DNA of 64,000 bases. Origin: an uncultured Spirochaetales bacterium. GTDB taxonomy: Bacteria > Spirochaetota > Spirochaetia > Sphaerochaetales > Sphaerochaetaceae. Shown piece after piece: positions 1 to 64,000 of the stretch (position 1 is its first letter; every line of letters starts with the position of its first letter). The DNA lies in assembly GCA_902781545.1 (NCBI GenBank), contig CACZJR010000004.1, positions 1-64,000 on the forward strand. The letters run 5' to 3'. The notes below the pieces were generated by a model. The model was not told where the DNA came from, did not search any database, and was given only the letters and a program-made list of their open reading frames with translations. The position numbers and the translations under genes were made by a program.

Positions 1-1
1 C

Positions 2-364
2 TGGCAGAACTTCATCTCACGCTTCGGCATGAGCGAGGAAGATGTGCTTAAGATCATGGGCGCACAGGGCGGTTCAAAGGACCAGTTCCTTGAGACAAGA
101 AGAGCAGACACCCTTCAGAACATCAAGGCACAGCTTATCATCGAGCAGATCAAGGAAGAGCAGAAGTACGAAGTCTCCGAGGAGGAGCTTGCTGAGGAGC
201 TCAAGAACTACGGTGAGGACATCACCAAGGACAGCCCGAACTACGAGTCAATGAAGATCTATGCCGAGGACGACGTGAAGTTCAAGAAGGCACGTGATTT
301 CCTGCTTGAGAACAACACATTCAAGGCAGCAGCCCCGAAGGCTGAAGAGAAGAAAGAGAACTGA
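2..364 (+). CDS. tig: Trigger factor, C-terminal part (partial gene)
   Basis: The reading frame is open from the left edge and ends with TGA at 362-364, so only about 120 C-terminal residues are present. They match the C-terminal helical arm domain of trigger factor, including the stretch NFISRFGMSEEDV and the acidic-basic helices that follow, and the protein ends in a Lys/Glu-rich tail typical of spirochaete trigger factors. Trigger factor is a ribosome-bound chaperone and prolyl isomerase. The following clpP-clpX order is the classical tig-clpP-clpX arrangement, which strongly supports the call. The gene ends 9 bases before clpP, so cotranscription is likely. Confidence 0.93.
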   Translation, partial: WQNFISRFGMSEEDVLKIMGAQGGSKDQFLETRRADTLQNIKAQLIIEQIKEEQKYEVSEEELAEELKNYGEDITKDSPNYESMKIYAEDDVKFKKARDFLLENNTFKAAAPKAEEKKEN

Positions 365-373
365 GGAATCTGA

Positions 374-973
374 ATGGACAGAACCGCATCATATCTGGTA
401 CCTACAGTCATAGAGCACAACGGACTCAATGAGAGGGCCTACGACATCTACAGCAGGCTCTTGAAGGAGAGGATCATCTTCCTTGACGGCGAGATAGACG
501 ACGCCAAGGCGGATCTTGTGGTTGCGCAGCTTCTGTTCCTGGAATCCGAGGACTCAAAGAAGGACATCAGCCTTTACATCAACTCACCCGGCGGAAGTGT
601 CACAGCAGGCCTTGCCATTTATGACACAATGCAGTGCGTCAGGCCGGATGTCTCAACCATCTGCATGGGTCAGGCGGCCTCAATGGCGGCCCTGATCCTT
701 GCCGCAGGTGCGGAGGGCAAGAGGATAATCCTGCCGTCAGCAAGGGTCATGATTCACCAGCCATGGGGCGGTGTGCAGGGTCAGGCCTCTGACGTCAGCA
801 TCCATGCCAAGGAGATCATCAGGCTGAAGAAGCTCTCAATCGACTATCTTGCAAGGCACACCAAGCAGGATCCGGCCAAGATTGCCGCAGACATCGAGAG
901 AGACCACTTCATGGCTGCTCAGGATGCGGTTGACTACCACATTGTCGATACTATTCTCAGGCGCGAGGGCTAA
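374..973 (+). CDS. clpP: ATP-dependent Clp protease proteolytic subunit
   Basis: A 199-residue serine peptidase subunit of the ClpXP/ClpAP protease, normal in length. The catalytic triad is visible: Ser103 in GQAASMAA, His128 in MIHQPWGG and Asp177 in ERDHFM. The usual Gly after SerMet is Ala here (SMAA instead of SMGA), a small deviation. The GGS oligomerisation/substrate loop is present at 73-75. The gene lies between tig and clpX, and clpX begins two bases after its TAA stop, so the three are probably one operon that handles cytoplasmic protein quality control. Confidence 0.98.
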
Positions 974-975
974 TA

Positions 976-2247
976 ATGGCATTCGGAAAGAACAACAAGT
1001 ACTGCTCATTCTGCGGCAGCTCCACCAACAGGATGGTCACAGGCCCGGGCGGCGTGACAATCTGCGAGAGCTGCGTGGAGAAATGCAGGTCAATACTCTA
1101 TGACGATGACAGCAAGACCCAGAAGACAGGCTCCGCAAGCACCCTTCCGGACAAGCTTCCCACCCCGCACGAGCTGAAGGAATACCTTGACCAGTACGTG
1201 ATTGGACAGGACCAGGCAAAGAAGATCCTCTCTGTTGCCGTCTACAACCATTACAAGAGAGTCAAGTTCGAGAAAGAGCTTGAGGACAAGGAGAACGTCT
1301 CCCTGGACAAGTCCAACATCCTGATGATGGGACCCACTGGAACCGGAAAGACCCTCCTTGCAAGGACCCTCGCCACAAGGCTCAGCGTTCCGTTCGCAAT
1401 TGCAGACGCCACCACAATCACAGAGGCAGGCTACGTCGGTGAGGATGTGGAGAACATACTCCTGAAGCTGATTCAGGCCGCTGATGATGACATCTCCGCC
1501 GCCGAGCACGGAATAATCTTCCTTGATGAGGTGGACAAGATAGCAAAAAAGGGAGAGAACGTCTCCATAACACGTGATGTCTCCGGTGAGGGCGTACAGC
1601 AGGCGCTTCTCAAGATAATCGAGGGCACTGTGGCAAGCGTCCCGCCCCAGGGCGGCAGAAAGCATCCCAACCAGGAGATGCTCAAGATAGACACCCGCAA
1701 CATCCTGTTCATCTGCGGCGGAGCATTCGTCGGGCTTGACAGGATAATCGAGAAGAGGATGGACACATCCTCCATGGGTTTCGGAAAGAACGTCGGCGAC
1801 TCAAGGGCCAAGGATCTTGCCACCCTCTACTCCAATGTGCTTCCTGATGACCTGATCAAGTTCGGCCTCATCCCCGAGTTCATCGGAAGGCTTCCGATCC
1901 ATGTGGCCCTGAACGAGCTTCACGTGGAGGACCTTGAGAGAATCCTCACAGAGCCCAAGAACTCGATCATCAGGCAGTATCAGGCCACAATGAAGCTTGA
2001 TAATGTCGAGCTGGAGTTCACCAAGGAGGCCATCCACAGCATCGCACAGACGGCATTCGACCAGAAGACCGGTGCCCGTGGCCTGAGAAGCATAGTCGAG
2101 ACAATCATGACGGACATCATGTATGACGTCCCGTCCTACAGCGATGTTGCCAAGATCGTCATTGAGGAGTCCACCGTCACGAAGAAGACAAAACCCGTTC
2201 TTCTCGGTGCCGATGGCAAGGCAGTGGACAGAAAGCTCCTGACATGA
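976..2247 (+). CDS. clpX: ATP-dependent Clp protease ATP-binding subunit ClpX
   Basis: A 423-residue AAA+ unfoldase that feeds substrates to ClpP. The N-terminal zinc-binding domain has Cys10, Cys13, Cys30 and Cys33 in the C-x2-C-x16-C-x2-C spacing. Walker A GPTGTGKT is at 119-126, Walker B ends in [10 protein letters not shown], the pore loop GYVGED is intact, and the sensor region with the IGF-type loop that docks on ClpP is present as FIGRLP context further down. The start follows clpP by two bases. The last codons overlap the start of the tatD-like gene by four bases (ATGA), indicating translational coupling. Confidence 0.98.
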
Positions 2248-3080
2248 CATACCGTAACGTCATAGACTCACATTTTCATACACAGTCCATGCTCCAGAGG
2301 GGCATGGATGTTTTTTCTCTTTATGACAGGCTCTTTGACGGTGGCTTCGCAGGAGGGATAGACATCGGATGCACCCATGACGATCTTCCGCAGAGAAGAG
2401 AGCTACTGAAGGACTACCCTGCCATCCTCCTCTCAGGTGCCATGGGCCCTTGGGAGGCCGGCCGCAGCGAGACAAAGCCTGTGGAGCCGGAATACGAGTA
2501 CCAGAGCGCAAAGAGCATAAGCCAGATAGAATCTGAGCTGGATATCCTCAAGGAGAACATAATCAGATATAAGGCATCGTTCATCGGGGAGATCGGGCTT
2601 GACTACTACTGGGACTACGGCACGCATGAGAAGCAGCATCTGATATTCGAGTCCCAGATGAGATGGGCATCTGAGATGGGACTGAGGGTCCTGATCCATG
2701 ACAGGGACGCGGACGCAGATACCGCAGAGGTCATCAGGAGGCTCGGACCTGACAGAGGCGGTGTGATCCATTGCTTCGACGGCAGCCCCATCGTGCTTGA
2801 GGCAGCCTTGGAAAAAGGTTATTTCATAAGCTTTGCGGGAAATCTCACATACAAGAGGAACACGGATCTCAGACAGATGCTAAGGCGTGTTCCCATGGAC
2901 AGGCTTCTTCTTGAGACAGACTCCCCTTACCTTGCGCCTGTCCCGCTCAGGGGGCAGTCCAACAACCCGTCATTCATAATCCACACATATGAGTGTGCCG
3001 CAGAGACTCTGGGAATGAATGCAGAGGATCTTGCTATTATTATAAAGGATAATTACGACAGGCTTACCGCGAGCGTGTGA
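2244..3080 (+). CDS. TatD family metal-dependent deoxyribonuclease
   Basis: A 278-residue TIM-barrel hydrolase of the TatD/YcfH family. Metal ligands are recognisable: the HxH pair in DSHFHTQ near the N-terminus, Glu in [12 protein letters not shown], His in VLIHDRD, His in VIHCFDG and Asp in [12 protein letters not shown]. Family members act as 3'-5' DNases or related phosphoesterases. The start overlaps clpX by four bases, so expression is coupled to the protease operon. The 3' end overlaps the end of the convergent endonuclease III gene by 17 bases. Confidence 0.9.
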
Positions 3081-3747
3081 CCCCCACCTTGGGGCAGCTG
3101 CGGTTCTCCGGACACATGGAGCATTTGGGACTGACGCTTGTGCATACCTCCTGCCCGTATGAGACAAGAAGCTCGTTCAGCGGAATCCAGAATCTTCTTG
3201 GCATGACAGGCTGAAGCGCCTTCTCGCTATCCTCCGGTGTCTTTGTCTCTATCCAGCCCAGACGGTTTGATATCTGATGCACATGGCAGTCCACGCAGAT
3301 GGCGTCAATGCCGAATCCCAGATTCAGCGTCAGGTTGGCTGTCTTTATCCCCACGCCGGGAAGCTGCATCAGAAGGCCGGCATCAGAGGGAACCTTGCCG
3401 TCATATTCACTGACAAGGATTTCCGAGATCTGCCTTATCTGCATTGCCTTGCGCCTGTAGAAACCAGCGGGAAAGATCAGATCCGCTATGCGGTCCTCTG
3501 ACAGCTGTAGCATCGCCCGGGGATCGGGTGCCTCTGCAAGAAGACGCCTTGAGGCATTGAGTGTCACATCATCCTTTGTCCTGAGTGAGATCACAGTTGA
3601 GATCAGAACCGAGAACGGGTCCTGCTTCTGCACCGCAACCAGGGAGACTGCTGGAAGAACCTTGCCCAGAGAAGCCAGGACCTGCCTGAACTCACTGAAG
3701 ATCCTGTCAAAGTATGCCTCGTCAAGCACGACGTCACTTCTTCTCAT
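3064..3747 (-). CDS. nth: Endonuclease III (DNA glycosylase/AP lyase)
   Basis: A base-excision repair enzyme that removes oxidised pyrimidines and cleaves the abasic site. I place the start at the ATG at 3747, giving 227 residues; the frame is open further upstream but that extension has no family similarity. The helix-hairpin-helix LPGVGIKTA carries the catalytic Lys135, the catalytic Asp153 is in CVDCHVH, and a 4Fe-4S cluster loop has Cys202, 209, 212 and 218 in the expected C-x6-C-x2-C-x5-C spacing. The start overlaps the end of the upstream membrane-protein gene by 14 bases, so the two are probably cotranscribed. Confidence 0.93.
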   Translation of the reverse strand: MRRSDVVLDEAYFDRIFSEFRQVLASLGKVLPAVSLVAVQKQDPFSVLISTVISLRTKDDVTLNASRRLLAEAPDPRAMLQLSEDRIADLIFPAGFYRRKAMQIRQISEILVSEYDGKVPSDAGLLMQLPGVGIKTANLTLNLGFGIDAICVDCHVHQISNRLGWIETKTPEDSEKALQPVMPRRFWIPLNELLVSYGQEVCTSVSPKCSMCPENRSCPKVGVTRSR

Positions 3748-4591
3748 ACCTGTACTCCAGGACGGATATGGTGTGGGAACCCTTCCCGACTGACTTGGCA
3801 GTGTCAAGGAGAGCTGAGAGGTCGGGGACCACAACGCCGTAAAGGTTCTTCTCCGGCACGGCAAGTGCAAGCCTGTAATCGGTGACCCAGGATATGGAGC
3901 TGTCCGAGCTGAAGAAGTCATTGAACGAACTGACGGACGGACACATCGCGATCACTATGCCCAGCCTGTTCATCTGGTCGATGGTTGTTGAGGCGAAAAG
4001 CCTGCCGGCAGAGCTCTTGTCAAACTCAGTCACATGACCAGACGGGAAGCATGAAATGATTACCTCTGCCATGCCTTTTGAGTCATTATCATACACAAGA
4101 CCTACATTCTGGGACATCGTTGATGTCTCACGTGAGATCTCCGACGCAGCCTTCATCCAGCCAGATCCGACATCTGAGACAAGAGTTCCGTCAAACAGCA
4201 TTGAGCCTTCCTGACCATGAATCGCAAGGACCACCGAAGACGGCAGGAGATCGGAGACATCTAGCTCACAATGGACGGCATAGGCTGCGGCAAGCGGGCC
4301 AAGCACGACATAGTCTGACCTTATCCTGCCCAGGGTCTCGGAGAAGAGAGCCCTTGAGCGGAAGCAGTCATCTGAGAGCCCTTTCACCCTTAGCCTTATA
4401 CCCTTCATGGCATATTCGGAACGCAGCCTTGCGATTGTTCCCCCGGGGACGACCTGGGAGAATGCGGAATCTGAGACTATGGTCAGAGTGCCGAACGCAA
4501 AAAGGTACACGGCCGCGGCAGCCGCAGCAACGGCTATGATGACAGATAGGATGATTATGGCAGCCTTCCCTTTCTTGCGCTTCTTGTCCAT
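3734..4591 (-). CDS. Single-pass membrane protein with extracytoplasmic ligand-binding-like domain
   Basis: About 285 residues from an ATG at 4591, preceded by AAGGAGG at a slightly long spacing; a TTG at 4627 would add 12 residues. A basic start (MDKKRKKGK) is followed by one hydrophobic segment of about 25 residues, then a soluble region with alternating strands and helices that resembles periplasmic-binding folds (for example YVVLGPLAAAYAV and VGLVYDNDSKGMAEVI). I do not recognise a family and assign no function. It is encoded directly upstream of nth and divergent from the aldolase gene. Confidence 0.75.
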   Translation of the reverse strand: MDKKRKKGKAAIIILSVIIAVAAAAAAVYLFAFGTLTIVSDSAFSQVVPGGTIARLRSEYAMKGIRLRVKGLSDDCFRSRALFSETLGRIRSDYVVLGPLAAAYAVHCELDVSDLLPSSVVLAIHGQEGSMLFDGTLVSDVGSGWMKAASEISRETSTMSQNVGLVYDNDSKGMAEVIISCFPSGHVTEFDKSSAGRLFASTTIDQMNRLGIVIAMCPSVSSFNDFFSSDSSISWVTDYRLALAVPEKNLYGVVVPDLSALLDTAKSVGKGSHTISVLEYRYEKK

Positions 4592-4637
4592 GGCTTGAAG
4601 ATTAGCCTCCTTGAATCCTTCCGTCAAGCGAGAATTA

Positions 4638-4681
4638 TTGACGCTAATGATTTAAATAATTAGTATTGCAGGTAATAGGAG
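4638..4681 (+). promoter_or_regulatory. Promoter and RBS of the aldolase gene
   Basis: TTGACG at 4638-4643 and TAGTAT at 4661-4666 are separated by 17 bases. The ribosome binding site AGGAG at 4677-4681 lies nine bases before the aldolase ATG at 4691. The predicted transcript would have a very short leader. Confidence 0.6.
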
Positions 4682-4690
4682 ATTACCCAA

Positions 4691-5683
4691 ATGACTTCAT
4701 ACAAAGAGCTGGGTCTGGTCAACACCAGAGATATGTTCGCCAAGGCAGTAAAAGGCGGATATGCAATTCCTGCATACAACTTCAACAACATGGAGCAGAT
4801 GCAGGCAATCATCATGGCATGTGTCGAGACAAAGTCACCTGTCATCCTTCAGGTTTCAAAGGGTGCCAGAGACTATGCAAACATCAACCTTCTGAGGAAC
4901 ATGGCCAAGGGTGCAACAGAGTATGCACACGAGCTCGGATGCGACATCCCAATCGTTCTTCATCTTGACCACGGTGATTCATTCGAGACATGCAAGGACT
5001 GCATTGACAACGGTTTCTCATCAGTCATGATCGACGGTTCATCACTTCCTTATGAGGAGAACGTCGCACTGACAAAGAAAGTCGTCGAGTACGCACACAA
5101 GTTCGATGTCACAGTCGAGGGCGAGCTCGGAGTTCTGGCCGGAATCGAGGATGAGGTCCAGGCAGAGGCCTCTCACTACACACAGCCTTCAGAGGTCATT
5201 GACTTTGTCTCAAAGACCGGTGTTGACTCACTGGCAATCTCAATCGGAACAAGCCATGGCGCATTCAAGTTCACAGCTGAGCAGTGCACCAGAAACGCTG
5301 ACGGAATCCTTGTTCCGCCACCGCTCCGCTTCGACATCCTCAAGGAGATTGAGAAGAAGCTTCCCGGTTTCCCGATTGTCCTCCACGGATCCTCATCAGT
5401 CCCGCAGCAGTACGTCAAGATCATCAACGAGTACGGCGGAAAGCTCAAGGACAGCGTCGGAATCCCAGAGGAGCAGCTCAGAGAGGCAGCAAAGAGCGCA
5501 GTCTGCAAGATCAACATCGACTCAGACGGAAGACTTGCCATGACAGCCATGATCCGCAAGGTCCTGGCAGAGCACCCTGAAGTGTTCGACCCCAGAAAGT
5601 ACCTGGGTCCGGCACGTGAGGCCCTCAAGCAGATGTACATGCACAAGAACATTGATGTCCTTGGTTCAGCAGGCAAGGCTTGA
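4691..5683 (+). CDS. fba: Class II fructose-bisphosphate aldolase
   Basis: A 330-residue zinc-dependent aldolase that splits fructose 1,6-bisphosphate to the two triose phosphates in glycolysis. The zinc/catalytic segment HLDHGD is at about 91-96, the family segment VEGELGVLAG is present, and the phosphate-binding HGSSSVP and NIDSDGRLA motifs are intact. The long C-terminal region with KYLGPAREALKQ fits the class IIB type found in treponemes and clostridia. It is a single-gene unit with its own promoter and a strong terminator. Confidence 0.96.
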   Translation: MTSYKELGLVNTRDMFAKAVKGGYAIPAYNFNNMEQMQAIIMACVETKSPVILQVSKGARDYANINLLRNMAKGATEYAHELGCDIPIVLHLDHGDSFETCKDCIDNGFSSVMIDGSSLPYEENVALTKKVVEYAHKFDVTVEGELGVLAGIEDEVQAEASHYTQPSEVIDFVSKTGVDSLAISIGTSHGAFKFTAEQCTRNADGILVPPPLRFDILKEIEKKLPGFPIVLHGSSSVPQQYVKIINEYGGKLKDSVGIPEEQLREAAKSAVCKINIDSDGRLAMTAMIRKVLAEHPEVFDPRKYLGPAREALKQMYMHKNIDVLGSAGKA

Positions 5684-5702
5684 TCAGTCGTAAGACAGAC
5701 AC

Positions 5703-5734
5703 AAGGTCGCTTGAATAAAGCGGCCTTTTTTTTT
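5703..5734 (+). terminator. Rho-independent terminator after fba
   Basis: A 10-bp stem (AAGGTCGCTT at 5703-5712 with AAGCGGCCTT at 5718-5727, one G-U pair) with a five-base loop runs into a tract of nine T that begins at 5726. Confidence 0.9.
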
Positions 5735-5748
5735 AGACTTCGGGCGAT

Positions 5749-6444
5749 ATGCGTAAACTGACGAAGAAAGAATTCCCATATGTATTCATGTCTGTTGCCC
5801 TGGCACTGCTCTGTAACCAGATCATCTACCAGGACACAAGACTCATCACCAGGTACTTCCATCACTGGGACATAGCAACTCCGCTGGACCATACCTTCAG
5901 GCTCATACCCTGGACGCTGATCATCTATTTCGGATGCTTTGCGTTCTGGGGGATCAGCTATGCCATCATAGCCCTGCAGGATGACAGGCAGAAGAGCGAG
6001 CAGTTCTTCAGCGCAGTCGCGGTGTCCAAGATCCTTGTGATGATCATGTTCCTTGTCTTCCCCACCACAGCCGACATCAGGCCAGAGATCACGGGAAATT
6101 CATTCTGGGACGTCCTGTACAGGAATCTGTACGCCATTGACCCGTGTGACAACTATTTCCCGTCAATCCACTGCATGGTCAGCTGGTTCTGCTACATAGG
6201 CGTCAGGGGCAAGAAGGAGTTCCCGCTGGCCTGGAGGATCTTCGCATGCCTCATGGCCTTTGCGGTCTTCTTCTCCACCATCGCCACCCGCCAGCATGTA
6301 CTGGTGGACATTGCCGGAGGCATTGTGTTCGCAGAGCTCGGAAACGCCATAGCCAGCAGGTTTGAGGGCGTGCAGAGAACCTACACCAAGGTGAGCACCT
6401 GGATAATGGTCCACATTTTCAGGAAAAAGGGCCTGGAAGCGTAA
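5749..6444 (+). CDS. PAP2-superfamily integral membrane lipid phosphatase/phosphotransferase
   Basis: A 231-residue protein with about six hydrophobic segments. Two PAP2-superfamily motifs are visible: FPSIHC with His141 and a TRQHVLVD segment with His183 and Asp187. The first motif of classical PAP2 enzymes (K-x6-RP) is not evident, and the PSxHC form resembles the AUR1/inositol phosphorylceramide synthase branch more than phosphatidate phosphatases. It probably acts on a lipid phosphate or transfers a phospho head group at the membrane. Substrate is not predictable from sequence alone. The gene stands between the fba terminator and the infC promoter. Confidence 0.8.
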   Translation: MRKLTKKEFPYVFMSVALALLCNQIIYQDTRLITRYFHHWDIATPLDHTFRLIPWTLIIYFGCFAFWGISYAIIALQDDRQKSEQFFSAVAVSKILVMIMFLVFPTTADIRPEITGNSFWDVLYRNLYAIDPCDNYFPSIHCMVSWFCYIGVRGKKEFPLAWRIFACLMAFAVFFSTIATRQHVLVDIAGGIVFAELGNAIASRFEGVQRTYTKVSTWIMVHIFRKKGLEA

Positions 6445-6472
6445 TATAAGGCCTTTTCCCACCTTAACATAT

Positions 6473-6531
6473 TTGACAGTGAACATCATTCAATGATATA
6501 TTTTCAACCGCTGGACGTTTTTGTCCGGCGG
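6473..6531 (+). promoter_or_regulatory. Promoter and 5'-leader hairpin of infC-rpmI-rplT
   Basis: A consensus -35 TTGACA at 6473-6478 and TATATT at 6497-6502 are 18 bases apart. Transcription would start near 6508, exactly where a hairpin begins: CCGCTGGAC at 6508-6516 pairs with GTCCGGCGG at 6523-6531 around a six-base loop. A hairpin at the very 5' end may stabilise the mRNA or serve autoregulation. There is no T tract directly after it. Confidence 0.7.
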
Positions 6532-6560
6532 ATTCTTTATCTGACTGAAAAGAGGTGAGC

Positions 6561-7109
6561 TTGGCTACTAAGGAACTTAGGATCAACAGACAGATCCGTG
6601 CTAAAGAGGTTTTCCTGATTGATGAGAACGGAGACAAGAGAGGCGTCATGAATTTTTTCGACGCTCTTGCGCTGGCAGAGGACGCAGGGCTTGACCTTGT
6701 GGAGATTTCCCCTAACGCGAATCCCCCCGTATGCAAGATCATCGACTACGGCAAGTTCCGCTATGAGCAGGAGAAGAAGCTCAAGGAAGCCAAGAAGAAC
6801 CAGACCATCGTCAAGATGCGCGAGATCAGGATGCAGCCCAAGATCGACACACACGACCTTGAGGTCAAGTCCAAGGCAATAGCCGAGTTCCTCGCAGGCG
6901 GTGACAAGTGCAAGGTCACAATCCGCTTCCACGGAAGAGAGCTGGCACACACCGAACTCGGAAGAGACGTATTATATAAGATACTTGAACTCTTAACCGA
7001 AAAAGAGATATCATACAATGTTGATACTCAGCCGGTCATGGAGGGAAGAAACATGTCAATGCTCCTCTCCCCGGTCAAGGGTGCGACAAAGAAACAACAG
7101 GTCAAATAA
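6561..7109 (+). CDS. infC: Translation initiation factor IF-3
   Basis: About 182 residues. IF-3 binds the 30S subunit and checks start-codon pairing. The N-terminal domain (INRQIRAKEVFLID, later YGKFRYEQEKK) and the C-terminal domain (MREIRMQPKID, VTIRFHGRE) are complete. No ATG is available: the candidates are TTG at 6561, preceded by AGAGGTGA at good spacing, and GTG at 6555, which lies inside that ribosome binding site. I choose TTG. A non-ATG start is a known hallmark of infC and allows IF-3 to repress its own synthesis. It is the first gene of the infC-rpmI-rplT operon. Confidence 0.95.
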   Translation: MATKELRINRQIRAKEVFLIDENGDKRGVMNFFDALALAEDAGLDLVEISPNANPPVCKIIDYGKFRYEQEKKLKEAKKNQTIVKMREIRMQPKIDTHDLEVKSKAIAEFLAGGDKCKVTIRFHGRELAHTELGRDVLYKILELLTEKEISYNVDTQPVMEGRNMSMLLSPVKGATKKQQVK

Positions 7110-7158
7110 TTCCCGTTGGGGATTAACGGAACTTAGTTCCAGATACGGCAGCTACTGA

Positions 7159-7179
7159 GGGTTCTTGTTCCTCAGGGCG
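7159..7179 (+). promoter_or_regulatory. Intercistronic hairpin before rpmI
   Basis: In the 88-base gap between infC and rpmI, CTGAGG and CCTCAG can pair around a nine-base loop. There is no T tract. The position matches the place where L20 represses rpmI-rplT translation in other bacteria, but that role is only an inference here. The exact hairpin borders are approximate. Confidence 0.35.
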
Positions 7180-7197
7180 CTTAAAACGAGGTAACAC

Positions 7198-7395
7198 ATG
7201 CCTAAGATGAAAACAAGAAAGGCCGCAGCAAAGCGGTACAGGGTCACCGGTACTGGCAAGGTCAGGTTCAAGAAACAGGGACTTCGCCATATTCTCACCA
7301 AGAAGACAACCAAGCGCAAGAGAGCTCTCCGTGCAACTGGTATTCTTTCCGACGTAGAAGCAAAGAAAGCAAAAGTTATGCTTCCTTATGCTTGA
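7198..7395 (+). CDS. rpmI: 50S ribosomal protein L35
   Basis: A 65-residue basic protein with the L35 opening PKMKTRKAAAKRY and the segment TKKTTKRKRALR. Length is standard. The ATG follows a GAGGT ribosome binding site. It lies between infC and rplT in the conserved gene order. Confidence 0.97.
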   Translation: MPKMKTRKAAAKRYRVTGTGKVRFKKQGLRHILTKKTTKRKRALRATGILSDVEAKKAKVMLPYA

Positions 7396-7413
7396 GATGG
7401 GAGGGTGTGAATT

Positions 7414-7773
7414 ATGCCAAGAGCAGTAGACGGAACCAAACACAAAGACAGACGCAAGAAAATCATGGAGCTTGCAAAGGGTTATTACGGACGCAGAAGC
7501 ACCAATAACCGTGTTGCAAAGGATGCTGTGGCAAAGGCTGGAGCCTATGCCTACCGCGGAAGAAAAGAGAAGAAGAGAGATTTCAGAAAGCTCTGGATCG
7601 CCAGAATCTCTGCCGCAGTCAGGGCTGAGGGTCTTTCCTACTCACAGTTCATGCACGCTCTGAAGATCTCGAACATCGAGCTTAACAGAAAGGCACTGTC
7701 CAACATGGCAATCGAGGACAAGGCATCTTTCAGCGCTTTGGTTGCAACAGCAAAAAAAGCACTTGAGGCTTGA
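7414..7773 (+). CDS. rplT: 50S ribosomal protein L20
   Basis: A 119-residue 23S rRNA-binding assembly protein. The family segments KGYYGRRSTNNR, AYRGRKEKKRDFRKLWI and the final ALVATAKKAL are present. L20 is the usual autoregulator of this operon. The start has a GGGAGGGTG ribosome binding site. Confidence 0.97.
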   Translation: MPRAVDGTKHKDRRKKIMELAKGYYGRRSTNNRVAKDAVAKAGAYAYRGRKEKKRDFRKLWIARISAAVRAEGLSYSQFMHALKISNIELNRKALSNMAIEDKASFSALVATAKKALEA

Positions 7774-7809
7774 GCGAAAAGGGCTTAACATTAAGAAAGG
7801 GGGTTAGCC

Positions 7810-8145
7810 ATGACAGTTTATGAAAACATGTTACTTCTGGAAGAGAGAGTAAAGAAGGCAGCAGCTTACATGAAGAAGCTGAGAGCTGAGAACGACGCTC
7901 TTAGAAGAGACATCAAACTCATAACCGGTCACAACGAGGAACTCCAGTCATATGTTGACAACTACAAGGAAGATGAGGCACGCATCGCCCAGAGCATCGC
8001 TACCTCCCTTGACAGTCTCAATGAGGTTGGATTGGATAACCTCGATCTTAATGATGCCGATCTTGAAATCGCCGAGCAGTTCTCCGCCATCGGTGGAGAC
8101 GCCACAGAGGATATTGATGTCGCACTTGATGACATTGATCTCTGA
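7810..8145 (+). CDS. Small coiled-coil protein, ZapB-like
   Basis: A 111-residue acidic protein. Residues about 1-55 form a heptad-rich coiled coil (VYENMLLLEERVKKAAAYMKK), followed by a hydrophobic-acidic tail that ends in DIDVALDDIDL. The layout resembles ZapB-type cell-division coiled coils annotated after rplT in spirochaetes, but the similarity is structural and weak. It is 36 bases downstream of rplT, has a strong AAGAAAGGGGG ribosome binding site, and is followed by the operon terminator, so it is the last gene of the infC operon. Confidence 0.7.
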   Translation: MTVYENMLLLEERVKKAAAYMKKLRAENDALRRDIKLITGHNEELQSYVDNYKEDEARIAQSIATSLDSLNEVGLDNLDLNDADLEIAEQFSAIGGDATEDIDVALDDIDL

Positions 8146-8165
8146 AGTCTGTTAAAAGTGAAACG

Positions 8166-8193
8166 GGGGATTGCGAAAGCAGTCCCCTTTTTT
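8166..8193 (+). terminator. Rho-independent terminator of the infC operon
   Basis: A nine-bp stem (8166-8174 with 8179-8187, one G-U pair) closed by a GAAA tetraloop is followed by six T. The strand beyond, up to 8358, holds only AT-rich sequence where I see no gene. Confidence 0.92.
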
Positions 8194-8358
8194 ATTTACA
8201 AAAAACATTTTATTTTCTGAAATAGAATTACTTAAAAATCAGCCCGTATTTTCAAAAACAACAGAAAAAACTCAGGTTCACACGGTCCTGACAGTCAAAA
8301 GCTCACTTACCTGCCCGTTTTTTATCTGCTACCCTAAGATTACATACAGGAGCGGATA

Positions 8359-9438
8359 ATGAATTCAGAGGAGCTGTTGCTTCATCATGCCAGAACCTAT
8401 CTCAGGCTCTCAGAGGAATTCGGTCCTGACGCGCAGTGCGTCAGAGAGCAGTACTCAAAGCTCAGGGACCTTCTGATTGTCGAGATATACTTCATGAGCT
8501 CGGTCAGATCAATCCTCTCAGCGGAGGAGATGTCCGGCTTCGTGCTCTATGTGGAAGGCAGCCTCAGGACCATGATTGACTCATTTGACCCCAAAAGGGA
8601 ATCCGTGATGCCTTTTCTCAAGCACAATATGGAGAACAGGGCATTAAGCTATCTGGCCTATGAGAGAAGGACAAAATGCTTCAGCTCCCATTTCATCAAC
8701 AGCCTCATTCCGATAGATCCGGAATACCCGGGACCTGAGGACATCATCCTCGGGGAACAGGATGAGGCTGACAGCGCCTTCCGAAGGGACGCCACAAGCA
8801 GATTGCAGTACATCTGCTGGACCAACCCGACAAGACAGAGACATCTTTTCATTTTCCTTTGCACATTGCTGCCCTACGTCACTTCTGAGATTGTGGACAA
8901 CTTCTGCAGGGTTCTGAACATTGACAGGACACAGACAACAGCCATAGCGGACTACCTCTGCGGCCTGACCGATGGGCCGAACCTCAAGAGATCCGGCGTG
9001 GACTACATGAAAAGCAGGCGGAACTACATCATGATGCGCACCATAGAGCTCAAGTCCCATCTCAGGTACACACTCTGGCCGGAGAGGATAAAGAGCCAGC
9101 TCAAATACCAGAGCAAGCGTCTGGCAGACATAAACAACAGCATAAGCCACAAGAAGATGAACATCCAGCATCAGATGATAGCGGAGATCCTAGGTGTTGA
9201 GACTTCCTACGTCACAGTATCGGTCCACCGCTCCAAGAAGATCCTCAGGATGTTATTGGATGAGGAAGGACAGGAGGATGTTTCCCCGAACCTCAGAAGC
9301 ATAATGATGCTTCCTGAAGCAGTATTGAGAGAGGCTGTTCCGAAACGCTTTGAGCCTTTTGAGCAGTTCAACATCACAATGATCCCAAAGCCACAAAAGC
9401 AGATCCGCTTTTCCTCACGAGGCATCGGCATAGCATAG
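8359..9438 (+). CDS. Unrecognised protein with sigma-factor-like N- and C-terminal segments
   Basis: A 359-residue soluble protein. Residues about 65-105 (SFDPKRESVMPFLKHNMENRAL) look like sigma-70 region 2, where a D-P-x-R/K turn precedes the RNA-polymerase-binding helices. Residues about 266-300 (IAEILGVETSYVTVSVHRSKK) look like the region 4 helix-turn-helix. The middle 150 residues are unlike any sigma factor I know. It may be a divergent sigma factor or a phylum-specific regulator. It ends in TAG, the only TAG stop I checked among the intact neighbours. It stands 165 bases after the infC terminator and precedes the rdgB-like gene by 14 bases. Confidence 0.7.
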   Translation: MNSEELLLHHARTYLRLSEEFGPDAQCVREQYSKLRDLLIVEIYFMSSVRSILSAEEMSGFVLYVEGSLRTMIDSFDPKRESVMPFLKHNMENRALSYLAYERRTKCFSSHFINSLIPIDPEYPGPEDIILGEQDEADSAFRRDATSRLQYICWTNPTRQRHLFIFLCTLLPYVTSEIVDNFCRVLNIDRTQTTAIADYLCGLTDGPNLKRSGVDYMKSRRNYIMMRTIELKSHLRYTLWPERIKSQLKYQSKRLADINNSISHKKMNIQHQMIAEILGVETSYVTVSVHRSKKILRMLLDEEGQEDVSPNLRSIMMLPEAVLREAVPKRFEPFEQFNITMIPKPQKQIRFSSRGIGIA

Positions 9439-9470
9439 ACTTTCAACCTTAAATGGACTATCCTCAAGGC

Positions 9471-10085
9471 ATGGCACAAATCAGAAAGATACTTCTTGCA
9501 AGCTCCAACGAGCATAAGAGGCATGAGTTCAGCCAGCTGTTCTCTGACTACGAGATCCTTCTCCCGTCAGATCTGGGGCTAAGCTTCGACTGTGAGGAGA
9601 ACGGAGAGACCTTCCTTGACAACGCACTGATCAAGGCAAACGCCCTCTATGACAAGGCAGAGAGCCTCGGAATTCCGGTCATGGCCGATGACTCCGGCCT
9701 GATTGTCCCTGCCCTGCCAGGCCTCCTGGGAGTCAGGACTGCACGCTTCGGATCAGAAGACGGCAGTCCCCTTCTCAGCGCACATGAGAAGAATCAGCTC
9801 CTGATCAGGATGCTGGAGGGAAAACCCGAGCAGGACCGAGAGGCTGTCTTTGTCTGCGCGATTGTCATGATCCTCGACAGGAACAGGATCTATTGCGCGG
9901 TGGAGAACGCCCCGGGCAGGATCCTGCATGAGGAAGCAAAAGGAACAGGCGGATTCGGATATGATCCGGTGTTCCACTGCAACGAGGCAGGCTGCTCAAT
10001 GGCCCTTCTGCCGGACGGGCAGAAGAACCTCTACAGCCACAGGGGCAAGGCCGCAAGAAGCATACTCAAGTTGATAAAGGAGTGA
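9471..10085 (+). CDS. rdgB: XTP/dITP diphosphatase (HAM1 family)
   Basis: About 204 residues from ATG 9471; an ATG at 9453 would add six residues. It hydrolyses XTP, ITP and dITP so that deaminated purines are not incorporated. The opening ILLASSNEHKRHEF is the substrate-binding signature, followed by ADDSGLIVPALPG and the GTGGFGYDPVF segment near the C-terminus. The C-terminal SHRGKA motif is complete. The stop overlaps the ribosome binding site region of pepF, so the two genes are coupled. Confidence 0.95.
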   Translation: MAQIRKILLASSNEHKRHEFSQLFSDYEILLPSDLGLSFDCEENGETFLDNALIKANALYDKAESLGIPVMADDSGLIVPALPGLLGVRTARFGSEDGSPLLSAHEKNQLLIRMLEGKPEQDREAVFVCAIVMILDRNRIYCAVENAPGRILHEEAKGTGGFGYDPVFHCNEAGCSMALLPDGQKNLYSHRGKAARSILKLIKE

Positions 10086-10087
10086 TT

Positions 10088-11866
10088 ATGGCAAAAGAAA
10101 TACCTTTGAGAAGTCAGGTAGCGGAAAACGACAAATGGGATCTCAGCAGCCTTTATCCATGTGATGAGGCATGGGAAATAGACCTCAAGAAGCTTCAGAA
10201 GAAGATTGAAGAGGCCGGAAAGTTCAAGGGGACTCTCGGAAAGGACCCTGCGAACCTGCTTGAGGCAATGAAGTGGCTCTCAGACGCCTGCATGCTCGGA
10301 GAGCAGGTCTATGTCTATGCTTCACTCAAGTACGCCGCGGAGAACAATGACCCTGAGAACCAGAGGAAGATCGGAGTCATCTCACAGGTCTACACCGACC
10401 TGATGGCAGCAATCAGCTACATGGATCCTGAGATCCTTGAGATCAAGAACCTCAGCAAGTGGATCCAGGAGAAGGAGTTCGATGACAGCCGCGTTTACCT
10501 CAACAAGATTCTGCGCCAGAAGGAGCACACACTCAGCCCCAAGGAGGAGGAGCTTCTCGCAAAGCAGTCAGAGCTCCAGAGCACCCCGCAGAAGGCCTTC
10601 GGAATGCTCACCAACTCAGACCTTGACTTCGGAAAGATTGACGGACAGCCGCTTTCCCAGAGCACATGGTCACAGTTCATGATCAATCCTGACAGAGATG
10701 TCAGACGCCGCGCCTACGAGCAGTTCTACGGCACATACAAGGCACATGAGCAGACAATCGCCACCCTTTACGCCGGGTCAGTGAAGCAGGACATCTTCAA
10801 CGCACGTGTGCGCGGATTCGACAATGCGCTTGATGCCGCCCTCTACCGTGACGATGTCCCCAGAAGCGTCTATACAGGCCTGATAGACTCAGTGCACAAG
10901 GCACTGCCCACACTTCACAGATATTACTCACTCAGAAAGAGGGTCCTGGGCCTTGATGAGCTCAGACACTACGATGTCTACGTCCCGCTCGTGAGCTCGG
11001 TCAAGACCCACAAGACATATGAGGAGGCGGCGGAGATTGTCAAGAACGCCCTCAAGCCGCTCGGAGAGGACTACGTCAGGACAATCTACAAGGGAATCAC
11101 CACTGACAGATGGGTAGACCGCTATGAGAACAAGGGAAAGCGCAGCGGCGCCTTCTCCAGCGGCGGATTCATCGGAGCGCCCTACATCCTCCTCAACTAC
11201 AAGGAGGACGTGTTGGGAGATGTCTTCACACTCGCGCATGAGGGCGGCCACAGCATGCACAGCTACTACTCAAAGCGCAACAACCCGTTCCTCTGCTACG
11301 ACTACACCATCTTCGAGGCCGAGGTCGCATCGACCTTCAACGAGCAGCTGGTGGCAAAGTACCTCACGGACAACGCAGAAAGCCCCGAGATGAAGACCTA
11401 CATCATCGCCAAACAGATCGATGACATCATCGCCACTCTGTTCAGGCAGACGATGTTCGCAGAGTTCGAGCTTCTGTGCCACACCCAGCAGGAACAGGGC
11501 CAGCCTCTTACGGCATCCACTCTCAGAAGCACCTACAGGGGCCTTCTTGAGACCTACTTCGGTCCTGAGATGAAGTTCGAGGAGACATCAGATCTCGAAG
11601 GGATGAGAATCCCGCACTTCTATAACGCCTATTACGTGTACAAGTACTCCACCGGAATCTCCGCCGCAATCGCACTTTCAGAGCGCGTCCTCAACGGAGG
11701 AAAGAAGGAGCTTGAGGATTATCTGGGCTTCCTGAAGTCCGGCGGATCCAAGTTCCCGATCCAGACCCTCAAGGGAGCAGGTGTTGACATGTCCACCCAG
11801 GAGCCTGTCGATGCCGCAGCGCGCAAGTTCGCGAACCTGCTCGACCAGCTCGAGAAGCTCATCTGA
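10088..11866 (+). CDS. pepF: Oligoendopeptidase F (M3 family)
   Basis: A 592-residue zinc metallopeptidase that degrades cytoplasmic oligopeptides. The zinc motif HEGGH is at about 384-388, and the third ligand Glu lies in the downstream FEAEVASTFNE. The ATG at 10088 follows AAAGGAG with a five-base spacer; a GTG at 10082 is inside the ribosome binding site and is less likely. Length is standard. It follows rdgB directly and is closed by a strong hairpin terminator. Confidence 0.95.
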   Translation: MAKEIPLRSQVAENDKWDLSSLYPCDEAWEIDLKKLQKKIEEAGKFKGTLGKDPANLLEAMKWLSDACMLGEQVYVYASLKYAAENNDPENQRKIGVISQVYTDLMAAISYMDPEILEIKNLSKWIQEKEFDDSRVYLNKILRQKEHTLSPKEEELLAKQSELQSTPQKAFGMLTNSDLDFGKIDGQPLSQSTWSQFMINPDRDVRRRAYEQFYGTYKAHEQTIATLYAGSVKQDIFNARVRGFDNALDAALYRDDVPRSVYTGLIDSVHKALPTLHRYYSLRKRVLGLDELRHYDVYVPLVSSVKTHKTYEEAAEIVKNALKPLGEDYVRTIYKGITTDRWVDRYENKGKRSGAFSSGGFIGAPYILLNYKEDVLGDVFTLAHEGGHSMHSYYSKRNNPFLCYDYTIFEAEVASTFNEQLVAKYLTDNAESPEMKTYIIAKQIDDIIATLFRQTMFAEFELLCHTQQEQGQPLTASTLRSTYRGLLETYFGPEMKFEETSDLEGMRIPHFYNAYYVYKYSTGISAAIALSERVLNGGKKELEDYLGFLKSGGSKFPIQTLKGAGVDMSTQEPVDAAARKFANLLDQLEKLI

Positions 11867-11885
11867 TCATCAATGGTTAAAAAAC

Positions 11886-11924
11886 AATGCCCTGCCGGGA
11901 GCTGTCCCGCAGGGCATTTTCTTT
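11886..11924. terminator. Bidirectional terminator between pepF and the SDR gene
   Basis: AATGCCCTGC at 11886-11895 pairs perfectly with GCAGGGCATT at 11909-11918, with a further inner four-bp stem. TTTTCTTTG follows on the plus strand, and an A-rich stretch precedes it, giving T-rich sequence on the minus strand. It sits between convergent genes and can serve both. Confidence 0.88.
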
Positions 11925-11957
11925 GTGCTCAGCACATCTTTCATCTAAAGCTTTTAC

Positions 11958-12743
11958 TCAGCTTGTCGGACCGACCTTTGAGTCGACATGCATTCCCATT
12001 CCTGCTGTGTGGGCTGAGACCTCTGAGGCAAGATACAGAACTGCGTTTGCGACCTCTTCCGGCTTTGCATAGCGCTTGTCCATGGCATAGGCGCCAGCAA
12101 GGGCTGCCATTGCCTCCTCATGTGACAGCTGCGGGAAGAAATCCTTCTCGATACGGACCATCATCGGAGTGTCCACAGGACCCGGGCAGACGTAGTTGAC
12201 GTTGATTCCAAGTGGTCCGAGCTCAAGTGCGACACACTTTGTCAGACCTGAGACAGCATACTTGGATGAGACATATGCGCTGTTGCCGGCTGTTGGCTCA
12301 TAAGCTGCAGCAGATGCAACCACGACAATGGCGCCTGACTTCTTCTCAATGAGAGTCGGGACTGCATACTTCATTGTGAGCATGACTGAGAACACGTTGA
12401 GCATGTAGACCTGCTCAAAGAGACCGAGCTCCATGTCCTGAACCGGATGGGCCTTTCCCTCATATCCTGCATTCGGAACGACAATGTCGATTGTCCCGAA
12501 ATGAGCCTTTGCGTTCTCGACAAAGTTCTTGATGTCCTCTTCCCTGGTCATGTCGGCGACAAATCCGGCCACCTTGCCTGATCCGGCACCGAGCTGTGGG
12601 ATAAGCGCATCAATCTTAGCCTGGCTTGTTGAGGAGAAAGCAACCTTTGCTCCCTCTGCCAGAAAACCCTTCACGATAGCAGTTCCGATGCCACCTGTTC
12701 CACCAGTCACAAGAACAACTTTGTCCTTAAGTTTAAGATCCAT
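11958..12743 (-). CDS. Short-chain dehydrogenase/reductase
   Basis: A 261-residue classical SDR oxidoreductase. The NAD(P)-binding motif TGGTGGIG is near residue 13, the structural NAG is in VPNAGYEG, catalytic Ser is in VVVASAAA, and the Tyr/Lys pair is in SAYVSSKYA. The C-terminal region PEEVANAVLYLAS is typical. The ribosome binding site AAGGAG is well placed. Substrate is unknown. The gene follows the CARF-HEPN gene with a 22-base gap and may be in the same transcript. Confidence 0.9.
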   Translation of the reverse strand: MDLKLKDKVVLVTGGTGGIGTAIVKGFLAEGAKVAFSSTSQAKIDALIPQLGAGSGKVAGFVADMTREEDIKNFVENAKAHFGTIDIVVPNAGYEGKAHPVQDMELGLFEQVYMLNVFSVMLTMKYAVPTLIEKKSGAIVVVASAAAYEPTAGNSAYVSSKYAVSGLTKCVALELGPLGINVNYVCPGPVDTPMMVRIEKDFFPQLSHEEAMAALAGAYAMDKRYAKPEEVANAVLYLASEVSAHTAGMGMHVDSKVGPTS

Positions 12744-12765
12744 TTTTTACTCCTTTATGTAATCT

Positions 12766-14640
12766 TTATCTTCTATGATATCTGTTATCAAACCTCGGCT
12801 TCAAGGTCTTTGAGTACTCGATTATCTGGTCCACGGTGATCTTGTCCACATCCGCGACCTCACCGCTCTGGGCCACAAGGTCCGCGACCACATCATAGCA
12901 GTGGATGAAGTACTCGATGGACTGGATGATGGTGTTCATCCTCTCACCCACATCAGAGTCCTGCATGATGGAGCTGAAGCCGTCGAACTCCTCTGCGGCA
13001 TGGTTGGTGTTGTTCCGCACCACACCTACATAGTAGTAGGCGAACAGGAGATTCCTCAGGGCATCCTTGTCCGGGCAGATGGAATGCGCGACAATGCCGT
13101 CAATCTCCTTGTTGTCGACCTCCATCACTCTTCCCTTCGCGACCTCCATCTGGCTTGAGCGGGGATCGCCCTTACGTGCCATGTGTATGGCGCTGTAGTT
13201 CTTGATGTAATAGTGCTCGACGCTGCTCGTGATCTTCCATTTCTCATAAGGCTTCAGGTCATAGTATGCCTGACCCAGGACCCTCAGGACAGACTCGGAG
13301 TTCGACGGGGAGTTGCTGTAGTAGTAGAATCCCTTGTCCACGATGTCATCCGGGGCCTTGGACTCGATGATGGTCAGTGTCTGCTGCCAGAAGCCCTTGC
13401 GGTATGCCCACCTGACAAGGTCGATGAACTCTATGTCATCGTTCTTGAGAAGCGGACCGTAGTCCTGGCGGATGCTCTCGGCTATCATTCCGAAGAACTT
13501 CTCCGCGAACGAAGAGCCGCCAAGGTCCTTCTTCTCCTTGAAGAGCTCGCGCAGGCTGTCTATTCCGCGCTCGATATCAGAGATGTCACAGAGTGAGATT
13601 CCCGTGTCGATGTTGCGCATGGCGTAGAGCAGGCGCTGGATGTCGGAGTTATGAAGGCCGGTTGAGTTCCAGTAGTCAAGGAGCATGTCTGTCTTGCCGT
13701 ACTTGAGGAATGCCCTGATTCCCGCAAGCAGGTCGGTAACCGCGAACTTCTCGGTGTCATCTGAGATCTCGCTGACAATTCCGTCGGGATTCCTGGTGGT
13801 GGTGATGATCTTGGCTATGCTGATGTTGGACTCAGGCACGGCCTTGATGAGGTTCATGATGTTCATCATGACGAATGTGTCTGACGCATCCTCACTCTGG
13901 ATACACATGTAGATCTCGACATCGGCCGGATTATCAGGATCACCGAAGTCCTTCATGATCCTCGTGAAGTTCTCCACGAACGCGCCGATCGCATCCGAGC
14001 CCACCGGGACAAAGCGGATCTTGACGTTTGAGTTGCTCTCAAGGATCTCCATCTTGGATGAGTCCTTCATCTGGTTGTACAGGTACTGGAACATCCAGGT
14101 CATGTAGTTCATCGCATGAGAGTCAAAGTCCTCTATCTCCTCATTCATCGAGGCCATCAGCCTGTTCCTGAGCTCGGAGTCCTGCATTAGATGGTCGAAG
14201 AACCTGTTGAAGCGGTTGTCGCCTGATGCGTTGAACTTCTTGAAGAATCCCTCGATGAATGAAGTGGCGGCCTTCTGCTGCTCCTCTGTCAGAAGCTCAC
14301 GGATGTCCTGCTCCTCGACGTTAATGTCATCAAGGTATTCCGCGAGACGGTAGCGGAACAGGCTGTATGTTGACATGTCCTTTATGTCAGTGGCGTAGAA
14401 TGTGCTTCCTTCCTTGAGCACCACAGACTTGAGACCGTCCTCAGGGTCATATGTCGACTTTGAGCCGAATGTGATTATCTCATCAATGGTGTCGTTGGCA
14501 AGCACGTACTTGCAGCTTGCCTCTGCACTGAGCAGAGCATCGCAGTAGCATGTCTTGTCGCCTTTCTCGTTGAAATAATAATGAAGCTTTCCGCCTGCGC
14601 TGACTCCGTATAGCGGAGTAATCAGAATCCTGTATTTCAT
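12766..14640 (-). CDS. CARF-HEPN protein of the TM1812/Csx1/Csm6-like group
   Basis: A 624-residue protein. The N-terminus (ILITPLYG, later DEIITFGSKSTYD) fits the Rossmann-type CARF sensor domain of TM1812-like CRISPR ancillary proteins, which bind cyclic oligoadenylate. The C-terminal half (LVRWAYRKGFWQQTLTIIE) fits the HEPN domain, with a candidate RNase motif R-x4-H: Arg542 and His547 in VRNNTNHA. Known relatives are RNases activated by type III CRISPR signalling. No cas gene and no CRISPR array occurs in this window. Its start overlaps the MATE stop by four bases, so the two are translationally coupled. Confidence 0.8.
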   Translation of the reverse strand: MKYRILITPLYGVSAGGKLHYYFNEKGDKTCYCDALLSAEASCKYVLANDTIDEIITFGSKSTYDPEDGLKSVVLKEGSTFYATDIKDMSTYSLFRYRLAEYLDDINVEEQDIRELLTEEQQKAATSFIEGFFKKFNASGDNRFNRFFDHLMQDSELRNRLMASMNEEIEDFDSHAMNYMTWMFQYLYNQMKDSSKMEILESNSNVKIRFVPVGSDAIGAFVENFTRIMKDFGDPDNPADVEIYMCIQSEDASDTFVMMNIMNLIKAVPESNISIAKIITTTRNPDGIVSEISDDTEKFAVTDLLAGIRAFLKYGKTDMLLDYWNSTGLHNSDIQRLLYAMRNIDTGISLCDISDIERGIDSLRELFKEKKDLGGSSFAEKFFGMIAESIRQDYGPLLKNDDIEFIDLVRWAYRKGFWQQTLTIIESKAPDDIVDKGFYYYSNSPSNSESVLRVLGQAYYDLKPYEKWKITSSVEHYYIKNYSAIHMARKGDPRSSQMEVAKGRVMEVDNKEIDGIVAHSICPDKDALRNLLFAYYYVGVVRNNTNHAAEEFDGFSSIMQDSDVGERMNTIIQSIEYFIHCYDVVADLVAQSGEVADVDKITVDQIIEYSKTLKPRFDNRYHRR

Positions 14641-16043
14641 TTGTCGCTCTCCTCTGTAGCAGTAGTCTCTTTGCTTATATTATCATTCTCCACAACCGCG
14701 GGCCATGTGTCCAGCACTTTCTTCCTGAACCAGATGCTCATCGCGGTGACAATCCCGAATCCCAGGTAATCAGTTATGACATATGAGAGCCAGACCCCTG
14801 TCATGCCCATGGTTCTTGAGAGCAGCAGCATTATCGGAAGCAGCAGCCCTATCTGCCTGCAAAGCGAGTAGATCATTGTCAGGTATGACCTCTTTGCCGG
14901 AGGGAAGCACTGCGAGCAGACAATCGAGATCCCGCTTATGAAAAGCGATGTCCCGAGTATCCTGTAGGCTGTCATGCCGATTTGGCGCATCTCATCCGTG
15001 GCGCTGATCATGTTGAGGACCACACCGGGCAGGAGCACGAAGAAAAGCCCTGCAAGAGATGAGATGCAGAATGCGGTGAAGATCGCGATCCTCCTGGTCT
15101 GAAGGAAGCGGTCGCGGTTCTTGGCGCCGTAGCTGTAGCCTAGGATCGGGGTCATTCCCCTTGTCACACCGAACACAGGAAGCACACCGAACGTACTTAT
15201 CTTGGAGTATCCGCCGTACACGGATATTGCCACTGAGCCGTAGCGTGAGATGACCTTGTTGATTATGCCGCCCACTATTGATGTTGTGGCCTGTGTCAGC
15301 GCAGATGGGACTCCGACAGCCAGGATGTCCTTTATGACCTTCCATTCCGGCCTGAATGACCTGAATGACACAGGCAGGTTCCTGCGGTTCTTCACGAACA
15401 CCCCGAAAAGTCCGACTGCCATGGATATTATCTGTGCGCAGCCCGATGCCAGCGCAGCACCCCTTATCCCAAGATGGAACACCAGTATGAGAAGCGGATC
15501 AAGTATCAGCACGCTGGCGGCTCCCGCAATCTGGGAGAACAGCGGTATGATCATGTTCCCCGACCCCTGAAGTATGGAGAACGATATCTGCGTGAATATC
15601 TGTCCGAATGACAGCATGCACAGGGTCCTGATGTAGATGATCCCGTCAGCTATCACCTGCTCCTCCGTGGAGTACATCCTGACGAACCATCCGGATCCGA
15701 AGATCCCGAAGAGAAGCATGACGGCAAATGAGATCAGTCCCAGCGCAAGTCCGTTCGCTGCCGACTTGGAAGGTCGCTCCGGATCCCCTTCTCCCAGCCC
15801 CCTGGCGATGCTTGAGTTTATGCCCACCCCAATGCCTGTTGAGATTGCGCCTGTGAACATTGTCACAGGAAACGCAAGTGTGACAGCCGCAAGACTGGCG
15901 GCGCTGATCTTGCCCACGAAGACAGAGTCAATCGTGTTGTACAATGACTGCATTATCATTGCCACAACCGACGGGGCAGCCATCCTGAACATGAGTCTCT
16001 TAACCGGCTCGGTACCGAGCCGCTCCCTAGCTAATGTGCCCAT
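14637..16043 (-). CDS. MATE family efflux transporter
   Basis: A 468-residue membrane protein with about 12 hydrophobic segments. The N-terminal LGTEPVKRLMFRMAAPSV and the repeat pattern of two six-helix bundles fit NorM/MepA-like MATE pumps that expel cationic drugs in exchange for Na+ or H+. The ATG at 16043 has no clear ribosome binding site. A perfect 18-bp palindrome covers 16005-16022, within the first 13 codons. It is the first gene of a unit that continues into the CARF-HEPN gene. Confidence 0.92.
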   Translation of the reverse strand: MGTLARERLGTEPVKRLMFRMAAPSVVAMIMQSLYNTIDSVFVGKISAASLAAVTLAFPVTMFTGAISTGIGVGINSSIARGLGEGDPERPSKSAANGLALGLISFAVMLLFGIFGSGWFVRMYSTEEQVIADGIIYIRTLCMLSFGQIFTQISFSILQGSGNMIIPLFSQIAGAASVLILDPLLILVFHLGIRGAALASGCAQIISMAVGLFGVFVKNRRNLPVSFRSFRPEWKVIKDILAVGVPSALTQATTSIVGGIINKVISRYGSVAISVYGGYSKISTFGVLPVFGVTRGMTPILGYSYGAKNRDRFLQTRRIAIFTAFCISSLAGLFFVLLPGVVLNMISATDEMRQIGMTAYRILGTSLFISGISIVCSQCFPPAKRSYLTMIYSLCRQIGLLLPIMLLLSRTMGMTGVWLSYVITDYLGFGIVTAMSIWFRKKVLDTWPAVVENDNISKETTATEESDK

Positions 16044-16054
16044 GTGACAAAGAA

Positions 16055-16127
16055 TATAATAATTCTTGTATTACTGAAAGGGATAACGGAGAATATAAGG
16101 TAGGGAAAACCCCGAAAGGAGAAAAAA
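16055..16127 (+). promoter_or_regulatory. Divergent promoter region before the membrane hydrolase
   Basis: A TATAAT box lies at 16055-16060 on the plus strand with only a weak -35. The plus-strand gene has an AAAGGAG ribosome binding site before 16128. The same AT-rich tract must also hold the promoter of the divergent MATE gene. Confidence 0.45.
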
Positions 16128-18077
16128 ATGGGAGAGAAAGTGAAGAGAAACCTTATTCTGCTCTGCATCGGATTGTGCGTGATCCTCTGCAGCAGCTTCT
16201 TCGCAAGCATGATCCAGAGCGCCGGATTCACGGTCAAGGTCTATGACCTGCGCAATCAGACGAACTCGGGATCAATCGAGATTGACGGAAAGAAGGCCAC
16301 CGTCTCCGGAAAAGTCGTCAGCGGCATACTCTTTGTGCCCAAAGCAGCCAGTGAGACCAACAAGAGGCCGGCGGTCGTGCTCACACACGGCTATCTGAAC
16401 AACAGGGAGCTCCAGCTGCAGAACGCGATCGAGCTCGCACGCCGCGGATTTGTCGTGCTGACCATTGACCGCGAGGGTCACGGCAACTATCCAAACTCAG
16501 GAAGCCAGAACGCAATGATGGCCACCGCAGGTCTCTACGACAGCGCGAAGTATGTCTACAACCTGCCTTACGTGGACCAGACGAAGATCGGTATCTCCGG
16601 CCATTCCATGGGCGGAATGACAACCGCATCAGTGCTGTCCTCGGACAACGGAGCGACATTTGACGCAAACGGCAAGGCAACCGGAAACGGCCTTCATATC
16701 ATCAAGGCCGGCCTGATGCAGGGATGGAGCTCATTCATGGGCGCAGGCGCCGATGTCTCAGTCGGAAACCTCAAGGCAAATGACGATGAGTTCTTCTACG
16801 GCAGCCAGGACTACCAGAACAACAGGACAATCGCAAGACAGTACCTGATCTCGAAGGCAGCAGCAAGCTTTGTCGGAGCCCAGTTCGACGGACCGATCAA
16901 TGTCGTGAATGACGGGATCTACATCAACGGAGTCCTGACAGAGGTCAAGGAGGGAACAGCAGCCCCTGCTCCGTTCAGGGTCGTCTATGAGAACAACGAG
17001 ATCCATCCGCTGAACCATTTCTCGAGAAAGAGCGCAAAGGATGTCGTGAACTTCTTCTACACAGCATTCGGAACACCGAGCGGCGCCAAGTACATCAAGA
17101 GCTCCAGCCAGACATGGTGGATCAAGGAGGCATTCTCCTTCATCGGCCTGATCGCGATCTTCTTCTGCATCTTCCCGGCTGCAGGACTCCTGCTCGAGCT
17201 GCCTCTGTTCAAGAGCCTCCAGCGCGATGAGAGCCTGCCTCTGGCAAAGAGAGAGGTCAAGGGAATCTACGGCTGGATCATGTACCTTTGTCCCGCGATA
17301 ATCTGCACCCTCTTCTCCGGCTTCAGCATCCAGAAGATGAACAGCATCGGCGGAACATGGTTCCCCAAGACGAATCTCTATCCCCAGGACACCACAGGCT
17401 GGGTCAGCATGTGGGCGGTTGTCTGCGGACTGTTCGCCCTGGGTGTGATCCTTGTGTTCTGGCTGATCGACTACATCGTCAAGAAGGCAAGGAAGAAGGA
17501 CGAGTATGTTGTCAATCCGTTCGAGGTCGGCTACATGAAGGGCGGTCTGCTCGGATTCATCAAGACCGCGTTCCTCGGCACCATCATCGTCGCTGGAATG
17601 TACCTTGTCCTCTTCATCACATGGGGAATCTTCAAGGTCGACTTCAGGATCTGGACACTGGACATGAAGGTGTTCAACATCCCGGCAATGCTTCCGACAA
17701 TGCTCCGCTACACGCAGATCTTCGCCATCTTCTATCTGATCAACGGCTTCACAAACCAGAGCTACAGCGCGAAGAACCTGCCTGAGTGGCTGACAATAGC
17801 GATCAACGCGTTCTTCAACGTGGCCGGTATCTTCCTCGTGATGATGATCCAGTACGGCACATTCAAGTCAACAGGAGTCCTCTGGCAGGGCGGCATGGCA
17901 CTCGGCTACATAGTGCTGTTCCCGATTGTCCCGATCCTCATCGTCGCAGCAATCATCTCCAGGAACCTGTACAAGAAGACCGGAACAGTCTGGCTCGGCG
18001 CATTCATCAACGCCCTGCTGTTCACCATCATGACGGTCGCCAACACAGCCTCATCACTGTCATACGTGCTCGGCTGA
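16128..18077 (+). CDS. Alpha/beta hydrolase fused to a polytopic membrane domain
   Basis: A 649-residue protein. After an N-terminal signal-anchor helix (about 9-30) comes an extracytoplasmic alpha/beta hydrolase domain: oxyanion region LTHGYLNN near 86-92, nucleophile Ser160 in GHSMGG, and a candidate His in NEIHPLNHF. From about residue 325 on there are eight predicted membrane helices. The hydrolase is therefore tethered to the outer face of the inner membrane. Substrate cannot be named; lipid or peptidoglycan-linked esters are possible. It is monocistronic, with its own ribosome binding site and terminator. Confidence 0.8.
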   Translation: MGEKVKRNLILLCIGLCVILCSSFFASMIQSAGFTVKVYDLRNQTNSGSIEIDGKKATVSGKVVSGILFVPKAASETNKRPAVVLTHGYLNNRELQLQNAIELARRGFVVLTIDREGHGNYPNSGSQNAMMATAGLYDSAKYVYNLPYVDQTKIGISGHSMGGMTTASVLSSDNGATFDANGKATGNGLHIIKAGLMQGWSSFMGAGADVSVGNLKANDDEFFYGSQDYQNNRTIARQYLISKAAASFVGAQFDGPINVVNDGIYINGVLTEVKEGTAAPAPFRVVYENNEIHPLNHFSRKSAKDVVNFFYTAFGTPSGAKYIKSSSQTWWIKEAFSFIGLIAIFFCIFPAAGLLLELPLFKSLQRDESLPLAKREVKGIYGWIMYLCPAIICTLFSGFSIQKMNSIGGTWFPKTNLYPQDTTGWVSMWAVVCGLFALGVILVFWLIDYIVKKARKKDEYVVNPFEVGYMKGGLLGFIKTAFLGTIIVAGMYLVLFITWGIFKVDFRIWTLDMKVFNIPAMLPTMLRYTQIFAIFYLINGFTNQSYSAKNLPEWLTIAINAFFNVAGIFLVMMIQYGTFKSTGVLWQGGMALGYIVLFPIVPILIVAAIISRNLYKKTGTVWLGAFINALLFTIMTVANTASSLSYVLG

Positions 18078-18096
18078 TCGGTTAAGAAACCTTTTC

Positions 18097-18130
18097 AAGG
18101 CTGCTGCCTCACCGCGGCAGCCTTTGTTTT
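18097..18130 (+). terminator. Terminator after the membrane hydrolase
   Basis: An 11-bp stem (18097-18107 with 18114-18124, one G-U pair) around CTCACC is followed by TGTTTTG. Confidence 0.82.
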
Positions 18131-18162
18131 GCCCTTCTGACGGTCTGTCCTGAAAATTTATC

Positions 18163-18187
18163 TTGACAGTTTTGTGATTTTTGTCAA
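18163..18187 (+). promoter_or_regulatory. Candidate promoter element with inverted repeat before the YwaF-like gene
   Basis: TTGACA at 18163-18168 is a consensus -35, and TGTCAA at 18182-18187 is its inverted repeat. No good -10 is found at the expected spacing, so this could be an operator rather than a plain promoter. Confidence 0.35.
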
Positions 18188-18219
18188 AACATTAGTTAGA
18201 AAAAGATAAGGAGCACACC

Positions 18220-18984
18220 ATGTGGAAAACACATCAGGCCTACTACGGCCCCTTACATTTCGCTGCCATCGGAACAATGCTTGCATTCCTTGCATTGGGA
18301 ATCGTACTTGGAATCAAGGCCAAGGGAAGCGGCAGAAGCAGGGACAAGGCCATGACAATCCTTGGCTTTGTGTTCATCGCCCTTGAGGCATTCAAGATCA
18401 TCTTCAGGCTCATTGTGAATGAGGGTGCGGACCTGACACTTATCTCATTCCAGATATGCTCCATCCCGATGTACCTCCTGCCGTGCATCTACTTCATGAA
18501 GGACGGGAAGCTCAAGCAGGCATTCATAGGCTACGTTTCATTCCAGAGCTTCACATCCGCATTCTTCTACTTCGTGAAGCCCGCTGCGGTAATCGGAACC
18601 TCTTATATTGCCATCTCACTGCACTCAATCCTCTGGCATGCACTGATGGTCTGCAGCGGAGTCTACGCGATGATTTCCTACGGGCTTCTCACAAAAGAGG
18701 GCTTCAGGACATTCATTTACAGTTACATCCTCTGGGTTGTGACAGTGGCAATCGCCATCATCCTGGACATCATCCTGATCAACGCCAATCCGGACACAGC
18801 ATTGAATCTCTTCTACATTGCTCCGAACAGCACTTTCAAGTATCCGCTTCTGGGCATCCTCTTCAAGCAGCCGAAGCCCTACCCGCTCTTCATCCTCTGC
18901 TTCCTGATCTACTATTTCATCGGAGGCTTCGCGATTTACGGGATCGGATACGGCATAACCCGTCTCTGCACCAGGAAGAAGTAA
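18220..18984 (+). CDS. YwaF-like (TMEM164-like) integral membrane protein
   Basis: A 254-residue protein with about seven hydrophobic helices. The segment FQICSIPMYLLPCIYF and the later LHSILWHALMVCSGVY match the pattern of YwaF-family proteins, which carry a Cys in the first motif and a His in the second. The function of bacterial members is not established. A GGAG ribosome binding site precedes the ATG. It is convergent with the Xre pair, whose end is one base away. Confidence 0.7.
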   Translation: MWKTHQAYYGPLHFAAIGTMLAFLALGIVLGIKAKGSGRSRDKAMTILGFVFIALEAFKIIFRLIVNEGADLTLISFQICSIPMYLLPCIYFMKDGKLKQAFIGYVSFQSFTSAFFYFVKPAAVIGTSYIAISLHSILWHALMVCSGVYAMISYGLLTKEGFRTFIYSYILWVVTVAIAIILDIILINANPDTALNLFYIAPNSTFKYPLLGILFKQPKPYPLFILCFLIYYFIGGFAIYGIGYGITRLCTRKK

Positions 18985-18985
18985 G

Positions 18986-19231
18986 TCAGACCCTGATACT
19001 GATCCGGGTCCCGTCCGTGGTGTTCACCTCCACAAGGTTCCAGGACCCGTTCTCACGCTTATACTGCCTGAGGGCCCTGACAAGCTCTTTCGCAATGGGC
19101 GCGTACATCCTGCTCTGCTCCGGAAGGAAACGCCAGATGAAACTCCATCCGGCTATTCCGAGCGGTACAGGGAGAAACAGCCTGAAGCACTTGTCCGAGT
19201 CCTCACGTGGTGCAACGACACTGATTCTCAT
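18986..19231 (-). CDS. Small partner of the Xre regulator
   Basis: An 81-residue protein whose middle (FRLFLPVPLGIAGWSFIWRFLP) resembles the domain at the C-terminal end of the upstream regulator (RVNLPLKIVKIALDAG). I do not know the domain's role; pairs of this kind occur in spirochaetes and clostridia as regulator plus membrane-stress protein. It overlaps the stop of the Xre gene by four bases, so the two proteins are made together. Confidence 0.6.
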   Translation of the reverse strand: MRISVVAPREDSDKCFRLFLPVPLGIAGWSFIWRFLPEQSRMYAPIAKELVRALRQYKRENGSWNLVEVNTTDGTRISIRV

Positions 19232-19737
19232 TCAACGACAATCCTCACATGGTCTCCGTCTGCTGAGTCAACAGTGACAATCTCACCCAAAAGGCCCTGC
19301 TCCACCAGAGAGTAGACCTGCTTCCAGTCAATTGAGGACATGGCGTCCGCGACCTTGCCCTGCCCGCTGACACTCATTGCAGGGGAGACTCCTGCGTCAA
19401 GTGCTATCTTCACTATCTTAAGAGGAAGATTCACGCGGATCTTATCTCCCTCCTTTGAGTCCACAATGACCCTGAGCATCAGCTTTGAGAAGTCCTTCTG
19501 CACTGTCTCAGGCTCATACTTTGCGGGAACCGGATTCTCCTTGCCCAGAAGCTCGTCCGTGCTGACACCCAGAAGATCGCCCAGATTGAGCAGGATCCCG
19601 ACATCCGGCATGTTGATGTCATTCTCCCACTTAGATACTGCCTGTGAGCTGACATTCACCTTGTTGGCTATATCATCCTGCGTGTAACCCTTGTTTTTCC
19701 TTAACCTTGAAAATCTCTGTCCGAAAGTCTCTGTCAT
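19228..19737 (-). CDS. Xre-family helix-turn-helix regulator
   Basis: A 169-residue protein. Residues about 8-62 form an Xre DNA-binding domain (LRKNKGYTQDDIANKVNVS and AVSKWENDINMPD). The C-terminal part has a beta-rich unit with RVNLPLKIVKIAL that recurs in the small protein downstream. An AGGAGG site lies seven bases before the ATG. It is divergent from the bacteriocin-type exporter operon and is a candidate for its regulator; paired sites lie between them. Confidence 0.85.
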   Translation of the reverse strand: MTETFGQRFSRLRKNKGYTQDDIANKVNVSSQAVSKWENDINMPDVGILLNLGDLLGVSTDELLGKENPVPAKYEPETVQKDFSKLMLRVIVDSKEGDKIRVNLPLKIVKIALDAGVSPAMSVSGQGKVADAMSSIDWKQVYSLVEQGLLGEIVTVDSADGDHVRIVVE

Positions 19738-19789
19738 TTCCGAACCTCCTGACTAAAAGCTAGCCTTAATCATGCCGATAGTGAACGGA

Positions 19790-19844
19790 CCGTTGGTTGT
19801 CTTTATCATACCATTGGTTGTATATCCGCTCAACCTCAGGTTGA
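19790..19844. promoter_or_regulatory. Direct and inverted repeats between the Xre gene and the exporter operon
   Basis: CCGTTGGTTGT at 19790-19800 recurs as CCATTGGTTGT at 19811-19821, 21 bases apart, which is two helical turns. Nearby 19830-19844 is a perfect inverted repeat with seven-base arms (TCAACCT/AGGTTGA) around one base. They may be sites for the adjacent regulator. Confidence 0.45.
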
Positions 19845-19885
19845 TTCGGCCTCTCTTATGTCCTGAATGTATATCCAATATCATC

Positions 19886-19915
19886 TTGAGAACCATAACA
19901 AAAAAATAATATATT
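19886..19915 (+). promoter_or_regulatory. Promoter of the bacteriocin-type exporter operon
   Basis: TTGAGA at 19886-19891 and TATATT at 19910-19915 are 18 bases apart, giving a leader of about 54 bases to the first ATG. Confidence 0.55.
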
Positions 19916-19975
19916 ATCAGAAGAGCATAGGGAGACGCCTGAAAAAATCCACAAGTCCCCTTATCCGGAAGCAAG

Positions 19976-20464
19976 ATGAACGAGAAAACAAACATAAGAG
20001 AGAAAAAGCAGAACCTCCAGCCCGGAGACCTGAACCAGTACATCCGCCTCACGACAGTCAGCATCTGGCTGGTGCTTGTAGCCTTCATTGTATTTGTCAT
20101 AGGCATGGTGGTCTGGGGATTCACCGGAAACCTCTCCGTCAGCGTAAAGGCCGTGGCCGTGGGACATGAGGGCAAAGTCAGCCTGTACATCCCCGAGGAC
20201 CAGGTCTCGAGGATCAAGGACGACAATGAGCTTGTCATCAATGACAAGTCAGTTGCCATAGGCAATGTGCATGAGAACGGCATCTCACAGCGTGCCGGCG
20301 ATGTCCTTGACGAGTATCAGCTCTCTCTCGCAGGTCTCTCCGAGAGCCAGAAGGTCATTGTGGTTGACCGCGATCTTGCAGGATATGACGGGTCATACGG
20401 GGCGGCCATTATCATTGAGCGCATCAAGCCGTTCGATTTCCTGTTCGGAGGGAACAAGAGATAA
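19976..20464 (+). CDS. Short HlyD-like membrane fusion protein of an NHLP-type exporter
   Basis: A 162-residue protein. A cytoplasmic start is followed by one membrane helix (about 27-50, VSIWLVLVAFIVFVIGMVVWGF) and a periplasmic beta-rich segment with VGHEGKVSLYIPEDQVSRI and a terminal HlyD-like strand region. It resembles the two ends of NHLP/NHLM secretion proteins joined without their long coiled-coil hairpin, so it is far shorter than the usual 400 or so residues. It overlaps the peptidase-ABC gene by one base (TAATG), which fixes its context as an exporter subunit. Confidence 0.7.
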   Translation: MNEKTNIREKKQNLQPGDLNQYIRLTTVSIWLVLVAFIVFVIGMVVWGFTGNLSVSVKAVAVGHEGKVSLYIPEDQVSRIKDDNELVINDKSVAIGNVHENGISQRAGDVLDEYQLSLAGLSESQKVIVVDRDLAGYDGSYGAAIIIERIKPFDFLFGGNKR

Positions 20465-22662
20465 TGAGCAAGAAGCAGAGAATCCCGCAGCCAATTGATC
20501 ACGGCGTGGCAGATGTGCCGGTGATCACACAGTATGAGAACCAGGAATGCGGCGCAGTCTCACTTTCCATGGTCCTCGGCTATTACGGCAAATGGCTTCC
20601 GGCCGGTGAGGTCAAGGAAGACGTAGGTCCCTGCAGGGACGGAGCCAACGCATACCACATAGCAAAGGCCGCAGAGAGCTACGGCCTCAAGTCAGAGGTG
20701 GCACGCTACAAGGCCCCGGAGTTCTTCGAGAAAGCCACCTTCCCCTGCGTGGTCCACTGGCAATACGTGCACTTCCTTGTCGTCAAGGGCGTGAAGAATG
20801 ACAACGTATACATAAACGACCCCAAGAAAGGCGATTACATCATGTCGAAGAAATCCTTCGAGGAGAGGTACACGGGTTTCTGCGTGTTCTTCAGGCCTTC
20901 AGAGGATTTCAAGCCCGAGGGACACAGGAAGACCCTCCTGGAGTTCATCCGTGAGCGGCTGAGACATATGGAGGTTGCCCTTTTCTTTGTGCTGGTCACC
21001 ACATTCCTGATCAGCATGCTTACGATATTCCGCCAGGGAATGACCAGATTGTTCCTGGACAGGCTGCTGACCAAGCAATACGGGAGCTGGGAGAAGCCGT
21101 TCCTGTACCTTCTGAGTGCGGTGACGGTCATAGAGATAATCGTCATGGCCATACAGGCCTTCTACATGAACCGGATCCAGGGAAAGATCTCTGTGGTGAG
21201 CAGCACCTCATACATGTGGCACATTCTGAAGATGCCCCTGAACTTCTTCGCTAACAGGCTCCCCGGAGACATCAATTTCCGCAAGCGACTCAATGTGGAG
21301 GTGGCAAAGAACCTTGTCACAATCCTAGGCCCTGTCGTGCTTCAGGTTGTCATGATGGTCCTTTATCTGGCGATAATGGTCAGCTACAGTCCCCTCCTGG
21401 CGATCATTGGAGTGTCATCGGTCCTTGTGAATGCGCTCATAGGAAAGGTGATCGCAACAAAGATCACGCGCATAACCCGTGAGCAGCTGACGAACAACGG
21501 CATGATGGGAGGAACACTCTCAGCTGGAATCCAGATGATTGAGACAATCAAGGCAAGCGGAGCCGAGAACGGTTACTTTGAGCTCTGGTCAGGCTATCAG
21601 GCCAATGTGACTGCACAGCAGAACAATGCCAACAGGGTCAACCAGTATCTCGGGATGGTTCCGCTCATTGTCTCTGCGGTCTCAGGAAACCTTGTCCTTA
21701 TCATCGGAGCCTTCCTGATAATGAACGGCAGCTTCACCCCCGGTGCCCTCATGGCGTTCCAGGGGATCCTGACCCTTTTCACAACTCCTGCACAAGCACT
21801 GCTCAGGGCAAGGAAGGACCTCCAGGAGATGCACGCGAACATGGAGCGCATCGATGATGTCATGGAGACCGAGGAGGACATTGCATGGAGAAAGCGCGAC
21901 GGGAGCGAGAATGAGGGCACAAAGGAAGACACCTACAGCAAGCTCTCCGGCCAGCTGACAATGAAGGACGTCAGCTTCGGGTACTCCCGCCTTGACGATC
22001 CACTAATAGAGAACTTCAACCTTGACCTCAAGCCGGGAAAGAGCGTGGCGTTCGTAGGACCCTCCGGGTGCGGCAAGTCCACATTGGCAAAGCTCATCTC
22101 CGGGCTTTACCAGCCATGGAGCGGAAGCATCACATTCGACGGCAAGCCGCTTCTGGATGTTGACAACAGCGTCCTCAGAGGTTCACTTGCAGTCGTTGAC
22201 CAGGACATCATCCTCTTTGAGGACACGATTGAGAACAACATCAAGATGTGGGACAACACAATCGAGAACTTCGAGATGATACTGGCCGCCAGGGATGCCC
22301 AGATTCATTACGACATCATGAAGCGTGAGGACGGCTACAGGCACAGGCTCGCACCGGAGGGAAAGGATTTCTCCGGCGGTGAGCGCCAGAGACTGGAGAT
22401 AGCCAGGGTCCTCGCGCAGGAGCCCACGATCATCATCCTTGATGAGGCCACCAGCGCACTTGACGCAAAGACCGAGTTCGATGTTGTCAAGGGAATCAAG
22501 GACCGCGGAATCACATGCATTGTCATTGCCCACAGGCTCTCGACCATCCGCAGCTGTGACGAGATCATCGTGCTTGAGCACGGCCACGTCAAGGAGCGCG
22601 GTACACACAATGAGCTTCTGAAGAAAGACGGGCTTTATGCCGAGCTGGTCAAGAGCGAGTAA
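20464..22662 (+). CDS. C39 peptidase/ABC exporter of NHLM type
   Basis: A 732-residue bacteriocin-type processing exporter. The N-terminal C39 peptidase has the oxyanion Gln23, Cys29 (QYENQECG), His103 and Asp119 in NDP, so it should be active and cut after a double-glycine leader. A six-helix membrane region follows, then an ATPase with GPSGCGKST, signature FSGGERQRLEIAR and Walker B IIILDEATSALD. Together with the next ABC protein it fits the NHLM export system (TIGR03796-like). It should cleave and export a leader-bearing peptide, which I cannot find in the window. Confidence 0.9.
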   Translation: MSKKQRIPQPIDHGVADVPVITQYENQECGAVSLSMVLGYYGKWLPAGEVKEDVGPCRDGANAYHIAKAAESYGLKSEVARYKAPEFFEKATFPCVVHWQYVHFLVVKGVKNDNVYINDPKKGDYIMSKKSFEERYTGFCVFFRPSEDFKPEGHRKTLLEFIRERLRHMEVALFFVLVTTFLISMLTIFRQGMTRLFLDRLLTKQYGSWEKPFLYLLSAVTVIEIIVMAIQAFYMNRIQGKISVVSSTSYMWHILKMPLNFFANRLPGDINFRKRLNVEVAKNLVTILGPVVLQVVMMVLYLAIMVSYSPLLAIIGVSSVLVNALIGKVIATKITRITREQLTNNGMMGGTLSAGIQMIETIKASGAENGYFELWSGYQANVTAQQNNANRVNQYLGMVPLIVSAVSGNLVLIIGAFLIMNGSFTPGALMAFQGILTLFTTPAQALLRARKDLQEMHANMERIDDVMETEEDIAWRKRDGSENEGTKEDTYSKLSGQLTMKDVSFGYSRLDDPLIENFNLDLKPGKSVAFVGPSGCGKSTLAKLISGLYQPWSGSITFDGKPLLDVDNSVLRGSLAVVDQDIILFEDTIENNIKMWDNTIENFEMILAARDAQIHYDIMKREDGYRHRLAPEGKDFSGGERQRLEIARVLAQEPTIIILDEATSALDAKTEFDVVKGIKDRGITCIVIAHRLSTIRSCDEIIVLEHGHVKERGTHNELLKKDGLYAELVKSE

Positions 22663-22672
22663 GGAGAGACAG

Positions 22673-24862
22673 ATGAGTTGGTTTGACGAACAGATAAAGC
22701 AGAGAAAAGAAGCGGACGACACTGTATTCTCCGAGGCCAACCGCCGGCTTGGCGATGTTGTCTCAGGCCGGAGGACATCGGATTTCCAGGGTATGGGATC
22801 CGCAGAGGACGACATAGGACGCATCCTGGGCTACTTCCACATAAAGCCCAAGGAGCTGCCGCAGGGCATGAATGACCTCAAGGACCAGATGGAATTCCTC
22901 CTGCGCCCGTCCGGGATCATGACACGTGAGATCTATCTTGAGAAAGGCTGGCACAAGGATGCATCCGGCCCCATGCTCGGTTTCCTGAAGGAGAGCCGTC
23001 AGCCGTGTGCCATCATCCCCGCAAGACGCGGAGGCTATGAGTTCTTTGATGAGAGCACCGGCAAGAAGGTCCATGTCACAGCCTCCAATGAGAAGCTGTT
23101 CGACGAGGATGCCATTGTCTTCTACAAGCCGCTTCCTCTCAGAAGCCTTGACTTCAAGGATGTGCTGCGCTTCCACTGGGAGGCCCACACGACAGGTGAC
23201 AGGGTCATGTTCATGGTCTTCCTCGGCCTTGCCACGCTGATACAGCTGTTCATACCAAGGGTCACAAAGATCATCTTCTCAACATTGATCTACTCTGACA
23301 GCATGCGGCTGTTCTTCGGAATCACGGTGTTCCTGCTCTCAATGAGCATCTCATCGGTCATGTTCACATCACTCAAGAACCTGGTGGTGTCAAGGATAAA
23401 CAACCGCTGCTCCACTGCGTTCGAGGCCTCCCTTGTCATGCGCCTCCTGCAACTTCCGGTCCACTTCTTCAGGGAGAACAGCGCCGGAATCCTGAGCAGC
23501 CGCATGTACAGCTGCAGGCAGTTCTCCACATTCCTCGGAAACCTGGTCTACTCATCAGTGCTGACATCTGTGTTCTCCCTGATCTACATAGGGCAGATCA
23601 TAATCTATGCTCCGACACTGGCGCCTATTGCCGTGACCATCATCATCCTCCAGATTGCGCTCTACATCATTCTCGGTGTGGTCTCGTCAAAGGTCAGGGG
23701 AAGACAGCTCTCACTGGAGAACAAGGAGAGCTCACTCTCCTACTCCACCATATTCGGAATCCAGAAGATCAAGCTTGTAGGCGCGGAGAAGCGCATCTAC
23801 GGACAGTGGGCAAACGCATTTGAGAATTCCGCGAAGGCCCTCTTCAGGCTGCCTGCCTTCATGCTCTTCTGCCCTGTGCTGATATCAGCCGTAGGTCTGA
23901 TCGGCCAGATCTTCCTCTACTCTACGGCACTGAGCTCCTCGATTTCGCTCTCCGACTACTATGCCTTCAACGCGGCATACGGCCTTGTGAACGGAGCCAT
24001 CATGGCACTTGCCTCCGTAGTTGAGTCACTTACAAGGATCGGACCCCTGTACGCCCAGATCAAACCTGTCCTTGAGGCCGTCCCTGAGGTTGACGCCGCA
24101 AAGAAGACAGTCTCCGAGCTGAAGGGAAAGATCAAGCTGGAGGATGTCTGCTTCCGCTATGATCCCACGACACCGAACATCGTGGACCATCTGAACCTCA
24201 CAATCGACAGCGGTGAGTATCTTGCGATTGTCGGACGCACCGGATGCGGCAAATCAACCGTCATGCGCCTTCTGCTTGGATTCGAGAAACCCGATTCAGG
24301 CCTCATCACCTACGACGGGGCAGACCTGCAGACTCTGGACCTCAGATCGCTCAGGCAGAAGATCGGTGTCGTGCTCCAGGACGGAAAGCTCTTCAACGGT
24401 GACATCTACTCCAACATTGTCATATCAGCCCCGTGGCTTACCGAGGAGGAGGCCTGGGAGGCCGCCAAGATGGCCGGTCTTGAGGAGGACATCAAGAAAA
24501 TGCCCATGGGCATGCACACCATGATCAACAGCAACTCCGGCGGCGTCTCAGGCGGACAGCGCCAGAGAATCATGATCGCAAGGGCAATTGCCTCCAAGCC
24601 GCGGATCCTCCTGTTCGACGAGGCCACAAGCGCCTTGGACAACGTGACACAGAAGATTGTCTCCGATTCACTGTCTCAGCTCAAATGCACCAGAATCGTC
24701 ATTGCGCACAGGCTCTCCACCATCAGGCAATGTGACCGCATCATCATGCTTGACGGAGGCCACATTGTCGAGGACGGCACATATGACCAGCTCATGGAGC
24801 TCAACGGTGTGTTCGCCGACATGGTTGCCCGCCAGCAGGTCTGCTACGACCCCATGGAATAA
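22673..24862 (+). CDS. Second ABC exporter of the NHLP/NHLM system
   Basis: About 729 residues from the ATG at 22673, which has AAGGAGAG upstream; the open frame extends 12 codons further up into the previous gene. The N-terminal 165 residues are a cytoplasmic domain without peptidase residues (including PCAIIPARRGGYEFFDE), typical of the TIGR03797-like partner. Six membrane helices and an ATPase domain follow, with GRTGCGKST, signature VSGGQRQRIMIAR and ILLFDEATSALD. It probably forms a heterodimer or tandem with the C39 protein. It is the last gene of the operon. Confidence 0.9.
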   Translation: MSWFDEQIKQRKEADDTVFSEANRRLGDVVSGRRTSDFQGMGSAEDDIGRILGYFHIKPKELPQGMNDLKDQMEFLLRPSGIMTREIYLEKGWHKDASGPMLGFLKESRQPCAIIPARRGGYEFFDESTGKKVHVTASNEKLFDEDAIVFYKPLPLRSLDFKDVLRFHWEAHTTGDRVMFMVFLGLATLIQLFIPRVTKIIFSTLIYSDSMRLFFGITVFLLSMSISSVMFTSLKNLVVSRINNRCSTAFEASLVMRLLQLPVHFFRENSAGILSSRMYSCRQFSTFLGNLVYSSVLTSVFSLIYIGQIIIYAPTLAPIAVTIIILQIALYIILGVVSSKVRGRQLSLENKESSLSYSTIFGIQKIKLVGAEKRIYGQWANAFENSAKALFRLPAFMLFCPVLISAVGLIGQIFLYSTALSSSISLSDYYAFNAAYGLVNGAIMALASVVESLTRIGPLYAQIKPVLEAVPEVDAAKKTVSELKGKIKLEDVCFRYDPTTPNIVDHLNLTIDSGEYLAIVGRTGCGKSTVMRLLLGFEKPDSGLITYDGADLQTLDLRSLRQKIGVVLQDGKLFNGDIYSNIVISAPWLTEEEAWEAAKMAGLEEDIKKMPMGMHTMINSNSGGVSGGQRQRIMIARAIASKPRILLFDEATSALDNVTQKIVSDSLSQLKCTRIVIAHRLSTIRQCDRIIMLDGGHIVEDGTYDQLMELNGVFADMVARQQVCYDPME

Positions 24863-24889
24863 GGACTGCTACCTGATTTTGCCATCTCT

Positions 24890-24979
24890 TACAGTACAGA
24901 ATCCGTTTTTTTGACTTCTGTACTGTATTTTTTTCATTTTTCTACAGTACAGAACGGGATTTTTCGGGTTTCGTACTGT
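24890..24979. terminator. Tandem GTAC-core hairpins
   Basis: TACAGTACAGAA at 24890-24901 pairs perfectly with TTCTGTACTGTA at 24916-24927 and a T tract follows. The same 12-mer returns at 24943-24954, with GTACTGT at 24973-24979 as partner. The block lies between convergent genes and can end transcription both ways. Four alternating copies are more than a terminator needs. Confidence 0.7.
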
Positions 24980-25018
24980 TTCATATGGAAAAAGACCATT
25001 CCTGAGCGCAGTCAGACA

Positions 25019-25525
25019 TCAAAGCACCAGCAGCGGATTCCAGAGAAGCTCCGTAAGCTCCTCCCGTATCTGTTCCGTCTCCCTCCTGTTCTCATTGACC
25101 TGAAGTGACAGCTGAAGCAGCTCATGTTGGCTCGATATGGACTTGCCTGCCACTATGTAATCCTTCATTGAACGGAATGTGCGTATCAGCGCAATACTCT
25201 GTCTTGTTGCAAATGTACCTTTCAAAACAGTCATGAGCATGTAAATACCACTCTCGGAGAATGCCCAAGGCTCAGTTTGCCTGTCTCCGCCACGGTTTGC
25301 TGTAACATTTTGTGATAGCAAAACACTTGCCTCTTGAGTTGAAAGCTGAAACCTGAAATCCTCCGGAAACTTATCTATGTTTCTCTTCACCTGCTGGTTG
25401 AATGCGCTAGTGCTATACCCGTAAATCTCCGCCAGGTCAAAGTCAAGCATCACCCTCACTCCCCGTATGGTGTGGATCTTGTCTCTTATCGACAGATCAT
25501 CAATCAGAACAATGATCTCCTACAT
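25019..25525 (-). pseudogene. ORF6N-domain protein gene with amber codon at position 2
   Basis: The downstream frame gives the ORF6N domain found in phage antirepressor-like proteins (IRGVRVMLDFDLAEIYGYS, NIDKFPEDFRFQLS, GIYMLMTVLKG). The natural start is the ATG at 25523-25525, with AGGAGA six bases upstream and the expected N-terminus EIIVLIDDLSIRDKIHTIRG after it. The second codon, 25520-25522, is TAG. Only a GTG at 25459 could restart within the frame, and it would remove 22 residues of the conserved domain. The C-terminal helical region looks complete. I call it a pseudogene, unless amber is read through. Confidence 0.75.
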
Positions 25526-25719
25526 GTTTTTCTCCTAAGCAATAGATTCAAAGAGCAGACCATGCAAGTCAGGTCTGACCCTTTGCCCTTATATACGAGA
25601 AAAGTGCAGGAAATATTTCAACTTTCAGGAAAAAAGTCTGAGTTTTTTCTGTTGCCGGTATCAAGCATGCAATAGAAAAACACAAAGCTTTATCATTAAT
25701 GCCCCATAAAGAAACGCAT

Positions 25720-25833
25720 CTTATTTCAGAAACCTCCATAGAAACTGAAATAAGAAACAGTTTCTTGCTTCTTTATTTCAGAAAGTCCTTGAGAAACTGA
25801 AATAAGACTGTATAATAAAGACTGTTATTTCAG
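25720..25833 (+). promoter_or_regulatory. Repeated operators and promoter of the Fic gene
   Basis: Two inverted repeats share the arms CTTATTTCAG and CTGAAATAAG: 25720-25729 with 25745-25754, and 25772-25781 with 25797-25806. A further half site TTATTTCAG is at 25825-25833. A palindrome AAGAAAC-A-GTTTCTT lies at 25752-25766. The promoter TTGAGA 25789-25794 and TATAAT 25811-25816 (16-base spacer) is interleaved with the second repeat. This looks like autoregulation by the Fic protein's own C-terminal winged helix. The rest of the gap from 25526 shows nothing I can name. Confidence 0.7.
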
Positions 25834-25846
25834 AAACGAGGCATAT

Positions 25847-26986
25847 ATGAATCGAGCAGGAACATACATCACAAATCTCACAGGCGATGCAGCTTACAAG
25901 TCATTCAGACCTGCACTGCTTCCACCACAGCCTGAGCTTCAGCTTGATGAGGAGACCATGAGGCTGCTGGTTGAATCAAACCGCCAGCTTTCACGTCTGG
26001 ACTCTGTCTCATCCTCAATCCCGAGCGCTGAGCTCTTTGTTTCCATGTATGTACGCAAGGAAGCCCTGATCTCATCTCAGATTGAGGGAACCCAGTGCAC
26101 CCTTGATGATGTCCTGAATCCCGATCTTGATTCGAACACAAACCTTGATGTAGCTGATGTGATCAACTATGTCAGGGCAGTCCAGTATGCGCTGGAAAGG
26201 TTAATAACCCTTCCCCTGTGCAACCGCCTGCTCTGTGAGATCCATGAGGTGCTGATGGAAGGCGTACGGGGACAGGAGAAGAATCCCGGAGAATTTCGCA
26301 GGTCCCAGAACTGGATCGGAGCCGCAAACTGCGCCCTGAAGGATGCCAGATTTGTCCCGCCAAATGTCGATGACATGACAGAGGCAATCTCTGCTTTAGA
26401 GAAATATATCAATGAGAATGACAAATATGATCCGCTGGTCCGTGCAGCGCTGATTCATTACCAGTTCGAGACAATCCATCCGTTCCTTGACGGCAACGGC
26501 AGAATCGGCCGCCTGCTGATTCTCCTTTACCTCATGGATAAGAAGCTTCTTTCCAAGCCAGTACTCTATGTCTCTTTCTTCCTGAAGAAGAATCAGGTTG
26601 AGTATTATGACCGCATCAGCGAAGTCAGAAGAAGCGGAAACTACGAGCAATGGGTACGCTTCTTCCTCGAGGCAGTCAGCAAAGCCGCAGAGGATGCGAC
26701 CTCATCAATTGAGAAGCTTACAGAACTGCACGAGAGAAACCTGGGCATACTTCCACATTCCTCAAGAAGCCGTAACATCACTAGGGAATTATTCGATTAT
26801 CTGGAGAAGCATCCGATAATCAATGTCAAGAAAACCGCACAAGATCTCGGTGTCAGCTTCAATACAGCCACCAACGCCATCAGGAAGCTGATTGATACCG
26901 GAATACTGAAAGAGAATACCAACGTCTCCCGCAACAGGATTTTCATCTATGACGAGTACCTGAGCATACTCAGGGAAGGAACATGA
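25847..26986 (+). CDS. Fic family protein (class II, with C-terminal winged helix)
   Basis: A 379-residue protein. The Fic core HPFLDGNGRIGR is at 211-222 with the catalytic His211, so it should transfer AMP or another nucleotide to a target hydroxyl. The inhibitory motif S-x3-E-G is upstream at Ser76-Gly81 (SSQIEG), which makes it a class II, self-inhibited Fic. The last 80 residues (VKKTAQDLGVSFNTATNAIRKL) are a winged helix-turn-helix. The upstream repeats suggest the protein binds its own promoter. The target is unknown. It lies beside vestiges of a type I restriction locus, a common setting for such genes. Confidence 0.93.
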   Translation: MNRAGTYITNLTGDAAYKSFRPALLPPQPELQLDEETMRLLVESNRQLSRLDSVSSSIPSAELFVSMYVRKEALISSQIEGTQCTLDDVLNPDLDSNTNLDVADVINYVRAVQYALERLITLPLCNRLLCEIHEVLMEGVRGQEKNPGEFRRSQNWIGAANCALKDARFVPPNVDDMTEAISALEKYINENDKYDPLVRAALIHYQFETIHPFLDGNGRIGRLLILLYLMDKKLLSKPVLYVSFFLKKNQVEYYDRISEVRRSGNYEQWVRFFLEAVSKAAEDATSSIEKLTELHERNLGILPHSSRSRNITRELFDYLEKHPIINVKKTAQDLGVSFNTATNAIRKLIDTGILKENTNVSRNRIFIYDEYLSILREGT

Positions 26987-27039
26987 TCCACACTGGTTTC
27001 ACTATGATCGCTATGATATTATTTGACAGAGGTTGAAAA

Positions 27040-27102
27040 ATGGCTGACAACAAGAAAGAACAGGAACGAACAGAACTGCACAGAATCATTCCTGTGTTTT
27101 AA
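27040..27102 (+). pseudogene. Vestige of a type I restriction modification subunit (hsdM) start
   Basis: Twenty codons, MADNKKEQERTELHRIIPVF, match the first 15 residues of HsdM methyltransferase subunits of the KKxxxERxELHRTIW type and then run into TAA. The ribosome binding site AGAGG is retained. No further hsdM, hsdS or hsdR sequence is recognisable downstream, so nearly the whole locus has been lost. Confidence 0.6.
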
Positions 27103-27138
27103 CTAATACCTTATCCCATAATCAATTGAATTCAACTG

Positions 27139-27259
27139 TTGACGTATTAACAATTAGGAGATATCATAAAAATGAGCCCGCTGGAGTGAGCGGCGTTGGC
27201 TCCAATTTGATGACTAAAGACCGTCAGAAGCTGGAACTATCGTGACGGTCTACTTTTTT
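27139..27259 (+). ncRNA. Candidate small RNA with own promoter and terminator
   Basis: A promoter TTGACG (27139-27144), 17 bases, TATCAT (27162-27167) predicts a start near 27174. The predicted RNA of about 86 nt begins with a nested stem: GAGCC 27174-27178 with GGCTC 27198-27202, enclosing CGCT/AGCG. A 15-base linker follows, then a terminator stem AGACCGTC 27218-27225 with GACGGTCT 27244-27251 and six T (27254-27259). The only open frames are a few codons long. I do not recognise an Rfam family. Confidence 0.5.
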
Positions 27260-27263
27260 CTGC

Positions 27264-27584
27264 TCAAAGCTTATCGTACTTGGTCGCCTTGCCCCTGGCT
27301 TTTGAGACGGGGTATTTGGCCTCGTTCTTGTCCATCTTGGCGTTGATGATCTCATCGGCATCGAGCTTGAGCTTGTCCAGCATGTCAATGCAGTAGACCA
27401 TGACATCGGCAAGCTCCTCCTTGACGTGGTTGATGTCGTAATCGGTGTCTGACCACTGGAAGCACTCAAGAAGCTCGTTGGCCTCGATTGAGATTGATTT
27501 TGCAAGGTTGGCAGGTGAATGGAACTGGTCCCAGTCCCTGTCCTCTGTGAACTTCAGGATTCTCTTGATTGTGTCTTCTCTCAT
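27264..27584 (-). CDS. MazG-like nucleotide pyrophosphohydrolase
   Basis: A 106-residue all-alpha NTP pyrophosphohydrolase of the MazG/RS21-C6 kind. The metal-binding pattern is visible: IEANELLECFQWSD with two Glu of the E-x-x-E motif, and EELADVMVYCIDM with the E-x-x-D pair. Family members remove noncanonical dNTPs or lower (d)CTP levels. The gene ends a few bases from the U tract of the candidate small RNA, with which it is convergent. Confidence 0.88.
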   Translation of the reverse strand: MREDTIKRILKFTEDRDWDQFHSPANLAKSISIEANELLECFQWSDTDYDINHVKEELADVMVYCIDMLDKLKLDADEIINAKMDKNEAKYPVSKARGKATKYDKL

Positions 27585-27683
27585 GGCAGTCTCCTATGTG
27601 AATTATGCATTAAAGAGACAGGATTAACAATCTGATTCAGAAGCAGTGTTGCGGACAAACTGTTTTGCGTTTACCATGAAGGC

Positions 27684-28412
27684 ATGAGGCTCACTGGTAT
27701 TCTTCTCATGCTCTGTTCCCTCCTCATGGCGTTCTCATTTGCAGAACCCTGTAACGCAGAATCATCTGCAGTGCTTGTCTTTGAATCGTTTGACGGAGGC
27801 GGTCCGCAGTATGAGGTGAGCGGCTTTGACGAGAGCATTGTGAGCCTGGATGTTGTGCGCAAGTACAATAAAGAGGACCATGAGATGATGACCGGATCAG
27901 GCTACAATGTGGTCATGACATTCACCGGTCAGAAGCCTGGAAGGACCTCTGCTCACATATCATGCTCCTCACCAATTGCGGACAATTGGGAAAGGGATTA
28001 CGACATCACGGTGGACAGGAACCTGAATGTAACCGTCAAGGAACGGCCGTACGTGATAAAACTCCGCATGGTCAGAAGCGGATTCCGTATCTTCAGTGTC
28101 TATGAGGTGGGATTTGATGGCCTGGATTACACACTTCATGTGGAAAACAGCTTTTGCGATGACTATCAGACCCTCAGACCTGAAGTGAATCAGAGGGTCA
28201 TGGAAATAATAAGCAAGTATGATGTTCTCTCCTGGGACGGCTTTGACAAGTACAACAAGTGGGTGTTGGACGGAGAAGACTTCACATTCAAGCTTGTTCT
28301 GTCAGATGGAACAGACATATATGCGACAGGCTCAAACAAGTTCCCGGAGAACTACAGGGAGGTGTTCTCGGAGCTTGAGGCCCTGTTCGGGAATCCGGAT
28401 AATTATCTTTAA
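27684..28412 (+). CDS. Secreted protein of unknown function
   Basis: A 242-residue protein with an N-terminal signal peptide (MRLTGILLMLCSLLMAFSFA, likely cleaved near Ala-Glu-Pro). The first half is beta-rich with Gly-poor strands (YEVSGFDESIVSL, GYNVVMTFTGQKPGRT), reminiscent of chagasin-like inhibitor folds, but key motifs are not convincing. The second half ends in DGTDIYATGSNKFPENY and an amphipathic tail. I do not assign a function. The last 50 bases recur, with changes, at 28611-28662. Confidence 0.65.
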   Translation: MRLTGILLMLCSLLMAFSFAEPCNAESSAVLVFESFDGGGPQYEVSGFDESIVSLDVVRKYNKEDHEMMTGSGYNVVMTFTGQKPGRTSAHISCSSPIADNWERDYDITVDRNLNVTVKERPYVIKLRMVRSGFRIFSVYEVGFDGLDYTLHVENSFCDDYQTLRPEVNQRVMEIISKYDVLSWDGFDKYNKWVLDGEDFTFKLVLSDGTDIYATGSNKFPENYREVFSELEALFGNPDNYL

Positions 28413-28436
28413 ATCAGATTTGAAGGAGACAGAGAA

Positions 28437-28628
28437 ATGGCACAAAAAGATTATATAAGCAATACATATGAATCAACGGCCGTGGCAAATGAAGCCTCAG
28501 ATGTCTGCCTCACAGATAGTGGAAGCAATACAAGCCCCAAAAGGGTGATCGGGACATTCGAAGGCATTGCGACATTCATTGAGGTAGGTGACGGAAAGAT
28601 TACTGAAGAGGAGTTCCTCGGAGCTTGA
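28437..28628 (+). CDS. Small open frame with degenerate duplicate tail
   Basis: A 63-residue frame with a plausible GGAGAC ribosome binding site, starting 24 bases after the secreted-protein gene. Residues near the C-terminus (VGDGKITEEEF) resemble half an EF-hand loop. Its last codons lie within a diverged copy of the end of the preceding gene, where one extra base has shifted the frame. It may be a small real protein or part of a decayed paralogue. Confidence 0.3.
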   Translation: MAQKDYISNTYESTAVANEASDVCLTDSGSNTSPKRVIGTFEGIATFIEVGDGKITEEEFLGA

Positions 28629-28662
28629 GACTCTGTTCAGGAATCCGGACAGTTTTCTGTAA
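28611..28662 (+). repeat. Diverged copy of the 3' end of the secreted-protein gene
   Basis: This stretch aligns with 28362-28412 over its whole length, with one inserted base and about eight substitutions. In the matching frame it reads SELETLFRNPDSFL and stop, against SELEALFGNPDNYL and stop in the intact gene. It is the remnant of a tandem duplication. Confidence 0.65.
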
Positions 28663-28669
28663 AAGGGCA

Positions 28670-28699
28670 AAATAATGCTCCCGGGCTTTCCGGGAGCAT
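28670..28699 (-). terminator. Terminator of the Pro-rich lipoprotein gene
   Basis: ATGCTCCCGG at 28675-28684 pairs perfectly with CCGGGAGCAT at 28690-28699. On the minus strand TATTTTG follows, so it ends the minus-strand lipoprotein transcript. Confidence 0.75.
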
Positions 28700-28729
28700 G
28701 AGGTGATTATGCTTCAGAGCGTCTGAGCC

Positions 28730-29428
28730 TCAGAGGCTCTTTGCCTCCAAGGCCGCATCTGTCATGTACTTCTCAAGCTGCGAGTCAGAGAAATTCTCAA
28801 TCTCTTTCTCCTTGAAGGCTTTGATCAGAATCAGGGCCACAGGCTTTGCGTTATCTGCTATCACGATGTCATAGAAGCCCGGATTGTTGAAATCATAAAT
28901 GTAGGTCTCTCCGTAAATCTTTCCTTCTTCAGTCAGATCCAGGTTCACATAGGAGGCATTGTCTGGAATGGCCTGCAGGGAATCCTCTGTATAGAAATTC
29001 GGATCCTTGGCATGAGGCAGTATGACAGCGAACAGGCTGTCCGTCTTGTCACTGTCGGCGGTGATTCCTATCCATTCGTTCAGCTCAAACACAAACCTGA
29101 TGTTGTCAATTGACGGCTCTCTTTTGTTGATCTCATCACCGGCCCTGTTTCCGCTCAAAGAGACGGCCCTGACGACAGGCTCCTGACCCTCGACAGGATT
29201 CAGCTGATAAAGGACTCCAGGGAGGACACCCTTTAACGGATCAAACACAGGAAGGCCCTTCGGCTCAGGCTCTGGCTCCGGGGCGGCAGCAACGGGCTCC
29301 GGTTCGGCGACAGGTGCCACCTCAGGCTGCTGTGCAGGCTCATTGGCATCCAGGGTCTCAGTTGTCTTACATGCGACAAGCGCGAATAACATCACAAGGA
29401 TAAGGGTGATCTCAAACAGTTTTCTCAT
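28730..29428 (-). CDS. Lipoprotein with proline/glutamate-rich spacer
   Basis: A 232-residue protein with a lipoprotein signal ending in LFALVAC (lipid-modified Cys20). Residues about 25-57 form a Pro-Glu-Ala-rich linker (PEVAPVAEPEPVAAAPEPEP) that should span from the membrane anchor. The globular part from about 60 on carries no motif I recognise. It probably faces the periplasm or the cell surface. Confidence 0.75.
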   Translation of the reverse strand: MRKLFEITLILVMLFALVACKTTETLDANEPAQQPEVAPVAEPEPVAAAPEPEPEPKGLPVFDPLKGVLPGVLYQLNPVEGQEPVVRAVSLSGNRAGDEINKREPSIDNIRFVFELNEWIGITADSDKTDSLFAVILPHAKDPNFYTEDSLQAIPDNASYVNLDLTEEGKIYGETYIYDFNNPGFYDIVIADNAKPVALILIKAFKEKEIENFSDSQLEKYMTDAALEAKSL

Positions 29429-29497
29429 TTCATTGACTCCCCATTAATTGATACAGTTATGTTAACATCTCGCAGGCCATATCACAACCGATATGTT

Positions 29498-30025
29498 TTA
29501 AGGCGCTTTTGAGATGAAGCGGTACTCAAGACCATAATCATGGTCATCCGATTCATTGAGAAGATAATCGTAGCCTGCTTCTGACACAATGCTGAAGCCG
29601 CACTTCTCATGGGTTCTGATGGAGGCTGTGTTTCTCTTGCTGATGCAGTCGCAGATGCGGAACGGACCTGCTTTCTTCAGCTCATCAATCACGCCGTCAA
29701 GAAGACGTGCCGCATGGCCCTGTCTCCTGCAGTCAGGACGTGTCTCAAGCGCCTCAAGATAATACAGGCCTTTCTCAATCCGGCTCAGACGCAGCGCGCT
29801 GACCCACACCCCGTCAGATTCAAGGACCCAATACTCACTTCCGGACTGGCTGAAGAACTCGTCCTTAAGGAAGCCCAGAAAGCCCTCCTCGACTTTCATG
29901 ACCGCCTCTTTCTTGTCCCTCATGTCCGGAAAGAAATAATCGGTGTTCTCAAAGTTGCTTTCCGAGTATATATCCATAAGTTTTCTTTCATCCAGGTCAT
30001 CAAACCTGCTGATTCTCAACAACAT
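29498..30025 (-). CDS. GNAT family N-acetyltransferase
   Basis: A 175-residue protein. The acetyl-CoA binding motif A is TRPDCRRQGHAARLLDGVI, followed by the motif B region TASIRTHEKCGF. The acceptor is unknown. The ATG follows GGAGG and lies 26 bases inside the end of the upstream alkyltransferase-like gene, so the two are coupled. The gene is the last in a ridA-ogt-like-GNAT series on the minus strand. Confidence 0.88.
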   Translation of the reverse strand: MLLRISRFDDLDERKLMDIYSESNFENTDYFFPDMRDKKEAVMKVEEGFLGFLKDEFFSQSGSEYWVLESDGVWVSALRLSRIEKGLYYLEALETRPDCRRQGHAARLLDGVIDELKKAGPFRICDCISKRNTASIRTHEKCGFSIVSEAGYDYLLNESDDHDYGLEYRFISKAP

Positions 30026-30341
30026 GGCATTCCTCCGAATTCCACCTGTATGCTTTCAGGTCCACACGGCCGTCAGTGACCTCCACACCCTCTGCAATAA
30101 GGCGCCTCCTCTGTCCTTCCAGGCCTCCGAAGCCGAAATGACGGGCAAGCATGCCTTTTGAGTTCACAATCCTGTGGCACGGGACATCACCCTCATAAGG
30201 GTTCACATGAAGTGCGTTTCCGACCGCCCTTGCAAGACCGGGGTTTCCTGCCAGAGTGGCGATATCCCCGTAAGTTGTCACCTTACCCTCAGGGACCTGA
30301 CGGACTATCTGATAGACGGTCTCATAAAAAGTACCTGGCAT
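30000..30341 (-). CDS. Small O6-alkylguanine DNA alkyltransferase-like protein
   Basis: A 113-residue protein that consists only of the DNA-binding/catalytic domain of Ogt/MGMT. The active-site motif PCHRIVN keeps the acceptor Cys, so it is not an Atl-type protein, where Trp replaces Cys. The helix-turn-helix VTTYGDIATLAG and the recognition RAVGNAL are present. It may repair alkylated guanine or flag it for excision. It starts two bases from the end of ridA. Confidence 0.88.
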   Translation of the reverse strand: MPGTFYETVYQIVRQVPEGKVTTYGDIATLAGNPGLARAVGNALHVNPYEGDVPCHRIVNSKGMLARHFGFGGLEGQRRRLIAEGVEVTDGRVDLKAYRWNSEECHVVENQQV

Positions 30342-30343
30342 GA

Positions 30344-30715
30344 TCAGATCACAGCCACCAACTCAACCTCACAGAGGGCGCCTTTCGGAAGTGCACTCAC
30401 CTCTACGCATGACCTGGCCGGCTTCTCCGTGAAATATCTGGCATAGACCTCGTTGAATGCCGCGAAGTCATTCATGTCTGTAAGGAAGCAGAGGGTCTTG
30501 ACGACTTTGCCGGCGTTTGTGCCCGCTGCCTCAAGCACTGCCATGAGGTTCTTCATCACCTGCTCCGCCTGCTCTTTTATGTTCTTTCCTGTGATGGCTC
30601 CGGTCTGCGGGTCCAGAGGAATCTGGCCTGATGTGTAGAGCATTCCGTTTGCGGCTATGGCCTGAGAATACGGGCCGACCGCAGCAGGTGCCTTGTCTGT
30701 ATGAATCTTTTCCAT
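30344..30715 (-). CDS. ridA: RidA family reactive intermediate deaminase
   Basis: A 123-residue protein from ATG 30715 with GGGAGATG upstream; the frame is open further but shows no homology there. It hydrolyses 2-aminoacrylate and similar enamines/imines to keto acids. The family signature RSCVEVSALPKGALCEVE includes the substrate-binding Arg, and AVGPYSQAI and YTSGQIPLDP are intact. Confidence 0.95.
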   Translation of the reverse strand: MEKIHTDKAPAAVGPYSQAIAANGMLYTSGQIPLDPQTGAITGKNIKEQAEQVMKNLMAVLEAAGTNAGKVVKTLCFLTDMNDFAAFNEVYARYFTEKPARSCVEVSALPKGALCEVELVAVI

Positions 30716-30857
30716 TTTCTCATCTCCCGCTTTAAGATTAATTGAATAGCACTGACGATACAAGCACATTGATTCAGGGTTGAAAAAGTGGCGAACTTTC
30801 AAATTGAACGGCAGGCGCCGGCTTTCCTATAATTGAGTTGTACAGCAGGAGGAACAG

Positions 30858-31139
30858 ATGAAAGACACCTATTCAATCAACGACCTGGCAATGATCACAG
30901 GGCTCACGACCCGCACAATCAGGACTTACATAACCATGGGTTTCCTGTCAGGAGACAAGACAGACGGAGCATGGTCCTTCACGCCGCAGCAGATAGAGGA
31001 ATTCACACAGCATCCTGCTGTCAGACCATCGATACATGCCAAGAAGAACGCCCCTGTCTTCGATTTCCTCGGCTCCAAGCCGAAGGACCGGGACAAGATG
31101 TGCATGGTCCTCGATCTCTCAACCGGAGAGGCCATGAAG
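30858..31139 (+). pseudogene. MerR-like regulator gene, 5' part, split by an IS
   Basis: The first 94 codons encode a MerR-type winged helix (YSINDLAMITGLTTRTIRTY and a wing with GAWSFTPQQIEEF). The frame then enters the IS110 element and stops after seven foreign codons. The sequence resumes in the correct frame at 32788, which shows that a 131-residue gene was interrupted. An AGGAGG ribosome binding site is 10 bases before the ATG. Confidence 0.85.
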
Positions 31140-31288
31140 GCATCGGTTTTTATTTGTTGTTAGCTGTCAATACCCATCAATTTGCAATGATTTTTCACGA
31201 AACACATAAAAGCATTTTCATCGGGCATGAGCAGACAACCGACCAAACCTCAGTTGGAGGATTGATTTGTGAGTACATAGACTGTAGA

Positions 31289-31321
31289 CTTGACCTTGTA
31301 GGGGATTACTACAAAGTCAAG
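31289..31321 (-). promoter_or_regulatory. Strong hairpin at the 3' end of the IS110 element
   Basis: Arms 31289-31301 and 31309-31321 pair over 13 positions with one C-A mismatch, around a seven-base loop. It starts only a few bases beyond the transposase stop. It may stop transcription or be part of the structured end of the element. Confidence 0.6.
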
Positions 31322-31327
31322 CGGCCA

Positions 31328-32479
31328 TCACTTCAGGCACTCGCCAAAGCAACTGGAGTCGATGGCTGTCATTTTGTAACGGTGCAGCTTTTCCTGCAGG
31401 TAGGAGAAATCCCCGAGACCATTGTAGAGCTCTCCCTTCTTCAGAAGTGTCCATCCGATTGTCAGGATGTCATTCGCCACTTTCACCGCGATTCTCTGCT
31501 TGTTCTTTCCGGCTGCTTTGAGTAAAACCCATCTCCGTTTCAGATTGCAGTCTGACAGGAGTCTGTCGACTGACCATGCGGCCTGAATGATGTTCCTTCT
31601 GACAGGCATGCAACCGTAGTGGTTTACTCCGTAAATCGCCTCCCTGATTCCTGACTGGTCAATCCTGGGAACAAGTCCCACATAGTTGCGCAGCTGATCC
31701 GGAGTAGAGAACCTCTTTCCGTCTCCTATGTAGGCTACACATGCAAGAGCCGTCAGAGGACCGACTCCCGGAATCGACATCCAGATCAGGCTTTCCCTGG
31801 GTCTTGAGACCAGCGCTTGTCTGATCAATTCCTCGTAGCAGTCCGCCGAGAGTTCGATGTTGTCGATGTCCTGCAGCATGAGTCTTGCCTGCATTCCCCT
31901 GAGATCATTCTGGCTGAAATAATGCTCTACTAAATCATGCCTTCTTGCAGAATCCCCCAAATCACTCTTCTTCAGGAAGGAGATTCCGTTCAGGTTGAAG
32001 AATGCGTGAAGCTGATTGATTGCCCTTGTTCGCTCCTGCCTGGTGCTGATGTGGCTGTTGATCAGGCTTCTCAGCGATGTCTCCTCGTAGGTGGGAACGG
32101 GAATCAGGCACCAGTTGGAAGGATTGGTGTCCCTGATGTACTTGGCAATCTTTATGCAGTCCTGCTTGTCCGTCTTGCAGGCTGACTCGAATATGATGTG
32201 CAGCTTGCACGGGTTGAGGACGAATATCTCGGCCTCCGTGTTCTCCATCAGGTATCTTGCCAGGAAGGAAGTGGAGGAACCTCCCTCCATCGCCACATAG
32301 TCGCCTTTGCGTAGCCGTGATGCAAGATGGTGCCTTCCGTCGTCCGTCATCTTCTCGTCGAAGATGTTCTGCTTCTCGAAGCCGCTGTCCTCATCAAGCC
32401 TGCAGGCTTTCAGCGTCTTCTTGGACAGATCGAGGCCGAAGATCCGCCTGGCCCCGAACTTCAATGGTCTGTTCTCCAT
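31328..32479 (-). CDS. IS110-family transposase (DEDD type)
   Basis: About 383 residues from ATG 32479, which has AAGGAGG seven bases upstream. The N-terminal RuvC-like DEDD domain shows GLDLSKKT, VAMEGGSS and the KTDKQDCIKIAKY segment. The C-terminal transposase_20 domain has IPGVGPLTALACVAYIGD and the catalytic Ser environment in YVGLVPRIDQSG. It should catalyse recombination directed by an RNA from the element's noncoding end. The gene appears intact, so the element may be active. Confidence 0.93.
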   Translation of the reverse strand: MENRPLKFGARRIFGLDLSKKTLKACRLDEDSGFEKQNIFDEKMTDDGRHHLASRLRKGDYVAMEGGSSTSFLARYLMENTEAEIFVLNPCKLHIIFESACKTDKQDCIKIAKYIRDTNPSNWCLIPVPTYEETSLRSLINSHISTRQERTRAINQLHAFFNLNGISFLKKSDLGDSARRHDLVEHYFSQNDLRGMQARLMLQDIDNIELSADCYEELIRQALVSRPRESLIWMSIPGVGPLTALACVAYIGDGKRFSTPDQLRNYVGLVPRIDQSGIREAIYGVNHYGCMPVRRNIIQAAWSVDRLLSDCNLKRRWVLLKAAGKNKQRIAVKVANDILTIGWTLLKKGELYNGLGDFSYLQEKLHRYKMTAIDSSCFGECLK

Positions 32480-32787
32480 GTCCAGACCTCCTTGGTGTTT
32501 GTTCGGCTGCGGAAGACTTTCTACATCAATGTGGCCCGACGAGCCCATTCACTTTTATTATCGGAGTATGGCACCGGCGGCAGATGCCGCACGGAAGCCA
32601 TCTCCACCGTAGGTATTCGATGACCGGCTGGAATGATTTTATTCTAAGAGGTACACCAAAGCAGATGTCCATCGCAAACCCAACAACCCCTGTCACCGGC
32701 TTCCGACATCCGTCAATGTCAGAATAGCATCGTCTTCCTAAGCTAAAAACATCCTACTTCTTCTGTGAGAGAATCACCTCCATGAAG
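32480..32787 (-). ncRNA. Candidate bridge RNA region of the IS110 element
   Basis: This 308-base stretch upstream of the transposase has no gene. It is the side where IS110-subgroup elements encode their guide RNA. One clear hairpin is GCGGC (32577-32581) AGAT GCCGC (32586-32590). I cannot delimit the RNA or its two binding loops from sequence alone. Confidence 0.4.
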
Positions 32788-32901
32788 CCGGAGACAGAGC
32801 TTCATTTCACTTCCGAGCCCATGGGCACAGGGGTGCGGGTCATACTCACAGGAAGCCCTGGCGATGTCCTGTCCATCATCAGCCAGTATTACGCCAAATA
32901 A
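32788..32901 (+). pseudogene. MerR-like regulator gene, 3' part
   Basis: Thirty-seven codons and a TAA continue the frame interrupted at 31139 (PETELHFTSEPMGTGV, ending SIISQYYAK). Joined, the two parts encode 131 residues. The C-terminal part would be the effector or dimerisation domain. Confidence 0.8.
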
Positions 32902-32907
32902 GACGCA

Positions 32908-32953
32908 GGAATCTTAGGAAAGAAGGCCTGAAAACGGACTTTCCTAAGATTCC
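32908..32953. promoter_or_regulatory. Long perfect inverted repeat upstream of the Xre-membrane gene
   Basis: GGAATCTTAGGAAAG at 32908-32922 pairs without mismatch with CTTTCCTAAGATTCC at 32939-32953. There is no T tract. It ends one base before the predicted -35 GTGACA (32955-32960), which with TATGCT (32978-32983, 17-base spacer) would drive the next gene. It may be an operator or a leftover terminator. Confidence 0.65.
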
Positions 32954-33021
32954 AGTGACAATTTAAGGCACTGATGCTATGCTCGGCCTAGTAGTTCGCA
33001 AAGAACCGTGGAGGTACATCA

Positions 33022-34029
33022 GTGCTTGACAACAAGACATTCGGAAACTTCATCAGGGAGAAGAGGATCGAGAAAGGTCTGAAGCAGAGAGAGCTTGCGG
33101 ACCTTCTCTATGTCACAGAATCCGCGGTCTCCAAATGGGAGACAGGCAAGAGTTATCCTGACATCACCATGATCCCCAATATCTGCAAGACCTTGGGCGT
33201 AACTGAGAAGGAGCTCATTGACGGAGCGACAGACACCGATTACCGCAAGATGAGACACGATGCCACAAGGTATCACCGGATCAGCGAGACCTGGTTCTGG
33301 GGTCTGACCATATCATATGCCGTTGCCCTTGTAATCTGCCTGATAGTGGACCTGGCAGTGAACCACAGGCTGTCATTCTCCATAGTGGTGTTATCCAGCC
33401 TGCTTGTGGCCTACTCCTTTGCCCCGACATGGATACGGTTCTCAGAAAGTCACAAGCTTGCACTGTTCGTGGGATCGTCCTATCTGTCGCTTTGCCTTCT
33501 GTTCGGAGTGTGCTGCCTGATGTACGGCGGAAGCTGGTTCAGCATTGCCGCTTCTGCGGTCTTGCTGGGTTATGTGGCCCTCTTCACCCCGTTTCTGATG
33601 CGCCGCTACTGGCCGGAGAGATTCGCAAGATTCAAGGTCCTGGTTTATTTTGCCCTGCTTCTTCTTTTCCTTCTCCTGATGCTGTTCATCATAAGGGAAA
33701 CTGTCAGATTCCCCTATTTCAAGGCCATGCTGATATCACTGTATGCCTTTGTCCCGTTCTTTGTTGTGGGTTTTGTGCATGCCCTGGATTTCAGCAGGAT
33801 GCTGAAGGTAGCTGTTGACGTTCTTGCGTTCGGAGTTCTGTACTACAGGATTCAGGCTGTGATCAGCAACCTGTTCGAGAACGGACAGCATGACTACTAC
33901 AGTGTGGATTTCAGGGACTGGATCAACTGCATCAATGGAAATATCGCCCTGATATGGCTTGTTTCGGCAATCGTCATTTCCCTGGTTCTTGTGGCCTTCT
34001 TCTTCGTCAGGCGCAGAAAAGAGAGATAA
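33022..34029 (+). CDS. Xre-type regulator fused to a polytopic membrane domain
   Basis: A 335-residue protein. Residues about 8-62 are a cytoplasmic Xre helix-turn-helix (KGLKQRELADLLYVTESAVSKW). From about residue 90 there are eight predicted membrane helices. The start is GTG, with GGAGG upstream. This design links DNA binding to the membrane state; no enzyme motif is visible. It is convergent with the acyltransferase-like gene five bases away. Confidence 0.82.
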   Translation: MLDNKTFGNFIREKRIEKGLKQRELADLLYVTESAVSKWETGKSYPDITMIPNICKTLGVTEKELIDGATDTDYRKMRHDATRYHRISETWFWGLTISYAVALVICLIVDLAVNHRLSFSIVVLSSLLVAYSFAPTWIRFSESHKLALFVGSSYLSLCLLFGVCCLMYGGSWFSIAASAVLLGYVALFTPFLMRRYWPERFARFKVLVYFALLLLFLLLMLFIIRETVRFPYFKAMLISLYAFVPFFVVGFVHALDFSRMLKVAVDVLAFGVLYYRIQAVISNLFENGQHDYYSVDFRDWINCINGNIALIWLVSAIVISLVLVAFFFVRRRKER

Positions 34030-34033
34030 TTGA

Positions 34034-34828
34034 TCAATAGAATCTGGGATCGGTGTCTATCATGTGCCAGTAGCCGGCCACATCGTGCTCAAAGCGCTCA
34101 CCGTATGTGTCATACCAGTCCTGAGGCAGGAACGGGATTATCTTATGAGGTTTCATGCTCCTGCCCAGACGGTCAATCCCGTCGCGGATGAAGGTGCAAG
34201 TCTTCTTCCTGAACTCTTCACCGTCCATGTCGGGATCAAATTCAATGGGGCTTCCGACTGATATCAGCCTGTTCTCCTTGTTCAGGTACACGGGATAGAA
34301 CCTCAGCCGCTTACCTGTCTGCTTGTAGTACATGCGCCCCAGGCCCACGAATCCCGGCTGGATCTCGTTCACATACTCGGAATAGCGCTCGGTGGACTCG
34401 CCGAAGACAATAATGTCATAGCCCTGCTTCAGGGCATCCGTGGAATTACGGAAGGTCTCTAGGATCCGTCTGTCCCTGTACACTGCTATGGTGTTATAGA
34501 TGAGAATCGGCGGAAGCATCACCTTCACTATCCCCGCGACGAACTTCCAGAACCTGAAACTCTTTTTGCCGTCACCGACCAAAACATCGTGGAAGGCATA
34601 GCTCCTGGTATGGACCTTGTCCAGGGATTCGGCAATTGCCCAGATCCTGCACTTGCGGCTGAAGTAGAACGTCATCATCAGCGGGCCGTTGATCGAGGCA
34701 TGGTTGCTGACAAACACAACGGGCTCATCCCCCGGCGGGACCTCGAAGACGGTCTTGGCCCTGGGGACAACCAGGTGCAGTATTGCGCTCACGATCTTGT
34801 AATACAGGGATTTCCTTTTCCTTTCCAT
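34034..34828 (-). CDS. PlsC-like lysophospholipid acyltransferase, divergent
   Basis: A 264-residue protein with the acyltransferase fold. Motif I reads SNHASINGPL, so the catalytic H-x4-D has Gly where Asp is expected. Motif II YRDRR is partly kept and motif III reads FGESTE in place of FPEGT. The hydrophobic N-terminal helix fits membrane attachment. Either the chemistry is altered or a different acidic residue helps. The substrate may be a lysophospholipid. Confidence 0.7.
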   Translation of the reverse strand: MERKRKSLYYKIVSAILHLVVPRAKTVFEVPPGDEPVVFVSNHASINGPLMMTFYFSRKCRIWAIAESLDKVHTRSYAFHDVLVGDGKKSFRFWKFVAGIVKVMLPPILIYNTIAVYRDRRILETFRNSTDALKQGYDIIVFGESTERYSEYVNEIQPGFVGLGRMYYKQTGKRLRFYPVYLNKENRLISVGSPIEFDPDMDGEEFRKKTCTFIRDGIDRLGRSMKPHKIIPFLPQDWYDTYGERFEHDVAGYWHMIDTDPRFY

Positions 34829-34949
34829 ATAATGCCCGACCTATATTCTCGCGCTAAGTGGTGTTTAATTACAATCCCCTCAAATGAGTGGATTTTCAGC
34901 AGATTACGAATTTTATTTGTCATGGGTATTTGATAATGGAGGTGAGGAA

Positions 34950-35825
34950 ATGAAGAAATGTCTTTCAATTCTTATTATTATCCTTTTATGCGCGTTCCTT
35001 TTTGTCTCATGTGATGAGCTTGGAGGCATCCTCGGAGACCTTGCAGGAGAGCTTCTCTCCGGCGACGGGGATTCATATGATTACGCCACAGGCGGTGGCG
35101 GTTCTGTAGCGACGCTGTCCGATACGTGGGAAGGAAATACAACGGAGTTTAATGACAGCTTCTCATTGGTTGACTGCAAGCTGACAGTCACAATGGACGC
35201 AGAGGGGAACTTCACGCTGACAGAGACAGATGACTCTGATACGGCAATCAAGCAGGTTGAGGGAACATACAGCCTTGACGGAATGCTTGTCACCATTGAT
35301 ATCAAAGATCCAAAGACAAAGAACCCGGATTCCTCAAAATACATCTTCATCAGGACAGATGGAGCAAAGTATTCCATTTATGAGGGCTCAAGCGCTGGTG
35401 AACTGGCGGAATATGCGGAATATGAAGATGATGATGGCAATAAACTTGATGTCGGCCGGCTGTTCAATGAGTACAAGGTTGACGGGACAAAGCTCTCACT
35501 CCACTCTGAGGACAATATTTTGGGACTCTCCATCACTGATGTCACATATGATTTTAATAGCCTGGAGAACCCCACCACCCTCAAGAAGAGCAAGAAAGTC
35601 GCCAATATGGAATCCGAGGACATTGTACTTGATGCAACTGAAAGGGTTGTCGTTGATAATACTCTCATAAGAGATCCAGATCCCGAGGAAGCAAACATGC
35701 TTGTGCATTTCGAGGAAGAGAGCTGCGAGAGCGAGAAGCTTTCCATTTGGTATTCCTATGACAGTGAGACTGACAAGCTGACTCTGTACTGGTCTGCTGA
35801 GCCCATAACACTGACCAGGAAGTGA
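34950..35825 (+). CDS. Lipoprotein with beta-rich (lipocalin-like) domain
   Basis: About 291 residues from ATG 34950, which has GGAGGTGAGG upstream; the frame is open further but without signal. The lipoprotein signal ends in FLFVSC. The mature part has alternating beta strands with acidic loops (WEGNTTEFNDSFSLVDC, GTYSLDGMLVTIDIKDPK), like lipocalin-type DUFs. Ligand unknown. It precedes tRNA-Leu. Confidence 0.75.
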   Translation: MKKCLSILIIILLCAFLFVSCDELGGILGDLAGELLSGDGDSYDYATGGGGSVATLSDTWEGNTTEFNDSFSLVDCKLTVTMDAEGNFTLTETDDSDTAIKQVEGTYSLDGMLVTIDIKDPKTKNPDSSKYIFIRTDGAKYSIYEGSSAGELAEYAEYEDDDGNKLDVGRLFNEYKVDGTKLSLHSEDNILGLSITDVTYDFNSLENPTTLKKSKKVANMESEDIVLDATERVVVDNTLIRDPDPEEANMLVHFEEESCESEKLSIWYSYDSETDKLTLYWSAEPITLTRK

Positions 35826-35836
35826 TTCGGGAAGTC

Positions 35837-35865
35837 TTGACTAAAACTCACATATTGTGTAAGTT
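35837..35865 (+). promoter_or_regulatory. Promoter of tRNA-Leu
   Basis: TTGACT at 35837-35842 and TAAGTT at 35860-35865 are 17 bases apart, putting the start about 17 bases before the tRNA. Confidence 0.45.
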
Positions 35866-35888
35866 TCTTTCTGTTCAACCGAACTTTC

Positions 35889-35973
35889 GCGGCTATGGTG
35901 GAATTTGGTAGACACGCTAGCTTGAGGTGCTAGTGGGAGAAATCTTGTGCTGGTTCAAGTCCAGTTGGCCGCA
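35889..35973 (+). tRNA. tRNA-Leu (GAG)
   Basis: An 85-base class II tRNA. The acceptor GCGGCTA pairs with TGGCCGC, the anticodon stem CTAGC/GCTAG encloses TTGAGGT with anticodon GAG, a long variable arm follows, and the T loop is TTCAAGT. The discriminator is A and CCA is not encoded (the next bases are ACC). It decodes CUC and CUU. Its 3' end is repeated at 36674-36686. Confidence 0.95.
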
Positions 35974-36005
35974 ACCTTGTATGAAGACTTTAATACAAAG
36001 TCAAA

Positions 36006-36047
36006 CCCTAGAAGCAGTCCCGAGAGGCTGCTTTTAGTGTTTCTAGG
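36006..36047 (+). terminator. Terminator downstream of tRNA-Leu
   Basis: AAGCAGTC 36012-36019 pairs with GGCTGCTT 36026-36033 and four T follow. An outer pair CCCTAGAA/TTCTAGGG (36006-36013, 36040-36047) encloses it. A second T-tailed hairpin (AACCGT/ACGGTT) is at 36104-36123. Confidence 0.8.
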
Positions 36048-36160
36048 GCCTGAATGCCGGATTTCCGCTATCTTATCCGCCACGAGCTGTCAACGGCTAC
36101 GCGAACCGTGTTTTACGGTTTTTCTCGTTTCGATGCTAAATCTGTGTTATCATTTTTTCC

Positions 36161-36514
36161 GTGATTCGCGGCTCTGCCACAAAGGTAGCCGAACAGATGA
36201 AGAGCGAACTTGCTGCCAGAGTCGAGAATGCAGGCATAGAGATTGTGGAAGTCCGTCTGAACCAGATAGCCTATGCAACCGAAATCGCCGCAGCTATGCT
36301 CCAGAAACAGCAGGCCGTGGCAATCATCGCCGCCAGAAAGAAGATTGTTGAAGGTGCAGTCTCCATGGTTGAGATGGCCCTGGACAAGCTCAAATCCGAT
36401 GGAGTTGTTGACCTTGACGAGGAGCGTAAGGCTCAGATGGTCTCCAATCTTCTGGTGGTGCTCTGCGGAAACAAGGAAGCCAACCCCGTTCTGAACACAG
36501 GTTCAATCTACTGA
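36161..36514 (+). pseudogene. C-terminal fragment of an SPFH-domain protein
   Basis: A 117-residue frame that matches the last third of SPFH/band-7 proteins of the type paired with Arc-like regulators: AGIEIVEVRLNQIAYATEIAAAMLQKQQAVAI, then VEMALDKLK and the final NPVLNTGSIY. About 200 N-terminal residues are missing; similarity begins abruptly near 36165. The frame is intact after that point. A deletion between the tRNA and this gene explains the truncation. Confidence 0.75.
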
Positions 36515-36517
36515 CAA

Positions 36518-36706
36518 ATGGCGGACAAGCAAAGCAAGAAACAGATTCCGCTTCGACTCTCAGAGTCCCTGTTCAAGGAGCTGTCCCGTTGGGCTGAGGA
36601 TGATTTTCGCAGCCTCAACGGGCAGATCGAGTTCCTGCTGACAGAGGCAGTAAGATCAAAGCGTAAGAAAGAAAAGTCCAGTTGGCAGCATTCGCAAATT
36701 ACTTAA
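36518..36706 (+). CDS. Arc-like ribbon-helix-helix DNA-binding protein
   Basis: A 62-residue protein. KKQIPLRLSESLFKELSRWAEDDFRSLNGQIEFLLTEAV is an Arc-type ribbon-helix-helix that regularly follows SPFH genes of this class. The last codons, from about 36674, lie in a copy of the tRNA-Leu 3' end, so the C-terminus (SSWQHSQIT) is probably not native. Confidence 0.75.
   Translation: MADKQSKKQIPLRLSESLFKELSRWAEDDFRSLNGQIEFLLTEAVRSKRKKEKSSWQHSQIT
36674..36690 (+). repeat. Second copy of the tRNA-Leu 3' end (candidate attachment site remnant)
   Basis: AAGTCCAGTTGGC at 36674-36686 is identical to 35957-35969 in the T arm and acceptor of tRNA-Leu, and three of the next four bases match. It marks the junction between the SPFH-Arc segment and the YhcG fragment. 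This is what an integrase that targets the tRNA gene would leave. Confidence 0.65.
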
Positions 36707-36722
36707 AAAGAGAATCATCTCA

Positions 36723-36989
36723 ATGCTATCCAAAGAGTTGGCTTCAGAATTTGGTCGAGGATACTCGGAACGCAATCTTCGTAATTTCAGGAAGTTTTAT
36801 CTAGCATTTCAAGACAAGATGATTTGGCAGACATGTCTGCCAAATCTTACATGGTCGCACTGTTACACTCTTCTAAGCGTTGAAGATGAGGAAGCAAGGT
36901 TATGGTACATGAACGAGGCAAGCCAGAACGGATGGAGCACGAGAACGCTGGATAGGAACATCAGCACCCTGCCGCATGTCCCGCAACCG
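36723..36989 (+). pseudogene. Fragment of a YhcG/DUF1016-type nuclease gene
   Basis: The frame LSKELASEFGRGYSERNLRNFRKFYLAF with WSHCYTLLSVED and GWSTRTLDRNI matches the N-terminal DUF1016 domain of YhcG. The first 60 or so residues and the whole C-terminal nuclease domain are absent; homology ends near 36980 and the frame then reads into the neighbouring gene. These proteins often sit with type I restriction genes. Confidence 0.7.
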
Positions 36990-36999
36990 GCTTATGCCC

Positions 37000-37971
37000 T
37001 CACTTTGCGTACGGCAAGCTGACAATCATGACGTTCCTCAGTGAGCACGGGATAAACCCGGAGAGCATCTTCCTTGCAGAGGACTCAAAGCCCACAAGTA
37101 CCTTACCGTCACGGATCTCAACATCCTCACTCATGTGCGGCATGCGGATCCTGCCGTTCTGCTTGCTGCTGTCCAGTATGTAAAGGGGCAACGCCATGTC
37201 ATCCCTGACAAAATCCCCGTCCGGGGCACCTATGGCGTAAGAATACAGCTCGGATGATGAGAACCCGTGGGAGCATGACAGTACGGCATTCCCGTCATTG
37301 ACAGCAAAGCCCTGGACAAAATCCCGCACGGAGAAAGCCATCTCCGGCACCACCTTAAGGCCGTATTCGGATCCGCTGTCCAGCCTGTACGCGTAAACCA
37401 TGGCCCCATGCTCACCGTCATCGGTGCTGATCCTGTGGCTCTCGTCGGTCTCATAGCCGTCAGCATGATAATCACCGACATATACATAGCGTCCGTCAGA
37501 CGAGCAGAACGATGCCCTGCAGGGCACGCTGATGTATCCGATGAACTGGACATAAGAGCCTGATTGGGCTGAGAGAACGTCCGCGGTCCTCAGGACGAAC
37601 AGCTTTGAGGCATTGCTGACGTAGATGTACTCGCCTGATGCGGTCAGTCCGCCGGCATGGCCGGTATACACATCCCCGTTCTCCCGCCTGAGAAGAATCT
37701 CCCTCTCCGTCCCGTCCTCTGAGACAAGGTAAATGCGAGATGCCTCTTTTCCCGGACAGTACCCGCAGATCAGGATGCAGTCATCCAGGAAGCTGACACC
37801 CTGCGGCGTGAAGCCCTTTGACAGTCCCGGGATGGCGGCGCCTTTCTCTGAGCTGCGTGTGAACTCCGGATACAGGACTTGACGCCCGAATAGCATCGCA
37901 AGACCGTAGACACAAAGGACTGCAAGAAGGACAATGGCCAGAACAGACAGAATCTTCTTCAGAACGCGCAT
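37000..37971 (-). CDS. Membrane-anchored beta-propeller-like protein
   Basis: About 323 residues from ATG 37971; an ATG at 37986 is also possible. One N-terminal membrane helix (LSVLAIVLLAVLCVYGLAMLF) is followed by an extracytoplasmic region with repeated strands such as TPQGVSFLDDCILICGY, GEYIYVSNASKLFVL and GRYVYVGDYHADGYE, which suggests a propeller fold. No catalytic motif stands out. Its 3' end abuts the YhcG fragment, which marks the edge of the decayed segment. Confidence 0.65.
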   Translation of the reverse strand: MRVLKKILSVLAIVLLAVLCVYGLAMLFGRQVLYPEFTRSSEKGAAIPGLSKGFTPQGVSFLDDCILICGYCPGKEASRIYLVSEDGTEREILLRRENGDVYTGHAGGLTASGEYIYVSNASKLFVLRTADVLSAQSGSYVQFIGYISVPCRASFCSSDGRYVYVGDYHADGYETDESHRISTDDGEHGAMVYAYRLDSGSEYGLKVVPEMAFSVRDFVQGFAVNDGNAVLSCSHGFSSSELYSYAIGAPDGDFVRDDMALPLYILDSSKQNGRIRMPHMSEDVEIRDGKVLVGFESSARKMLSGFIPCSLRNVMIVSLPYAK

Positions 37972-38024
37972 AACTGCCTCCATCATACAGCTTATCGTAG
38001 ATAGTGCATTGGCTATGGGACAGA

Positions 38025-39821
38025 TCAGCTTATGGGCTCGAAGTCAGCGGCCCCGTGCTTGCACAGCGGACAGATGAAGTCCTCAGGAAGCTCCTCTCCC
38101 TCATAGACATAGCCGCAGACCTTGCAGACCCAGCCCTTCTTTCCCTCTGTCTTTGGCTTAGGCTTGACGTTGGACTGGTAGTAGTTGTAGGTCATTGTCT
38201 CCTTGTCACTAAGAACGCGTGCCTCAGTGACGGTGCAGATGAACATTCCGTGGGTGTCCAGGTCAACATAGCGCTCCACCTTCAGGCTCATCATGGCGTT
38301 TATGTACTTGGAGAGGAACCTCAGCCCGTTGTCAGAGCGAAGGTCCTCAAAATCAGAACCCTCGAACTTGTCCACGCTGCGGCCGCTCTGGAACCCGAAG
38401 CGCTCAAAGACTGAGAACGGGGCCTCTGTCGAGAGGCAGTTGAGGTTCATCACGCCGCTCTGCTGCACCACATGATGTGTGTAGTTCTGTTTGTTGATGC
38501 ACACCGCGATCCTGTTGGGTGAGTTTGTCACCTGGGAGACTGTGTTCACGATCATGCCGTTGTCACGTCTTCCGTCATTGGATGTGATGACATAAAGGCC
38601 GTAGCCGATCTTGAACAGGGCGCTCATGTCGTTCTTGTTCGCCGTCTGCTCCTGACGGGCCATGTAATCCTTGCAGAGCTCTGAGGCAAGCTCATCGATC
38701 TGGGCCTTGCTCTCATCGTTCAGGGCGCTCTTGATGTGGACCGTGGTCTGCGCGAATGTGATGTTCTTTGAGTTGGCAAGAAGGCCTGTCATGATCTTTG
38801 CCGCCTGCGGTGCCCATGAGCCGTTCTCGATGACGGCCACTGTCCTGTTCTGGTAGTTGCGCTCCGTGAGGTGCTCAATGAATGTGCGCATGAACGGGAA
38901 AACATCAGCATTGTAAGTTGTGGATGCAAGGACCAGCCTGCCGTAGCGGAAGGCATCCTCCACAGCCTCTGCCATGTCATCGCGGGCAAGGTCGGTGACA
39001 ACCACCTTGGGGCATCCGTTGGCCTTCAGCTTCTGCTCCAGGAGCTCCACCGCCTTCTTGGTGTTGCCGTAGACGGATGTGTATGCGATCATCACGCCCT
39101 CGCTCTCAACACCGTAGGATGACCAGATGTTGTAGAGGTTCAGGTAGTAGCCCAGGTTCTCAGAGAGAACAGGTCCGTGGAGCGGGCAGATGATGGAGAT
39201 GTCCAGGCCGGCTGCCTTCTTCAGGACGTTCTGGACCTGCACGCCGTACTTTCCGACAATGCCGAAGTAGTACCTGCGGGCCTCGCATGCCCAGTCCTCA
39301 TCGGCATCCAGTGCGCCGAACTTGCCGAATCCGTCTGCGGAGAACAGGACCTTGTCGGTGCTGTCATATGTCATCACGACCTCCGGCCAGTGGACCATCG
39401 GTGCTGTGACGAAGTTGAGGGTGTGCTTTCCGAGCTCGAGCTTGCTGCCCTCTCCTACCTCGATGCGGCATGAGGCATAGTCCTCTCCGAGGAAGTTCTT
39501 CATCATCGGGAAGGCCTTGGATGATGCCACGACTGTGGTACCGGGATAGGTCTTCATGAAGTTTGCTATGTTTGCTGAGTGATCCGGCTCCATGTGCTGG
39601 ACCACAAGATAATCGGGCTTGCGGCTTCCCAGTGCCTTCTGGATGTTGTCCAGCCACTGGTGTGTGAAGCGTCTGTCGACTGTGTCCATCACGGCGATCT
39701 TCTTGTCCATGATGATGTATGAGTTGTATGCCATTCCGTTCGGGACTATGTACTGGCCTTCGAAAAGATCGATCTCGTGATCATTCACGCCGACGTAGAT
39801 GATATCGTCTGTAATTCTCAT
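38025..39821 (-). CDS. Flavodiiron protein fused to flavin reductase and rubredoxin domains
   Basis: A 598-residue four-domain protein. The N-terminal metallo-beta-lactamase-like diiron domain has H76-x-E78-x-D80-H81 (HMEPDHS). A flavodoxin domain (AYTSVYGNT) begins near 256. A flavin reductase-like domain follows at about 405-545 (FKIGYGLYVITSNDG). The end is a rubredoxin with Cys566, 569, 584 and 587. Such proteins reduce O2 or NO with electrons from NAD(P)H; the extra domains may allow the whole path in one chain. It protects an anaerobe. It is divergent from the MoxR operon. Confidence 0.92.
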   Translation of the reverse strand: MRITDDIIYVGVNDHEIDLFEGQYIVPNGMAYNSYIIMDKKIAVMDTVDRRFTHQWLDNIQKALGSRKPDYLVVQHMEPDHSANIANFMKTYPGTTVVASSKAFPMMKNFLGEDYASCRIEVGEGSKLELGKHTLNFVTAPMVHWPEVVMTYDSTDKVLFSADGFGKFGALDADEDWACEARRYYFGIVGKYGVQVQNVLKKAAGLDISIICPLHGPVLSENLGYYLNLYNIWSSYGVESEGVMIAYTSVYGNTKKAVELLEQKLKANGCPKVVVTDLARDDMAEAVEDAFRYGRLVLASTTYNADVFPFMRTFIEHLTERNYQNRTVAVIENGSWAPQAAKIMTGLLANSKNITFAQTTVHIKSALNDESKAQIDELASELCKDYMARQEQTANKNDMSALFKIGYGLYVITSNDGRRDNGMIVNTVSQVTNSPNRIAVCINKQNYTHHVVQQSGVMNLNCLSTEAPFSVFERFGFQSGRSVDKFEGSDFEDLRSDNGLRFLSKYINAMMSLKVERYVDLDTHGMFICTVTEARVLSDKETMTYNYYQSNVKPKPKTEGKKGWVCKVCGYVYEGEELPEDFICPLCKHGAADFEPIS

Positions 39822-39907
39822 TTTGCTCTCCTGATGCTCATTATAATCGCTAGTAAATCATACATTACCGAATTGTTTTTGGGAATGGTGTATTTGTCAT
39901 GCCCGTA

Positions 39908-39916
39908 TGCTATAAT
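39908..39916 (+). promoter_or_regulatory. Extended -10 promoter of the moxR operon
   Basis: TGCTATAAT at 39908-39916 is an extended -10; no good -35 is present. The first ATG lies 35 bases downstream with AGAGAGGT as ribosome binding site. Confidence 0.5.
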
Positions 39917-39951
39917 CATTAAGTCCGCATCATGCCAAAGAGAGGTAGAAA

Positions 39952-40890
39952 ATGGATACATCCTTATTCACGAATTGCAGGAAAAAGCTTGTCGACAACT
40001 GCAGCAAGGTGATTGTCGGCAAGGAAGAGGCCATAGAGCAGATAGTGGTGTGCCTGATCGCATCAGGACATGTGCTTCTTGAGGACCTTCCCGGAACAGG
40101 AAAGACAATGCTTCTCAGGGCATTCGCCAAGAGCATCGGAGGTCAGTTCCGCAGGATCCAGTTCACACCGGACCTCATGCCGTCTGATCTGACGGGAATC
40201 AACTTCTACAACCAGAAGAAGGGAGAGTTCGAGTTCAGGAAGGGTCCCCTCTTCTCCAACATAGTACTTGCCGATGAGATCAACAGGGCCGTGCCCAGGA
40301 GCCAGAGCGCCCTCCTGGAGGTCATGGAGGAGAAGCAGATCTCAGTTGACGGAGAGGCATACAGGATGGAGGAGCCCTACATGGTCATGGCAACGCAGAA
40401 CCCTGTGGAGTCATACGGCACATTCCCTCTTCCCGAGGCACAGCTGGACAGGTTCTTCATGAAGCTGTCTCTGGGCTACATGACCAAGGAGCAGGAGATC
40501 GGAATCCTCAGACGTCCTGAGACAGTCAGGATTGTGGACGGCCTTGAGCAGGTTGTCTCCGTTGATGAGATAATGCAGATGCGCGGTGCCTTCAGTCAGG
40601 TCACAGTCAGCGATGAGATTGCATCCTACATCATGGACATTGTCACATACACACGCCAGAGCAACCTCCTTGTCAACGGAGTCTCTGCAAGAGGATCCCT
40701 TGCCCTGTACAAGGCAAGCCAGATCTATGCTGCCCTCAACGGCAGGGATTATGTGATTCCCGAGGATGTGAAGAAAGAGGCCATGGCCGTTCTCCCGCAC
40801 AGGATCATGCTCTCAGGCAGAAGCCATCTGGGAAGCCAGGGCTTCGTGCGCAACATGCTTGAGGATGTTGAGGTTCCACTGGAGCACTGA
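39952..40890 (+). CDS. MoxR-type AAA+ ATPase
   Basis: A 312-residue AAA+ protein of the MoxR/AAA_3 group. Walker A is EDLPGTGKT, Walker B VLADEINRA, and the sensor region MATQNPVE and the ALLEVMEE segment are typical. It is followed by DUF58 and DUF4129-like genes with overlapping ends, the standard MoxR-DUF58 arrangement. Such ATPases act as chaperones that assemble or activate the partner proteins. Confidence 0.95.
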   Translation: MDTSLFTNCRKKLVDNCSKVIVGKEEAIEQIVVCLIASGHVLLEDLPGTGKTMLLRAFAKSIGGQFRRIQFTPDLMPSDLTGINFYNQKKGEFEFRKGPLFSNIVLADEINRAVPRSQSALLEVMEEKQISVDGEAYRMEEPYMVMATQNPVESYGTFPLPEAQLDRFFMKLSLGYMTKEQEIGILRRPETVRIVDGLEQVVSVDEIMQMRGAFSQVTVSDEIASYIMDIVTYTRQSNLLVNGVSARGSLALYKASQIYAALNGRDYVIPEDVKKEAMAVLPHRIMLSGRSHLGSQGFVRNMLEDVEVPLEH

Positions 40891-41960
40891 TGCTTGGTTT
40901 TGTTTTTGTGGGCCTGATCTTCATGGCCATTCTATTTGAGATTCTGAGCCTCAGGGACCCGCTGAAGAACATAACTGTCAGCTATGACATGGACATGCTC
41001 ATGTCAGAGCCAGGCGAGCAGATCACGGTAAGCTACCAGGTGACCAACACAGGAAAACTCCCTGTACTTTATCTGGGGCTCTCGTTCTCATTCGACCAGG
41101 GAGTCACAATCTGTGAGGACCAGAAATGGCTGGAAAGACACGTCACCAGGTCGTTCACCGGAATCAGTGTGGACAGGAGCCTCTTCCTCATGCCCTACAA
41201 ATGCATCAGGGGCAGGTTCCACATCTCGCTTGACAAGCGCGGGATCTACAGGCTGGGGCGCTGTTACCTTGAGGCAGGCGACATCCTGGGGTTAAGGACA
41301 GCCGTCACCACCATCGAGGGGGCAAAGACAATCGTCTGCACAGCTGCCCTTGCGGAGAATGATCCTGAGGTAGAGGTCCTTGGAGGCTTTCTGGGTGACA
41401 TCTCCGTCAGGCGCTTCATAATGGAGGACCCGAGTCTTCTTGTAGGCTACAAGGAATACACCGGAGTGGAGCCCATGAAGAAGATATCGTGGATTCAGAG
41501 TGCAAAGACCGGAAAGCTCATGGTGAAGCAGAACGATTTCACGCTGGACACCGATGTGGCCATAGCTGTGAACCTTGAGAGAAGCAACGCATCCCCTGTT
41601 GACCTTGAGCGGTGCCTTGAGCTGGCACGCACAGCATGCGAGAAGCTTGAGGAGATGAAGATCCCTTATGCCTTCATCTCAAACGGAGACCTCAGGGACC
41701 TGCAGCAGGGCTTCGGAAGGAGCCATCTCTCGGCCATCCTGAGGAACATCGGGCTTTCTGCCCCGGCATGCTACAAGAGCTTTGACTCGCTGATAGACAA
41801 ATGCATAGCGGGAAACCGCAACAACAGAAGCTATATCCTGGTCACCCCGTATCTTGATGAGCAGGACAGGAAGGCACTTGCAAGACTTCAGAGCGTCTCT
41901 GACCACGAGGTCTGCGTGCTTTATGGCGGAAAACAAAGATTCAAGGAGGCCGCAGTATGA
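40890..41960 (+). CDS. DUF58 domain protein
   Basis: A 356-residue protein with a short hydrophobic start and the DUF58 core RRFIMEDPSLLVGYKEYTGVEPMKKISW, including the conserved R/K-x-Y-x3-D-x3-I-x-W context. The C-terminal part resembles a von Willebrand A-like fold. It overlaps moxR by one base and the next gene by four bases. It is the usual partner of MoxR ATPases. Confidence 0.92.
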   Translation: MLGFVFVGLIFMAILFEILSLRDPLKNITVSYDMDMLMSEPGEQITVSYQVTNTGKLPVLYLGLSFSFDQGVTICEDQKWLERHVTRSFTGISVDRSLFLMPYKCIRGRFHISLDKRGIYRLGRCYLEAGDILGLRTAVTTIEGAKTIVCTAALAENDPEVEVLGGFLGDISVRRFIMEDPSLLVGYKEYTGVEPMKKISWIQSAKTGKLMVKQNDFTLDTDVAIAVNLERSNASPVDLERCLELARTACEKLEEMKIPYAFISNGDLRDLQQGFGRSHLSAILRNIGLSAPACYKSFDSLIDKCIAGNRNNRSYILVTPYLDEQDRKALARLQSVSDHEVCVLYGGKQRFKEAAV

Positions 41961-43165
41961 AGGTTGCGTCAGGATTGAGGGTTGCTTTTTATATTTGTCT
42001 TATCTTCGCACTTATCTGCACAATGCCCTGGTTCAGGTCAAGTACATTGATTTTTGTGATATTCACTGCATTATGTACTGTTGAAAGTCTGTTCTTACCT
42101 TCAGTCAAGAACAGATTATTGCGGCTTCTCCTGGCCCTTGCCCCAGCTGTGGTGACCTTTGCAACATCCCTCTCCTGGGCTAAGGCAAATCCGGTGGCGG
42201 CCGTGCTTCTGGCTCTTGTGGCCATTTACTATGTCGTGTTCATGACCGTCGGAAGGTTCGAGACCGAATACTGGAGATTCCGCAGCTCATTCATAGGGCT
42301 TATCTCCGCCGCATGCTTTGTGAGCCTGCTGTGTCTGATCATCTACATTGTAGTGGAGGACGCCGCAAAGGAGAGGATCAACCTCCCCGGAGTCATGGGA
42401 TTCACGATCACCTGCGCCCTTCTGGGCATGATAATCCTCTCTGAGATGCGTAAGGGCAATCCGGATGCGAAATGGCGCTCCATGAACGCGGGCAGGATCC
42501 TCATTCTGTTCGCATCAGCGGCAGCTGCCCTGGCCGTCCTCTATCTGGTCCTTACGTTCGTGTTCTCCCTAATTACGCCGACACTCGGGCCTCAGGCACC
42601 AAAACTCAAGACGGAGCGCATCAGGTTCCAGAACGATGCGGTCATCGGATACACCCCGCTCACAAACAAGACGGGCTATGTCTCCGATGACGAGTCATTG
42701 AAGGAAGACGCCCCTGTAGTCGTCCTTGAGAAGGAGGACGAGCAAGGCTTCCCGTGGGTCCTTGTCTGCGTCTGCGCCTTTGTGGTCATTGCAGGAGCTG
42801 TGACTGCGGTCATTATCATCAGGAAGAAGAAGGCAAAGGCCGTGGAGGATGTTGTCCAGAGAACACCGGAGGAGCAGGCCCAGTTTGATAAGATCGAGGC
42901 AATTAGGGCAATCTTCCGCCAGTACATCCTCCTTGTCCGCAAGGAAGGTGCCGAGATCTCAAGGGGAAGCACCTCAGCTGATGTCCTTGAGTCCGCAAGG
43001 GAGCTCAGCGATAGCGAGGAGAAGGGCCTCTCCGATGAGGAGAGCGCTCTTAGGGAGATTTACATCCGCGCCCGCTACGGAGACCCGAACGGCATCACAG
43101 ACGAGGATGTCTCAAATGCCCGCAGCCTCTTCGAGAAGATCTCCGAGGCAAACAAGCTCAGTTGA
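41957..43165 (+). CDS. Membrane protein with DUF4129-like C-terminus
   Basis: A 402-residue protein with about seven membrane helices and a C-terminal cytoplasmic or periplasmic segment (FDKIEAIRAIFRQYILLVRKEGAEI, TSADVLESARELSD) that fits DUF4129. In many operons this position holds a transglutaminase-like protein; here the Cys-His-Asp catalytic core is not found, so the enzymatic domain is missing. It overlaps the end of the convergent esterase pseudogene by eight bases. Confidence 0.75.
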   Translation: MKVASGLRVAFYICLIFALICTMPWFRSSTLIFVIFTALCTVESLFLPSVKNRLLRLLLALAPAVVTFATSLSWAKANPVAAVLLALVAIYYVVFMTVGRFETEYWRFRSSFIGLISAACFVSLLCLIIYIVVEDAAKERINLPGVMGFTITCALLGMIILSEMRKGNPDAKWRSMNAGRILILFASAAAALAVLYLVLTFVFSLITPTLGPQAPKLKTERIRFQNDAVIGYTPLTNKTGYVSDDESLKEDAPVVVLEKEDEQGFPWVLVCVCAFVVIAGAVTAVIIIRKKKAKAVEDVVQRTPEEQAQFDKIEAIRAIFRQYILLVRKEGAEISRGSTSADVLESARELSDSEEKGLSDEESALREIYIRARYGDPNGITDEDVSNARSLFEKISEANKLS

Positions 43166-44135
43166 AGTATTCTGCGCAATAATCGTAGATCAGTTTTATG
43201 AGTTCCCTCTCCTTATCCAGGTCACATGCCAGGGAATGACCTGAGTTAGGCATTACCACCGTATCATGCCTTACGCCGTGATCATCAAGGGCCTTCTCCA
43301 GCACAATCCTGCTGGAAGGAGGCACTACCCCGTCAAGAGATCCGAATGCTGACAATACTGGGACACTTGAGCCTGTGACGTAAGTGAACGGAGATATCTT
43401 GCGCCAGATTGCCTCTGCCTGTCCGTTTCTCACCATCTCCGCAGTGACGGTCTCCCCGCTGAACAGGCTGATCCATGCGGCATCGCCCTCTGCAGAGCCG
43501 TCAAGGCCGGACTGGTTCCTCACCATCCAGTGTATCTCTCCGTTGCGCCAGAGCGCAGGCTCGAATGATGTGGGCCCAGACATCTGGATTATGAACCTCA
43601 CCGGAAGCGCGGATGCGGAGGCCTCCTTGAAGCCGTACATCATGGCCTGGCAGGCTCCTGCGGAGAAGCCGGAGACGGCCATATCCTCAAGCTCCATACC
43701 CAGCTCAGTGCATTTCTCCTTTATTGCGCTTACGGCGGCCTTGACCTCTTCGTTGATCTTCAGGATGTTGGTGTCCACTCCCTCTGCCTTAAGCGTGTAG
43801 CTTATTGATGCGGCCACATAGCCGTGATCTGCGTAATTGCGGCAGTACATCGCTCCGTCCTTCTTGTCCCCGCCGGTCCAGCTTCCTCCGTGGATGAACA
43901 GGATCAGATGGTCCGCCTCCAGAGCCGTGATGTCCTCTGGAAGGTACAGGTCGTATACATTGCGCTCAGCCTATCCGTAGCGCAGGTCCCTGATCACCTC
44001 GCCGTTGTAGTCCACGTCAAAGAGAGCGTTTGCCTCCGCGAGCTTTGTCTTTGCGTCGTTGATCGCAAAGCAGCCGGTGAGCAGAAACAGGACCAGGATG
44101 AATGCACAGGCAGTAAATATTGATCTTTTTCTCAT
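43158..44135 (-). pseudogene. Lipoprotein alpha/beta esterase gene with in-frame amber codon
   Basis: From ATG 44135 the frame gives a lipoprotein signal ending in LFLLTGC (Cys22). Codon 55 (43971-43973) is TAG, within LRYG*AERNVYDLYLP. The frame continues without other errors through the oxyanion HGGSW, the nucleophile GFSAG, SLDG and the final His in NSGHS. Homologues have Ser or Asp at this place, so one base change (TCG to TAG) would explain it. Without readthrough only a truncated, cytoplasmic protein from 43850 could form. The gene follows the P13-like gene by nine bases. Confidence 0.8.
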
Positions 44136-44144
44136 ACCCTGCCC

Positions 44145-44525
44145 CTAGTACCTCAGAGGTGCGTTCCAGCCAAGGATCCTTGAGACTATAAGCGTCACAA
44201 GCCCTGCTCCCAGCACGCCTGCGCTGACATAGATGTCGGCCTTTGTCACATCACCGACCATGGCCCTCAGACCGTTGTAGACAATGATGCTGCCTGCAAG
44301 ACTCAGCCCTCCTGACACGGCAAGGGTAGTTCCTGTGATGTCCAGGCCCAGCAGCATCTTGGCGCTGTCCCTGTCACCCTGATGCCTTGAGCCTGCTCCG
44401 AACCCGATGAATGTGTTCTGAAGCTGGAACTTCCTGGTCTGCTGGTCCTGCTGCTCCCCTTCCGAGGCAAATGCGACAGCAGAGACTGACAGAAGCACAA
44501 TGATTATCAAAACAAGTCTTTTCAT
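44145..44525 (-). CDS. P13-like outer-membrane/porin candidate
   Basis: About 126 residues from ATG 44525. An N-terminal signal peptide (MKRLVLIIIVLLSVSAVAFA) is followed by FQLQNTFIGFGAGSRHQGD and several short hydrophobic segments, a layout like the P13-family porins of spirochaetes. Identity to P13 is not proven. It is transcribed toward the esterase pseudogene and may share its promoter. Confidence 0.6.
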   Translation of the reverse strand: MKRLVLIIIVLLSVSAVAFASEGEQQDQQTRKFQLQNTFIGFGAGSRHQGDRDSAKMLLGLDITGTTLAVSGGLSLAGSIIVYNGLRAMVGDVTKADIYVSAGVLGAGLVTLIVSRILGWNAPLRY

Positions 44526-44602
44526 TTCCCGCCCTCTGATTCGGTATAGCATCTTGCATGACCGAGTTCAAGACAGATAGAATGAATTCACAGGAGGATC
44601 AG

Positions 44603-44737
44603 GTGCATTTCAGAATCCCGCTTTGGCTCAGGATAACAGTCGCAGTCATACTTGCCGCAGCCCTGGTCGCTGTCCTGTTCACCGGCGGGAAAATGATCCT
44701 TGACATCTGGGCTGAATCCAGGGGAATCAACGTCTGA
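44603..44737 (+). CDS. 44-residue single-pass membrane protein
   Basis: A GTG at 44603 has AGGAGG five bases upstream, and 44 codons follow to TGA. The protein MHFRIPLWLRITVAVILAAA has one membrane helix (about 8-28) and a short polar tail (ILDIWAESRGINV). An ATG at 44558 in the same frame would give 59 residues but lacks a ribosome binding site. No family is known to me. Confidence 0.5.
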   Translation: MHFRIPLWLRITVAVILAAALVAVLFTGGKMILDIWAESRGINV

Positions 44738-44811
44738 TCCACGTGCTTTCTCAGTAGTATATATTGACTATTGACCCTTTATTCTGCAAGAATCTCCCCA
44801 AGAGAAACGCC

Positions 44812-45999
44812 ATGGATCTATTCGATAAGTTCAAAGATACAAACAGCTATTACCACCAGTCCATAGATGTCCGCGCAGCCGGAATCTACCCCTATTTCCA
44901 TTGCCTGGAGTCAAGACAGGCCCCTGAGGTCATCATGGAGGGCAAGCGCCGCATCATGCTCGGCTCCAACAACTACCTCGGCCTGACATCAAACCAGACC
45001 GTAATTGACGCGGGAGTCAAAGCACTTGAGAAATACGGCACAGGCTGCTCAGGCTCACGCTTCCTGAACGGGACACTGGATCTTCACCTGAAGCTTGAGA
45101 AAGAGCTCTCCGAGTTCTTCGGAAAGCAGGCATCCATGACATTCTCCACAGGCTTCCAGTCGAACCTCGGAATCCTCAGCGCAATCTGCTCCAGAGGCGA
45201 CTACATCATCTGTGACCGCGAGAACCATGCCAGCATCTACGACGGCGCCAAGCTCTCCTATGCCGAGATGAAGCGCTATTACCACAATGACATGGACTCC
45301 CTGGAGCGAATCCTGAAGAAACTTGAGGATGCCCCCAAGCTGATTGTCACAGACGGCGTGTTCAGCATGAGCGGAGACATCGCCAAACTGCCTGACATCG
45401 TGGATCTGGCACACAAGTACAACGCACGCGTCATGGTGGACGATTCCCACGGGATAGGCACAATCGGAAAAGGCGGCCGCGGAACCGCATCATACTACGG
45501 GCTTGAGGACCAGGTCGATATCATAATGGGCACCTTCAGCAAGTCATTCGCAAGCCTCGGAGGTTTTGCCTCGGCAGATGAGATTGTGATTGACTACATG
45601 CGCCACATGTCACGCCCGTTCATGTTCTCGGCAAGCCTTCCTCCGGCAAACGCCGCCACGGCTACAGCGGCATTGGAGTACCTTGTGGCGCATCCCGAGC
45701 TCAAGGACCAGCTCACACAGGCCGCGGACAACCTGAGAAGCGCCCTTGCTGCACGCAACGTGAAGTTCAAGAGCACCCTCACCCCGATCATCCCGATCTA
45801 CACCTCAGACGGCAACACCACCCTGAGAATCGTCCGCGACCTCTATGACGAGGGTGTCTTCGTCAACGCGGTTCTCCCGCCAGCCACCACAGAGAACGAG
45901 TGCCTTATCCGCACCAGCCTCATGGCGAACATCACAAAGGACCTCATCGAGGAGGCCGCTGACAAGATTGCCATGGTGCTGGGCAGATATCTCGGTTAA
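44812..45999 (+). CDS. Serine palmitoyltransferase-like PLP enzyme (alpha-oxoamine synthase)
   Basis: A 395-residue protein from ATG 44812. The PLP lysine is Lys244 in TFSKSFAS. The segments GSNNYLGLTS, KYGTGCSGSRFLNGTLDLH, FSTGFQSNLG and DDSHGIG fit bacterial serine palmitoyltransferases better than 2-amino-3-ketobutyrate ligase or BioF. It would condense an acyl-CoA with an amino acid, the first step of sphingoid-base synthesis. No companion sphingolipid genes are next to it; the PAP2/AUR1-like gene is 39 kb away. Confidence 0.75.
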   Translation: MDLFDKFKDTNSYYHQSIDVRAAGIYPYFHCLESRQAPEVIMEGKRRIMLGSNNYLGLTSNQTVIDAGVKALEKYGTGCSGSRFLNGTLDLHLKLEKELSEFFGKQASMTFSTGFQSNLGILSAICSRGDYIICDRENHASIYDGAKLSYAEMKRYYHNDMDSLERILKKLEDAPKLIVTDGVFSMSGDIAKLPDIVDLAHKYNARVMVDDSHGIGTIGKGGRGTASYYGLEDQVDIIMGTFSKSFASLGGFASADEIVIDYMRHMSRPFMFSASLPPANAATATAALEYLVAHPELKDQLTQAADNLRSALAARNVKFKSTLTPIIPIYTSDGNTTLRIVRDLYDEGVFVNAVLPPATTENECLIRTSLMANITKDLIEEAADKIAMVLGRYLG

Positions 46000-46012
46000 T
46001 TCTCAATAAAAG

Positions 46013-46040
46013 TTGCGATTACGGAATAACGGTGTATAAT
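46013..46040 (+). promoter_or_regulatory. Promoter of the MFS-lyase unit
   Basis: TTGCGA at 46013-46018 and TATAAT at 46035-46040 have a 16-base spacer. The predicted start is near 46047. Confidence 0.6.
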
Positions 46041-46054
46041 GAATCTGTGAGGTT

Positions 46055-46082
46055 TTGAATTCGATTGCAATAATTTTTGCAA
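46055..46082 (+). promoter_or_regulatory. Shared operator of the lyase/transporter regulon, site 1
   Basis: TTGAATTCGATTGCAA at 46055-46070 is followed by TTGCAA at 46077-46082. The same 16 bases occur in inverse orientation at 55833-55848 upstream of the lyase3 unit, with the same 12-base step to the next TTGCAA. Here the site begins about eight bases after the predicted start, a typical place for a repressor. Confidence 0.7.
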
Positions 46083-46146
46083 CAAATCTGAAACCCATCA
46101 TATGCCTCCTCCATGGGGACGTAAGAACCGAAAGTGGAGTATTTGT

Positions 46147-47388
46147 ATGACTAAGAACAGATTCAACACCAACAACCTCTCCGGAAAGATCTGGACGCTC
46201 CAGTTCTTCAAGGTGTTCCTGATTGCAACAATGGTGTCTATGGTGGCCCAGCTGCAGGCAACCACCTTCCCCCTATATGTACAGAGTCTTGGCGGGAACC
46301 TTGTGATTGCGGGACTCATGACAAGTGTCTACATGGGAACCTCGGCAATCTGCAAGCCGTTTGTCGGAAAGCTTCTCAACAACAACCCAAGGAAGAAGCT
46401 CTTCTTCATCTTCGGAATCATCTTCGCCATCATACTCTCATCCTTCGGATTCATGAACGTGGTGCTGATGATCATGATCGTCAGGGCCCTGAACGCACCG
46501 TGTTACTCGATCTTCTCCACATCCGCCACCACAATGGCTACGGATTACATTCCGGATGACAGGCTGATCGAGGGAATCGGACAGTACAACTTCTCCGCCA
46601 CTATATCATCGGCCTTCGGGGCATCACTTGCGCTGTTCATAATCGACCACTTCGGATACAAGTACCTCTTCTTCACATGCTCGGCCTTTGTGGTCATAGG
46701 CCTGATAATCGGATCAACTCTGAAATACGATGACCCGATCATCCGCAAGCGCGAGTACATGAAGGAGCATCCGGAGGAGAAGGAGGAGGTTCAGAAGACC
46801 TATACCTTCTCACAGAAGATGAAGACCCTCTTCACAACCCCGATGCTCTTCCCGTGCATCATGATGTTCTTCATCCATATCGGAGCCGGCGGAACGGTCA
46901 CATACCTTCCCACATGGGCAAAGACAGTCGGAATCGCGGGAATCGGGACATTCTTCACCGTCCAGGCCATCACTCTCGCCATCAGCCGTCTCACTGTAGG
47001 TAAGATCACCAAGGGAATAGGCTCAAGGTGGACGCTTATGATCGGAATCATCTGTGTTGAGATCTGTATGTTTGGAATCAGGTTCTGCACCTCAATGGCA
47101 CCGATCATCTGTCTGGGACTTCTCCTCGGATTCGGAAACGGACTCATCCAGCCCACAATGCATGCCATTGTGGTCATGCTTGCCCCTGCCGAGGAGAAGG
47201 GAATGGCGAACTCCATCTTCGCCATGTCCACTGAGGCAGGCGCATGTGTCTGCTCTCTGACCTTGGGAATCATAGCCCAGAAGCTCGGAATCCAGAACGT
47301 CTTCTCCTACGGAGCGATATTCCCGCTGGTCTCACTCATAGTCTACTTCGCAAAGGTCAGAGGCCAGATAAAAGAACTGAAAATCTAA
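46147..47388 (+). CDS. Major facilitator superfamily transporter
   Basis: A 413-residue carrier with 12 predicted membrane helices from ATG 46147, preceded by GTGGAG. The cytoplasmic loop after helix 6 is charged (IIRKREYMKEHPEEKEE). Features such as NNNPRKKLFF after helix 2 and RALNAPCYSIF fit MFS carriers of sugar-acid or drug type. It is followed 28 bases later by lyase1, so the substrate of the carrier is probably the substrate or product of the lyase. Confidence 0.9.
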   Translation: MTKNRFNTNNLSGKIWTLQFFKVFLIATMVSMVAQLQATTFPLYVQSLGGNLVIAGLMTSVYMGTSAICKPFVGKLLNNNPRKKLFFIFGIIFAIILSSFGFMNVVLMIMIVRALNAPCYSIFSTSATTMATDYIPDDRLIEGIGQYNFSATISSAFGASLALFIIDHFGYKYLFFTCSAFVVIGLIIGSTLKYDDPIIRKREYMKEHPEEKEEVQKTYTFSQKMKTLFTTPMLFPCIMMFFIHIGAGGTVTYLPTWAKTVGIAGIGTFFTVQAITLAISRLTVGKITKGIGSRWTLMIGIICVEICMFGIRFCTSMAPIICLGLLLGFGNGLIQPTMHAIVVMLAPAEEKGMANSIFAMSTEAGACVCSLTLGIIAQKLGIQNVFSYGAIFPLVSLIVYFAKVRGQIKELKI

Positions 47389-47416
47389 TATCACCAAACA
47401 TAAGGGAGGAAAAACC

Positions 47417-48313
47417 ATGTATCAGATGAAAAAGAAAAGGACAACACTTAAGGAGCTTGTGGCCAAGGAATGCATAGTAGCACCGTGCATCTATGACTGC
47501 ATGTCGGCAAAGGCTGCTGAGATCGCAGGATACAAGGCCCTTCTTCTCAGCGGGGGCGAAATCGAGGAGTCTTTCCTTGGGCTTCCCAACATGGGAATCC
47601 ATACAATAGACGATCTCTGCAAGATCACTTACAACATCTCGACAGTTTCCCCTCTTCCGATCTCAGTTGATATGGACAACGGATTCGGTGAGCCTCTTGC
47701 GGTATTCAGGAACTGTGAGCGTCTGGTGAGAGCCGGAGCCATGGGAATCCAGCTGGAGGACAAGGCATGCGAGGGTCCGAACAAGCTTCTCTCAAGAAAA
47801 GACTACATCGCCAAGATCAAGGCAGCAGTCGATGCCGTCAAAGGCACAGACTGCATGATCATCGCCAGGAACCATGTCAATGTTGCTGAGGATCCGGAGG
47901 AAGCTGTCGCACGTGCCCTTGAGGCCCTTGAGGCAGGAGCAGAGATGACGCTCTGTCTTCCAAGGAACATGGAGCAGGCAAAGTACATCGCAGACCACGT
48001 CCCGGGATGGAAGATGTTCCCGGATATCGGATGCGACAGGAACGGAAACCCGTCAGCGGATGTCCCGGGCCTTGCAGCCATGGGCTACAACTTCGTGACC
48101 ATGCACTTCTTCCTCAAGGCCGCCATGAACGCCATGATCAGGCACGGAAGGGAGAACCTGAAGAACCTGAACAACAGGTACACCTGCATGGAGGAGATTG
48201 ACGGAATCTACGGCGCAAGCGCAATGCCGTTCATGAACGCGCAGGATTACTTTGATCTTGAGAACACATGGACAGGAGAGAACAAGGTCTGGAAGGGACC
48301 TGCTCCCAGATGA
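47417..48313 (+). CDS. Isocitrate lyase/PEP mutase superfamily enzyme, paralogue 1
   Basis: A 298-residue TIM-barrel enzyme. The metal-binding segment SVDMDNGFG and the IQLEDKA segment correspond to the Asp/Glu ligands of the superfamily, and APCIYDCMSAKAAEIAG is the typical start. The lyase loop K-(K/R)-C-G-H of isocitrate and methylisocitrate lyases is absent, so it is not one of those. Relatives cleave or hydrolyse 2-hydroxy-dicarboxylic acids or C-P compounds. It follows the MFS gene and ends at a bidirectional terminator. Confidence 0.88.
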   Translation: MYQMKKKRTTLKELVAKECIVAPCIYDCMSAKAAEIAGYKALLLSGGEIEESFLGLPNMGIHTIDDLCKITYNISTVSPLPISVDMDNGFGEPLAVFRNCERLVRAGAMGIQLEDKACEGPNKLLSRKDYIAKIKAAVDAVKGTDCMIIARNHVNVAEDPEEAVARALEALEAGAEMTLCLPRNMEQAKYIADHVPGWKMFPDIGCDRNGNPSADVPGLAAMGYNFVTMHFFLKAAMNAMIRHGRENLKNLNNRYTCMEEIDGIYGASAMPFMNAQDYFDLENTWTGENKVWKGPAPR

Positions 48314-48331
48314 TTGTAAAATGAACAAAAG

Positions 48332-48358
48332 AAAGCAGCCCGGCCGGGCTGCTTTTTA
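48332..48358. terminator. Bidirectional terminator between lyase1 and oppF1
   Basis: 48332-48355 is a perfect 24-bp palindrome with core CGGCCG, with T runs on both sides. It ends the MFS-lyase1 transcript on the plus strand and the opp1 transcript on the minus strand. Confidence 0.9.
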
Positions 48359-49351
48359 TTTGTCTTTGGAGAACTGCTCAGCGAAATGACATGCCACGGA
48401 GTGGTTGCCTCCTATGTCCTTCAATGCAGGGCACTCCTTGCTGCAGATGTCCTTGGCATAGATGCATCTGGGATGGAACGGACAGCCTGAAGGAGCATGT
48501 GTCGGACTTGGAACCTCGCCCTGGAGGATTATCCTCTCCCTGGTACGCTCCTCATCGTAATCGACAGTCGGAACTGCGGACAGAAGGGATCTGGTGTAAG
48601 GATGCACCGGGTTCCTGAAGATCTGCTTGGCGTCCATCATCTCCACTATATGGCCAAGGTACATGACCGCGATCACATCGGCTATGTGCTTCACAACCGC
48701 AATGTCATGGGCAATGAAGATATAAGTCAGCCCCAGCTCTTCCTTGAGCCTTTCGAACAGGTTGATGATCTGGGCCTGGATGCTGACGTCAAGGGCGGAC
48801 ACAGGCTCATCGCATACCACTAGGGTGGGCTTGCAGGCAAGTGCACGTGCGATTCCGAGTCTCTGACGCTGGCCGCCTGAGAGCTCATGAGGATATCTGT
48901 CAGCCATGGTCGGTGAGAGCTCTACAAGGGTGAGAAGCCTGTCTATCTCAGAGCTTATCTCCTCCTTTGAGTGAGGCTTATGGTCTCCGACTATTGCATC
49001 CTTGAGGATGGTCCTGAGATTCTGGCGTGGATTGAGAGAGCCGTAAGGATCCTGGAAGATCAGCTGGATGTCCCTGCGGTTCTCCTTCAACTCAGATTTC
49101 TTGAGCTTGGCGATATCCCTGCCCTTATAGATGATGTGTCCGTCCGTGGGGTCGTTTATCCTCAGGATGCATTTGCCTGTTGTAGTCTTTCCGCAGCCTG
49201 ATTCGCCGACAAGACCCAAAGTCTGACCCTTTTTGACACTGAATGAGACATCATCGACTGCCTTGACAGTCTGCTTGTTGAAGCCTTTTGCCGTCCTGAA
49301 ATACATCTTCAGGTTCTGTACATCAAGTATCACATCTTTTTCTTCAGCCAT
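48356..49351 (-). CDS. oppF: Oligopeptide-type ABC transporter ATPase OppF, system 1
   Basis: About 331 residues from ATG 49351. Walker A GESGCGKTT, signature LSGGQRQRLGIARAL and Walker B VVCDEPVSALD are intact. The C-terminal OppD/F domain with four Cys (CPFHPRCIYAKDICSKECPAL) can bind an iron-sulfur cluster. It is the last gene of the opp1 unit, overlapping oppD by eight bases. Confidence 0.93.
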   Translation of the reverse strand: MAEEKDVILDVQNLKMYFRTAKGFNKQTVKAVDDVSFSVKKGQTLGLVGESGCGKTTTGKCILRINDPTDGHIIYKGRDIAKLKKSELKENRRDIQLIFQDPYGSLNPRQNLRTILKDAIVGDHKPHSKEEISSEIDRLLTLVELSPTMADRYPHELSGGQRQRLGIARALACKPTLVVCDEPVSALDVSIQAQIINLFERLKEELGLTYIFIAHDIAVVKHIADVIAVMYLGHIVEMMDAKQIFRNPVHPYTRSLLSAVPTVDYDEERTRERIILQGEVPSPTHAPSGCPFHPRCIYAKDICSKECPALKDIGGNHSVACHFAEQFSKDK

Positions 49352-50372
49352 TGTCTTTGACCTCATTCACATCATCGGCATGAATATCCACGTAACAGGC
49401 CAGATAGCGGCCGCTCTCACCGGTTCTCTCAAGCGGGGGCATGACGGAGTTCCTGCACTTGTCACAGGCATACCGGCAGCGCGGTATGAACGGGCATATG
49501 TCCGGGATGTCAGTCAGGTTCGGCGGGGTTCCGGGAATAGGAACAAGCTTCTCTCCAACCTCCTCCTCAAGCTTGGGGACCGATGCCAGAAGACCTTCGG
49601 TGTACGGATGGTTCGGATGTTTCAGGATCTGCTCCGTAGTACCCTGCTCCACGACATGGCCGGCATACATGACATAGATCCTGTCCGCATAGCGGTTCAC
49701 TACACCGAGATTGTGCGTGACTATTATCAGCGACATGTTGCGCTTGTGCACTATGTCAACCAGAAGCTCCATCACCTGGGCCTGTGTGGTAACATCAAGA
49801 GCCGTTGTGGGCTCGTCTGCGATCAGCAGCTCGGACTCGCATGCCACTGCTGTCGCAATCATGGCACGCTGGCGCATTCCTCCGGACATCTCGAACGGAT
49901 AGTTTGAGAGTCTGGCTTTGGCATCTGGGATTCCGACTGAATCAAGCGCCTTCTCTGCAATCACAAGAGCCTCTTTCTTCGAGACCTTCCTGTGGGTCCT
50001 TATGACCTCGACAAGCTGGGCGCCTATTGTCATGACAGGATCCAGTGCCGTCATCGGCTCCTGGAATATCATGGCTATCTTGTTGCCCCTTATTGACCTC
50101 ATCTCCTTTGAGTTCGGTCCGTACTTGAGAAGGTTCTTTCCATTGAAATTCACCTCTCCGCCAAGGATCTTTCCAGGAGGAGACTGGACAAGCTGCATGA
50201 TTGACATCTGGGTCACGGATTTACCGCAGCCGGACTCACCTACTATCGCGACGACCTCTCCCCTGTTCACATGGAAGGAGACGTTGTTGACTGCCTTGAC
50301 CTCACCGTTGGAGGTGAAGAACGATGTCCTGAGGTTCTTGACTTCAAGAAGATAATCTTTTTTCTCGTTCAT
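49344..50372 (-). CDS. oppD: Oligopeptide-type ABC transporter ATPase OppD, system 1
   Basis: A 342-residue ATPase from ATG 50372, which overlaps the stop of oppC by one base. Walker [11 protein letters not shown], signature MSGGMRQRAMIA and Walker [13 protein letters not shown] are present, together with the C-terminal Cys-rich segment CPFIPRCRYACDKCRN. It forms the nucleotide-binding pair with OppF at the cytoplasmic face. Confidence 0.93.
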   Translation of the reverse strand: MNEKKDYLLEVKNLRTSFFTSNGEVKAVNNVSFHVNRGEVVAIVGESGCGKSVTQMSIMQLVQSPPGKILGGEVNFNGKNLLKYGPNSKEMRSIRGNKIAMIFQEPMTALDPVMTIGAQLVEVIRTHRKVSKKEALVIAEKALDSVGIPDAKARLSNYPFEMSGGMRQRAMIATAVACESELLIADEPTTALDVTTQAQVMELLVDIVHKRNMSLIIVTHNLGVVNRYADRIYVMYAGHVVEQGTTEQILKHPNHPYTEGLLASVPKLEEEVGEKLVPIPGTPPNLTDIPDICPFIPRCRYACDKCRNSVMPPLERTGESGRYLACYVDIHADDVNEVKDNG

Positions 50373-51238
50373 CACAGCTTACCTCTCAGTCTCGGGTCGA
50401 GCGAGTCACGCAGGCTGTCTCCGACAATGTTGAAGGCAATGACCGTAAGCATGACGAATATTCCAGGCACAATTGCAAGTGACGGAGCCTTGAACAGATA
50501 CTGGTAGCCGTCAGAGACCATTGATCCCCATGCCGGCACCGGTGCAGTTATTCCGATTCCAAGGAAGCTCAGTGAAGACTCAAGCATTATTGCTCCGCCC
50601 AGGTTCATGGTGAAAAGGACAATCAGTGACGGGAAGCAGTTGGGGAACAGATGCTTGTAAAGCACCTGGAATGATGTCTGCCCCACAAGGGGTGCCACCA
50701 CCACGAAGTCGTTGTTCTTTATAGTCAGGACAAGTCCGTTCACCATTCTGACATAAGTGGGAAGGATTGAGATGGCTATGACAATGCTCACTCCCCAGAT
50801 TCCTCCGCCAAGGGCGGTGGCAAGCGTCATTGAGACAATAAGCGGCGGCAGTGAGAGCTGGGCGTCTGTTATTCTCATGATCAGCTGGCCTACCGCGCCC
50901 TCAAGATATCCTGCAACCATTCCGAGGAAGCTTCCCACCACAAGCGCAAGAACACTCGAGATAAGGCTTGTGATCAGGGAGACCCTGGCACCATAAAGGA
51001 TTCTGGTGAAGACATCTCGTCCGAGGCTGTCAGTGCCGAAGAGATGTGTCCCGGAGGGTTTTGCGAATGTATTCAGCAGGTCCTGCTGTGTCTCCGTATA
51101 CGGAGTCAGGATCGGTGCGAATATCGCAGCGAAGAAGAACAGAAGCACGATAACGGAACAGATTATGACGATCGGGCCGCGTGCGAAGAAGACTCTCAGT
51201 GTATTCCTGAAGGCTGATTTTCTCATGTTCTTATCCAT
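50372..51238 (-). CDS. oppC: Oligopeptide-type ABC transporter permease OppC, system 1
   Basis: About 288 residues from ATG 51238, which has GGGGGTGA upstream; a GTG at 51247 overlapping the oppB stop is an alternative. The N-terminal OppC helix, the conserved GTDSLGRDVFTRILYGARVSL and the EAA-type loop EAA-like VVAPLVGQTSFQV are visible. Six membrane helices. It pairs with OppB. Confidence 0.92.
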   Translation of the reverse strand: MDKNMRKSAFRNTLRVFFARGPIVIICSVIVLLFFFAAIFAPILTPYTETQQDLLNTFAKPSGTHLFGTDSLGRDVFTRILYGARVSLITSLISSVLALVVGSFLGMVAGYLEGAVGQLIMRITDAQLSLPPLIVSMTLATALGGGIWGVSIVIAISILPTYVRMVNGLVLTIKNNDFVVVAPLVGQTSFQVLYKHLFPNCFPSLIVLFTMNLGGAIMLESSLSFLGIGITAPVPAWGSMVSDGYQYLFKAPSLAIVPGIFVMLTVIAFNIVGDSLRDSLDPRLRGKL

Positions 51239-51243
51239 ATCAA

Positions 51244-52194
51244 TCACCCCCAGCTCTTTCTTATCTGCGGATTCACAAGTCCGTAGAGTATATCGACGAA
51301 AACATTACATACTGTGGTGACCAGCGATATGATAAGGACGCTGCTCTGCACCACCAGATAATCACGGCCCATTATCCCCTGCTTGACCATCAGACCAATT
51401 CCAGGGATGTTGAAGACCTGCTCCACCATCAGTGATCCGCCGATCACCTGTCTTATCTGCAGTGCGATAATGGTGATGATGGGAATCAGGGTATTCCTGA
51501 GCGCATGCCTGAAGATGACGCTCCTCTCATTTATTCCGTTTGCCCTGCATGTGCGGATGTAATCCTGGTTAACGACATCAAGCATGTTGGCCCTGGTCTG
51601 TCTTGAGATGGACGCTGTCAGATGCAGTGACAGGCAGAACACCGGCATTAGGGCCTGACGGACATACTTGGTGAAATCAACGGCCGGACTGGTCCAGCCG
51701 GATATCGGAAGGATTCTCAGCTTCACCCCGAAGAAGTACATCAGGATTATACCTATCCAGAAAACAGGGGTTCCTGCGCCCAGGGTCGCAAGGAAAGTGA
51801 TGAGCTGGTCAATCCACTTTCCCCTTTTGATTGCGCTGAGCACCCCGAATGTGATGCCCAGGACGGATGATATTATCAGGGACGGTATTCCAAGGGACAA
51901 TGTGCGCGGGATCTTCTCCGTCAGCATCTCCTTGACCGACCTGTTGTAGATAATTGAATATCCCATGTCGCCCGTGAACAGTCCTTTTATCCACAGCCAG
52001 TACTGTACAGGCAACGGCTTATCAAGGTTCAGCTCCTCTCTCAGAGCTTGGACATCCTCCTCGCTTGCCTCCTCACCAAGAGCCAAACGAGCGGGATCTC
52101 CGGGCAAAATGTGCATGAGGGAAAACGCAAAAAGCGATACCAGGAAAACAATGATCAGTGATATCCCCAATCTTCTCAGTATGAATTTGCCCAT
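51244..52194 (-). CDS. oppB: Oligopeptide-type ABC transporter permease OppB, system 1
   Basis: About 316 residues from ATG 52194. It opens with MGKFILRRLGISLIIVF and has the family region MHILPGDPARLALGEEAS followed by ALREELNLDKPLPVQYWLW. The EAA-type loop (RTCRANGINERSVIFRHALRN) is intact. Six membrane helices. It follows oppA after a stable intercistronic hairpin. Confidence 0.93.
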   Translation of the reverse strand: MGKFILRRLGISLIIVFLVSLFAFSLMHILPGDPARLALGEEASEEDVQALREELNLDKPLPVQYWLWIKGLFTGDMGYSIIYNRSVKEMLTEKIPRTLSLGIPSLIISSVLGITFGVLSAIKRGKWIDQLITFLATLGAGTPVFWIGIILMYFFGVKLRILPISGWTSPAVDFTKYVRQALMPVFCLSLHLTASISRQTRANMLDVVNQDYIRTCRANGINERSVIFRHALRNTLIPIITIIALQIRQVIGGSLMVEQVFNIPGIGLMVKQGIMGRDYLVVQSSVLIISLVTTVCNVFVDILYGLVNPQIRKSWG

Positions 52195-52215
52195 AACCTC
52201 CACTCCAAATCAGAC

Positions 52216-52241
52216 GGTTGCCGGCATGTAAGCCGGCAACC
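52216..52241 (-). promoter_or_regulatory. Intercistronic hairpin between oppA1 and oppB1
   Basis: GGTTGCCGGC and GCCGGCAACC pair perfectly around six bases. No T tract follows on the minus strand, so it probably protects the oppA mRNA from 3' decay and lowers read-on into the permease genes. An equivalent hairpin lies in the same place of system 2. Confidence 0.75.
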
Positions 52242-52265
52242 ATCGGTTTTCAAACAAAATAATTG

Positions 52266-53837
52266 TTACTTCTCAATCCAGGCGTTCCAGACGTTGGCTG
52301 ATGTTGAGACTGTTGCTCCGAGACCTGCGTCATGAACCTTCGGTGAAACGATTGCAACCGGGAAGTTCACTGAGATTGCCTTGAGCAGACACTTGTCCTG
52401 GAAGATGATCTTCTGGGCAAGCTTGAAGTACTTGATGACGCCTTCTGCATCTGATGCAAGTCCGGCTGAGATTGCCTGTCCGAGCTCTGCAGGCCTGTCG
52501 AATGAGTTAAGGCCGATACCTGATGTCAGACCGTCCTTGTAGGAACCTGCGATCTGTGTAGGTACACCGGCGTCCATTCCCATTCCGTGGATCAGGATAC
52601 CGCCATCCCATCCGTCAATCAGGTTGGTGTATGCGGCATTGTCGATCATCTTCAGCTCTCCCTTGATGTTGATCTGGGCAAGCTCCTCGATGAGGATCTG
52701 AGCCATCTGGATTGATGAGCTGGCTGTTGCATTGACATAGATCGGAGTTGTGAATCCGTTCTCATATCCAGCTTCCTTCATCAGCTGCTTTGCCTTCTCG
52801 ACATTGTAAGGATATCCGTCAATTGAATCGTCATAGTACGGGGATCCCTTGACCGCATACTGTGTTGTTGATGTTCCGTACTGTCCGAAGAGAGCCTTTG
52901 CGATTGCATCTCTGTCAATTGCATAGCTTACTGCCTGTCTTACACGGATGTCATGGAACGGATCAGATTCCTTCTTGCTCTCGAAACAGACTGTCTGTGC
53001 CTGTGCAGGAACTCCACCGACTGTTGCGACAAAGCCCTGTGCCTGGAGGACGTCAGCGACTGTTGTTGAGGCGTTGAGCATTGCATCGACCTCGCCTGCG
53101 AGGAATGCTGCCTGGATTGTCGAGTCATCCTGGTAGATGTGATAGACAATCTTGTCCAGAAGGACATCGCCTCTCCAGTAGTTCTCGTTTCTCTCAAGAA
53201 CGACCTCGACCTCTGATGTCCATGAGACGAACTTGAACGGGCCTGTTGTGACAGGGTGCTTCGCACACCACTCCGCGCCGTTCTTCTCATAGGCTTCCTT
53301 TGACTGGATATAACCGCAGCCACCCTCACGTCCCATGTAGAACGGGATAAGTGCATCCCATGCGCTCAGGTGCAGAACACATGTGTACTTGTCAATGACC
53401 TCGACGCTCTCAAGGTTTCCGAGGAATGACTTGCTCTGTGCGCCCTCTGCCTTGTATGTGTCGATATTCCATTTGACTACTTCAGCTGTGAGCTCTGATC
53501 CGTCATGGAAATAGACGCCCTGCTTCACGTGGAAGGTATAAGTGAGCTTTGCAGGATCCTGCTCATAGGAATCCAGGAGCTCAACTACCGGGTTACCGTT
53601 CTCATCGAAATTGAAGAGCTTCTCCCAGATGATACAGCCGTAGGCTCTGTCAATCGGTCCTCTGAGCTTCCATGCGAGCATGGATGTCGGATTTCCCTTG
53701 ACTGCCAGGTTCAGTGTACCGCCCTTGACGGGGGTATTTGCAGCCTGTGCGGCAGGCTTTGCGGCCTCATTTCCGCCTGCAGCGAATACTGCGAATGCAG
53801 AGATCAGGACCAGAAGTAAAACCAGTGCTTTTTTCAT
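52266..53837 (-). CDS. oppA: Extracellular solute-binding protein (OppA family 5), system 1
   Basis: A 523-residue protein. The signal peptide (MKKALVLLLVLISAFAVFA) ends in a Gly-Gly-containing site without a lipid Cys, as in spirochaete binding proteins. The SBP_bac_5 core is visible: YTFHVKQGVYFHDGSELTAEVVKWN, HPVTTGPFKFVSWT, FHDIRVRQAVSYAIDRD. It determines specificity. The family binds peptides but also nickel, sugars or organic conjugates, so the ligand is open. It is encoded 48 bases after lyase2. Confidence 0.93.
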   Translation of the reverse strand: MKKALVLLLVLISAFAVFAAGGNEAAKPAAQAANTPVKGGTLNLAVKGNPTSMLAWKLRGPIDRAYGCIIWEKLFNFDENGNPVVELLDSYEQDPAKLTYTFHVKQGVYFHDGSELTAEVVKWNIDTYKAEGAQSKSFLGNLESVEVIDKYTCVLHLSAWDALIPFYMGREGGCGYIQSKEAYEKNGAEWCAKHPVTTGPFKFVSWTSEVEVVLERNENYWRGDVLLDKIVYHIYQDDSTIQAAFLAGEVDAMLNASTTVADVLQAQGFVATVGGVPAQAQTVCFESKKESDPFHDIRVRQAVSYAIDRDAIAKALFGQYGTSTTQYAVKGSPYYDDSIDGYPYNVEKAKQLMKEAGYENGFTTPIYVNATASSSIQMAQILIEELAQINIKGELKMIDNAAYTNLIDGWDGGILIHGMGMDAGVPTQIAGSYKDGLTSGIGLNSFDRPAELGQAISAGLASDAEGVIKYFKLAQKIIFQDKCLLKAISVNFPVAIVSPKVHDAGLGATVSTSANVWNAWIEK

Positions 53838-53885
53838 AAACTACTCCTTTTTCTAAGGCCATAGCCTTTTAGTTTGCTAAATCTA

Positions 53886-54809
53886 TTATAACCTCTCTTT
53901 CGAGCCTGGGTTATCAAAACAATCGGCCTCGAACTCAAGCATCTCCTTGGCACTCTGGCCGTATCCGTTGTTGGTGTCATGCCAATTGGAATAGCCGTCC
54001 ATGTCATGGAAATGCGAGTAGACCGTGCTCTTGTTGCGGAGATTGTTGATTCCGTACTCCAGCATTCCCCACATGGCACCCTTCTCCATGTAATGCATAG
54101 TCACCAGGTTGAAGCCGCAGCGCTCCATATCAGAGAGCTCCACGTCCGGGCAATGGTTCTTTGCCATGACATCCGGATACATCTTCCAGCCCTTCAGGTG
54201 CTCTGCCATGAACTCACAGTCCTCAACCGTCTTTATTCCTACTGCAAGCGCCATGTCGGCCCCGCACTCAAAGGCATGGTTCAGTCTCTTACATGCCTCA
54301 GCCAGCCCATATGTGTACTTTGTGGCCGTTCTTGCAATCACCATGCAGTCAGTGCCCTTGCATGCGGCGACAGCGGCCTTGACCTTGGCAAGCCACTGGT
54401 TCTCTGACACAAGGTCGTTCTGCTTTGTCCAATTGTTGTGGACAAGTCGCTCCCATCCTCTCATACCGGTGGAGTCCTCAATTGTCAGCGCACTTGCCCC
54501 TGCCTCAACCAGGCGCTTTACGTTGTAATAGACAACCGCAGGACTCTCAGCATAACCGTCATCAGCATCAACAATTATCGGAAGGTCGGAATGGCGGCAG
54601 ATCCTCTGTGTCACCTGGACAAGCTCCTCAAAGTTGAGGAAAGCCATGTCAGGTGTTCCGATCAGGCTCATGGATACAGCACCTCCGCTTAAGAGCGCAG
54701 CCTTGTAGCCTGCTATCTTCGCGGCGTCGGCGGAGAAACAGTCATAGATGCACGGAGCAAAAATCTGCTCTTTGGAAACCAGTTCTCTCAATGAAACCTT
54801 TGCAGACAT
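53886..54809 (-). CDS. Isocitrate lyase/PEP mutase superfamily enzyme, paralogue 2
   Basis: About 307 residues from ATG 54809, with GGGAGG five bases upstream. The segments APCIYDCFSADAAKIAG, IIVDADDGYAE and TIEDSTG fit the superfamily metal site; the lyase loop K-K-C-G-H is again absent and the loop has GMRGWERLVHNNWTKQN instead. It is closely related to paralogue 3, which ends 11 bases upstream, so the pair is a tandem duplication. The two may form a heteromer or act on related substrates. Confidence 0.88.
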   Translation of the reverse strand: MSAKVSLRELVSKEQIFAPCIYDCFSADAAKIAGYKAALLSGGAVSMSLIGTPDMAFLNFEELVQVTQRICRHSDLPIIVDADDGYAESPAVVYYNVKRLVEAGASALTIEDSTGMRGWERLVHNNWTKQNDLVSENQWLAKVKAAVAACKGTDCMVIARTATKYTYGLAEACKRLNHAFECGADMALAVGIKTVEDCEFMAEHLKGWKMYPDVMAKNHCPDVELSDMERCGFNLVTMHYMEKGAMWGMLEYGINNLRNKSTVYSHFHDMDGYSNWHDTNNGYGQSAKEMLEFEADCFDNPGSKERL

Positions 54810-54820
54810 ATTCACCTCCC

Positions 54821-55741
54821 TTAACCTTCGTATCTCTCTTTTGAGCCGGGATTATCAAAGCACCTGTCTTCCATCTCAAGCATCTTCGATGCCCCGCTAT
54901 GGGCCTGTTTGTCAGAAAAAGCACCATAACCGTTCATGTCATGCCATTCTGAATAAACCGTGCTCTTGTTCTTCAGGTTCTCCACGCCGTACTTGATCAT
55001 TCCCCACATGGCACCTTTCTCCATGTAGTGCATGGTCACCAGGTTGAAGCCGTTCTTCTCCATGAAATCCAGCTCGACATCAGGCTTTCCGTCATGGGCG
55101 GCGACATCAGGATACATCTTCCAACCCTTCAGGTGCTCGCCCATGTAGGCGACATCCTCCGGAGTCCTTATTCCGACTGCAAGGGCCATGTGCGCGCCGC
55201 AGTCGAATGCGTGCTGGAGTTTCTTGCAGGCCTCCTCAAGACCATATGTGTACTTTGTGGCTGTCCTGGCAATGACAATGCAGTCAGAGCCCTGACAGGC
55301 CTCGGCAGCGGCCTTGATCTTAGCAAGCCAGGCGTTCTCTGAGACAAGGGCGTTCTGCTTGCGTCCGTTGTGCAAAAGTCTCTCCCAGCCTCTGATTCCG
55401 GTTGAGTCCTCAATGGTCACGGCCATTGCCCCGGCATCAACAAGACGCTTTGTGTTGTAATAGACCACGGCAGGGCTCTCAGCATATCCGTCATCCATGT
55501 CTATGATCAAAGGGATATTGGAGTGCCTGCAGATCCTCTGCGTCACCTGACACAGCTCCTCAAAATTCAGAAATGCCATGTCCGGTGTCCCTATCAGGCT
55601 TCCGGATACCGCCCCTCCGCTGATGAGCGCGGCCTTGTAGCCGGCGTCCTCCGCAGCATCAGCCGAGAAACAGTCATAGATGCAAGGGGCAAAGACCTGT
55701 TCCCTTGCCACAAGTTCCTTCAACGATACCTTTGCGCTCAT
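54821..55741 (-). CDS. Isocitrate lyase/PEP mutase superfamily enzyme, paralogue 3
   Basis: About 306 residues from ATG 55741, with GAGGAGGGG upstream; a longer open frame to 55819 overlaps the operator and has no homology. Metal-site residues Asp81, Asp83, Asp84 in DMDDGYAE and Glu111 in TIEDSTG are aligned with paralogue 2, and the two share most of their length (for example ARTATKYTYGL, HLKGWKMYPDV, FNLVTMHYMEKGAMWGM). It is the first gene of the lyase3-lyase2-opp1 unit. Confidence 0.88.
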   Translation of the reverse strand: MSAKVSLKELVAREQVFAPCIYDCFSADAAEDAGYKAALISGGAVSGSLIGTPDMAFLNFEELCQVTQRICRHSNIPLIIDMDDGYAESPAVVYYNTKRLVDAGAMAVTIEDSTGIRGWERLLHNGRKQNALVSENAWLAKIKAAAEACQGSDCIVIARTATKYTYGLEEACKKLQHAFDCGAHMALAVGIRTPEDVAYMGEHLKGWKMYPDVAAHDGKPDVELDFMEKNGFNLVTMHYMEKGAMWGMIKYGVENLKNKSTVYSEWHDMNGYGAFSDKQAHSGASKMLEMEDRCFDNPGSKERYEG

Positions 55742-55810
55742 TTTCCCCTCCTCAGCAGGTAGAATGCCAGTGTTTGTTTCAATCAAATGCAGAAAGCAAC
55801 TGAAACAGCA

Positions 55811-55854
55811 TTGCAACAAATTGCAAGAAATCTTGCAATCGAATTCAATTGCAA
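55811..55854 (-). promoter_or_regulatory. Shared operator cluster of the lyase/transporter regulon, site 2
   Basis: 55833-55854 is a 22-bp near-perfect palindrome (one mismatched pair) that contains the 16 bases shared with site 1. Further TTGCAA copies are at 55811-55816 and 55821-55826, 10 and 12 bases apart. The cluster lies directly downstream of the predicted minus-strand promoter, where it can block transcription. Confidence 0.72.
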
Positions 55855-55857
55855 CTT

Positions 55858-55886
55858 ATTATCGCACGCTTCAGCCCAGAACACAA
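55858..55886 (-). promoter_or_regulatory. Promoter of the lyase3-lyase2-opp1 unit
   Basis: On the minus strand, TTGTGT (55881-55886) and GATAAT (55858-55863) are 17 bases apart. The start would fall near 55851, inside the operator palindrome. The -35 overlaps a weak hairpin after the MATE gene. Confidence 0.55.
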
Positions 55887-55897
55887 CTTTTTTGTGC

Positions 55898-57325
55898 TTA
55901 AACCGTCTGTACGGCCTCCTCCACGGCAATATCCTTGCCGGCCCTTCTCCATCCGCTCTTCCACTTGCCGGAGCGGAATCTCATGATCAGGAGCACGGCG
56001 TAGACTATCTCGGAGAAGCAGTGCGCGTACCATGCTCCGTAAATGCCCAGGCCAAAGACACGTACTGCCAGGAAGGCAAGGACCGGACGGCCGATCATCT
56101 GGCCCGCCATGGAGCAGATGGCCACATGCTTGGTGTCTCCCATTCCCCTGAGGGCGCCTGAGTAGACATACTGGAACGCAGTGAAGGGCTGCATGACGGA
56201 GATTATCCTCAGGAGCACTATTCCGGTCGATATTATCTCAGGAACATCGCTGTAAAGACCTATCAGGAATGTACCGAAGAATGTGTAGACAGCCATCAGG
56301 ACAAATGAGATCCAGAGACACATCTTCACGCAGCTTGTTGTGTACAGCTCCGACAGGTCTGGCCTCTTTGCCCCGAGGCTCTGGCCTGCAAGCGTTGTGG
56401 CCGCCACGGAGCTGGACTGACCGTTCATTCCGGTAAGCTGCTGGATGTTTATGCATATGACATGTGTGGCATAGAGGTTCGTGCCCAGCGCGGACACAAC
56501 CGCCGTATATGCTGTTATTCCCAGCCTTCGGAAGACCTGCTCAAGCATGGCAGGAAATCCTATACGCAAGGTATCCTTTGCAGTTGTCTTCTCCGGGTTC
56601 CAGACAGGCTTGGTGAAGTTCATGCCAAGTGCGTTTCCGCGCCTGAAGCAGATGTACGTGCCGATGAGGAAGGCTACAAGCTGGCCTATGACAGTCGCGA
56701 TGGCCGCTCCCCTTACTCCCATGGCAGGGAGCCCGAGTTTTCCGTTTATGAGTATCCAGTTGAACAGGATGTTCAGGACATTAGCGACAAAGTTGTAGAG
56801 AAGCGGGGCCTTGGTGTTCCCGATTGCCCTGAGGGCCGCCGTGTACGTGGTTGTCAGGGCCAGCGGTATGAAGCCCGCAAGTATTATCTTCAGGTATTGG
56901 GAGGCATACTGCATTGTCACGGGATCGTCCGACAGTCCGAACGGGACAAGAAGGAGATCTCCGGTGAAGAAACCTATTACAGAAACAGCCAGGGCCATGA
57001 CCAATGTGAGCATGAGGCCATGGCTGACCGCCTTGGGGATTCTATCATGCTCTCCTGCCCCGCTGCTGTGGGCCACCAGGGCGGTGACTCCTATGTTCAC
57101 AGAGATGAAGACCGTGACGAGCACCATCTTCACCTGGTTCGCGATTCCCACAGCTGCAAGGGCCGCCGCCCCTATTCCGCCCACCTGTATCTGGTCGAAC
57201 ATAGACACAAGCTGCAGCAATGCGAATTCCATTGCTGCAGGATAGTAGATTTTCCAGATCCTCGAGTAGACGGACTTGCGGGAATGACCCTCGGGGAACA
57301 CCGGGCAGAAGAACTGCTTCAGCAT
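55898..57325 (-). CDS. MATE family transporter, second copy
   Basis: About 475 residues from ATG 57325; a TTG at 57355 overlapping lyase4 is an alternative. Twelve membrane helices, with the MATE-typical N-terminal WKIYYPAAMEFALLQLVSMFDQIQVG and internal repeats. It is the last gene of the opp2-lyase4 unit and may export a product or toxic by-product. No strong terminator follows, so some read-through into lyase3 is possible. Confidence 0.9.
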   Translation of the reverse strand: MLKQFFCPVFPEGHSRKSVYSRIWKIYYPAAMEFALLQLVSMFDQIQVGGIGAAALAAVGIANQVKMVLVTVFISVNIGVTALVAHSSGAGEHDRIPKAVSHGLMLTLVMALAVSVIGFFTGDLLLVPFGLSDDPVTMQYASQYLKIILAGFIPLALTTTYTAALRAIGNTKAPLLYNFVANVLNILFNWILINGKLGLPAMGVRGAAIATVIGQLVAFLIGTYICFRRGNALGMNFTKPVWNPEKTTAKDTLRIGFPAMLEQVFRRLGITAYTAVVSALGTNLYATHVICINIQQLTGMNGQSSSVAATTLAGQSLGAKRPDLSELYTTSCVKMCLWISFVLMAVYTFFGTFLIGLYSDVPEIISTGIVLLRIISVMQPFTAFQYVYSGALRGMGDTKHVAICSMAGQMIGRPVLAFLAVRVFGLGIYGAWYAHCFSEIVYAVLLIMRFRSGKWKSGWRRAGKDIAVEEAVQTV

Positions 57326-57338
57326 TCCCACGGTCTTT

Positions 57339-58337
57339 TTATCTGACTTTCTCAAGTGACAACTTATAGTTACAGACGTTCGGGTAGTTCTTCTCGAGCT
57401 TTGCCTCGACTTCCTTGTAGTCCTTTCCTGTGCCTAGACTGCGGTACTTGGCAAGAAGCTCCTTGTCTGCACCGAGATAATCATCATTCTCAGAGAAGAC
57501 TGTGTTCCTGTCCTTCATGAGCTTTGTGCCGTACTTCATCATTCCGCTTATTGCGCCCTTGCTAAGGCAGTGGCAGGTGATCAGCTGGAAGCCCATCTTG
57601 TAGAGCTCGTCGACATCATCGACATCGCTTATGCCGTCATCGGCGTGGATGTCAGGATAGCACATCCATCCGGGAACCAGGTCGTGGATCTTCTTCCAGG
57701 ACTCGCGCTCCGTGTAAGCGTTGATGCTCTGGATCATTGTCATGTGCGCGCCGACCTTGATTCCGAGCTGTGCGCGTCTGATTGCCTCGTCAAGGCCCAG
57801 CATGCGGTCAGCTGTGATGGCGAAATAACCGTTGTTGAACTTCTTTGCTCCGCCGCCCTTGCAGTTTGTCCTTGCGATGACCATGCAGTCAGTGCCCTTC
57901 ACGGCCTCAACGGCTGCCTGGACATGCATCGCCCACTGCTCTGCTGACAGGAAGCACTGGTCGTCTATGACTGTCTTTCCGAGATGGACAATTGCCTCAT
58001 CCTCGATGTTGACTGCCATGATTCCGGCCTCCGCGAAGCGCTTGATGTTCTTGTATGTGTCCATCGGTGTGGCACCGCCGGCCTCTGTGTCAGCAAACAC
58101 AGCCATGCTGGTGCTCTTTGCGATTCTCTCTGCGGAATACAGCATCTCATCCATGCTGATGAGACCTCTCATCCTTCCTCCTGTGAGTGAATCCCTCTGC
58201 TCTGAGCTGCTGATTGTGACAGCCTCGAATCCGATTGCCTCCGCGACCCTGGCCGAGATGCAGTCGTAGACACATGGTGCCCAGAGAATCTCATTCCTCT
58301 CCTTGATCAACTGGAAAAAACTTTTTGCTGCTGGCAT
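57339..58337 (-). CDS. Isocitrate lyase/PEP mutase superfamily enzyme, paralogue 4
   Basis: A 332-residue enzyme, with AAGGAG six bases before the ATG. It keeps APCVYDCISARVAEAIG, FADTEAGGAT as metal-site segment (Asp-Thr-Glu) and NIEDEA. The lyase loop K-K-C-G-H is missing. It is the most distant of the four paralogues and has a longer C-terminal tail (LEKNYPNVCNYKLSLEKVR). It stands between oppF2 and the MATE gene. Confidence 0.87.
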   Translation of the reverse strand: MPAAKSFFQLIKERNEILWAPCVYDCISARVAEAIGFEAVTISSSEQRDSLTGGRMRGLISMDEMLYSAERIAKSTSMAVFADTEAGGATPMDTYKNIKRFAEAGIMAVNIEDEAIVHLGKTVIDDQCFLSAEQWAMHVQAAVEAVKGTDCMVIARTNCKGGGAKKFNNGYFAITADRMLGLDEAIRRAQLGIKVGAHMTMIQSINAYTERESWKKIHDLVPGWMCYPDIHADDGISDVDDVDELYKMGFQLITCHCLSKGAISGMMKYGTKLMKDRNTVFSENDDYLGADKELLAKYRSLGTGKDYKEVEAKLEKNYPNVCNYKLSLEKVR

Positions 58338-58362
58338 AGAATACTCCTTTTTTATGCTTGAT

Positions 58363-59367
58363 TCAGTTACTGGTTTCCTTGTTCAAGTCCTTGTAGTAGA
58401 AGCAGCAGACCGGATGGTTCGGGTCTGTGGTGTCCATGACAGGGGCTTCCTTGGCGCATTTATCCTTGGCGTACGGGCATCTGGGATGGAACGGACAGCC
58501 CGTGGGCCTGTTGATCGGGCTTGGGATCTCACCCTCAAGCTCGATTCTCTTACGGGTCTTCTCGAGATGGTAGTCCACGACCGGAATTGCCGATATCAGG
58601 GCCTTTGTGTAAGGATGAAGCGGCTTGGTGAACATCTCATCGGAGTCCATCATCTCAACGATGTTTCCCAGATACATGATGCAGACATAGTCGGCAATGT
58701 GCCTGACAACAGCCAGATCATGTGCCACGAAGATATAGGTCAGTCCCAGCTCGCGCTGGAGCTTCTCAAGCAGGTTGATGATCTGCGCCTGGATGCTGAC
58801 ATCAAGGGCGGAGACAGGCTCGTCACAGATGATGACCTCAGGATGGCATGCAAGGGCTCTTGCTATACCAATCCTCTGTCTCTGGCCTCCGGAAAGCTCA
58901 TGGGGAAACCTCTCTCCCATCTCCTCTGAGAGACCGACCATCACAAGTAGCTCGTTGACCTCTTTGGTTATCTCCTCCGAAGTACGCTTCTTGCCGTCAG
59001 CAACCAGGACCTCCTTGATTATGGAGAAGGCGCTCTGTCTGGGATCCAGGGATCCGTAAGGGTCCTGGAAAATCATCTGGATCTTCCTCTTGATCTTGTC
59101 GTGCTCCTTCCTCTTCATGGCAAGGACATCCTGGTTGTGGAAATAGACCTTTCCCCCGGATGAGCTCACCATCCTGAGGATGGCTTTACCTGTGGTGGTC
59201 TTTCCGCAGCCTGATTCGCCGACAATACCGATGGTTTTACCACGCTCTACCGAAAATGAGACACCGTCAACGGCTTTGACCGTTCCGATGCGCTTCTTGG
59301 CAATTCCCTTTGTCAGCCCGAAATGGACCTTCAGGTTCTCGACCTTGATGATAGGATCATTCTTCAT
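58363..59367 (-). CDS. oppF: Oligopeptide-type ABC transporter ATPase OppF, system 2
   Basis: A 334-residue ATPase. Walker A GESGCGKTT, signature LSGGQRQRIGIARAL, Walker B IICDEPVSALD and the C-terminal Cys set CPFHPRCPYAKDKCAKEAP are intact. The ATG overlaps the oppD stop by four bases and has AGGAGG upstream. It is the paralogue of the system 1 OppF. Confidence 0.93.
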   Translation of the reverse strand: MKNDPIIKVENLKVHFGLTKGIAKKRIGTVKAVDGVSFSVERGKTIGIVGESGCGKTTTGKAILRMVSSSGGKVYFHNQDVLAMKRKEHDKIKRKIQMIFQDPYGSLDPRQSAFSIIKEVLVADGKKRTSEEITKEVNELLVMVGLSEEMGERFPHELSGGQRQRIGIARALACHPEVIICDEPVSALDVSIQAQIINLLEKLQRELGLTYIFVAHDLAVVRHIADYVCIMYLGNIVEMMDSDEMFTKPLHPYTKALISAIPVVDYHLEKTRKRIELEGEIPSPINRPTGCPFHPRCPYAKDKCAKEAPVMDTTDPNHPVCCFYYKDLNKETSN

Positions 59368-60365
59368 TTTGCTACCTCCTCGTCAAAGAGGTGGCAAGCC
59401 ACCATGTGCCCGTCTGTACCGTATTCCCTGAGCACAGGACTTGCCTTTGACGGGCAGCTGTCACACTTCATGGCACAGCGCGGGAGGAACGCACACCTGT
59501 CATCAAGCTTGGCCAGACTTGGCGGGGCACCCTCGATCGGCACAAGATCGGATTTCTTGTCCGCCTGTATCTGCGGCACTGCATTCAGAAGTCCCTTGGT
59601 GTACGGGTGCTTCGGGTCTGTGAGTATCTGCTCTGATGTGCCGGACTCCACGATCTGGCCGGCATACATGACATAGATTCTGTCGGCATACCTTGAGACA
59701 AGTCCCAAATTATGCGTGACAATCACTATTGATGAGTTGTTCTTCTTCTTGATGTCCATCAGGAGCTCCATCACCTGGGCCTGGACAGTGACATCAAGGG
59801 CTGTTGTAGGCTCATCAGCTATGATCAGGTCGGCCTGGCATGCCACTGCAAACGCAATGAGCACTCTCTGGCGCATTCCTCCGCTGAGCTCGAACGGATA
59901 GTTACGCATCCTGAGCTCCGCATCAGGGATTCCCACCTCGTCAAGTGCCTTGGCGCCAAGCGCCCATGCCTCTTTCTTGCTCATGCCCTTGTTATGGGCC
60001 CTGAGGACATCGACAAACTGGTTTCCGATCTTGAAGACCGGGTTCAGGCTTGTCATGGGCTCCTGGAATATCATCGCTATCCTGTTTCCCCTGACCTGGT
60101 TCATGTCCGCGATCGGTTTTCCGCCCCTGAGGAGCTCAATGCCGTCAAACGTGACATCACCGGAGAGGATCTTTCCCGGCGGGGTCTGGATCAGCTGCAT
60201 GATTGACATCTGGGTCACGGATTTTCCGCAGCCTGACTCTCCAACAACAGCGACGACCTCGTTGCGGTCAACATGGAACGATACATCCCTAACAGCCTGG
60301 ACGGTCGAGCCTGTCATGAAAAAGCTGACCTTCAGGTTCTTGCAGTCAAGTAGTCTTTCTCCCAT
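59364..60365 (-). CDS. oppD: Oligopeptide-type ABC transporter ATPase OppD, system 2
   Basis: A 333-residue ATPase. Walker [11 protein letters not shown], signature [12 protein letters not shown] and Walker [13 protein letters not shown] are present. The C-terminal Cys segment is [21 protein letters not shown] precedes the ATG. Confidence 0.93.
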
Positions 60366-60376
60366 ATCCGGCCTCC

Positions 60377-61234
60377 TTACAGCTTGCCTCTGAGCCTCGG
60401 GTCGATGGCATCCCTCAGGCTGTCACCGGCGATATTGAAGGCAAGGACGACGAGAAGAAGACAAAGGCCCGGGGCAAAAGCCAGCATGGGTCTGTCGAAG
60501 ATGTACTGGTAGCCGTCTGCGACCATGCTTCCCCATGTCGCTGTAGGCTGCTGGATTCCTATTCCAAGGAAGCTCAGGGTGGACTCGAGCATTATTGTTC
60601 CGCCAAGGTTCATTGTGAATGTGACCATCATTGTCGGGAATGCGTTCGGAAGAAGGTGCCTGACAATTATCTTGGATGTCCTGACATTGGCGAACTTGAG
60701 GGCGGTGATGTAGTCACTCTGCTTCAGGCTCAGCACAAGGCCGTACATCAGCCTTATGTAGCTCGGGAGCATTCCGAAGCTCAAGGCGAATATCAGGCCC
60801 AGGATGCTGTGGCCTACCAGTATTCCTATGGTTATGGTGAACAGCATGGGCGGGATGGCCAGCTGGACATCGACATACCTCATGATCAGGGTGCTCAGAG
60901 GTCCGTTCGTGTAGCCCGCGATCAGGCCAAGTGCCATGCCCATGATGGCACCGATGATGCATGAGAACACGCTGACGACCAATGAGACCCTGGCACCGTA
61001 CAGGAGTCTTGTCACGACATCCCTTCCGTGCAGGTCGCATCCCAGAAGATGCTTGATGCTCGGAGTGGCGAGCGAGTTGCGCAGGTTCATGTCGTTGGGC
61101 TTATACGGCGTGAGTATGGGTGCGAAAATGGCCGCTATGAGGAACAGGACTATGAACGCCACAGCAAGATAGGAGATTATTCCCCTGCTGAAGAAAGTGG
61201 TCCTGAACTGCTTTATCTTGTCTTTTCTGGTCAT
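60377..61234 (-). CDS. oppC: Oligopeptide-type ABC transporter permease OppC, system 2
   Basis: A 285-residue permease from ATG 61234, which overlaps the oppB stop by one base and follows GGAGG. The family segment LGCDLHGRDVVTRLLYGARVSL and the C-terminal DSLRDAIDPRLRGKL are present. Six membrane helices. Confidence 0.92.
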   Translation of the reverse strand: MTRKDKIKQFRTTFFSRGIISYLAVAFIVLFLIAAIFAPILTPYKPNDMNLRNSLATPSIKHLLGCDLHGRDVVTRLLYGARVSLVVSVFSCIIGAIMGMALGLIAGYTNGPLSTLIMRYVDVQLAIPPMLFTITIGILVGHSILGLIFALSFGMLPSYIRLMYGLVLSLKQSDYITALKFANVRTSKIIVRHLLPNAFPTMMVTFTMNLGGTIMLESTLSFLGIGIQQPTATWGSMVADGYQYIFDRPMLAFAPGLCLLLVVLAFNIAGDSLRDAIDPRLRGKL

Positions 61235-62196
61235 CACTTTCCTCCGTTGATCCTGATTCTGGGATCCACAATGCCGTATGCGATATCCAGGAACAGGTTC
61301 GCAAACACGACGAAGAATGAAATCACAAGCACCAGTGCCTGAATGACAAGGAAGTCATTGTTCAGGACACTCTGTGTGATAAGGCGGCTGACACCCGGAA
61401 CAGAGAACACCTGCTCGGCAAGGAGCGATCCGCCTACGATTGATCTGACCTGGAGCGCGATCAGGGTTATGATCGGGATCAGGACATTCTTGAGCGCATA
61501 CTTGTATCTAATCTTCCTGATGGATATCCCGTATGCCTTGGCTGTCCTGATGTAGTCTTGGTTTATGACATCAAGCATGTTGGTCCTGACCTGCCTTGCG
61601 ATTGATGACAGGGGCCTGAAGCTGCAGATTATGATAGGAAGCAGCGCATGCCTGACATATTCCCCGAAATTCTCCGTAGGGCTCACAAAGCCCACGAACG
61701 GAAGCCATCTGAGCTTCACTCCGAAGAGATATATGAAAAGGATTCCGATCCAGAAAATCGGTATTCCGTTCATTGTCGTCATTATTACGGTGAGGGTCTG
61801 GTCTATTGCAGATCCCCTGTGGGTGGCACAGACAATGCCGATTATTATTCCCAGGATGACTGAGATTGTTATCGAGGGGACTGTCAGCCAGAGAGATACC
61901 GGAAGCTTCTCCTTGATTAGGCCAGATATGTCTGTTCCCAGCATGACAGAACGTCCGAAGTTACCCTGGAAAATGCCCTTGATCCACAGGAAATACTGGA
62001 CAGGAAGAGGCTTGTTGAGGTTCAGCTCCTCTCTCAGGGCATCTACCGCGGCCTGGTCGGACTCATAGCCGAGCATGGTCCTGACCGGATCTCCGGGCAT
62101 CAGATGCACTATGAGGAAAGCGAATATCGATATGGCGAATATTGTCAGGACTGACAGAAGAATACGCTTTCCTATGTATTTAACGTACGAATTCAT
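61234..62196 (-). CDS. oppB: Oligopeptide-type ABC transporter permease OppB, system 2
   Basis: A 320-residue permease. The region VHLMPGDPVRTMLGYESDQ followed by ALREELNLNKPLPVQYFLW and the coupling loop RTAKAYGISIRKIRYKYALKN are typical. It follows oppA2 after a stable hairpin. Confidence 0.93.
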   Translation of the reverse strand: MNSYVKYIGKRILLSVLTIFAISIFAFLIVHLMPGDPVRTMLGYESDQAAVDALREELNLNKPLPVQYFLWIKGIFQGNFGRSVMLGTDISGLIKEKLPVSLWLTVPSITISVILGIIIGIVCATHRGSAIDQTLTVIMTTMNGIPIFWIGILFIYLFGVKLRWLPFVGFVSPTENFGEYVRHALLPIIICSFRPLSSIARQVRTNMLDVINQDYIRTAKAYGISIRKIRYKYALKNVLIPIITLIALQVRSIVGGSLLAEQVFSVPGVSRLITQSVLNNDFLVIQALVLVISFFVVFANLFLDIAYGIVDPRIRINGGK

Positions 62197-62210
62197 ATGC
62201 GTCCTTTATA

Positions 62211-62237
62211 CCGGACGCCCGCAGAACGGGCGCCCGG
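62211..62237 (-). promoter_or_regulatory. Intercistronic hairpin between oppA2 and oppB2
   Basis: CCGGGCGCCCG and CGGGCGTCCGG (minus-strand sense) pair over 11 positions with one G-U pair and a five-base loop. No T tract follows. The place and architecture match the oppA1-oppB1 hairpin. Confidence 0.75.
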
Positions 62238-62265
62238 ATTCAAAGATGTTCTTTAAGAACGAGAC

Positions 62266-63927
62266 TTACAGCTTGACCCTGAAGAGCTTGCTGAAGTCAT
62301 TTCCTCTGTTGTAAGAGTTGCAGAAGCCCTCATCAACGATGTTGGGCTGTGTGATGATCTGATCATAGTAAGCTGTCAGGACAGGATAAGCGATCATGTA
62401 CTTGTCAATGAGAAGGTACTCGGCCTCCTGCATGTTCTTGTACATTGTCTCATCGTCTGTGGCTGAGAGAGCTGCCATGATGGCGGCATCGAGATCTGCC
62501 GGGTGGATTGCGCTGTGGTTCATCATACCGACAGAGCCCTCTTCCTTGGCGCGCAGTGAGAAGTTGGATACTGCCTGCTGCACGAGGTTGGAGCCGTAGC
62601 CGTGTCCGCAGAGGACCATGCAGCTTGTCTTGCCGTCGCCGTAGATTCCGGCTGTTGACTGCCATGCGGCGTTGTCCAGATAGACGAGCTCGCAGTCGAT
62701 TCCGATCTCCTTCATGTATGCCTGGATTGCGACCATGTAGCGGTCAAGCTTCTGGTCTGTTCCGACAATGAGCTTTGTCTTGAATCCGTTCTCGTATCCG
62801 GCTTCCTTCATGAGCTCCTTTGCCTTTGCGACATTGTACTCATAGCCCTTGACGTTCGGATTGTAGAAGCCTGTTCCCTCAACTGCATACTGGTTGGTGT
62901 AGAATGTTCTGCCGTAGTCCAGTGAGTCGATCATCTCCTGTGAGTTGATCGCATAGGCGACAGCCTTTCTGACACGCTCGTCGCAGAACGGGGATCCCTC
63001 GACCTCTGATGAGAAGATCAGGAAGTAGACTCTGTTCCACATCTTGTTCTGATAGAGGTTGAAGCCCTGCTTGATCATCCTGTCCTTCATGCCGTAGTCA
63101 CCGCCGTTGAAGACATCACAGTCACCGTTGAGCAGTGCGGCCTGGGCTGCCATGTTGTCACCGTAGATCCTGACCTCGATCTCATCATAGAGAGCGGGCT
63201 GGTTGGCCTTGTTCCAGTAGTTCTCATCCTTGACCAGGATGGTGTAGGAATCCTTGACGATCTCCTTGATGACATACGGGCCTGTTCCGACCGGATGCTC
63301 GAGACACCAGTCTGCGCCGTGCTCGTCGAAAGCCTTCTTGGAGTACATCATACCTGCCAGGTTGTTGAGTGAGAACGGAATCTGTGAGTTCCACTCCTTC
63401 AGGTGCATGACGACTGTGTCAGGATCGACAAGCTCGAATGACTCCACGCTTGAGAAGTGTGTGGAAGATGTGTTTGCGACTTCCTTGAAGTGCTGCAGGT
63501 TCCAGAGAAGGACCTCACCTGTGAACTCAGAGCCATCTGAGAAATGGACGCCCTTGCGGACCTTCAGTGTATAGGTGAGCTTCTCCGGGTCGCCCTCGAA
63601 TGACTCAAGAAGATACGGGACAATGTTGCCCTCTTCATCGAACATAAGAAGGAACTCATAGACTCCGCCGAGGTTGTAGAACATTCCCCTGCTCTTCCAT
63701 GGTGCATATGACATGGAGACCTCATTGGTGGTTCCAAGCACAAGCTTTCCGCCTCTGATGATGTTGGCATCTGTTGCCTTAAGTCCAGAAGACTGGAACT
63801 CGTTGATTGCGGATGCGTTCTGGGCCTTGCTTTCGGTCTCAGCGCTCTTCTCCTCTTCCTTTGCTCCGCCAGCGAAAAGTGACATTGCAAGGAGAGCGAT
63901 CAAAATGACGAGAAATAATTTCTTCAT
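62266..63927 (-). CDS. oppA: Extracellular solute-binding protein (OppA family 5), system 2
   Basis: A 553-residue protein with a signal peptide ending in LFAGG (MKKLFLVILIALLAMSLFAGG). The SBP_bac_5 core YTLKVRKGVHFSDGSEFTGEVLLWN, HPVGTGPYVIKEIVKD and FCDERVRKAVAYAINSQ is complete. It is moderately similar to the system 1 protein but clearly distinct, so the two importers have different or partly overlapping ligands. GGAGGAAAGG precedes the ATG. Only 73 bases upstream are visible, so the promoter may lie beyond the window. Confidence 0.93.
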   Translation of the reverse strand: MKKLFLVILIALLAMSLFAGGAKEEEKSAETESKAQNASAINEFQSSGLKATDANIIRGGKLVLGTTNEVSMSYAPWKSRGMFYNLGGVYEFLLMFDEEGNIVPYLLESFEGDPEKLTYTLKVRKGVHFSDGSEFTGEVLLWNLQHFKEVANTSSTHFSSVESFELVDPDTVVMHLKEWNSQIPFSLNNLAGMMYSKKAFDEHGADWCLEHPVGTGPYVIKEIVKDSYTILVKDENYWNKANQPALYDEIEVRIYGDNMAAQAALLNGDCDVFNGGDYGMKDRMIKQGFNLYQNKMWNRVYFLIFSSEVEGSPFCDERVRKAVAYAINSQEMIDSLDYGRTFYTNQYAVEGTGFYNPNVKGYEYNVAKAKELMKEAGYENGFKTKLIVGTDQKLDRYMVAIQAYMKEIGIDCELVYLDNAAWQSTAGIYGDGKTSCMVLCGHGYGSNLVQQAVSNFSLRAKEEGSVGMMNHSAIHPADLDAAIMAALSATDDETMYKNMQEAEYLLIDKYMIAYPVLTAYYDQIITQPNIVDEGFCNSYNRGNDFSKLFRVKL

Positions 63928-64000
63928 CCTTTCCTCCTTTTTTATCCTTCACCTTACGGTGTTGTTTGCTTTGCCTTGTTCTCAAGCGCATGGATGCACT

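Follow-up and report, generated by a model that had tools for sequence, protein, structure and literature searches.

The DNA analyzed here (the window; 64,000 nucleotides) corresponds to bases 1 to 64000 of a contig that is 64,380 bases long. The draft genome to which it belongs (G000) totals 2.2 Mb in 128 contigs and is 93% complete, and its nearest named relatives are Spirochaetales MAGs from rumen and abomasum. It contains a pair of genes, a MATE family transporter gene followed by a CARF-HEPN gene, in which the stop codon of the first overlaps the start codon of the second (Table 1). Judging from this overlap, the two proteins would be made from the same message by coupled translation, the MATE just ahead of the RNase. 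An earlier note on this DNA, made from the sequence alone, had described the same arrangement, and the coordinates, strand, ATGA overlap, and R542-x4-H547 motif given there all proved exact. The transporter scores 183.7 bits against TIGR00797 (curated cutoff, 147.4) and also matches PF01554 (E = 1.6e-45).

Table 1. Features of the MATE and CARF-HEPN gene pair, in window coordinates
Feature	Position	Strand	Evidence or comparison
MATE family transporter, 468 aa, first of gene pair	14637..16043	-	TIGR00797, PF01554
MATE codons 441-459	14667..14723	-	Counterpart is the stub upstream of the G130 CARF-HEPN gene (L001:1362-1418)
ATGA, overlap of MATE stop and CARF-HEPN start codons	14637..14640	-	Sequence
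CARF-HEPN gene, 624 aa, second of gene pair	12766..14640	-	PADLOC, fold search, dN/dS
Layout of 624-aa protein: sensor ~1-300, helical linker, C-terminal HEPN ~490-592	12766..14640	-	
SAEASCK (residues 38-44), aligned with TNES..[RK] of type III-linked relatives	14509..14529	-	
CARF strand-4 pocket segment CIQSEDASD (residues 246-254)	13879..13905	-	D-x-[TA]-G-G-x-R site in type III-linked relatives
HEPN catalytic motif R542-N-N-T-N-H547	13000..13017	-	Invariance in orphans, alignment to type III-linked relatives

The genes around the pair are mostly metabolic, and no defense island was seen in the 64-kb window. A scan of the window found no CRISPR-like repeat array, its only Rfam match was a tRNA, and the ten neighboring window proteins that were scanned gave no match to a CD-NTase or mCpol. 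The G+C content of the CARF gene, at 52.3% compared to 52.0% for the window, gives no sign of recent import, and promoter and terminator scans returned scores little over chance. The downstream SDR gene was rejected as a member of the module, since it lies 3' of the CARF-HEPN gene only in G000 and in one relative, G130; in two other relatives, G131 and G133, an ABC transporter gene holds this position. About 10 kb from the pair, the window also encodes a Fic-domain protein (25847 to 26986, forward strand; PADLOC SoFic, E = 1.7e-119).

The earlier note had called the 624-aa protein a CARF-HEPN RNase with a TM1812-like start. The HMM check bears out the domain assignment, with PADLOC matches to CARF2--CARF_HEPN (E = 1.4e-30) and Csx1/Csm6 (E = 9e-18), and the same CARF-HEPN profiles match 8/8 homologues. 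Pfam and NCBIfam gave nothing useful for this protein, nor could it be identified by searching its sequence against solved structures. Because Csx1_HEPN (PF09455) found no match in G000, we consider the HEPN domain to be a divergent branch. As for the start, the protein was grouped in a broader CARF2/Csx1 set, but its N terminus is divergent and the TM1812-like label is a loose one. We also obtained an AlphaFold model from the 8 homologues with a mean pLDDT of 77 and a pTM of 0.55 (an earlier model from 5 sequences, with a pLDDT of 57.6, was too poor), and when it was compared to the PDB with Foldseek, ranks 1 to 5 were all CARF-family proteins, at E values of 9e-4 to 0.3 and low global TM-scores (0.19 to 0.35). 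Csx1-Crn2 (E = 9e-4) and Thermus Csm6 (E = 1.4e-3) were the best of these, again at low global TM-scores. Csm6 of Thermus thermophilus (PDB 5fsh and 8jbb), although among the best structural matches, shares only ~11% identity with the window protein and answers cyclic oligoadenylate (cOA) made by Cas10.

An R-x4-H motif is by itself prone to chance occurrence. Here, R542, N543, and H547 are invariant in the 8 homologues, which are 28 to 92% identical, and R542-NNTN-H547 aligns with the RNxxNH of ten type III-linked relatives.

Within the order, 6 of 139 genomes carry the CARF-HEPN gene: G000, four members of its genus (G130, G131, G133, and G134), and G119 of the same family. A profile search of one clostridial order recovered full-length homologues in 3 of 297 genomes (G745, G778, and G704), and a second profile search, covering the phylum of these clostridial carriers, recovered type III-linked relatives (L053 to L056). 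The spirochaete class also includes, in G461, a true type III-B locus (L021) that encodes a CARF2-HEPN protein. In a maximum likelihood tree of 18 proteins, a small sample with long branches, 8 orphans and 10 type III-linked proteins are split at 100/100. The orphan clade spans Spirochaetota and Clostridia, and 8/8 members keep the HEPN motif. These orphans share with the type III-linked CARF2--CARF_HEPN/Csx1 proteins (L021, L053 to L056) the CARF-HEPN architecture, PADLOC homology, and an RNxxNH-type motif, and they differ from them in having an extra segment of >100 aa between CARF strands. No homologues were found in phage, plasmid, and viral-contig collections, so a phage-borne origin is without support here. 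Two further genomes were not counted as carriers: G542, where a phage-like region contains a weak match, and G496 (L003/L023), with only a short fragment and a stop. The fragment in L023 of this clostridial genome consists of 53 residues that match the CARF-HEPN C terminus and is possibly the remnant of a lost gene.

The earlier note had suggested a survey of MATE-CARF gene pairs in other genomes, and this survey extended the pairing to two more species of the genus (G131 and G133) and to the clostridial genome G745. The pairing is thus not confined to G000, the finding that the note had named as one that would refute it. The paired genes overlap by ATGA in G000 and G745 (L028) and by TAATG in G131 (L002) and G133 (L013). 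Among the 15 genomes examined, of which 11 belong to the genus, a MATE orthologue (58 to 66% identity) is found in the same 4 and always beside CARF-HEPN. It was not found in the eight other genomes of the genus (best other match, 36%, in G126) or in G119, G778, and G704. In the remaining 296 genomes of the clostridial order, where scoring was confined to the top few candidates of each genome, none reached E <= 1e-110. In the CARF tree, G745 is sister to the spirochaete genus set, and the pair therefore probably arose once and then moved between phyla; the deep divergence (45 to 59% identity) argues against contamination. Since this tree needs only one origin of the pair, the pairings are not independent. 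Directly upstream of the MATE gene in G745 is a gene for a HaeIII-family restriction enzyme (L028 11344 to 12429, reverse strand; PF09556, E = 5e-29) with no methyltransferase gene evident beside it, and the same locus has a type I modification-like gene, identified by inspection of translations.

An adjacent MATE gene is lacking in 5/9 carriers (G130, G134, G119, G778, and G704). One of these, G130, the nearest relative, has a CARF-HEPN protein 92% identical to that of the window, at a locus (L001) that is collinear with the window save that 14727 to 19945 are missing (break at 14726/19946). Directly upstream of its CARF-HEPN gene is a MATE stub (19 aa, 84% identical; E = 1.7e-6), which, together with the break in collinearity, shows that G130 lost the MATE gene by a recent deletion of ~5.2 kb. 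The dN/dS of the CARF-HEPN gene between G000 and G130 is 0.057; thus, the MATE is dispensable, as G130 deleted it and the CARF-HEPN gene stays under purifying selection. Collinearity between L001 and the window up to the MATE stub includes a forward-strand cluster (window 19976 to 24862) in which a small gene precedes a pair of ABC transporters. A C39 peptidase domain is present in the first transporter, and the cluster resembles one for bacteriocin (NHLM-type) export.

Such a history could mean that CARF-HEPN acts alone and that the MATE is a passenger, a multidrug pump that happens to share the operon. The five carriers with no adjacent MATE, the persistence of strong selection on CARF-HEPN after the deletion in G130, and the single origin that the pair needs in the tree speak for this explanation. 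It accounts less well for a tight-overlap pair that persists across two phyla, and an orthologous MATE without the RNase was not found in the 15 selected genomes or in the 297 of the clostridial order. We regard the passenger explanation as a possibility to be taken seriously, if tentatively.

The ligand pocket of the CARF domain also sets the orphans apart. At CARF strand 4, all ten of the type III-linked relatives recovered have D-x-[TA]-G-G-x-R (DFTGGFR and DITGGPR, for example), in contrast to none of the 8 orphans. The orphan segments at this site, such as CIQSEDASD, LNSDDAAD, and MQGMDSAD, instead follow the consensus [QN]-[SG]-x-x-x-x-D, with D254 invariant. The TNES segment is replaced in the orphans as well, with E40 and K44 invariant, so that they lack all three marks of the type III-linked proteins, namely, DxTGGxR, TNES, and a position beside type III genes. 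A basic residue (K/R) after strand 4 is a conserved feature of the CARF pocket (PMC4012209). One lost motif is no proof that cOA binding is lost; however, the strand-4 replacement is consistent across the clade, unlike random decay, and at the level of sequence it suggests a changed ligand.

Another explanation has the sensor binding a cyclic oligonucleotide that is supplied in trans by a CBASS-type CD-NTase, an mCpol, or a phage-triggered enzyme. The invariance of T8, E40, and K44 suggests that a pocket is still in use. CARF sensors are related to SAVED sensors, and defense systems have nucleotide signals in common (PMC12669027, PMC9704534). We nevertheless think this explanation unlikely, as such a synthase was not recognized in or next to the loci read and the basic pocket residue is replaced.

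We also searched for a type III partner. Cas10 palm2 (PF22335) was found in none of G000, G130, G131, G133, G134, and G119, which are drafts and in several cases incomplete, and RAMP (PF03787) was found in none of these six drafts or in the drafts G745, G778, and G704; the RAMP positive controls, the type III genome G461 and control genomes, were matched. It is unlikely that assembly gaps alone produced a joint absence of type III genes across nine genomes. These results bear on a proposal in the earlier note that the signal comes from a distant type III locus, by which the protein would be an ordinary Csx1-type effector and its cOA would come from a Cas10 elsewhere, missed by the draft or on a mobile element. 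The closest profile matches are indeed type III-linked CARF-HEPN families, and the type III-B locus of G461 places a CARF2-HEPN protein in the same class. With Cas10 palm in 0/6 genomes, RAMP in 0/9, and the DxTGGxR motif gone clade-wide, this proposal is disfavored and we consider it very unlikely to be correct. The other proposal of the earlier note, a stand-alone unit, fits better, and the best reading is that in this clade the RNase has been uncoupled from Cas10 and probably from cOA too. That the gene is functionless and decaying, left over from a type III system since lost, seems most improbable, for despite its patchy distribution, the broken gene in G133, and the short fragment left in G496, intact pairs of CARF-HEPN genes have dN/dS values of 0.06 to 0.18 (strong purifying selection), the catalytic residues are invariant at identities as low as 28%, and the gene is present in two phyla.

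Taken together, we favor, with about even confidence, reading the protein as a HEPN RNase that stands alone, is gated by a signal not made by Cas10, and is often coinherited with a dispensable pump. By analogy with its family, the putative Rossmann-type CARF sensor would restrain the RNase and free it upon binding a small ligand, and the HEPN domain, whose RNNTNH motif is intact, would then cut RNA as in Csx1/Csm6, leading to RNA decay and growth arrest. Because no Cas10 or RAMP gene was found in the genomes of the clade that were searched and the pocket motif is swapped, cOA made by Cas10 is most likely not the ligand, which might be another nucleotide-derived signal of infection or damage, such as RNA ends with a 2',3'-cyclic phosphate. 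The CARF domain of RtcR binds RNA ends of this kind (PMC7790460), and a similar idea has been proposed for the CARF proteins of CoCoNuT loci (PMC11090510). The most plausible job of the MATE would be one of tuning, by export of the ligand or of a stress compound that gives rise to the ligand. A role in defense may be envisaged for the pair, with a nucleotide-activated RNase functionally coupled to transport. A stronger version, in which the pair is a Cas10-independent two-gene stress or immunity module whose non-cOA sensor has its threshold set by MATE export of the ligand or its source compound, and which passed as a unit between Spirochaetota and Clostridia, strikes us as rather unlikely.

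CARF proteins are usually taken as receivers of Cas10-made cOA, and the orphan clade makes it testable whether CARF-HEPN proteins were reused for other signals. It also offers a compact pair of sensor-RNase and transporter in which biochemistry could find the ligand, and it would warn annotators against taking a CARF-HEPN match as a sign of a type III system. Orphan status alone is not new, since stand-alone CARF-nuclease genes independent of CRISPR were noted in 2013 by Anantharaman et al. (PMC3710099); the text of that paper does not contain the words "MATE" or "transporter," and the orphans described here differ in that their pocket motif is replaced clade-wide. RtcR and the RtcR-like CARF proteins of CoCoNuT loci, going by their descriptions (PMC7790460, PMC11090510), are likewise divergent CARF proteins outside CRISPR, but the CARF domain of RtcR is fused to a sigma54 activator and that of the orphan clade to HEPN. 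In the open-access literature searched, we found no description of a CARF-MATE pair or of a Cas10-free clade with a replaced pocket motif and a recurrent MATE.

Finally, the CARF gene differs from its surroundings in the comparison of G131 and G133. In 200-base windows, it is ~80 to 91% identical between the two genomes, while the flanks are mostly ~93 to 99% identical, and its dS is 0.52, compared to 0.13 to 0.14 for its neighbors. Allele replacement is common in conflict genes, and the sequence comparison suggests allele exchange at this gene. A 43-base deletion, recognized by comparison with L002, interrupts the G133 copy (L013 8470 to 10661) and represents either natural loss or an assembly error; other genomes have intact copies. 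We also observed that the G131 and G133 CARF-HEPN proteins have a long, low-complexity C-terminal tail rich in Asn, Gln, and Gly (L002 8602 to 8905; L013 8473 to 8850) that is missing in the window protein.
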